Shown here: positions 1-24,342 of the stretch, piece after piece
Layout of the letters: every line of letters begins with the position of its first letter
How positions within the stretch are numbered: the first letter of the stretch is position 1
IMG/VR virus record: IMGVR_UViG_3300021440_000119
Coordinates: 1-24,342 of that record
DNA: 24,342 nucleotides
Source: a virus
Reading direction: 5' to 3' (one strand)
The notes under the pieces: generated by a model
The model's database searches: none
Told to the model about the DNA's origin: nothing
What the model saw: only the letters and a program-made list of their open reading frames with translations
Made by a program: the position numbers and the translations under genes

Positions 1-108
1 GGGCCGGGCCAGGCCGTGGCGATGCAAGGGCCGTACCAAGGGGGGGGGGTATGCACTTCTATACAGCGGACCGGCCACCCCCTCTATTCCGCACGGTACC
101 GAGCCCCT

Positions 109-203
109 ATTTTCGAACTTACTTGTTTTTCGGCCAAAAAGCCGAATCTCTGATCTCAAAATTTTCCGGGCCCGATTTTCGGCCTTAGCAGGATTTTCGG
201 CCC
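109..203. repeat. AT-rich patch with repeated TTTTC / TTTTCGGCC motifs upstream of the terminase genes
   Basis: Five copies of an [A/T]TTTTC motif start at 109, 126, 161, 175 and 193. Three of them extend to TTTTCGGCC (127-135, 176-184, 194-202). The patch stands out as AT-rich against GC-rich surroundings and lies immediately before the small terminase gene. Directly repeated motifs beside the small terminase gene are a common layout for pac or cos recognition sites, but a promoter or repressor site would look similar. The rest of 1-218 shows no gene; it holds a run of ten G at 40-49. Confidence 0.45.
129..146. other. Small inverted repeat in the leader
   Basis: TTCGGC (129-134) and GCCGAA (141-146) form a perfect 6-bp stem around a 6-nt loop (CAAAAA). 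No T-run follows, so it is not a convincing intrinsic terminator. One arm overlaps a TTTTCGGCC repeat, so it may be part of the same protein-binding site. Confidence 0.35.
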
Positions 204-218
204 ACTAGCCGGTACCCC

Positions 219-836
219 ATGACTGATACCCCTGACAACAATGTCACACCGCCCGCGTGGTGGAAGCCATCGCCCACGGACGACCGAGGATATCGACCGG
301 GGAAGAAAAAGAAGGCCGTCACGCCGGTCCGAATGGATCGGAAGGCTGTCGAATGGACCCCTGAAATCGGGGCGGAGATTGTTCGGGTCCTTCGGGCAGG
401 CAACTGCCGGGACACCGCGGCCGCATCCGCGGGGATTCTCAGTGACACCTATCGCCGATGGCTCTTGAAAGGGGCGAGAGGCGAAGAGCCCTTCGCCTCC
501 TGGCTGATCGATGTCAAGAAAGCCGAGGCCGATGCCGAGCAGGACCTCATCAATGGGATCCGAGAATCAGGCTACAGGCAGAAGCTGAAGACGGTCACCA
601 CGCTCGAGAAGAACGGCCACGTCGAGACCACCGTCGAAGAGCGCGAAGAGCCTGGCGACGCCCGCAACCTGATGTGGATGGCCGAGCGTCGAGGCGCCAA
701 GAATTGGTCCTTGGGGATCATCGAGCGCCGGTCCAAGGAAGAGGCCGAGGCCCGCCGCGCCAAGAAGGGCGAAGGCAAGCAAGAGGGGCTGCAGGTCACG
801 GTCAGTTTGGCACAGCCGAAGGCTTCCGATGGTTGA
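219..836 (+). CDS. Terminase small subunit (DNA-recognition subunit)
   Basis: Predicted 205 residues. Small terminases bind the packaging site on concatemeric phage DNA and hand it to the large subunit. Residues about 47-83 look like a helix-turn-helix DNA-binding segment of the sort found in these proteins (TPEIGAEIVRVLRAG, then AAASAGI and YRRWL). The C-terminal half is highly charged and rich in E, K and R, consistent with oligomerisation and contact with the large subunit. The gene lies directly before, and overlaps by 8 nt, a clear large terminase, which is the main support. The ATG at 219 has no obvious Shine-Dalgarno sequence; an internal ATG near 333 is an alternative but also lacks one. 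The N-terminal 40 residues are basic and probably disordered. Function is inferred from the fold-like segment plus position. Confidence 0.8.
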   Translation: MTDTPDNNVTPPAWWKPSPTDDRGYRPGKKKKAVTPVRMDRKAVEWTPEIGAEIVRVLRAGNCRDTAAASAGILSDTYRRWLLKGARGEEPFASWLIDVKKAEADAEQDLINGIRESGYRQKLKTVTTLEKNGHVETTVEEREEPGDARNLMWMAERRGAKNWSLGIIERRSKEEAEARRAKKGEGKQEGLQVTVSLAQPKASDG

Positions 837-2208
837 TTACTTTGCTGCCCATAGGGTGGGGGTGCGTATGCCCGAAATCCCGATCACATTCAGCGAGCCC
901 CAGATGTGGGCGTATCAGGCTCTTCACAGCAGGAGCTTTGAAGAGCCTGTCACGGTCTGTCTCCCATGGGGGCGCGGGTCGGGGAAGTCCTGGTTCGAGC
1001 GTAACTGCGGTATTTTCATGGCCGTGGCCGAGAACTACGGCAAGGTTCGGCGGCATCAGTACGGCACGCAGAAGGGCACCCGCATCATCGGGCTCTGCCC
1101 GACCCTGAAGCAGTTCCGGGATGTCCACGGCGCGTTGCTCGAGCTCGAGAATGCCACCACTTGGGCGGCCCTTGGGGGTCATCTCAACCGCACCACCCTC
1201 CGGATTACCTGGCCTGATGGCAGTTGGTTTCAGCCAATGCCCGCGGCGGTCTCTTCTTCGAAGGCCGCCTTGGGAATGCGGTGTGACTGGCTGTTCATGG
1301 ATGAGTGCGACGACATCGACCCCGAGGTCTATGATCGGGTTTGTAAGCCTTGGTTCACCGAGCCTTGGTCGTACAAGCGAGTCCTCGCCGGCGGAACGCC
1401 GCGCCGAGGGCGCAGCGGACTTCTCTACAGGCTTCACCGCCTCGGCCTCAGCAAGGATCCCCTCGATGCACGCTATTTTTCACGACTTTGCACGTATTTG
1501 GAGTCACCCGGCCTGGTTGATCCTGTCGAAGCTGAAGATGCCCGCCGTACCATGGCACCTTCTATTTTCGCCAGAGAATGGCTTTGCGATTTCGACTCTG
1601 CTGAGGGTCTAGTTTACCCCTTCGACGAGCAGTTCCACGTCAAACCGCCTCCGGACATCCGATGCCTCACCCACCTCGGGCTTGGAATCGACCACGGGTG
1701 GCAAGATCCTGGCGTATTTTTGCTCTGTGGCATCCAAGGCAACGGCCAGGATTCCGTCATGTGGGTCCTCGACGAGCACTACCAGTCGCAGAGACCGAAC
1801 AGTGAGTGGGACCGCATCGCCCGGGAGCAATACCCCGGCCTCGACGCCTTCCCGGACCCGTCCCGCCCCGACCGAATCTTCGATCTGCGCAAGGCCGGGC
1901 TTCGGCCGCAGCAAGTCGACAACTCCATCGAGCCTGGGATCGCCCGTGTTGCCAATCTCATGGCAAAACACGGGCTTGAAGACGGCTCTACACGGGCCCG
2001 ACTGTTTGTCGCGCCGAATTGTGTGAACACAATTCGCGAACTTGGAACGTACAAACGAAAATCCGACCCACTTTCACCGGGGAGATTCTTGGAAGAGGTT
2101 GTTGACCGCGACAATCATGCAATGGACGCCTTGCGTTACTACGCTGTCGGGCGCTTCGGCGCACTTTCAAGCCTCGGCAACCATCGTAGCGAAGTCGCAG
2201 GTAGATAA
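829..2208 (+). CDS. Terminase large subunit (packaging ATPase/nuclease)
   Basis: Predicted 459 residues. This is the motor that translocates DNA into the prohead and cuts it. A Walker A motif GRGSGKS is at residues 48-54 and a Walker B motif LFMDE at 155-159, giving the N-terminal ATPase. The C-terminal RNase H-like nuclease is marked by GIDHGW (Asp288) and by DRDNHAMDALRYY (426-438), the acidic end motif typical of the family. Length fits a compact large terminase. The ATG at 829 overlaps the small subunit gene by 8 nt and has GAAGG upstream. A second ATG at 868 follows a purine-rich GGGTGGGGG at about 854-862 and would remove 13 residues; either start is possible. The next gene starts on the stop codon (TAATG). 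Confidence 0.95.
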   Translation: MVDYFAAHRVGVRMPEIPITFSEPQMWAYQALHSRSFEEPVTVCLPWGRGSGKSWFERNCGIFMAVAENYGKVRRHQYGTQKGTRIIGLCPTLKQFRDVHGALLELENATTWAALGGHLNRTTLRITWPDGSWFQPMPAAVSSSKAALGMRCDWLFMDECDDIDPEVYDRVCKPWFTEPWSYKRVLAGGTPRRGRSGLLYRLHRLGLSKDPLDARYFSRLCTYLESPGLVDPVEAEDARRTMAPSIFAREWLCDFDSAEGLVYPFDEQFHVKPPPDIRCLTHLGLGIDHGWQDPGVFLLCGIQGNGQDSVMWVLDEHYQSQRPNSEWDRIAREQYPGLDAFPDPSRPDRIFDLRKAGLRPQQVDNSIEPGIARVANLMAKHGLEDGSTRARLFVAPNCVNTIRELGTYKRKSDPLSPGRFLEEVVDRDNHAMDALRYYAVGRFGALSSLGNHRSEVAGR

Positions 2209-3944
2209 TGGCAATCCAGACAGTCAAGGGCTACGATCAAGCGCAGCGGATTTTCGAGGCCAACCTCACGCCCCGTGCTCGCAACATCATGGAGTACGAG
2301 GCCGAGGTCGACGGCACGCGCTTCGACAACCGCCCTGACTGGTTCAAATCGGACGAGCCGATCTTCGATCGCAAGCCTTGCGTGATCTATCGGGCGGTTC
2401 GGTGCTCGATTGACTCCAAGATTGACATGCTCCTGGGAGAAGGACGCTTTCCACGCATCACCGCATCGCCGGAAGAGGATGATGACGACAGCGCCGAGAA
2501 TGCCGACGCCGATGACGACGGCCTCAATGAGAAGGACTCGGATTGCGTTGACGACTTCATCGCAAGCCTCATCCGCGAGGCCCGGCTGAAGCAACTCTAC
2601 CGAGAGATGTACCGCAGTGATCAGAACTGCGGTACGTCCGTGGCCCTCTTGGGGGCCCGGAAGGGGCGCCTGTTCGCCGAGACTCTGCCCGCGAAGTACT
2701 GCACTTGCACCCGCGACGCCGATGGCGAACTCGAGAGCGTCGTCGTGGAATACCCCTACCTTGAAACTATTCGTTTCAAGGGTGAATGGCGCGCGCGCTG
2801 CATGCTGTACCGTCGGGAAATCAACAAGACTGCCGACGTTACGTACAAGCCAGCCGAGGCCAACATTGAGGGTGAGCCCCCGGCGTGGGCCCCACAGACC
2901 ACCATCACGCACAGCCTCGGCTTCGTGCCAGTTGTCTGGCACAAGTACCTGGCCCCCATGATGCATGTGGCGACCGAGGACGGGTTCCCGATCCACCACA
3001 CCATCCTGCCGGAGCTCGAGGCCATGCACTATGCCCTCAGCCAACGGCACCACGGCGCACTGAATTCGCTGCCGCAGATTTATGAAATTGGGGTGGAGGC
3101 GGGGTACAACCCCACTGCCCCCGCCAGCAGCATTCATGACCGAATCAATGTGACGCCGACGACCCAGGGATCGCCGACGGCGGGGAAGTACTACCAGGCA
3201 GTCCGTTCCACCGGGCGTGTTGGGGGCCGCAAAAAGGGCCCTAACCAGATTTGGCAGTACGAGAACCCGGACACCAAGGTCGATTCCATCAACACCCCGG
3301 GGGAGGCGCTGTCCGCCCTGGACAACCATATCAAGGACCTGCGGGCCAAGATTTGCGAAGTCCTAGCATGGGCCCCGCTTGACCCCGAGGCCATCAAGTT
3401 CGCCGCGACTGTTTCAGGCCGCGCGTTGGAGGTCCTCCGGGAGCGTGAGCTCAACCGGGTGTCCTACGACCGGGAGACATTCGGCGAAGACGTCATGCTG
3501 GGGGTCATCCGCATGCTGATGCGGATCGCTGCTCGGTACAAGGGGGCGCTGCGTACGCCGAAGTTGAAGGCTTGTGCGGGCATTCTTGCCCGGTTCTACG
3601 GTGAGGATGGCAGCTGGGTTGATCCCCTACTTCGGTTGAAGTGGCCTTCGTACTTCTTGCCGTCGGCCGAGGACAAGACTCAGATCGTCACTCATACGAC
3701 CTTGGCCCTTGATAAAGGCGTCATCACGCGACGCACCGCCGTTGAAGCGGTATCCTGGATCTTCGGCATCAACGACGTCAAGGAGTACTTGGTCGGCCTT
3801 GAAGAAGAAGTTGAGAAGCGGCGCGCGCAAGAATTGGAAGCCGATGTTGATTTGGCCAAGGCCACAAGCAAGTTCGAATATGGCGGCGGTGACAGGCCCC
3901 CGCCGAAGAAGCCCAAGAGCCCGAAACGAGTCACCGGCAGTTGA
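2208..3944 (+). CDS. Portal protein
   Basis: Predicted 578 residues. The portal forms the dodecameric ring at one capsid vertex through which DNA passes. Identification rests on position directly after the large terminase, length in the usual portal range, and a segment around ALDNHIKDLRAKI followed by a Pro-rich loop and GRALEVL, which resembles the stem/crown region of known portals where the DNA-binding helix lies. A very acidic insertion covers residues about 89-117 (EEDDDD and further D/E), and the last 20 residues are K/P-rich; both are probably surface-exposed. The start codon overlaps the terminase stop by one base (TAATG at 2206-2210), with AGGT about 5 nt upstream. No frameshift or truncation is seen. 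Confidence 0.9.
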   Translation: MAIQTVKGYDQAQRIFEANLTPRARNIMEYEAEVDGTRFDNRPDWFKSDEPIFDRKPCVIYRAVRCSIDSKIDMLLGEGRFPRITASPEEDDDDSAENADADDDGLNEKDSDCVDDFIASLIREARLKQLYREMYRSDQNCGTSVALLGARKGRLFAETLPAKYCTCTRDADGELESVVVEYPYLETIRFKGEWRARCMLYRREINKTADVTYKPAEANIEGEPPAWAPQTTITHSLGFVPVVWHKYLAPMMHVATEDGFPIHHTILPELEAMHYALSQRHHGALNSLPQIYEIGVEAGYNPTAPASSIHDRINVTPTTQGSPTAGKYYQAVRSTGRVGGRKKGPNQIWQYENPDTKVDSINTPGEALSALDNHIKDLRAKICEVLAWAPLDPEAIKFAATVSGRALEVLRERELNRVSYDRETFGEDVMLGVIRMLMRIAARYKGALRTPKLKACAGILARFYGEDGSWVDPLLRLKWPSYFLPSAEDKTQIVTHTTLALDKGVITRRTAVEAVSWIFGINDVKEYLVGLEEEVEKRRAQELEADVDLAKATSKFEYGGGDRPPPKKPKSPKRVTGS

Positions 3945-3975
3945 GGTCCCCTCTTTCCGCCGAAGGTAGGATCCT

Positions 3976-4188
3976 ATGAATTGTCCAGAATGTCAGCGCC
4001 CGATGGGCGCCGACGAGTACCAAGTGTCTGCCAACAAGGGGCACAGTCACGTTTTCGATCAAGGCAAACTTGTCGACTTCATAGACGACGGCACCCGACA
4101 GATGGCAATCAACTTTCGCTGCACGATTTGTGGGGCGAAGGGTAGTATTTCATCTTTTTGGACTGCACCAGTGCCGAGGTCGATATGA
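3976..4188 (+). CDS. Small zinc-ribbon protein 1 (70 aa)
   Basis: Predicted 70 residues with two CxxC knuckles, Cys3/Cys6 (CPEC) and Cys49/Cys52 (CTIC), about 43 residues apart. This is the pattern of a single treble-clef or ribbon zinc site. His23 and His25 lie between them. A good Shine-Dalgarno sequence (AGGA at 3968-3971) precedes the ATG. It is the first of three consecutive tiny Cys-rich genes and its stop overlaps the next start (ATGA at 4185-4188). No specific function is recognised. Possible roles are a small head-associated protein or a nucleic-acid-binding regulator; placement in the head operon favours something made late. Confidence 0.75.
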   Translation: MNCPECQRPMGADEYQVSANKGHSHVFDQGKLVDFIDDGTRQMAINFRCTICGAKGSISSFWTAPVPRSI

Positions 4189-4343
4189 AGCGGTGTCTAC
4201 TTTGTGACCGTACTTTTGAGGGGGCAGGGTGCCCTTTTTGCGGCGAGTGCACCTTCATCGAGGTCGAAGGGGTCTTGGAGCAGGGCCCTGCGCCAGTGTC
4301 TGTTCCTGAGCCAGCCCCAGAACCCCGCAAGAGGCGTAAGTGA
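4185..4343 (+). CDS. Small Cys-rich zinc-binding protein 2 (52 aa)
   Basis: Predicted 52 residues. Five cysteines sit in the first 22 residues (Cys4, Cys7, Cys16, Cys19, Cys22), consistent with one compact zinc knuckle. A Pro/Glu-rich tail ending in a basic RKRRK follows. I place the start at the ATG at 4185 because it overlaps the previous stop as ATGA and has GAGG about 7 nt upstream. An in-frame TTG at 4158 would add 9 residues without an obvious ribosome site. The end overlaps the next gene as GTGA. Function is unknown; the basic tail would suit nucleic-acid contact. Confidence 0.65.
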   Translation: MKRCLLCDRTFEGAGCPFCGECTFIEVEGVLEQGPAPVSVPEPAPEPRKRRK

Positions 4344-4708
4344 AATGCCCCGCATGCGGCGGCATTCAACTACAGACTGAATTTCAGACGCAGGGCTTGG
4401 TGCACGTCTGCAAGGCGTGTGACACGAAGTTCTCTGCCGCGGCGGTTCAGGCTTCCAACGAAGTTGCGTTGCCCGAGCCCCCGCCCCTGCCGGTCAGACT
4501 TCCGCCGAAGTTCGATGCGCCGGCGCCCCCACCGCGGGCCAAAAGCCTAGACGTGGTGAAGGAAGCTCGAGCGCAATTGAAGGTGATGAACGCCGAGATT
4601 GCCCGACTTCAGAAGCTCATCGAGAAGAGGGACGAGCTGAAGCGTCTGCTTGACGCTGCGAGTAACAAACCGAAGAGACCAGCCAAGGCTGTTTCTTCGA
4701 AAGCATAG
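4340..4708 (+). CDS. Zinc-ribbon plus coiled-coil protein 3 (122 aa)
   Basis: Predicted 122 residues. An N-terminal zinc ribbon has Cys3/Cys6 (CPAC) and Cys24/Cys27 (CKAC). A Pro-rich linker follows at about 44-66, then a long amphipathic helix, very likely a coiled coil, at about 70-107, and a basic tail. The start is GTG at 4340, overlapping the preceding stop (GTGA) with AGAGG about 5 nt upstream. The architecture suggests a protein that oligomerises through the helix while the ribbon contacts a partner. No family is recognised. It closes a translationally coupled trio of Cys-rich genes between portal and shell genes. Confidence 0.75.
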   Translation: MKCPACGGIQLQTEFQTQGLVHVCKACDTKFSAAAVQASNEVALPEPPPLPVRLPPKFDAPAPPPRAKSLDVVKEARAQLKVMNAEIARLQKLIEKRDELKRLLDAASNKPKRPAKAVSSKA

Positions 4709-4714
4709 AGGAAA

Positions 4715-5098
4715 ATGGCAACAATCGAAGGAACTATCGTCGGGGTCTCGGAGCTTGCTCGCGGGTACACCGGTATCGCTGGCAATGCATTCAACGTGGC
4801 TCTGGTCCATGTGAACTTCCCAGCGTACGTGGCATCCGCGGACAGCTACAACATCGCGGGCGTCGGCGCCGCGATCACGGCCTCGTCCAAGCGCGGCAAG
4901 ACCACGACTATCAAGCAGGCGATGAACGCCGGTCCTGGGAAGAACTCGGCTGGGACCGCGGTCTATGCCGGCGCGCCAACCGTGTCGACGGACGCGCTTA
5001 CGGGGAATCTCACCGCAGTGGACTTGTCCACGGAGATTGACGTCCCGCTGGGCACGACCATTCCCGTCAAGTTGCTTGTTGCTTACACCGAGGCCTAA
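4715..5098 (+). CDS. Hypothetical structural protein, candidate head decoration protein (127 aa)
   Basis: Predicted 127 residues, rich in Ala, Thr, Val and Gly, with no Cys and a predominantly beta-like composition. It opens with MATIEGTIVGVSELARG and ends in IPVKLLVAYTEA. The ATG at 4715 has GAGG about 4 nt upstream. Small beta-rich proteins next to scaffold and capsid genes are often capsid decoration or minor head proteins, so that is the most likely role by context only. The 69-bp gap that follows contains no gene and ends in the ribosome site of the scaffold-like gene. Confidence 0.6.
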   Translation: MATIEGTIVGVSELARGYTGIAGNAFNVALVHVNFPAYVASADSYNIAGVGAAITASSKRGKTTTIKQAMNAGPGKNSAGTAVYAGAPTVSTDALTGNLTAVDLSTEIDVPLGTTIPVKLLVAYTEA

Positions 5099-5167
5099 GT
5101 CGCGAACGCTTCTTAGTACTGCTTCCCCACGGGTCGCCGCCGGTAACGGGCGTTAGGAGAAGATAGT

Positions 5168-5794
5168 ATGACTGTTGAAACTGATACCGCAACCTCTGAG
5201 ACAACCCCCACCCCTGCCGCCGCGGCGCCCACCAAACCGGTGGTTGCTGCATCGGACCTGCCGCCTGAGGCGCTTTCCAAGCGGCTCGAGCAGGCCAAGC
5301 ACGCTGCGCAGACGGAGTTGCTCAAGACTTTGGGTATCACCGACGTCGAAGAGGCGAAAGCCGCCCTGGCTGCGCACGTAGCGCAGAAGGAAGCGGCAAA
5401 GACGACTGAACAGAAACTTGCGGCGCTGGAGCTGCAAGCGAAGACAGCCGCAGAAGCACTTGACACCGCGGTGAAGCAGGCCGTGGGCCGCATCACACCG
5501 GAGCAAAAGGCAGCGGTGGACGCCATTGCGGGAGACGACAAGGCCTTGTGGGTGAAGACCTACGCCGCCATGTCCCCCACGTGGACGACTCCTGCCTCGG
5601 TGGCAACTTCGGCACCCGCGGCACCTGCTGCGCCGGTAGTTCCGGCCACCTCGGCCCCTGCTGCGCCAGCGCCTTCGCCAACGGGCGCTACGTCGCCACC
5701 GAATCACAAGGCGCGGTACGCGCATCTACAGACTGAGAATCCGTTCGCTGCTGCGGCTTACCTCCAAAAGCACGGATCGGACTGTTTCAAATAA
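5168..5794 (+). CDS. Scaffold-like protein
   Basis: Predicted 208 residues. The N-terminal 30 residues are Thr/Pro/Ala-rich and probably disordered. Residues about 35-125 are strongly helical and charged (heptad-like runs such as KRLEQAKHAAQTELLKTL). An Ala/Pro-rich linker at about 140-172 leads to a short conserved-looking C-terminus ending HGSDCFK. This profile, immediately before the major capsid gene, is typical of capsid assembly scaffolds, which line the prohead and leave or are degraded before packaging. A strong Shine-Dalgarno sequence AGGAGA at 5155-5160, 7 nt from the ATG, suggests high expression, as expected for a scaffold. No Ser/His/Asp protease motif was identified. Confidence 0.65.
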   Translation: MTVETDTATSETTPTPAAAAPTKPVVAASDLPPEALSKRLEQAKHAAQTELLKTLGITDVEEAKAALAAHVAQKEAAKTTEQKLAALELQAKTAAEALDTAVKQAVGRITPEQKAAVDAIAGDDKALWVKTYAAMSPTWTTPASVATSAPAAPAAPVVPATSAPAAPAPSPTGATSPPNHKARYAHLQTENPFAAAAYLQKHGSDCFK

Positions 5795-5811
5795 AGGCGC
5801 CTTGGGCGTCT
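5795..5811 (+). other. Short hairpin upstream of the capsid gene
   Basis: AGGCGCC (5795-5801) can pair with GGCGTCT (5805-5811) around a 3-nt loop, with one G-T wobble. No T-run follows. It may act as a weak mRNA structure between the scaffold and capsid genes, or may be chance. Confidence 0.2.
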
Positions 5812-5830
5812 GTGAAGGAATCAAGAAAGC

Positions 5831-6919
5831 ATGACTGATCGCAATCAGATGCCCCAGGAGTTCTTCGATCGAACTTCTAGCCAGCTTCTCATCAAGCCGG
5901 AACCCCAATACCTGTATGCGGAGATGATGCTGAAGGCGCTGTCCGCAGATCTCCCGATTCCGGATGAGATGGGGCATCCCGGGCGGGTGCTGAGTGGAGT
6001 CGGCGCGGACTACAGCAACGACGGCGGAAACTACATGATCGAGCCCGACGGCATCAGCGAGAAGGTTTTCGCTGGTGAGGTCGACTTCGTGGGCGAGCCA
6101 GGTCACACGGTGCGGTTCAACCGCCCTGTGTTCAGGGATACGACCTACACGATCGCGAGTCGTACCGTTGCGCAGGGCAAGACCATCTCCACGACTCCGA
6201 TCAAGGTCGGGTCCGAGCAGACGTCGCTCACCCTACAACGCTTTGCAGGCCCCTACGATGCGGACGCCAGCGACATCGGCCCTCTCGGTCTGGACAATCT
6301 GGACACCCAGGTGGGGATCCACAAGGCCAGCAAGATTGCCGGCATGCACCTGTCTCGAGACTTTCACAAGTTCTTGGACGGTGTAGGCACGACCTTGCTT
6401 GACCAAGGCGCGGCGCTGTACCCCGACGGGCTCACTGCGGATAACGACTTCACGTCGCCCCGGCCGTTGGATTATGCGTTCATGTCCAAGGTCGAGCGCA
6501 TCATGGACGACGCAAACCTTCCAGTACTCCCGGATGGCAAGCGGCTGTTCGTGCTGCCCCCGGCCGGCGCCGAGGCGATGAAGTTGGATCGGCAGTACAC
6601 CCTGCTCAGCATGGTGCACCCGAAGCTCAACGCGCTTTTCCCGACGACATACCTCACCAGCGTTGGCAAGTTCCATGTCTTCCAGAGCACCACGCTCTCG
6701 AAGCCCGCGAATACAAGCTCGATTCCGGTCTACCGTGGGCACGCAATTGCCCCTGGTGCGCTCGGCGTCGGTATGGGCAAAAAGCCGACCGTTGCGTTCT
6801 CGAACGACGATAACTACGGCATCACCGCGAAGGTCATCTGGATGGCGTTCATGGCGTTCGGGCTGTTCGACAGCTCGTTCATCTACACTCCCCGGTTCAC
6901 CTCGATCAGCGGCGCGTAA
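5831..6919 (+). CDS. Major capsid protein
   Basis: Predicted 362 residues. This should be the HK97-fold shell protein. Evidence is the length, the place directly after a scaffold-like gene, and sequence character: an N-terminal helical arm, an extended beta segment with alternating hydrophobics (VDFVGEPGHTVRFNRP, then TTYTIASRTV), a long spine-like helix (LDTQVGIHKASKIAGMHL), and a C-terminal domain with IPVYRGHAIAPGALGVGMG, typical of coat proteins. GAAGGA lies 11 nt upstream of the ATG, and AAGAAAG is closer. No N-terminal propeptide cleavage signal is obvious. The exact coat family cannot be settled without structure prediction. Confidence 0.85.
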   Translation: MTDRNQMPQEFFDRTSSQLLIKPEPQYLYAEMMLKALSADLPIPDEMGHPGRVLSGVGADYSNDGGNYMIEPDGISEKVFAGEVDFVGEPGHTVRFNRPVFRDTTYTIASRTVAQGKTISTTPIKVGSEQTSLTLQRFAGPYDADASDIGPLGLDNLDTQVGIHKASKIAGMHLSRDFHKFLDGVGTTLLDQGAALYPDGLTADNDFTSPRPLDYAFMSKVERIMDDANLPVLPDGKRLFVLPPAGAEAMKLDRQYTLLSMVHPKLNALFPTTYLTSVGKFHVFQSTTLSKPANTSSIPVYRGHAIAPGALGVGMGKKPTVAFSNDDNYGITAKVIWMAFMAFGLFDSSFIYTPRFTSISGA

Positions 6920-6927
6920 GGACCACC

Positions 6928-7362
6928 ATGGGACGAGCTATCTACGGTTCTGATTTGAAGCAAGGGGTCGTGGGCACTGCCTTCGATACCAACTTCCCCT
7001 CGGGTGCGGCGCCTCAGGTTCTGAGTGGTGCCAAGATTGACATGTCTCGGGTTGAGCCGGGCACGTTGTCCGCGCATGTGAAGACCACGGCGCAGACGAC
7101 CTCCTTGACAGTTGTGGGCAACTGGCAGGTGAGTATGAACGACACCGACTACTACGATGTCGCGCCCGTAAATGGCGCCGCGCTGGTGGCCCTTGCGACG
7201 GGTACGGCAGGCGCCGATACCGCAGTCAACAAGGTCATCCCTGCCCCTGACGCCGTGTATGCGTGGAAGTTTGCGCGCATGCAACTGGTCACCGGGGTTG
7301 GTTCGGCCACGACCGGCGACTTGGGCGGCTGCAAGTACTACTACCGTGAGAACCCCTTCTGA
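6928..7362 (+). CDS. Hypothetical virion protein, head-associated (144 aa)
   Basis: Predicted 144 residues, beta-rich and Gly/Ala/Thr-rich, with a Tyr-rich C-terminus (GGCKYYYRENPF). Residues about 55-75 (TTSLTVVGNWQVSMND) and 103-118 (IPAPDAVYAWKFARMQ) look like strands of a small sandwich domain. Strong ribosome site TAAGGA (6917-6922) overlapping the capsid stop. Its stop overlaps the next start as TGATG. Placement directly after the capsid gene suggests a decoration, vertex or connector-region protein; no family was recognised. Confidence 0.6.
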   Translation: MGRAIYGSDLKQGVVGTAFDTNFPSGAAPQVLSGAKIDMSRVEPGTLSAHVKTTAQTTSLTVVGNWQVSMNDTDYYDVAPVNGAALVALATGTAGADTAVNKVIPAPDAVYAWKFARMQLVTGVGSATTGDLGGCKYYYRENPF

Positions 7363-7958
7363 TGCTGACAACGGGAGAACTTGACCGCATCCGAGCAGAA
7401 CTCGGGTACAACGTCCTGGACGTCGGGGCCGAGCCTTACATTGGCGTGCAGGCCATTTTCTCCCAGGTTATCCAGCCCTACCTTCGGGAAGGGCTGGAAA
7501 CCTCGTCGAGCACGGAGGTGGCCGAGAATGCGTCCGGCACCCTCGTGGGGCTCACCCTGGCGAGCGCCACGGGGCTGAGTGTGCGCACCAAGCTTGTCGT
7601 GGACGTTGACGACTTCTTGGAGGTCGCGACTATTCGCGCCCTGGCTGGGAATGTGGCGACCGTCCTGCTCAAGAAGGCCCATGCTGGTACTTACCCGGTC
7701 ACCGTCGACGCGGGGCTGCAGATTGTCCGCGAATGCCTTGCGGCGCTTTTCCGCATCGAGCAGTTGATCGCCGAACTTGAGGGCGAAGGCGCCCTCAAGA
7801 AGGTTGACGAGATTGAGTTCTATGACGTCAAGGGACGGTCCAGGCTAGGGTTGCTCGTCGAGCAGCAACGGCACTGGCGGCAACGCTTGGCGTCCCACCT
7901 TGGCATTCCTCAGCATCGGACATCTGGGGTCGCCGGGGGCAGTGTTTCTCTTTGCTAA
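7362..7958 (+). CDS. Putative head-tail adaptor protein (198 aa)
   Basis: Predicted 198 residues. Helical ends flank a central beta region: an N-terminal helix (GELDRIRAELGYNVL), strands at about 65-115 (TKLVVDVDDFLEVATIRAL, then VATVLLKKAHAGTYPVTV), and C-terminal helices (CLAALFRIEQLIAELEGEG). The start overlaps the previous stop by one base (TGATG at 7360-7364). Proteins of this size right after the capsid genes commonly form the ring beneath the portal, so an adaptor role is suggested by order only. A 24-bp gap separates it from the next gene. Confidence 0.5.
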   Translation: MLTTGELDRIRAELGYNVLDVGAEPYIGVQAIFSQVIQPYLREGLETSSSTEVAENASGTLVGLTLASATGLSVRTKLVVDVDDFLEVATIRALAGNVATVLLKKAHAGTYPVTVDAGLQIVRECLAALFRIEQLIAELEGEGALKKVDEIEFYDVKGRSRLGLLVEQQRHWRQRLASHLGIPQHRTSGVAGGSVSLC

Positions 7959-7982
7959 CGCTTTCTTACTTACAGCGCCATC

Positions 7983-8435
7983 ATGACATCACGTGCTGAT
8001 CGCTTTCGCAGAATCGCTGATCGCTGCCGGGCCAAGCCTGGGCAGTTTGGTCTCCGCGAGCATGCGGTGTACCTCGTGCGGTCGTCATGGTCAGGCGCGT
8101 CTTTTGGGGAGGGCACCCAGGAAGAGACTGTGGTGCCTATCCAGGTTGCGCATCAGCAACCGCCTAAGGTCCGTTTCCCCAGCCAGCGAGAGCTAGCGCT
8201 GGGCATGATGGGAGAAGGGGACCTTGAAATCGGTCCTTTTACGCCAAATTATGGCCCTGGGGGCTTCGACCGCGATGATCTGAACGGCAGCAAACTTGTC
8301 GTCGGTGAAACCTTGCTTATCCGGGTTGTAGGCCCGCAGGCGCCTCTCCCCGGCGTGATGTACCGTTTCAAGAACGTGAATGTAGACCGGGCCCTTCGGG
8401 TGACCCTGGTCTGCAAACCCGCGGGGGTGTCATGA
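7983..8435 (+). CDS. Putative head closure / connector protein (150 aa)
   Basis: Predicted 150 residues. The N-terminus is basic (MTSRADRFRRIADRCRAKPG). The rest is mostly strand-like, ending in YRFKNVNVDRALRVTLVCKP. No clear Shine-Dalgarno sequence lies upstream of the ATG at 7983, so the true start is uncertain. The stop overlaps the next start as ATGA. Position between the adaptor-like gene and the gp10-like gene is where head-closure (stopper) proteins sit in many phages; the role is inferred from that. Confidence 0.5.
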   Translation: MTSRADRFRRIADRCRAKPGQFGLREHAVYLVRSSWSGASFGEGTQEETVVPIQVAHQQPPKVRFPSQRELALGMMGEGDLEIGPFTPNYGPGGFDRDDLNGSKLVVGETLLIRVVGPQAPLPGVMYRFKNVNVDRALRVTLVCKPAGVS

Positions 8436-9181
8436 GCTCGAACTACGGCGGCTTTGGTGGGACGAAGTTTCCGGCCGCGCAGGTAGCCAGCGCCTCGGAG
8501 CTAGACCCCGGCCACAAGTCTTTGCTTGGTTTACTTGAGACTGCTATCAATTCGGAGCTTGGGGATGCTTGGGCTTCGGTGTTGGCTCGGGTACGGGACG
8601 GCAACTTTCTGAAACAGTACGTTGGTCAGAAGCCTGTCGGCTCTGTCTGTGATTTTGAGCCCACCGAGCAGCAGCGTACGCAGTTCAAAGCCAATTTTCC
8701 TCTTCTCGCGGTGTACCGCGAGGGTGAGCCTGAGCTTTGGTATCCGAACCAGTACCTGCACCAGAAGCAGACATGGGCGGTAGACTGGATTCTGGGCCCT
8801 GTTCAAGCCGACCAGATCCCTCAACTGGGGCGGTTCGCCATCGCGGTGGGCCGTGTCATTTGCCGCGCCATCGAGTATGCGCGGCACCTCGACTACCAAG
8901 AGGGTGTGTGCCAGTTTCAGGGTGAGTTTGCCCATATCAAGCCTGTGTCCGTGAATGGGCCAGGTGTGCAACGCGCCGCGGCCGAGGATGCAGGCTCGGG
9001 CTACTACGGTCTGACCGTGATTCTCGAGACGTGGGAACGCGAGCATGATGAAAATGACACTGACCCGTACGGCATCAATGCGAACTACATGATTGGGGCC
9101 CCGGTGGATACCATTGAGGCGTTCGAGGGGTTTGACACGACGCTGGAAGTCGACCCACCCGATCCACCTAGCGGAGATTAG
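8432..9181 (+). CDS. Hypothetical connector / tail-terminator-region protein (249 aa)
   Basis: Predicted 249 residues. It starts on an ATGA overlap with the preceding stop, with a G-rich stretch upstream. The central part has helices (LGRFAIAVGRVICRAIEYARHL) followed by strands and GYYGLTVILETWERE, which is reminiscent of the final strand of phage tail-terminator proteins. The C-terminal 30 residues are acidic and Pro-rich (PPDPPSGD) and probably flexible. It may sit at the neck where the tail is capped. The family is not recognised with certainty. Confidence 0.45.
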   Translation: MSSNYGGFGGTKFPAAQVASASELDPGHKSLLGLLETAINSELGDAWASVLARVRDGNFLKQYVGQKPVGSVCDFEPTEQQRTQFKANFPLLAVYREGEPELWYPNQYLHQKQTWAVDWILGPVQADQIPQLGRFAIAVGRVICRAIEYARHLDYQEGVCQFQGEFAHIKPVSVNGPGVQRAAAEDAGSGYYGLTVILETWEREHDENDTDPYGINANYMIGAPVDTIEAFEGFDTTLEVDPPDPPSGD

Positions 9182-9183
9182 TC

Positions 9184-9645
9184 ATGGGCTGGAACGTACG
9201 CGAGGTCAAGTCCCAGCACAGCCGTTGGCTGACTGCGTACGACGCGTCTATGACGCGCACTATGGCCGATATCGCTGCCTCTGCGATGCACTTCGCTCGG
9301 ACTGATTCGAAGCTGCGAAAGCGCACCGGTGGCTACAGCGCAGGGTGGTCTCGCCGGTACCAACGCAAAACCGACAGGATCACAGTGTCGTTGCTGGGGC
9401 TTCGGGCGCACAACCTCTTCCACGAGGTTGGCACGGGTGTGTACGGCCCGAAGAAGAAACGCATTGTGCCGAGGAACAAACGGTTCCTGGCCTGGAAAGA
9501 CTACGACTCGGGCAAGTGGCACTTCGCCCGCAGTGTCAAAGGCGTCAAGCCAACTTGGAACGGCCGCAGGTCTGCGGCCAAAGCATTCATCTACGGAAAA
9601 GGGAAGCTGCTGCGCGAAGCGGAACGGCTAGCGGCGAAATTCTGA
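9184..9645 (+). CDS. HK97 gp10-like tail completion (neck) protein
   Basis: Predicted 153 residues, strongly basic. The central block LFHEVGTGVYGPKKKR followed by RFLAW and, after a spacer, FARSVKGVKPTW is the signature layout of the HK97 gp10 family (small tail-completion proteins joining the tail to the head). An N-terminal helix of about 40 residues precedes it, as in other members. GGAG lies 7 nt before the ATG at 9184. Its stop overlaps the next gene as TGATG. This is the best-recognised gene of the neck cluster. Confidence 0.75.
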   Translation: MGWNVREVKSQHSRWLTAYDASMTRTMADIAASAMHFARTDSKLRKRTGGYSAGWSRRYQRKTDRITVSLLGLRAHNLFHEVGTGVYGPKKKRIVPRNKRFLAWKDYDSGKWHFARSVKGVKPTWNGRRSAAKAFIYGKGKLLREAERLAAKF

Positions 9646-9983
9646 TGGAACTATCGTTTCTTGCAAAGTCGAGTCTGTTGGTCGCGGTGCCTGGCACGGC
9701 GCAGTACGCAGGGCAACTTGCCCGTTACGTAGGCCGCGAATGGGAAGATACCCGTCACGCCTACGTGGCATCTAAAGAGCCGTATAAAGTGGACAGCGAC
9801 TCTGATGACGGCCGACGGCTTTCGAAGCTGATGCGGCGTGAGAGCTCACTGTTGCCAGGCGACCAGGCCACCGCCGAGTACTTTGGACTGCCTTTTGTGC
9901 AGCACCAGAACGTTGAGGGTGAGTGGGTCCCCAGCGCGCCGATTGCGCGAGAAGTTCGGGCCGCAAAGAAAGGTAATGACTAA
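9645..9983 (+). CDS. Small protein preceding the tail sheath (112 aa; DUF2635-like position)
   Basis: Predicted 112 residues. I place the start at the ATG at 9645, on a TGATG overlap with the gp10-like stop; the same frame is open far upstream but that part only shadows the gp10-like gene. An N-terminal strand-like segment (SLLVAVPGTAQYAG) is followed by charged helical sequence (GRRLSKLMRRESSLLPGD). Mu-like phages carry a short protein (Mu gp38, DUF2635) immediately before the sheath gene. This one shares the place and a loosely similar PG...RR...GD spacing, but is longer, so homology is only a suggestion. Confidence 0.6.
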   Translation: MELSFLAKSSLLVAVPGTAQYAGQLARYVGREWEDTRHAYVASKEPYKVDSDSDDGRRLSKLMRRESSLLPGDQATAEYFGLPFVQHQNVEGEWVPSAPIAREVRAAKKGND

Positions 9984-11527
9984 TGCCTGCGAATGTTGCT
10001 GTCACTGGCTATGCAAGTGACTATCGAACGCCGAGTATCGGCATCGAGCTAGTTTTCGCGCAGGGCGAGAATATCTCAGGCGCGGGCACGCGCGAGATTC
10101 TTGTGGTTGCGCCAAAGTCGTCCGCCGGAACTTGGACGGCTGGCACGGTGTACGGCCCGATCAAGGCCGAGCAAGATGTTATCACCGGCGGTGGGGTGGG
10201 TTCGCCCGCGCATCGCATGGCGCAGAAGATCATGCAAGCAAACAAACTTGCGACGATCTATGTGCTTGTTGTAGCGGAGACTTCCGGGGGCTCGCCTGTG
10301 AAGGCGACCGGGACCTTGGCGTGGGGCGGCACTGCAACGTCCAGCTTCAACTACACGTTCTCTGTGGGGGATGAGGACTTCTCGGTCTACATCAAGTCCG
10401 GAGACGCCGCTGCTACCGTAGGGGCAGCCATCAAGGCCACGGTGAACGGGCGTCTGTCCCTTCCGTTCACTGACGAAGGCACGGGAGCGACCAATACGCT
10501 CACCAACAAGTTGGCGGGTACTCGCGGGGGTACAGCCACTTGGAGCCCAAATCGAATCGTAGCACCAGCCCCGGGCAACGGCCTTACATTGACAGCATCG
10601 GCGGCTATTGGCATTGCCACAGCCGGTGCAGATGGGTCTACTACGGAAGCCTCCAACGTTACCGCGGCGCTGCAGTCAGTTGAAGGACGGCACTTTTACT
10701 ACTATGTCTACGATGACGGCAACAACGCCACCGCGCTGGCTGCCATCAAGTCGCATCTCGCGAATAAGGCGCTGCCCCGTTACGGCCGACGCAGCTATCT
10801 GATCACGGGGCACAACGGCACTCTTGCAGCAGCCACTACGATCGCAAACGGGTTGAACTACGAGCGCCAGGAGATTGCATTCCAGCCCATGGGGGATGCT
10901 ACGCCGGACCATCTGGCTGCGCAACTCGTTGCCACCGAGCAATTGGTTCGTGACGCCGACCCTGCGAACGGTCTTATCAACTACTCAGGCCCCGACTGGA
11001 ACATCCGGGCCGCTCGTACGCAGTATTGGCCCGACGAGGACGACATCAACGACGCTATCGCAGCTGGGCTGAGCTGTGTGGCAAGCAAGGTCGGCGGCAC
11101 CTACTTGGTGATGTCGATCACGACCCGCTCGAAGGACGGCAGTGGCACCTATGCGGACTTCCGGGCGGCAGAGTCCCACCGAATCAGTGTCGGCGATGCT
11201 TGTGCCCAGGACCTGACCAACAAGATGGCAGGTAAGCTCGGCAAGGGGTTCATCGCGCATCCCAAAGGTAAGGACGGGTTGCCGAATCCGAACGCGAAGA
11301 TTCCTCCGAACTGCGTCACGGACTTCACTCTGAAGCCCACCTTCACCGATTCCATTTCCGAATGGGCCAAGTCAGGGTGGACGCAGCGGGTGTCCGATTC
11401 GCAGAACAGCCTGTTGGTGGTGAAGTCGCCGGTCAATGCTGGGCGTCTTGAGGCTTCTTTGAGCATCTACGCACGCGACAACCTGTCGCAAGTCACGGTC
11501 CGCATGGCAGAGTCATCTGCGGCCTAA
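9983..11527 (+). CDS. Tail sheath protein (Mu gpL-like)
   Basis: Predicted 514 residues. The sheath surrounds the tube and contracts to drive it through the envelope. Support: length, location before a tube gene of the right size, and character. A conserved-looking N-terminal start (RTPSIGIELVFAQG), a central insertion-like beta domain rich in Thr/Gly (about 105-225), and a C-terminal subtilisin-like core ending in strands (NSLLVVKSPVNAGRLEAS then DNLSQVTVRM) match Mu-type sheaths. The ATG overlaps the previous stop (TAATG at 9981-9985) with AAAGG upstream. The presence of a sheath establishes a contractile tail. Confidence 0.88.
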   Translation: MPANVAVTGYASDYRTPSIGIELVFAQGENISGAGTREILVVAPKSSAGTWTAGTVYGPIKAEQDVITGGGVGSPAHRMAQKIMQANKLATIYVLVVAETSGGSPVKATGTLAWGGTATSSFNYTFSVGDEDFSVYIKSGDAAATVGAAIKATVNGRLSLPFTDEGTGATNTLTNKLAGTRGGTATWSPNRIVAPAPGNGLTLTASAAIGIATAGADGSTTEASNVTAALQSVEGRHFYYYVYDDGNNATALAAIKSHLANKALPRYGRRSYLITGHNGTLAAATTIANGLNYERQEIAFQPMGDATPDHLAAQLVATEQLVRDADPANGLINYSGPDWNIRAARTQYWPDEDDINDAIAAGLSCVASKVGGTYLVMSITTRSKDGSGTYADFRAAESHRISVGDACAQDLTNKMAGKLGKGFIAHPKGKDGLPNPNAKIPPNCVTDFTLKPTFTDSISEWAKSGWTQRVSDSQNSLLVVKSPVNAGRLEASLSIYARDNLSQVTVRMAESSAA

Positions 11528-11535
11528 GGAGTCTT

Positions 11536-11904
11536 ATGCCTGTTGATTACGCACGACAAGTAGTTTTCATCAACGGCGTCGAAGCGACGTTGGCCGAGTC
11601 CTTCGAAATGAAGACCGAGAGCGGTGAACAGCCGATTCTCATTCTGAACGAAGGGCTTGCAGGTTTCACCCCCGGTGCAGGGCAGACCACAATCTCGGGT
11701 ACCTTGTATGTCCCTGTTGGGGGCTTTCAGATTGACGTTCAGTCCTTCTGCGCCAACGGCGAATACGTGCCCATCCAATACGGCGTAGGTCCTGTGGCAT
11801 ACGTCGGTACCGGTAAATTCACGGAAGTGACAATCTCCGGCGGCGTGAACGAGCCTGTGAAGGTTCAGTTCACCTGGCTCGGTGAGAAGAAAGCGATGGA
11901 GTAA
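11536..11904 (+). CDS. Tail tube protein (Mu gpM-like)
   Basis: Predicted 122 residues, the normal size for Mu-type tube subunits, which stack as hexameric rings inside the sheath. Mostly strand-like, starting with an N-terminal FINGVEATLAESFEMKTESG and ending FTWLGEKKAME. One of the strongest ribosome sites in the window, TAAGGAG at 11525-11531, lies 4 nt before the ATG and overlaps the sheath stop, in line with the high copy number of tube subunits. Its stop overlaps the chaperone start (TAATG). Confidence 0.85.
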   Translation: MPVDYARQVVFINGVEATLAESFEMKTESGEQPILILNEGLAGFTPGAGQTTISGTLYVPVGGFQIDVQSFCANGEYVPIQYGVGPVAYVGTGKFTEVTISGGVNEPVKVQFTWLGEKKAME

Positions 11905-12674
11905 TGGACCACGGGCCGCCTACCGATGTTCCCGCTTCTGGCTTGGTCGAGTTCTTGAAGGGCAGACCACGGCCTGGCAAAGTTGTGCCGTTCCCTGTCG
12001 AAGGTGTCGAAGGCACCCGATGGGAGAACGTTCGGATTGAAGTGCCGCCTTGCAGCGCCAACGGCGCTGCCATCCTGGCCGCGCACAACCGCATGAAGGC
12101 CATGCTTCCCAAGGAAGAGTGGAGCACGGAGAGTGCATCCGCAGTTCTTGGGGACCTCACGGCCAAGGAGATGATCGCTCGGACCTGTTTCGAGCCGAAG
12201 AACTACGGCACCGAGGAAAAGCCCTTCTACAAAAAGCACTTCGGCAATTCCGAGGATGTGGAGAGATCACTGTCCTCCGATGAGACCGCGGTGCTTCATG
12301 CATTGATGCTGCAGGTTACGTTCGAAATCGGCCCAAGGCTTTCGATCCTGACGGACGAGGAAGTCGACGCGTGGATCGAGGTGCTGAAAAACGGCCTCGA
12401 CCCTTTAGCGTATCTAGTCTTGCCGGATTTACACGTATTGATACGTGGGTTAGTCAACCGGATAAGCAAGGCAACTGCCTCGTCAAGTACATCGCAAAGC
12501 CCGGATTCCCCGCCCTTGACGTTGCCCGATACCTCGGAATCGAGCCAAGCGATCTCAATGATGGGCACTATCTCCTCTGGAGAGCTGCCGTCAAGGCCAC
12601 CAACTGGTTCAAGTGTAAGTAAGCCGGTTCTTCCGAATGCCGCCACAGTCCGGAAGAAGCCCAAGCGCTCGTAA
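11904..12674 (+). CDS. Tail assembly chaperone, zero-frame product (256 aa)
   Basis: Predicted 256 residues. Genes between tube and tape measure usually encode chaperones that coat the tape measure and recruit tube subunits. The first 165 residues look like a folded domain with a C-terminal helical part (VLHALMLQVTFEIG, DEEVDAWIEVLKNG). After about residue 190 the zero-frame sequence becomes low-complexity and Ser/Pro/Thr-rich, ending in a basic KKPKRS. The -1 frame over the same DNA reads as a compact protein segment, which, with a canonical slippery heptamer at 12401, indicates programmed frameshifting as in other phages. The start is coupled to the tube stop (TAATG). An intrinsic terminator follows within 6 nt of the stop. 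Confidence 0.72.
   Translation: MDHGPPTDVPASGLVEFLKGRPRPGKVVPFPVEGVEGTRWENVRIEVPPCSANGAAILAAHNRMKAMLPKEEWSTESASAVLGDLTAKEMIARTCFEPKNYGTEEKPFYKKHFGNSEDVERSLSSDETAVLHALMLQVTFEIGPRLSILTDEEVDAWIEVLKNGLDPLAYLVLPDLHVLIRGLVNRISKATASSSTSQSPDSPPLTLPDTSESSQAISMMGTISSGELPSRPPTGSSVSKPVLPNAATVRKKPKRS
12401..12461 (+). promoter_or_regulatory. -1 programmed ribosomal frameshift signal (slippery heptamer plus downstream stem-loop)
   Basis: C CCT TTA at 12401-12407 has exactly the X XXY YYZ form in the phase of the chaperone reading frame. Downstream, CACGTA (12432-12437) pairs with TACGTG (12442-12447) around a TTGA loop, and an outer CCGG (12423-12426) can pair with CCGG (12458-12461). The spacer is about 15 nt to the outer stem. 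A second, weaker candidate slip site, G AAA AAC, lies at 12386-12392 in the same phase. Confidence 0.6.
12407..12622 (+). CDS. Tail assembly chaperone, -1 frame extension (frameshifted C-terminus, 71 aa)
   Basis: After slipping at C CCT TTA (12401-12407), translation would continue in the -1 frame from 12407 to a stop at 12620-12622, giving a 239-residue fusion (168 residues shared plus 71). This frame is open from 12284, just after a TGA at 12281. The extension contains aromatic and hydrophobic residues spaced as in a globular domain (LVKYIAKPGF, VARYLGIEPSDL, YLLWRAAVKATNWF). Its codons end mostly in C or G from about 12465 onward, like real genes here. An independent start is unlikely: the only candidate nearby is a GTG at 12371 without a ribosome site. 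Unusually, both products are about equal in length. Confidence 0.65.
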   Translation, partial: SVSSLAGFTRIDTWVSQPDKQGNCLVKYIAKPGFPALDVARYLGIEPSDLNDGHYLLWRAAVKATNWFKCK

Positions 12675-12679
12675 GCTCT

Positions 12680-12731
12680 TGCCTGTCATCATGTCTTTGC
12701 GGCGGCCCAGACGTGGTGGCAGGCATTTTTT
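12680..12731 (+). terminator. Strong intrinsic (Rho-independent) terminator between chaperone and tape measure genes
   Basis: TGCCTGTCATCATGTCT (12680-12696) pairs along all 17 positions (three G-T wobbles) with AGACGTGGTGGCAGGCA (12709-12725) around a 12-nt GC-rich loop. Six T follow (12726-12731), then CTT. This is a textbook intrinsic terminator for + strand transcription. The opposite strand has no T-run, so it is unidirectional. It begins 6 nt after the chaperone stop codon and would stop or thin out transcription before the tape measure unless read-through or antitermination occurs. Confidence 0.88.
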
Positions 12732-12735
12732 CTTG

Positions 12736-12806
12736 AGCTCGATCGTCCAATGCTAGGACACCGCGTTCTGACCGCGACAATGTGAGTTCAATTCTCGCTC
12801 GAGCTA
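12736..12806 (+). tRNA. tRNA-Gln (anticodon CTG), slightly atypical, no encoded CCA
   Basis: A 71-nt cloverleaf can be drawn: acceptor AGCTCGA (12736-12742) / TCGAGCT (12799-12805), 7 of 7 pairs; D stem GTCC/GGAC (12745-12748, 12756-12759) with loop AATGCTA; anticodon stem CCGCG/CGCGA (12761-12765, 12773-12777), 4 of 5 pairs, with loop TTCTGAC and anticodon CTG at 12768-12770; variable region CAAT; T stem GTGAG/CTCGC (12782-12786, 12794-12798) with loop TTCAATT; discriminator A12806. Conserved A14, A21, T33, purine 37, T54, T55, C56 and A58 are present, and A15 can pair with T48. Oddities: C instead of G19 in the D loop, C at position 9, a C-A mismatch at 27-43, and A73 rather than the G73 usual for E. 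coli tRNA-Gln. CCA is not encoded. It would read CAG codons if charged. Confidence 0.78.
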
Positions 12807-12810
12807 CTTT

Positions 12811-15399
12811 ATGGCGTTCCTCAGATATGACATCAGTGTAATTGGCGTCGACAAGGTTCGGCAGGCGATCCGCCAGGTCGAGTCCGAGGTCGAAGGCGTC
12901 GGCCGGCGCCAAGTGCTGCACGACCCCCTAGGGCGCCGCATGCCTCGCGGAAAAGGCCCCCTAGGCGCGAACGACAACGCCAGCACCCGTACCGCAGAGG
13001 CCCTTTACCGCCGACAAGAGCGCTACCAAGACCGCCTCAACAAGGCAGAGCGCCTGTCCAATGACCGGAATGCGACGTCTCAGTACCGGCAGCAGCTGAA
13101 AGCGCAGAAGAAGCTGCGCGGCGCCAATGACAACGCCGACTTGAAGTCAGCCGAGGCCGATTACCGTCGCCGTGAGACGCATCGCGCCCGTATGCGCGGT
13201 GTGAATGATAACGCCAGCGCCAAATCTGCAGCTGCAATTGCTGCCCAAGAAGAGAAGCTGAGGGCGGCGGCCATTCAGCGTGAAGAGCGCACGCGTCTCC
13301 GCATGGCGGATCGCGTGGCGCAGGCTGAGTATCGTGGCCGACTGCAGACCGCGAACACGACCAAGACTGTACTGGGCAACACCGCGTCGAAGGTCGCGTC
13401 CATCGGCAAGAGTGCTCTGGCTCTGACAGGCCTCGGCGGCGGGGCGCTGTTCGCGTTGTCGGTCCACTCCGTAGCTTCGCAGCATGCGAAGGCAGCGGAC
13501 CTGGCAAACCAGCTCGAGGGGCGTGACGCGACGCCCAAGTCCTTGGAGGCCACCAAGCGTAACGTTCTGGCCTACGCGAGGTCGACGCGGGGTTTCGCCA
13601 CCGAGGAAGTCCTGGGCGCCATGAGTGCCTTCCAAGAGCAAGCGGGCGAGCCCGTTGCCACCAAGCAAATTGCTCCCCATCTCACGGAGATGGCCCTTGC
13701 CACGGGCTCCGATGTAGAGACCCTCGGTAAGATGGATGCGTCTCTGTTCCGTTCGCTGCGCAACGGTGCGGGCGGCGCTGAGCTCAGTGTCGAGGCGCTA
13801 ATCGCAGCCGTGGATGTCCTAAACCGCAAGTTTGCGGCCATGGGGCAGAAGGGCGCTGTCGAGTTGAAGGACATGGCTCATCTAGGGCCTGAACTCGCCG
13901 AGGTTTCGGCGGACTACGCCGGTAACCGCTTCCAGAATATCGTCAGTTCGGCCGCGGCGCTGCAGAATGTTCGGCAGTATACGACTTCGCCCGACGAGGC
14001 GATGACCTCGCTGCAGAACCTGAAGAACGACCTCTACAACCACACAGACGAAGCCCGGCAGTTGATGGTCTCCCGCGGTATCAAGGGCGACGTCTGGGAG
14101 AACCGCGAGCATCGCAAGCTGCTGCCTTTTGAGCAGTTGATGCCGAAGCTTATCGACGCCACTGGCGGCGATATGGAGAAACTCAACAAGATCGCCAACG
14201 TTCGTGGCACTCGGGCGTACAAGGCCTACATCGACCCGTACAACACGGCGCTCGACAAGGCCCGGTCCGAAGGCAAGAGTGAGAAAGAAGCCCGCGCCGC
14301 AGGGCGCGCGGCGGTCGTAGCCAAACACCGGGAGTTCCAAGGCCTCGAGCAAACCCGAGAAGAGGTCAAGGCCAAAGCGGACTTCCGCATGGCGGAGCCG
14401 GACAAGGCCTTCGAAGCGCAGATGCGGAACCTGACGCAGGTCGTCGGGGAAACGCTTCTGCCGCAGCTGGCAGCATTGATTCCTTCGATCGCGAAGCTTG
14501 TGCCTTACATGCAGTCGTTGGCAGAGGCAACGGTCAAGGCCGCGAAGTGGATCTCCGAGTCCCCTTGGGAGGCGGGTCTTTTAGCCATCGGCACGGTTCT
14601 CGCCGCGGAAATAGCCAAGGCTGGAATTAGCGGTATTATTTCGGCGGGGCTTCAGCGTCTTCTCGTAGGTGCGGCACCCGCCGCGATCACGGCAGCTACA
14701 GCGGCCACAGCGGCCACAGCGGCCACAGCGGCCACAGCGGCCACAGCAGCAACGGCGGCCACGGCGGCCACAGCGGCCCCTACTGCAGCAGTTGCAGGGG
14801 CCGCGGCATTGCCTGCACTAGCCAAGGCGGCGCCTCTCGCAGCGGGGCTTTTGGCCCCTGTTGCCATAGGCGCAGCTTTAGGCATTGGTGCCTACGCAGG
14901 CATCGCCGTGGGCGGGCGCAACACCTACGACAAAGCCAACGCCGACACCTCGCATGTCATGAAGACCTTGGGGGCAGCCCAAGGTGGAGACCTCGAGAAG
15001 ACCATTGGCTACGCCGAGATACGGCTGAAGCAAATCAAGGACGAGGCCGGAATGTTTGGCTCGTTCATGGACTTGTTCGGAGCTGGGCCGGAGGCGGAAA
15101 TCAAAGGCCTCGAGGAACAGATCAAGACCAAGAAGGCTGAGTATCAGTACTGGCTGAACAACGGCAAGCGCGAAACCGAGGACATGCGCAAGAACAATGA
15201 GGCGCGTGCATGGCAAGAGAAGAACGGCGACGGTGGGGTGAACCGCCAAGAAGATCTTCAGATCCTCGGCAAAGTGTTTGACAGCGCCGCGAACAAGATT
15301 GTGGCCTCAAATGAAGCCATGGCGCGGGCCGTAGCCGGCGGCTCGCCAAGTACGACTCTCAACACAGGCTATCAGCCTTCACAACCGACGGTCAAGTAA
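12811..15399 (+). CDS. Tail tape measure protein
   Basis: Predicted 862 residues, the longest gene in the window. Tape measure proteins set tail length and are later ejected to help DNA cross the inner membrane. The N-terminus (MAFLRYDISVIGVDKVRQAI) is typical. Residues about 52-155 are four 26-residue charged helical repeats, and most of the rest is long helix. Hydrophobic stretches lie at about 586-657 (including an Ala-Ala-Thr repeat at 628-657) and about 662-702, rich in Ala/Gly, suited to membrane insertion. No lysozyme or peptidase motif is evident. The ATG at 12811 has no real Shine-Dalgarno sequence and starts 4 nt after the tRNA-like element; at most a GAG at 12801-12803 inside the acceptor stem could serve. 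Confidence 0.9.
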   Translation: MAFLRYDISVIGVDKVRQAIRQVESEVEGVGRRQVLHDPLGRRMPRGKGPLGANDNASTRTAEALYRRQERYQDRLNKAERLSNDRNATSQYRQQLKAQKKLRGANDNADLKSAEADYRRRETHRARMRGVNDNASAKSAAAIAAQEEKLRAAAIQREERTRLRMADRVAQAEYRGRLQTANTTKTVLGNTASKVASIGKSALALTGLGGGALFALSVHSVASQHAKAADLANQLEGRDATPKSLEATKRNVLAYARSTRGFATEEVLGAMSAFQEQAGEPVATKQIAPHLTEMALATGSDVETLGKMDASLFRSLRNGAGGAELSVEALIAAVDVLNRKFAAMGQKGAVELKDMAHLGPELAEVSADYAGNRFQNIVSSAAALQNVRQYTTSPDEAMTSLQNLKNDLYNHTDEARQLMVSRGIKGDVWENREHRKLLPFEQLMPKLIDATGGDMEKLNKIANVRGTRAYKAYIDPYNTALDKARSEGKSEKEARAAGRAAVVAKHREFQGLEQTREEVKAKADFRMAEPDKAFEAQMRNLTQVVGETLLPQLAALIPSIAKLVPYMQSLAEATVKAAKWISESPWEAGLLAIGTVLAAEIAKAGISGIISAGLQRLLVGAAPAAITAATAATAATAATAATAATAATAATAATAAPTAAVAGAAALPALAKAAPLAAGLLAPVAIGAALGIGAYAGIAVGGRNTYDKANADTSHVMKTLGAAQGGDLEKTIGYAEIRLKQIKDEAGMFGSFMDLFGAGPEAEIKGLEEQIKTKKAEYQYWLNNGKRETEDMRKNNEARAWQEKNGDGGVNRQEDLQILGKVFDSAANKIVASNEAMARAVAGGSPSTTLNTGYQPSQPTVK
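12964..13275 (+). repeat. Four 78-bp (26-residue) repeats in the tape measure N-terminal region
   Basis: Units begin at residues 52, 78, 104 and 130 of the tape measure protein. Units 1, 3 and 4 open with GANDNAS, GANDNAD and GVNDNAS; unit 2 is degenerate but keeps A, R, A, Y, R and Q at the matching positions (for example YRRQ in unit 1, YRQQ in unit 2, YRRR in unit 3). A regular period of 26 suits a coiled-coil rod and is consistent with growth by internal duplication. Confidence 0.65.
14692..14781 (+). repeat. 9-bp tandem repeat (GCGGCCACA) in the tape measure gene
   Basis: Ten in-frame 9-bp units encode Ala-Ala-Thr (the last Ala-Ala-Pro). Five consecutive units (14701-14745) are perfect GCGGCCACA; flanking units are GCAGCTACA, GCAGCAACG, GCGGCCACG, GCGGCCACA and GCGGCCCCT. 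This is a slippage-prone minisatellite between two hydrophobic segments of the protein. Confidence 0.9.
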
Positions 15400-15400
15400 C

Positions 15401-16405
15401 ATGGCAACCCCTAAACAGACGGGCGGGTTCAACAGCGCTGCTTATGGCCAGTCCCGTAAAGAGGGGGCGGCTGAGCAGGCAGAACGAGCTGTACCTGCGT
15501 TCGACAAGCTCCCGCATGCGGTCTGGCGAACCATCACGTTCCCAATATCTGAGAGGTCCGTGCGGTTCGCGCACGAGGGCACGGACCATCAGTTCATCTA
15601 CCGCGATGGCGTGGCTGTCGAGATGATGGGTGCGGGGCCTCGGGTTTTTACGTACACCGTCCCCTTCCGGGACGGTGTTACGAAGGGCCCGTATGGCAAC
15701 GTCGGTGCTGACTCAACCCCTGCGCTGTTCTCGGCCTGGCTTTTGAAGTTCTGGAACTCGTACTACAGCGACAAGTCCCCCGGGCCGTTGTACGACCCGG
15801 TGTACGGCGACCTAATTTGCGTTCCCCAGGAATGGGATGAGACATCGGATGCGCAGGCGCGTGATGGTGTCACTGTCCGGGTGTCGTTCAAGGAACATAC
15901 GCCACCTGATGGAGAAGCCCCACGGCTTGACAACACCCTCGACCAGATCAAGGCAGGGGCCGTTCGTCTCGATGATGAGGTCGATCGCATCGATTGGAAG
16001 GTGCAAGAGGACTCGCCCAATGCCCAGAACGATTTGTTCAGTACCATTGCCGGGGTAATCCAAAAAGGCAACTACCAGATGAATCGCGCCAAAGGGCGCA
16101 TTCAAGGGGTCGTTGAGCGCATACGTCGCGTGGAGGACGCCGCGGCCGAGGCTGAGAAAACTGCCACATCTGGTGCAGGATTTCTTCGTGAGCAGGCTCG
16201 GATCCTTCGGTTGAAGACTTTGCGGCTCACTTCCTCGGCCGTAGTCGGGGGCCGTCGTGTTCGAACCAAGGCTCGGAACTCGGACTCGACGGTCATCAAC
16301 GAGGCGGCCAAGGCTGGTATGACGATCGAAGAGTTCCTGAATCTGAACCCAGAGCTTGCCGGGTCTCTGATCATCAAGCGGGGCACAATCTTCAAGGTGT
16401 ACTGA
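15401..16405 (+). CDS. Mu gpN-like tail/DNA circularization protein with C-terminal LysM-like segment
   Basis: Predicted 334 residues. It follows the tape measure gene directly (one base after its stop), where Mu-type phages encode gpN (DNA circularization / tail hub-proximal protein). The N-terminal part (about 40-170) contains PISERSVRFAHEGTDHQFIYRDG and further strand-rich sequence, consistent with that family. The middle is helical and charged. The last 40 residues resemble a LysM-like domain (INEAAKAGMTIEEFLNLNPEL, then LIIKRGTIFKVY), which could bind peptidoglycan or hold the protein in the baseplate. No good ribosome site precedes the ATG, so translation may depend on coupling to the tape measure stop. 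Stop/start overlap with the next gene is TGATG. Confidence 0.72.
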   Translation: MATPKQTGGFNSAAYGQSRKEGAAEQAERAVPAFDKLPHAVWRTITFPISERSVRFAHEGTDHQFIYRDGVAVEMMGAGPRVFTYTVPFRDGVTKGPYGNVGADSTPALFSAWLLKFWNSYYSDKSPGPLYDPVYGDLICVPQEWDETSDAQARDGVTVRVSFKEHTPPDGEAPRLDNTLDQIKAGAVRLDDEVDRIDWKVQEDSPNAQNDLFSTIAGVIQKGNYQMNRAKGRIQGVVERIRRVEDAAAEAEKTATSGAGFLREQARILRLKTLRLTSSAVVGGRRVRTKARNSDSTVINEAAKAGMTIEEFLNLNPELAGSLIIKRGTIFKVY

Positions 16406-17673
16406 TGGCGCGCAACACAGCAGACGAACCGATTCTTGAAGTCGTGCTCGAGAAAAGCGGCCGTGTGCTGAAGCCCAGCGAGTACTCTTACACGCAGGAC
16501 TTTCTGGACGCTACTGACTCGTTCTCGTTCACGATCTACTCCGAGAAGACCGAGGACCTTCACGGGCTCGAACTGCAGCCCGTGGAGCTGCTCATCGACG
16601 GCAAGCGGCAGATGCTAGGCCGCATCGAGAAGACGACCTGTGGCGGGGATCAGTACGGCAGCGCGGTGCATTGCGAAGGGCGGGACTACCTCGCCGATCT
16701 CGTGGAGTGTAACGTGGATCCGCTCACGATTCTACCCGAAGGCAAGAATCTTGAGCAGGCTATCCTTTACCTGGCGGGCCCTTGCGGCATCACCAAGATT
16801 GAGGACCAGTCCCCACGGTACACGACCCGCACAGGCAAATACGTCAACCCGATGGACGCCAAGCTTTCGTCGAAGCAGGTCAAAGACTTGCGGCCAGAGG
16901 CGGGCAAAGGGCTGATGGACGCCCTAACCACGTTGTGTGCGCGGTACGGGGTAATGATTCAGCCTGCGCTCGAGCGGGATACGGTGGTTGTGCAGGCCCC
17001 TTCCTACGAATGGGAATCACACAGTCGGCTTGTCCGCGGCATCGGCGCCACCAAGTCCAATCTGATCATCAGCGGTACGGCGTCTCGCGATTATTCCAAG
17101 GTGCCGACGCACTGCATCTTTACCGGCAAGCAGGGCAACGCCTCCGAGAAAGGCGGGGCCAAGGGCACAATGCGGGTCTGGGATCTCTTCGGCGATTGGA
17201 TCCCAGTCGCGGGTGATGAGCTCCGATCGATTCTGGAGAACGCTGTCTACCACGGCCGCGTGAATCCTGACGCGACGCGTGCCACGGAGGCGGCCCCCGG
17301 TGGGGTCATCTACCGCATGCTTTACTTCTTGGACAGGCATGCCAAGACGCAAGAGCAGATAGAGCGGTCGCAGCTCCGCGCCGTCAGCGAGCGTCTCAAG
17401 GACACACTTCGATACGAGGCTACGGTTCGGGGGCACGTCAACCCACAGTCAGGATACGTCTGGGGTTGTGACACGATGATCGATGTGGACGACTCCATGA
17501 CGAACGTCCACGAGCAGCTCTGGTGCCATCGGGCAGTGTTCGCCAACAGTTCGAAGAACGGCCCGACCACTACGCTGAGTATGATCCGCGGCGGCTCCTT
17601 TATGGTTTACGCCGACCCCATCGAGAACGTTCGGGTTTACCAGAAGCCCAAGCAAAGTGCGATACGCAAATGA
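16405..17673 (+). CDS. Baseplate hub protein (Mu gpP / gpD-like)
   Basis: Predicted 422 residues. Hub proteins join the tail tube to the spike at the centre of the baseplate and resemble T4 gp27. Support: size, order (after gpN-like, before gp45-like), and an N-terminal domain with YSYTQDFLDATDSFSFTIYS and LLIDGKRQMLGRIEKTTCGG, typical of the first barrel of these proteins. A later segment has ERDTVVVQAPSYEW and GATKSNLIISGTASRDY, as in gpP-like hubs. AAGGTG lies about 5 nt before the ATG at 16405, which overlaps the previous stop (TGATG). It ends in an ATGA overlap with the spike gene. Confidence 0.8.
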   Translation: MARNTADEPILEVVLEKSGRVLKPSEYSYTQDFLDATDSFSFTIYSEKTEDLHGLELQPVELLIDGKRQMLGRIEKTTCGGDQYGSAVHCEGRDYLADLVECNVDPLTILPEGKNLEQAILYLAGPCGITKIEDQSPRYTTRTGKYVNPMDAKLSSKQVKDLRPEAGKGLMDALTTLCARYGVMIQPALERDTVVVQAPSYEWESHSRLVRGIGATKSNLIISGTASRDYSKVPTHCIFTGKQGNASEKGGAKGTMRVWDLFGDWIPVAGDELRSILENAVYHGRVNPDATRATEAAPGGVIYRMLYFLDRHAKTQEQIERSQLRAVSERLKDTLRYEATVRGHVNPQSGYVWGCDTMIDVDDSMTNVHEQLWCHRAVFANSSKNGPTTTLSMIRGGSFMVYADPIENVRVYQKPKQSAIRK

Positions 17674-18449
17674 GTGACACAGATTTTGACATCTGCACAA
17701 TGGGCGAGGCCACGCTCAATGCCCAGACCAATGTCTTGACGGTCAAGCTTTCGCAAGAGGTCGGGCTTGATGGGGACTCGGAGCCCAAGGGCGCCGCACC
17801 GATGTTTCAGTGCCTGGGGGTGACTGCCATCCCCAACCCCCCGGATGACAAGGGCCATGCCGAAGGCGTCGTGATGATGCCTTGTGGCCCATACGTCTCT
17901 GGCATCGTCGGCGGCGTGGACACGCGTTGTGCCGAGGTCGTCGGCAAGATGACCAAGGGCGATACATGTCTACATGGCACGCACTCAGACCCCGATGTCC
18001 GAGCCCGAGTCTTCTGCAAGGAGAACCTCCTTGCAGTGCTGGTTGGCAACGACACCGCCATTGTGGTGGACCGCGGCAGCGGCGCCATCACGATCAACGA
18101 CGCCAGCGGTAACCAGTTCGAGATGTCCGAGGCCAATGGCATCTATATGGGCGAGTCCGGCGGCGCCTGGATGCAGCTCAAGGATGGTAAGATCACCCAA
18201 GGGCAAAGCGGTCTGACATTGGCCGGCGCCGTGAACATTGGTGATGCCACGGCCATGCCTGTGGCGCATTCCGTGCCCCTCATCACGTACATGACAGCGC
18301 TCGAGGTCCTCTTGACGACCATTGCCACAAACCTGGACCTCAAGCTCGTTCCTACACCAGGGGTTACGGTTCCTGCAGTGGCCGCGTTCACAGCCGCCAT
18401 GGTTGCCGTAAAGGCCATGCTGCCCACGATATTCACGAAAGCCAGCTGA
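17670..18449 (+). CDS. Baseplate spike / assembly protein (Mu gp45, gpV-like)
   Basis: Predicted 259 residues. Spike proteins form a trimeric needle under the hub that pierces the outer membrane. I set the start at the ATG at 17670, in an ATGA overlap with the hub stop; the frame is open further upstream only as a shadow of the hub gene. The segment VRARVFCKENLLAVLVGNDT followed by GSGAITINDASGNQFEMS is the strand-turn-strand pattern of the gp45-family beta-helix. The protein is Cys-rich for its class (FDICTMGE, MPCGPYV, GDTCLHGTH, VFCKEN). The C-terminal 60 residues are hydrophobic helix rather than a metal-binding tip, so the tip may be supplied by another protein, possibly the next gene. 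Confidence 0.8.
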   Translation: MSDTDFDICTMGEATLNAQTNVLTVKLSQEVGLDGDSEPKGAAPMFQCLGVTAIPNPPDDKGHAEGVVMMPCGPYVSGIVGGVDTRCAEVVGKMTKGDTCLHGTHSDPDVRARVFCKENLLAVLVGNDTAIVVDRGSGAITINDASGNQFEMSEANGIYMGESGGAWMQLKDGKITQGQSGLTLAGAVNIGDATAMPVAHSVPLITYMTALEVLLTTIATNLDLKLVPTPGVTVPAVAAFTAAMVAVKAMLPTIFTKAS

Positions 18450-18450
18450 C

Positions 18451-18774
18451 ATGTCCTTGTGCGCCTTCGTACTCCCGCCCATCCCAGGGCTGCCGTCGTT
18501 GGCGTTGCCGGCGTTCCCGCCCAGCTTTCCTATTCCGACGCTGCCGACGATCCCCGGCATCGACTTGGCGCTGGTCCTGCCGCCTATCCCGGGGCTGCCG
18601 GCATTGGCGTTGCCGGCATTCCCTCCCAGCTTTCCGATTCCGACATTGCCTACCATTCCGGGCATCGACCTAGCGCTGGTGCTGCCTCCCATCCCTGGCC
18701 TGCCCTCATTGTCGCTGCCGGCGTTCCCGCCCAATTTCCCCCTGCCGACGTTCCCCGTCTGCCCCTTGGACTAA
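18451..18774 (+). CDS. Proline-rich three-repeat protein (107 aa)
   Basis: Predicted 107 residues composed almost entirely of Pro, Leu, Ile, Phe, Ala, Gly and Ser with hardly any charge. After a six-residue start (MSLCAF), a 35-residue unit beginning VLPPIPGLP and containing LPAFPPSFPIPTLPTIPG is repeated twice in full and a third time for 31 residues, ending FPVCPLD. One Cys lies near each end (Cys4 and a second near the C-terminus). No signal peptide is seen. It starts one base after the spike stop with no strong ribosome site. Function is unrecognised. Placed between spike and gp46-like genes, it may be a spike accessory or tip, or a proline-rich connector in the baseplate. Codons diverge between repeats while the amino acids stay the same, so the protein is under selection. 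Confidence 0.75.
   Translation: MSLCAFVLPPIPGLPSLALPAFPPSFPIPTLPTIPGIDLALVLPPIPGLPALALPAFPPSFPIPTLPTIPGIDLALVLPPIPGLPSLSLPAFPPNFPLPTFPVCPLD
18469..18771 (+). repeat. 105-bp tandem repeat (2.9 copies) encoding the proline-rich protein
   Basis: Units are 18469-18573, 18574-18678 and 18679-18771. Many differences between units are at third codon positions (for example CCGCCC, CCGCCT and CCTCCC for Pro-Pro), showing old duplications held by protein-level selection rather than recent slippage. Confidence 0.9.
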
Positions 18775-18776
18775 CC

Positions 18777-19214
18777 ATGAATGGATGCGGACTTTTCCCC
18801 TACGGCTTCGGCTATGCCGGCATGGCCGAGGTCATCCCCCCGCCTGTAGACGAGTTGTCTCGGGCGGTTGACGGCGCGGCCTTCATCAACGCATGGGGCG
18901 ACTTCGAAGTAGACAATCAAGGTGATGTCGCCAAGACCACATACCTGAAGCAGCGTGTCGCGCTGCTTCTGCGGTCCGCCATGGGGTCCATTGCTGGGCA
19001 GCAAACCCTTGGCTTGCAGGTGCAAAGGGCCGTCGACAACTCTTGGCGGTACCGCATGACCCGCGCAGTGGAGAAGGCCCTGGCACCTGCGGTTCTTGAC
19101 GGCAGCATTGACATCATACGAGTCGTACTTCAGCAAACAACGAGTCTTAGGGCCAGCGTTACCGTCGTGTACATCGCGCGGGATACCGGCGAGGAACAAG
19201 AGGTGTCAATCTAA
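18777..19214 (+). CDS. Baseplate wedge protein (Mu gp46 / gp25-like)
   Basis: Predicted 145 residues. The gp25/gp46 class are small wedge proteins placed before the J-type baseplate gene. Features: VDELSRAVDGAAFINAWGDFEV near residues 24-45, a helical region TTYLKQRVALLLRSAMGS, then helix RYRMTRAVEKALAPAV and a final beta hairpin (IDIIRVVLQ and ASVTVVYIARDTGEE), as in the family. Start chosen at the ATG at 18777, two bases after the previous stop; ribosome site is weak. The stop overlaps the J-like start (TAATG). Identification relies strongly on gene order. Confidence 0.72.
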   Translation: MNGCGLFPYGFGYAGMAEVIPPPVDELSRAVDGAAFINAWGDFEVDNQGDVAKTTYLKQRVALLLRSAMGSIAGQQTLGLQVQRAVDNSWRYRMTRAVEKALAPAVLDGSIDIIRVVLQQTTSLRASVTVVYIARDTGEEQEVSI

Positions 19215-20683
19215 TGGCCCAAGCCACAGCAGTGAAACTTCTGACCGCAAAGGACTGGAAGCAGCAGATTCTGGACGACATTGAGCTACAAGCACTTGAT
19301 GCTGATGTCGCGGTGCCGCCTACGGCCGAAGGCTCGCACTTCGACCTGATGGCCACAGCTGATGCCAATGCGCTGGCGATGCTGACGGCCAATCAGGTAC
19401 TGCTTGACGCGGACTCTGATCCGACCAGGGCCACTGGCGATGCCCTCGACGAACTTCGTGAGGCCGCGGGGCTCCCAGAAATCACGACGCAGGCCGCCTC
19501 AGGATACCTCCAAGTCGGTACGACCGCGCTGAACCCTCTGGTTACCCCGGACGGGATGCGGATTCTTTGCCCGGGGGCGCTGACTGCGAAGTCCGTGGGT
19601 TCCCAGTCGGGGGTGATTACTGGCTCGATCATTCCTTTTGTCATGTCCACGCCGGGCATTCAGGGAAATCTAAAAGCCGGCACGAAGGTGCGATTCACGG
19701 ACCCCATCTCCGGGCTCAACTCGGACGCTGTGGTCACTGCAGACATGACCGACGGCACTGACGCGGAGAGCGATACTCGGAAGAGGCGGCGCATCATGAA
19801 CCGGAGGCAGAACGCCCCCGCCGCGGACAACTGGGGCAGGCTTCGCGAAGTGGCGCTCAGCGCCACGACCGCGGTCGATAACGCCTTCATCTACCCCGCA
19901 CTGGGCGGCGCGGGTTCGTGCAAAACCGTGTTGACAGCCCCGTGGCGGAACGGAGGCTCGGGGCAAACTCGTGTTGTTACCGCCCAGTCTATCGCGCTGG
20001 TCCGAGCGCTGTACGAAGATAACTTCTCCACTGACGATGCGCTGTACCACATCGAATCCTCCGTGGATGAGCCGGTTGATACGCGCATTCTAATCCGTCT
20101 CCAAGGCAGCGCGGCCTACTGGGCTGATGCCACGCCGTGGCCTACTGTGAACGCGACTATCTCGTCCGTGGTAAGTACCACGAACTTCCACATCACCTGC
20201 GCGTCCGCCACGACCGCGCCACCGGTGGGCACTACAGTGATGATTTGGAGTGTCGCCGATCTGGCCTTTCGCACTGCAGTGTTGCAGACGGTTTATACCG
20301 TGACTTCCACGGAGTACGCTGTGACGGTGGCAGGGTGGTCCGGTGGTGCCTTGACTTCGTTCACGGACGGCCTTTACCTGGGCCCCGCTTGCAAGAATGC
20401 GAAGGCGTACGGCGACAAGGCGCTCGATGTCTTCGGCGGGTTGACACCGGGCGAAGGGTGCTTGACGATTCAAAAGCCCCGCTCACTGCGCCGGCCTCTT
20501 GAGTCTCAGGACGAGCCCATGGCGTATGGCCCACAGGCATTTAATCAGATGATCTCCCCCTTTCCCGAGATCACGAGTGCCAGCATCGCATACGCGAACA
20601 AGACGGCGCCTACTGCGGTCAACCCTGACACCGCGCCTAACGTGCTTGTCCTGCGCAATCTCATGTTTGGAGTTATGCCATGA
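19214..20683 (+). CDS. Baseplate J-like protein (Mu gp47-like)
   Basis: Predicted 489 residues. J-type proteins form the wedge arms of the baseplate and correspond to part of T4 gp6. Typical elements are an N-terminal helical arm (LTAKDWKQQILDDIELQALD), GDALDELREAAGLPE, which matches the family motif near residue 80, and a long beta-rich centre with GNLKAGTKVRFTDPI (about 155-170). TRKRRRIMNRRQNAPAADNW leads into a region like the family's 'R...R...P...G...Y' segment. The ATG at 19214 overlaps the previous stop (TAATG), with AAGAGG about 10 nt upstream. Length is within the usual range for gp47-type proteins. Confidence 0.85.
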   Translation: MAQATAVKLLTAKDWKQQILDDIELQALDADVAVPPTAEGSHFDLMATADANALAMLTANQVLLDADSDPTRATGDALDELREAAGLPEITTQAASGYLQVGTTALNPLVTPDGMRILCPGALTAKSVGSQSGVITGSIIPFVMSTPGIQGNLKAGTKVRFTDPISGLNSDAVVTADMTDGTDAESDTRKRRRIMNRRQNAPAADNWGRLREVALSATTAVDNAFIYPALGGAGSCKTVLTAPWRNGGSGQTRVVTAQSIALVRALYEDNFSTDDALYHIESSVDEPVDTRILIRLQGSAAYWADATPWPTVNATISSVVSTTNFHITCASATTAPPVGTTVMIWSVADLAFRTAVLQTVYTVTSTEYAVTVAGWSGGALTSFTDGLYLGPACKNAKAYGDKALDVFGGLTPGEGCLTIQKPRSLRRPLESQDEPMAYGPQAFNQMISPFPEITSASIAYANKTAPTAVNPDTAPNVLVLRNLMFGVMP

Positions 20684-21231
20684 TTGTACCTGCCGGCGCT
20701 CCAGCTTGGACGCGAATTGCCCAAGCTTCTGACTACGGCGTAGTCCCAGACCTCCACAACCTGGGGGACTTCGGAGCCGTCAACGCCAAGACGGACATTA
20801 CTGCCGAAGAGTACGCCCGTCTCGCGACTGACTGCCTTGCAGCGGTTCGCGGGGCCCCGCTGTTCTGGCTCACCTTTGAGGTCGGGGCAGGCCCTGTCGC
20901 CAACGTACGGCAGTGCCAGCCGATGTGGGATTCGGCGAGTGGGGCCTACGCTGGAGCCACCCCGCCCAGCAGTTCGTTCCCAACCATTGTTTGGAACAGC
21001 GGCGCATCAGAATTCGCCCTGACCTTTCCCGGGCTGGTGGTGACGGTCAATACAGTGCGCTTTATCCGTGCGCTGGACCCTTTCTCCGTTGTGGGAGACT
21101 GCGCTATGGCAACACCGACCATTCACACCGCCAATGCGGTGAGCGCCGCAACCTGTCGCCTGGTAGACGGTGCCGAGCTTCGAATCGCGGGGGCCTTGAC
21201 GGGCGCTCTGATCTCTCTTGTCGTGAGGTAA
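20680..21231 (+). CDS. Hypothetical baseplate-associated protein (183 aa), related to the N-terminus of the next gene product
   Basis: Predicted 183 residues, beta-rich. It starts in an ATGA overlap with the J-like stop, with GGAG 7 nt upstream. Residues 40-60 (ITAEEYARLATDCLAAVRGAP) match residues 22-42 of the following gp48-like protein at 11 of 21 positions by hand alignment, and both continue into strand-rich sequence of similar length. This suggests duplication of an N-terminal domain. Mu has no gene at this place. A role in the baseplate rim or as a fibre connector is plausible but not shown. Confidence 0.6.
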   Translation: MIVPAGAPAWTRIAQASDYGVVPDLHNLGDFGAVNAKTDITAEEYARLATDCLAAVRGAPLFWLTFEVGAGPVANVRQCQPMWDSASGAYAGATPPSSSFPTIVWNSGASEFALTFPGLVVTVNTVRFIRALDPFSVVGDCAMATPTIHTANAVSAATCRLVDGAELRIAGALTGALISLVVR

Positions 21232-21233
21232 AC

Positions 21234-22361
21234 ATGCCCTTCGGAGGCCTTGGAGGTATGCTCCCGTTGCGGCTGGGCGCGGGGGATAATACCGGTATAT
21301 CAGCTGAAAGCCACGCCCGGTTGAGCGCGGACCTGCTGGCCACGCATCGAACCAGCCCGGCCATGACTCTTGTCGTACTGGCCGACGCGGTTGCGGGCAC
21401 GGTGCAGGTGCTTTCTTACGAAAGCCGACTCAGCCGTGGGGTGAAGCAAGCCCCCAAGGTGGCTATCGAAAGCGGCGATCTGCGCGTGTACCTGAACACT
21501 GCGGCTAATGACTACGCCGAGGTCATCGACCTCATGCCGTTGTTGGTGTCGGGAGCGGCCATCATGTGCCAGTACCGAGATGTGTCTGGGGTATGGCATC
21601 CGGCCACCACCGCGTTCGCCACCGCAGATGCGACGCTGACATTTGACATTCCGGCTGCCACAACCAGTGTGTTTGTGATCGAGTTGTACGGTGCGGACGG
21701 CCTCACCTCGCTGGGCGCTTATGGCGCCCACGAGCGGAAGAAGGACTCCAAGAAGGAGGGCAAAGCAACCTATGCGTGGCTTTGGTTCCAGTACTTCTCT
21801 TCCGCCCTTGGCAGTGCATACGACACTCGCCCCGGCACAGTCGTAACCTGGGGTAACGCCGCCAAGGCTCGAGCCTTCGGCACGTCCCAACGTATCTCCG
21901 AGATGCTGGCGGCCTCGGCAACACCGGACGGCAGCGACGCGAAACTTGACATGTGGTCGGCGGTCTTGGGCGTGCCCCAGGCGGGGCGCACTCGAGCGGA
22001 GCTTCGGGCGGATTGCGAGGAGCTTGGGCGCTTCCCGGAGACCCCGACGCACGCTTTTCTGGCGGCGGGCATCTCCCGGATCCTTGGGCGTGAAGGCACC
22101 CTTGTATCCATTACCAGTGACAAGGGCACAATCGCAGCGCCACCAACGGGCACCTACGGCCCCGGTTTCGAAACTGGTGACCCCGACTACGACATGGGCG
22201 AAGGCGTGTGGGCCTCACCTCGTGGTCATCTGATCATCACTGTTCAGCCTCGGTATGGGCTCACGCTCGCAGACATGCTGAACAAAGTCAACAGACCTCT
22301 GGCGTTCTTTCTGGACCGAGTAATTAGGGCGACATCCACATGGGAAGTCGTTTCAGCATAA
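21234..22361 (+). CDS. Baseplate / tail protein, Mu gp48-like C-terminal part
   Basis: Predicted 375 residues. I place the start at the ATG at 21234, which has GAGGT 4 nt upstream and follows the previous stop by two bases. The N-terminal 160 residues are beta-rich and share the ISAESHARL...LLA motif with the preceding protein. Residues about 165-190 are very basic (HERKKDSKKEGK). The C-terminal half is helical, then ends in a beta region (GVWASPRGHLIITVQ, YGLTLADMLNKVNRPLAFF), the sort of ending found in gp48/gpI-type proteins that link wedge and fibre. Order (J, then this, then fibre) fits gp48. The extra N-terminal domain is unusual for that class. Confidence 0.6.
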   Translation: MPFGGLGGMLPLRLGAGDNTGISAESHARLSADLLATHRTSPAMTLVVLADAVAGTVQVLSYESRLSRGVKQAPKVAIESGDLRVYLNTAANDYAEVIDLMPLLVSGAAIMCQYRDVSGVWHPATTAFATADATLTFDIPAATTSVFVIELYGADGLTSLGAYGAHERKKDSKKEGKATYAWLWFQYFSSALGSAYDTRPGTVVTWGNAAKARAFGTSQRISEMLAASATPDGSDAKLDMWSAVLGVPQAGRTRAELRADCEELGRFPETPTHAFLAAGISRILGREGTLVSITSDKGTIAAPPTGTYGPGFETGDPDYDMGEGVWASPRGHLIITVQPRYGLTLADMLNKVNRPLAFFLDRVIRATSTWEVVSA

Positions 22362-22362
22362 T

Positions 22363-24342
22363 ATGGCATCAGCATCCTTTCTTGTGAACGGCGGCATCCC
22401 CACTGGCGCGAATCTGATTACCGCGGGTTCCACCGTGCTGCTGGCGCTCGCCGACATCTCGGGCGCGGCGAATACTCAATGGAGTTTCATCGGGTCGTCT
22501 GAAGACGTGGTTCTGCCGACGATCACGATCACAGGGAAGGGCACTGCGAGCTTCGTGATGCCGTCTGCCCCGTCTCACGGTCTTGGCCTGTCGCTGATGC
22601 TGCAATGTGTCAACGCCGGGCAGACAGCGCGGGCGTTGATTTGCGTGGGCGACGACCTGATGGTCTCCGCCAATGAGATCGACGAGCGCTCGGCGCTCGG
22701 CGGCTGGGCATGGCAGTGGAACGAAAACCTTCGTACTGCCATGCTCACTCGTGACGGCAAAGCCTACCTGGGAACGCTTTCGAGCAATGCTACTTGGGCC
22801 CTGACTGGGGCTGCGGACTTCCAAGACTTCAAGCACCTGACTATCTCGAGCCTGGGGGGCGCCAACCGTACCCTTACCCTCACGACCACAGGTGCCGTGT
22901 TGAATGACTCGGTGGAGCTCGTATTCACGGGCGATGCCTCTGCCTACAACCTCACGCTCTCGAACGGCAGTACGACTCTCGCAACACTTGAATCGTACCG
23001 AACCACATCGGTGCGGCTATGGTTCAACGGCACTGCTTGGGTGGTGACTTCCAATGTTGCAACGCCTCTGGCCAAGCGCGCCTATACAGCCGCCCTAAGT
23101 GGTGCTACTGATTGGTACACGGCGGGCGCCGCGGGTCTCACCGGATGCAATGACCTGACGGTCTCGTCCCTCGGCGGTGCCGCGCGGGTCCTCACCCTTT
23201 GGGAGAATCGCGCAGTTGTTGGCGACAAAGCTACCCTGACGTACCTGGGGTCTGACGAAGGGTATGCCCTGACCTTGAACGCGGGGGCGGGTGGTACGCT
23301 GGCCACCCTGCCTGCGTGGCGCGATACCCGGGTAGAGCTCTACTACACGGGCACTGCGTGGGCAGTGCTGTCTTCCTACAACCTGGGCGGGGGCGGGGTC
23401 ATCAAGGCCTACCGCGGGGCATTGAGCGGCGCTACGGCGTGGTATCTCAGCGGTTCGGGTACGGTCGACGGTTGCCGCTCGGTCACCGTGACAGGCCTCG
23501 GTGGAGCCGACCGCACCCTGACGCTCTGGGAGACTTACGCTGTCGCGGGCGACGAGGTCACTCTTCGCTACACCGGTACTGCCAACATCCTGACGCTGGC
23601 AGCAGGGGCGGGCGGAACGCTCGCCACGCTGCTGCCAGGTCGCGACAACGAGGTTGTGCTCGTATACTCGGGCTCCGCCTGGGCCGTAGCCAAACAGCGG
23701 CAGGCGCTTGTGCGGAAGGCCTTCGCCGGTGCCATCAACGCCGACGCCACTTGGAGTCTGGCGGGGTCTGGCACATATGCAGGTTGTACGGACGTCATTG
23801 CGACGAGCCTGAATGCCAACCGTACATTGACTCTGGACACGGTTGGGGCCTTAGCGGGAGATATCGTCACAGCTTACAACAACAGCCTTTCGTACGATTT
23901 AGTCATCTCAGGGCTCACGACACTGCGCGCTACTTTGTACGAACATGCCACGTTGGAGTTCGACGGGGCTGCGTGGCAGTTGATCCGCAGGCGCAGCGAC
24001 GTGGACTACGGGGTGCAGTCCGACGAATATACCGCGGCAGGATCCTACACCTGGACGAAGCCCGCCGGTAAAACTCACTGCCGGGTGGTAGTGGTTGGCG
24101 GCGGTGGCGGCGGTGGCCGAGGTAATTACCAGTCCAGCGGACCTGGGGGTGGCGCAGGTGGTGGCGGCTGTGGGGTTTGCGCTGTGTGGGAAGGGCTTCT
24201 CACGTCATTGGGCGCTACAGTGGCGGTAGTCGTGGGCTCGGGGGGCGCTGGCGGCTACAGCGGTTACGCCGATGGTCTTGCAGGGGGCGTCTCTTCATTC
24301 GGCACCCATATCTACGCGCCCGGTGGATTGGGTGCTGTGGGA
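22363..24342 (+). CDS. Tail fibre protein with four repeats and glycine-rich C-terminal domain (partial, open at right edge)
   Basis: An uninterrupted frame from the ATG at 22363 runs 660 codons to the window end with no stop. It is therefore the dominant gene of the last 2 kb. The ATG lies one base after the preceding stop. Residues 1-132 form an N-terminal domain (start MASASFLVNGG), probably the baseplate-attachment part. Residues about 133-546 are four repeats of 95-109 residues. After residue 546 comes YTWTKPAGKTHCRVVVVGGGG and a long Gly-rich region, a common ending of phage tail fibres where the tip folds into polyglycine helices that bind the host receptor. The protein probably ends not far beyond the window. 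Receptor binding is inferred from family architecture. Confidence 0.85.
   Translation, partial: MASASFLVNGGIPTGANLITAGSTVLLALADISGAANTQWSFIGSSEDVVLPTITITGKGTASFVMPSAPSHGLGLSLMLQCVNAGQTARALICVGDDLMVSANEIDERSALGGWAWQWNENLRTAMLTRDGKAYLGTLSSNATWALTGAADFQDFKHLTISSLGGANRTLTLTTTGAVLNDSVELVFTGDASAYNLTLSNGSTTLATLESYRTTSVRLWFNGTAWVVTSNVATPLAKRAYTAALSGATDWYTAGAAGLTGCNDLTVSSLGGAARVLTLWENRAVVGDKATLTYLGSDEGYALTLNAGAGGTLATLPAWRDTRVELYYTGTAWAVLSSYNLGGGGVIKAYRGALSGATAWYLSGSGTVDGCRSVTVTGLGGADRTLTLWETYAVAGDEVTLRYTGTANILTLAAGAGGTLATLLPGRDNEVVLVYSGSAWAVAKQRQALVRKAFAGAINADATWSLAGSGTYAGCTDVIATSLNANRTLTLDTVGALAGDIVTAYNNSLSYDLVISGLTTLRATLYEHATLEFDGAAWQLIRRRSDVDYGVQSDEYTAAGSYTWTKPAGKTHCRVVVVGGGGGGGRGNYQSSGPGGGAGGGGCGVCAVWEGLLTSLGATVAVVVGSGGAGGYSGYADGLAGGVSSFGTHIYAPGGLGAVG
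22759..24000 (+). repeat. Four tandem domain repeats in the tail fibre
   Basis: Units at 22759-23076, 23077-23403, 23404-23715 and 23716-24000. Each starts K/R-A-[YF] and shares an approximate pattern: AL.GAT.WY...G, a central SLGGA.R.LTL, a GD.VTL.Y.G strand, GGTLATL, and an end V.L.Y.G.AWAV. Units 2 and 3 are the most alike; units 1 and 4 are diverged. The repeat is at protein level; DNA identity is modest. Confidence 0.8.

Follow-up and report, generated by a model that had tools for sequence, protein, structure and literature searches.

Programmed ribosomal frameshifting in tail assembly chaperones is textbook knowledge. The G and GT proteins of phage λ provide the model in which the shared core sits on the tape measure protein and the domain added by the frameshift on the tail tube subunits (PMC5009743). 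The zero frame of λ stops 15 nt past the slip and the -1 tail spans 432 nt, GT being the long form. The record of phage HK97 annotates a -1 frameshift for gp13/gp14, with a zero-frame overrun of at most about 50 nt. In phage Mu, gp41 (AF083977) shifts by -2 at GGGGGCGA, with an overrun of ~18 nt and a longer frameshift product (187 versus 144 aa). In these three phages, the second domain is encoded after the stop of the first gene, whereas in the locus described here both frames code over about 200 bases.

The window, that is the whole stretch of 24,342 nucleotides that was analysed, corresponds to positions 1-24,342 of the IMG/VR virus record IMGVR_UViG_3300021440_000119. The features of interest are collected in Table 1. 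The chaperone gene is located directly between the tube and tape measure genes in the window as well as in two related loci, L003 and MW202476 (L002). The tube assignment combines the weak Pfam match with gene position, and the tube homologues of L003 and L002 occupy the same position. The chaperone ATG shares bases with the tube stop codon (TAATG). Downstream of the tape measure gene, the window encodes DNA_circ_N-like and gpP-like proteins, both matches being weak.

Table 1. Positions of the chaperone gene, its frameshift elements and the neighbouring tail genes in the window
Feature	Position	Strand	Evidence
Tail sheath gene (myophage)	9983..11527	+	phrog_165, E 6.7e-39
Tail tube protein gene	11536..11904	+	weak Pfam Phage_tube_2 match, E 0.019; between sheath and chaperone
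Tail assembly chaperone gene, zero frame (G-like product, 256 aa)	11904..12674	+	ORF; AF2 core match; 31 homologues aligned
Shine-Dalgarno-like GAGGTG, 17 nt upstream of the heptamer	12378..12383	+	duplex -7.2 kcal/mol
Slippery heptamer C CCT TTA, zero-frame phase	12401..12407	+	in-phase heptamer at the same place in both sets of relatives
C-terminal domain of the -1 frame, T-like (71 residues and stop)	12407..12622	+	conserved in 32 relatives; resampling; AF2
Zero-frame C-terminal extension (88 residues): predicted helix, then Ser/Pro-rich disordered tail	12408..12671	+	
Hairpin 12432-12447 with outer CCGG stem	12423..12461	+	can be drawn; z -0.74, -0.47; no conserved pairs
Tape measure protein gene	12811..15399	+	Pfam PhageMin_Tail, E 7.7e-8, just under its cut-off

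Other elements were observed in the same region. A tRNA-Gln gene (anticodon CTG, 12736-12807, + strand) separates the chaperone and tape measure genes of the late operon. It is missing from this gap in all 19 related loci that were scanned, although tRNA genes occur elsewhere in the tail region of L015 (Asn, Met) and of L022 (Met, Phe). A 9-base repeat (ACAGCGGCC) occurs nine times at 14698-14778 inside the tape measure gene, where it encodes an Ala/Thr-rich stretch. A 105-base unit is repeated 2.5 times at 18475-18733 with 83% match and overlaps a pair of long ORFs, 18451-18774 and 18459-19214, whose frames differ.

The heptamer has the X XXY YYZ phase, the zero frame being read GAC CCT TTA GCG. 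The -1 frame of the window contains no stop across 12284-12622, so that the dual-coding stretch, 12407-12622, measures 216 nt with the stop included. The fused -1 product has 239 aa versus 256 aa for the zero-frame product.

Neither product showed any sequence match in Pfam, PHROGs or PDB. The shared core is predicted to adopt a tail chaperone fold. In the AF2 model of the zero-frame product, most of residues 41-140 form a confident core with pLDDT above 90, residues 173-196 form a helix and the end is disordered. The best solved match of the core model was the HK97 tail assembly chaperone 2ob9_A (VIA-align Z-score of 9.2, rmsd of 3.5 over 103 aligned residues). The next matches were YqbN (3klu) with a Z-score of 7.0, then 4.4, and the top BFVD rows for the model included tail assembly chaperones, weakly. 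The core and the -1 tail were modelled in separate runs, from alignments that omit one row stemming from the annotated phage collection. Modelled alone with AF2, the -1 tail forms a small alpha-beta domain with a pLDDT of 88.9; this model had no convincing structural match (best Z-score of 2.5) and no match to any known T protein.

Used as a direct query, the core of the window chaperone returned no matches in viral_contigs or phages. Relatives were reached via the tube protein, which led to L003, and via the sheath, which led to MW202476.1 (L002). Both carry a chaperone gene in the same place with an in-phase heptamer, T TTT TTA in L003 and C CCT TTA in L002, and their -1 tails align with that of the window. 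The alignments of these three loci were used to reach a wider group, and a profile built from the three fused proteins matched two overlapping frames in nearly every locus. Scanning genome_contigs twice with sheath alignments recovered no relatives.

The first set comprised 33 distinct phages, window included, distributed in 16 clusters at 50% core identity. Core identity averages 37% over all pairs, and most members share about 30-45% with the window chaperone. Each of the 33 carries an in-phase heptamer at the equivalent place (CCCTTTA in 25, CCCTTTT in 4, TTTTTTA in 3 and CCCTTTC in 1). All 33 also possess the -1 tail, with a length of 61 to 83 residues, or 53 in L047, which is cut by the contig end. 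In each of the 32 closed cases, the zero frame passes the -1 stop, by 31 to 172 nt, and encodes the longer product (on average 269 versus 242 residues). The overlap ranges from 183 to 249 nt in the group. A short zero-frame segment past the -1 stop is kept in all relatives of this set, reading T.E.A...A..L in most of them. The distance from the sheath end to the chaperone is about 0.4-0.7 kb in most loci versus about 1.4-1.8 kb in L032 and L033, where something besides the tube gene may be present.

A scan with a 25-member sheath alignment provided about 40 further loci, which were not used to define the pattern. Both the profiles applied to this second set and the requirement for an in-phase X XXY YYZ close to where the core match ends were fixed beforehand from the first set. 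Among the 31 distinct new sequences, of which L058 and L089 are nearly identical, an in-phase heptamer was present at the expected place in 31/31 and the -1 tail scored 42 to 108 bits against the first-set profile. The zero frame extends past the -1 stop in all 30 sequences that allow the comparison; the contig of L091 ends too early for it. The in-phase heptamer closest to the expected place is GGGCCCC in L082, with T TTT TTA 9 nt further on. Five loci lacked a chaperone match that could be used, and the sequence of L067 stops within the core; where the contig is short, this is likely to explain the missing match. Over both sets, no complete member was seen without the slip site or without the -1 tail.

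The recurrence of the in-phase heptamer, the -1 ORF and the zero-frame overrun at one place in the relatives goes far beyond chance. Synonymous choice would produce CCT-TTA in about 0.6% of Pro-Leu pairs, and it is observed at the slip site in 25/33. TTA represents on average 3% of Leu codons, yet occupies the slip site in 28/33. To assess each frame of the overlap, 200 synonymous-codon resamples were generated per phage, the scoring profiles excluding the phage itself and its close relatives. The real -1 tail scored above all 200 zero-frame synonymous resamples in 32/32 phages. The zero-frame tail scored above all 200 resamples in 29/32, the exceptions being L003, L030 and L050; in the window it did so narrowly (31.5 versus 29.2 bits for the best resample). 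In 16/16 independent pairs, third positions of the zero frame showed higher conservation within the overlap than within the core (Wilcoxon p of 1.5e-5), and those of the -1 frame did so in 15/16 (p of 3e-5). Multiplied over the phages, the chance of finding the -1 frame open is about 1e-28; the corresponding figure for the zero frame, with the -1 protein taken as given, is about 1e-22. Both are upper-level figures which ignore kinship. By these comparisons both frames are under selection in the overlap, and comparative evidence establishes the slip site, the selection on both frames and the core fold.

These results bear on a sequence-only reading of the window, which had proposed a programmed -1 frameshift in a tail chaperone, with two products of about the same length, unlike the usual short/long pair, and possibly two different C-termini encoded by 12407-12622. 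The figures it gave for the heptamer phase, the open -1 frame, the 256 and 239 residues and the 216-bp overlap were exact. The frameshift is borne out by the in-phase heptamers of both sets and the conserved -1 tail, and the chaperone identity by the match to 2ob9_A and by the gene order. The layout of near-equal products extends to the relatives, in which the zero-frame product is the longer. Two C-termini agree with the constraint on both frames and with a Ser/Pro-rich tail facing a modelled alpha-beta domain. That reading was to fall if relatives conserved neither slip site nor -1 frame, and the opposite was found; the per-frame analysis in homologues that it had suggested likewise revealed constraint on both.

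Its proposal of a hairpin with an outer stem after the heptamer fared less well: the structure can be drawn, but it is neither unusually stable nor conserved. The stability of the window region was no better than that of shuffles (z of -0.74 and -0.47), and RNAalifold found zero conserved pairs over 32 slip regions. A role of hairpin 12423-12461 as stimulator is not supported, and no downstream structure of the dnaX type was found in these pseudoknot-free predictions. Most relatives exhibit GGAGGG shortly upstream of the heptamer, and a dnaX-type upstream stimulator is expected at about 10-14 nt. Pairing of this element with the 16S tail has a mean energy of -9.5 kcal/mol versus -3.9 kcal/mol at core control sites. 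In a synonymous test, the element did not significantly exceed what follows from codon usage and from the Glu-Gly residues encoded there. The GAGGTG of the window is weaker and farther from the heptamer than the GGAGGG of the relatives. Compared with a hairpin, the Shine-Dalgarno-like sequence ahead of the slip would be the better candidate for a stimulator in the relatives, and GAGGTG possibly acts as a weak one in the window. In E. coli, C_CC.U_UU.A belongs to the heptamers with more than 0.10% shifting in the absence of stimulators (PMC4066793).

The -1 tail could be reached in ways other than ribosomal slippage. It might belong to an independent overlapping gene that has a start codon of its own, and the -1 frame of the window does hold one possible start, GTG 12371. 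However, in 14 of the 33 phages the stretch from the preceding -1 stop to the conserved -1 tail contains no ATG, GTG or TTG; in L003 this stop is immediately adjacent to the heptamer. In these 14 phages the -1 tail is therefore reachable only by a frame shift, which rules out an own start there unless non-canonical starts are used. An independent start also leaves the invariant in-phase heptamer unexplained, and we consider this origin very improbable. Transcriptional slippage might join the frames instead, as runs of at least 6 T in L003, L014, L045 and L086 would allow, but the majority carry CCCTTTA, with three T only, and the heptamer sits in the reading frame exactly as tandem tRNA slippage requires; we give this mechanism hardly any weight. 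A sequencing or assembly indel splitting one ancestral frame in the window would leave just such a frame change. It is refuted by the relatives, the same arrangement being found in 63 other records from independent assemblies with both frames constrained, and its probability is negligible.

A different objection concerns the zero frame: only the -1 tail might be functional, the extension being passive read-on through a sequence without stops. The window extension is indeed largely predicted to be disordered, its resampling margin is small, its codon usage is slightly further from that of the genome, and mean identity in the group is 30% for the extension versus 35% for the -1 tail. Against this, the zero-frame tail is conserved beyond the demands of the -1 protein in 29/32 phages and the wobble positions of the -1 frame are held in 15/16 pairs. 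Moreover, in none of the 32 closed cases of the first set does the zero frame end before the -1 stop, and a similar short C-terminal stretch follows that stop in most relatives. Passive read-on is unlikely, though it keeps more credit than the three alternatives above.

We regard it as very likely, from comparative sequence evidence, that the chaperone gene undergoes programmed -1 frameshifting to yield two proteins with a shared core and alternative C-termini. Expression, the ratio of the products, the direction taken by the majority of ribosomes and the roles of the two C-termini we infer as follows. The shared core would consist of residues 1-168 of both products. Judging from λ, most ribosomes would stay in frame and produce the 256-residue protein ending with the helix and the Ser/Pro-rich tail. 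A minority would slip back one base, with tRNA-Pro and tRNA-Leu on C CCT TTA, and produce the 239-residue protein ending in a small folded domain. By analogy with λ (PMC5009743), the core would coat the tape measure protein, and the T-like domain of the rarer -1 product would probably recruit tube subunits to the chaperone-coated tape measure. The common product would bring its own conserved C-terminus, in which a Ser/Pro-rich linker follows the helix; most relatives add a short motif at the very end, past the -1 stop.

By codon usage, the -1 frame tends to come out as the older of the two (21/32, p of 0.027, kinship ignored). Together with the disorder of the zero-frame tail, this tendency faintly suggests that the extended G-like frame overprinted the T-like domain. 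We slightly favour a wider interpretation, in which the frameshift picks between two full functional C-terminal domains encoded on the same ~200 bases across a broad group of uncultured myophages, with overprinting of the T-like domain as the origin of the zero-frame domain and with separate jobs for the two in tail assembly. With its measurable double constraint, the group would in any case represent a long-lived bacterial-virus case of frameshift-driven dual coding. It poses the question of the job performed by an extra C-terminus on a G-like protein.

The same arrangement with C CCT TTA is present in a public record, MW202476.1 (uncultured Caudoviricetes, Manatee Spring), where only the zero frame is annotated, as hypothetical protein UOF77310, and the -1 tail has no annotation. 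Annotation restricted to the longest ORF loses the frameshift product, as happened there. This record is titled Siphoviridae sp., yet its genes include a tail sheath and a baseplate set resembling that of Mu. Our literature search, mostly of open-access articles, retrieved no report of a dual-coding frameshifted tail chaperone or of a CCCTTTA frameshift in this arrangement.

Frameshifting that swaps C-termini of comparable length over a dual-coding stretch has been described for alphavirus 6K/TF and lactophage A2 cro (PMC5009743). These proteins are unrelated to those studied here and do not act in tail assembly, so that the likeness is one of mechanism and not of membership. Among tail chaperones, the locus resembles λ G/GT (PMC5009743) in its position between the tail tube or major tail protein and the tape measure, in the predicted -1 slip at X XXY YYZ, in the shared N-terminal core and in a C-terminal domain that would be made only by frameshift. 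Unlike in λ, the zero frame continues beyond the end of the -1 tail, and the shorter of the two products is the frameshifted one. The modelled core fold is shared with the HK97 chaperone (2ob9), with no sequence similarity found and a far longer overlap than the HK97 overrun. With Mu, the locus shares the order sheath, tube, chaperone, tape measure, DNA circularization N and gpP, and differs in the size of the shift, the overrun and which product is longer. Because the short/long layout of λ, HK97 and Mu is absent, we set the system apart as a variant: by its predicted fold and its position it would belong to the G/GT kind, but with two C-termini encoded over the same bases.

Follow-up and report, generated by a model that had tools for sequence, protein, structure and literature searches.

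The window, a 24,342-base stretch of viral DNA, was found to carry a tRNA-Gln(CUG) gene on its plus strand (12736-12806), placed between the genes for the tail assembly chaperone and the tape measure protein and preceded by a long terminator-like hairpin. This gene is probably an authentic phage tRNA which would be co-transcribed with the late mRNA and cut out of it, and which carries one mutation at a tertiary contact. No tRNA was found at the same junction in any of 24 related phages. The initial annotation had left three options, namely an authentic tRNA, a decaying one or a tRNA-like RNA with a regulatory role on the tape measure mRNA, of which the first appears the best supported by the sequence comparisons described below.

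Identity and fold of the tRNA gene

The gene was called by ARAGORN as tRNA-Gln(ctg) at 12736-12807, the sole tRNA in the 24,342-base record. The Rfam tRNA family RF00005 spans 12736-12806 over model positions 1-71 of 71, scoring 54.7 bits where the gathering score is 29 (E-value 1.9e-9 for the window searched against 4227 families and 4.4e-13 for the record alone), and no other Rfam family gave a match. The initial annotation had proposed a tRNA-Gln(CTG)-like gene at these positions, to be abandoned should its covariance score fall below background and its paired positions lack conservation in related phages. No related phage found has a tRNA at this junction for such a comparison; the score lies well above the cut-off, and the two independent tRNA models agree with the predicted fold, as the complete cloverleaf is both the minimum free energy and the centroid structure (-24.4 kcal/mol, z -2.6). 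Twenty of 21 stem pairs are intact. The acceptor stem (7/7), D stem (4/4) and T arm (5/5) are perfect, as had been annotated, and the anticodon stem has 4/5, the only unpaired stem position being C27-A43. This confirms a genuine tRNA-type gene, and chance is excluded.

The anticodon CTG (12768-12770, beginning at position 33 of the gene in the ARAGORN call) lies in the loop TTCTGAC (12766-12772) and is accompanied by U33 and A37, while the D arm reads UC-GUCYAAYG..AGGAC; both features place the gene in a phage tRNA-Gln(CUG) class with the pattern UC-GUCYAAYGGYAGGAC. The D loop is AAUGCUA and the T loop UUCAAUU. G18 and U55 are present, but C19 faces C56 in place of the typical G19-C56. The gene has the pair A1-U72 and discriminator A73, and CCA is not encoded, CUUU coming next. 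The codon read by this anticodon, CAG, is the preferred glutamine codon of the phage (173 of 247 Gln codons, 70%).

Members of the class were sought in viral contigs by the D arm and anticodon pattern, with position 19 left free (C or G). There were 52 matching contigs, 51 of them with the whole gene, giving 37 distinct tRNAs; since the pattern fixes most of the D arm, the resulting statistics describe close analogues and not all tRNA-Gln genes. A stricter pattern gave no match in viral contigs. The window tRNA shares with the class its length, C9, D arm, anticodon, variable-loop size and T-loop pattern, and its C9, A26, A37, T-loop pattern and A73 each occur among the members (A73 in 14/37). 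It differs in having C19 and not G19, in the pair A1-U72, found elsewhere in only one of the 37 (L208, also with A73), in its lack of an encoded CCA, and in standing alone within a virion operon and not in a tRNA array.

The departures from consensus listed in the initial annotation fared differently in this comparison. The one at position 19 stands, as G18-G19 occurs in 37/37 class tRNAs and C19 is confined to the window; it is a genuine defect, but not of a kind that rules out a tRNA. That at position 9 does not, since U8-C9 is likewise present in 37/37 and is thus general to the class. The pair 27-43 is indeed open here, but it is also open in six of the 37. C19 could be a defect that looks recent or a variant that is tolerated; as the window is a single metagenome contig, it could also reflect a mistake in sequencing or assembly. 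If real, the loss of the usual G19-C56 contact would possibly lower stability or mark early decay, and its absence from all 37 class tRNAs, although the search pattern permitted it, counts against an authentic tRNA.

It is on this position that the case for a decaying gene mainly depends, that is, an acquired tRNA which has lost its G19-C56 contact and is disappearing without any role. The C27-A43 mismatch and the failure of any relative found to retain a tRNA at this junction point the same way. Such a reading is considered unlikely. All the remaining pairs are intact, the 27-43 mismatch and C9 are found in the class, and the score of 54.7 bits falls within the range of the tRNAs of related phages (48-63 bits by covariance model). 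Furthermore, the window tRNA matches its nearest class members at only 46 of 71 bases (65% identity; stem divergence ~43%), and relative to them seven to eight stem pairs have changed on both sides with pairing retained. At that stem divergence, unconstrained change would be expected to leave ~10 of 21 pairs, and 20 were reached in none of 20,000 simulated runs; the simulation is a simple and crude one which ignores ancestry, but the gap to the observed 20/21 is large. Taken with the compensatory pairs, this argues that selection maintained the fold during most of its history.

Near copies of the tRNA were found neither in phages or plasmids, where matches were weak and partial at most, nor in 57 genomes from the order to which one putative host belongs, and this too was counted against an authentic tRNA. 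One weak match among those 57 genomes, L149, falls on a real tRNA-Gln(CTG). Terminase relatives occur in Polyangiaceae/Byssovorax and in another deltaproteobacterial MAG, which suggests Myxococcota hosts for some relatives of the phage and does not establish the host of the window itself. One contig of a Byssovorax MAG also holds a dense tRNA array (G021:C14:35044-42542), where a single strand gives more than 20 matches, many of them low-scoring; the array is probably of phage or mobile-element origin.

The junction between tail chaperone and tape measure

The window represents the structural block of a contractile-tailed phage, with genes for terminase, portal, capsid, connectors, sheath (assigned to phrog_165), tube, chaperone, tape measure, a DNA-circularisation-like protein, hub, spike and baseplate, several of these being named from gene order and homology to MW202476.1. 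Three successive small genes with CxxC pairs, zinc-ribbon-like, are located on the plus strand between the portal and capsid genes (3976-4708), and a 107-aa frame with near-identical proline-rich repeats (LPPIPGLP..LALPAFPPSFPIPTLPTIPGIDLALV) lies on the same strand between the spike and baseplate genes (18451-18774). The frame 0 product of the tail assembly chaperone gene, identified by position and by homology to the chaperones of relatives, is encoded at 11904-12674 on the plus strand, with its stop codon TAA at 12672-12674. It contains a putative -1 frameshift heptamer, C CCT TTA (12401-12407), from which the -1 frame extends to 12622. Most relatives have CCCTTTN or TTTTTTN at this site and a -1 extension of ~60-80 aa, as expected if the heptamer serves the programmed frameshifting of tail chaperones.

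The tape measure gene (12811-15399, plus strand, 862 aa) was identified by homology, its match to the Pfam family PhageMin_Tail (7.7e-8, 32.9 bits) being slightly below the cut-off of 33.2. Its start at ATG 12811 is supported by the alignment of MAFLRYDISVIG with MFLSYDISIVG of the closest relative (L027), and the annotated distance of 4 nt between tRNA and start codon is thereby borne out.

The 136 bases between the chaperone and tape measure genes are non-coding, and a second element lies within them which the initial annotation did not include. Five nucleotides after the chaperone stop there begins a 17-bp hairpin followed by U6 (12680-12731), with arms at 12680-12696 and 12709-12725, a loop of 12 nt and the U tract at 12726-12731; four bases then separate the U tract from the tRNA. 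The hairpin has a predicted energy of -32 kcal/mol (z -6.6, with no shuffled sequence equalling it), and in a scan of both strands it had the longest stem of all T-tract hairpins in the window, none of the rest exceeding 10 pairs. It was missed by a terminator scan because of its 12-nt loop. Three of its pairs are G-U in the plus-strand RNA and become A-C on the opposite strand, so that it is a feature of plus-strand RNA. It has the form of an intrinsic terminator, namely a stable G+C-containing hairpin with a U tract immediately after, and may act as a terminator or as a stabiliser of an mRNA 3' end.

Relatives for comparison were gathered by terminase and sheath alignments, and their chaperone and tape measure genes were placed by profile searches, which gave 24 non-duplicate relatives, excluding the window, on contigs long enough to include the junction. 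Searching with exact sheath and capsid peptides brought up no close relative, and no DNA similarity to the junction was found among phages. The distance from chaperone stop to tape measure start is -8 to +9 nt in 15 of the 24 and 336-657 nt in another eight. In L027 the gap is 44 nt and a moderately stable hairpin (z -1.65) covers the chaperone stop. The gap of L034 is filled by an HNH/AP2-like gene, both domain scores being under the Pfam cut-offs, and in L034, L038 and L041 an inserted reading frame finishes at the tape measure start; there is no such frame in the window. With 0/24 relatives having a tRNA here, the tRNA of the window is, on this comparison, a lineage-specific insertion at a junction which, judged from L034, accepts other inserts as well. 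Known phages with an insert just before the tape measure resemble the window in that this position takes insertions, and differ in that the insert is protein-coding and that they have no tRNA genes. That none of the relatives found repeats the tRNA at this junction was counted against an authentic tRNA.

A clear Shine-Dalgarno site is absent before the tape measure in the window and in most of 13 relatives tested. The only Shine-Dalgarno-like triplet ahead of the ATG, GAG at 12801-12803 on the plus strand, lies within the 3' strand of the acceptor stem, and anti-Shine-Dalgarno pairing there (-2.2 kcal/mol) is no stronger than the background median (-2.4). Because stop and start codons are close in most relatives and no clear Shine-Dalgarno site is present, the usual arrangement looks translationally coupled. 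In the window the 136 bases separate stop from start, and they look to interrupt the coupling that relatives seem to use.

These features raise the possibility that hairpin, U6 and tRNA together form a cassette for RNA punctuation or dosage in the late operon, replacing the apparent coupling of the relatives. The abundant upstream mRNA (capsid, sheath, tube and chaperone) would be split from the scarce downstream mRNA (tape measure, hub, baseplate and fibres). The hairpin would attenuate transcription or, once RNase P has cut, shield the upstream RNA at its 3' end, and excision would free a near-leaderless tape measure mRNA (CUUU-AUG), while the tRNA may work as a tRNA too. The strongest terminator-like site of the window sits exactly at the junction and the sole Shine-Dalgarno-like triplet is buried in the acceptor stem. 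Furthermore, most relatives keep stop and start within 9 nt, the inserted frames of L034, L038 and L041 could preserve coupling, and the L027 junction combines a hairpin with a 44-nt gap in a similar way. Nevertheless, such a device is judged improbable, as the tRNA is not conserved at the junction, the hairpin of L027 is only of modest significance by its z-score, and the required stoichiometry is achievable through coupling and frameshifting alone. A regulatory role on the tape measure mRNA, as raised in the initial annotation, is permitted by the anatomy of the junction, and it is possible that the tRNA sets tape measure expression.

An authentic tRNA remains the preferred explanation, and from the arrangement we infer its transcription, processing, charging and biological benefit. 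A tRNA-Gln(CUG) gene would have been inserted in this lineage between tail chaperone and tape measure, behind the terminator-like hairpin. With only four bases between U tract and tRNA there is no room for a promoter of its own at the junction, so the tRNA would derive from the rightward late mRNA, with the hairpin being read through or antiterminated; the hairpin could itself lower tRNA transcription. Three host enzymes would mature the tRNA, RNase P by cleaving at 12735/12736, a 3' nuclease by cleaving behind A12806 and the CCA-adding enzyme by finishing the 3' end, and the tape measure mRNA would be left with a 4-nt leader, CUUU. The mature tRNA-Gln would read CAG in late translation or replace a host tRNA lost in infection. 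Replacement of host tRNAs attacked by defence nucleases is a proposed role of phage tRNAs (PMC10264068, PMC11555353).

tRNA genes within virion operons of other phages

According to the initial annotation, phage tRNA genes are usually clustered and lie outside the virion genes. This agrees with the multi-tRNA arrays in which many of the 52 class contigs hold their tRNA, but exceptions were found both among relatives and in an unrelated phage. In the related L128 and L129, a tRNA-Asn(GTT) and a tRNA-Met(CAT) lie between two genes, just upstream of the gene preceding the sheath (L128:14223-14376); in the tRNA-Met of L128 both the D loop (AACAGCA) and the T loop (TGCAATT) are unusual. In L030, L031 and L036, also related, a tRNA-Met(CAT) is found between connector genes with more tRNA fragments close by, and L030:3886-4132 contains partial tRNA-like pieces. 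Both groups resemble the window in having same-strand tRNAs between structural genes and differ in isotype (Asn, Met) and junction; in an unsystematic look no terminator-like hairpin was noticed in front of these tRNAs. In the unrelated HK97-type phage L194, a tRNA-Gln(CTG) belonging to the class of the window tRNA stands alone (2581-2652), on the same strand within the head gene block, between the prohead protease (Peptidase_S78) and the major capsid gene (Phage_capsid). Here the neighbours are head genes and the next start codon is ~140 nt away, compared with 4 nt in the window. On these comparisons the placement of tRNAs inside virion operons is uncommon and recurrent.

The tRNA-Gln of L013 and L014 was considered as a case of the same arrangement and rejected, as it belongs to a different phage and the gene downstream of it is not part of the virion block. 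In another phage contig (L198:7441-7791), a tRNA array contains two tRNAs with CTA anticodons as well as a tmRNA gene whose tag is ANDFAFAA.

The class scan also gave lone tRNA-Gln(CTG) genes adjoining integrase-like genes, named from sequence, in L183, L185, L188, L195 and L214. The tRNA of the window might be the relic of an integration site, in which case it would belong to an attachment site also present in a host tRNA-Gln gene. This is extremely improbable and was rejected on operon position: with a virion gene 4 nt away, the tRNA is embedded in the late operon, which integration would split. Additionally, no integrase gene was recognised in the window, where ten proteins were profile-searched, and the 57 genomes of the putative host order yielded no close host copy.

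A search of the open-access literature gave no matching report of tRNAs between structural genes or before a tape measure, a scope within which absence is not proven. Phage tRNAs are usually treated as clusters for translation or for the evasion of defence (PMC10264068, PMC11555353), and they have also been discussed in lysogeny (PMC10865867). In mitochondria, polycistronic transcripts are described by the tRNA punctuation model (e.g. PMC8601606). As in that system, a tRNA separates coding regions in the window and its excision would define where mRNAs end; the window differs in that a single tRNA is involved, in a bacteriophage, with processing only predicted.

The tRNA of the window is thus an ordinary one for a phage, but its location is unusual and raises the question of how the tape measure gene is expressed. 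This question is a general one, since relatives and the unrelated L194 have similarly placed tRNAs. Single tRNAs in virion operons place tRNA processing in the middle of a late mRNA, where cleavage must alter the ends of the neighbouring structural mRNAs and would perhaps alter their dosage.
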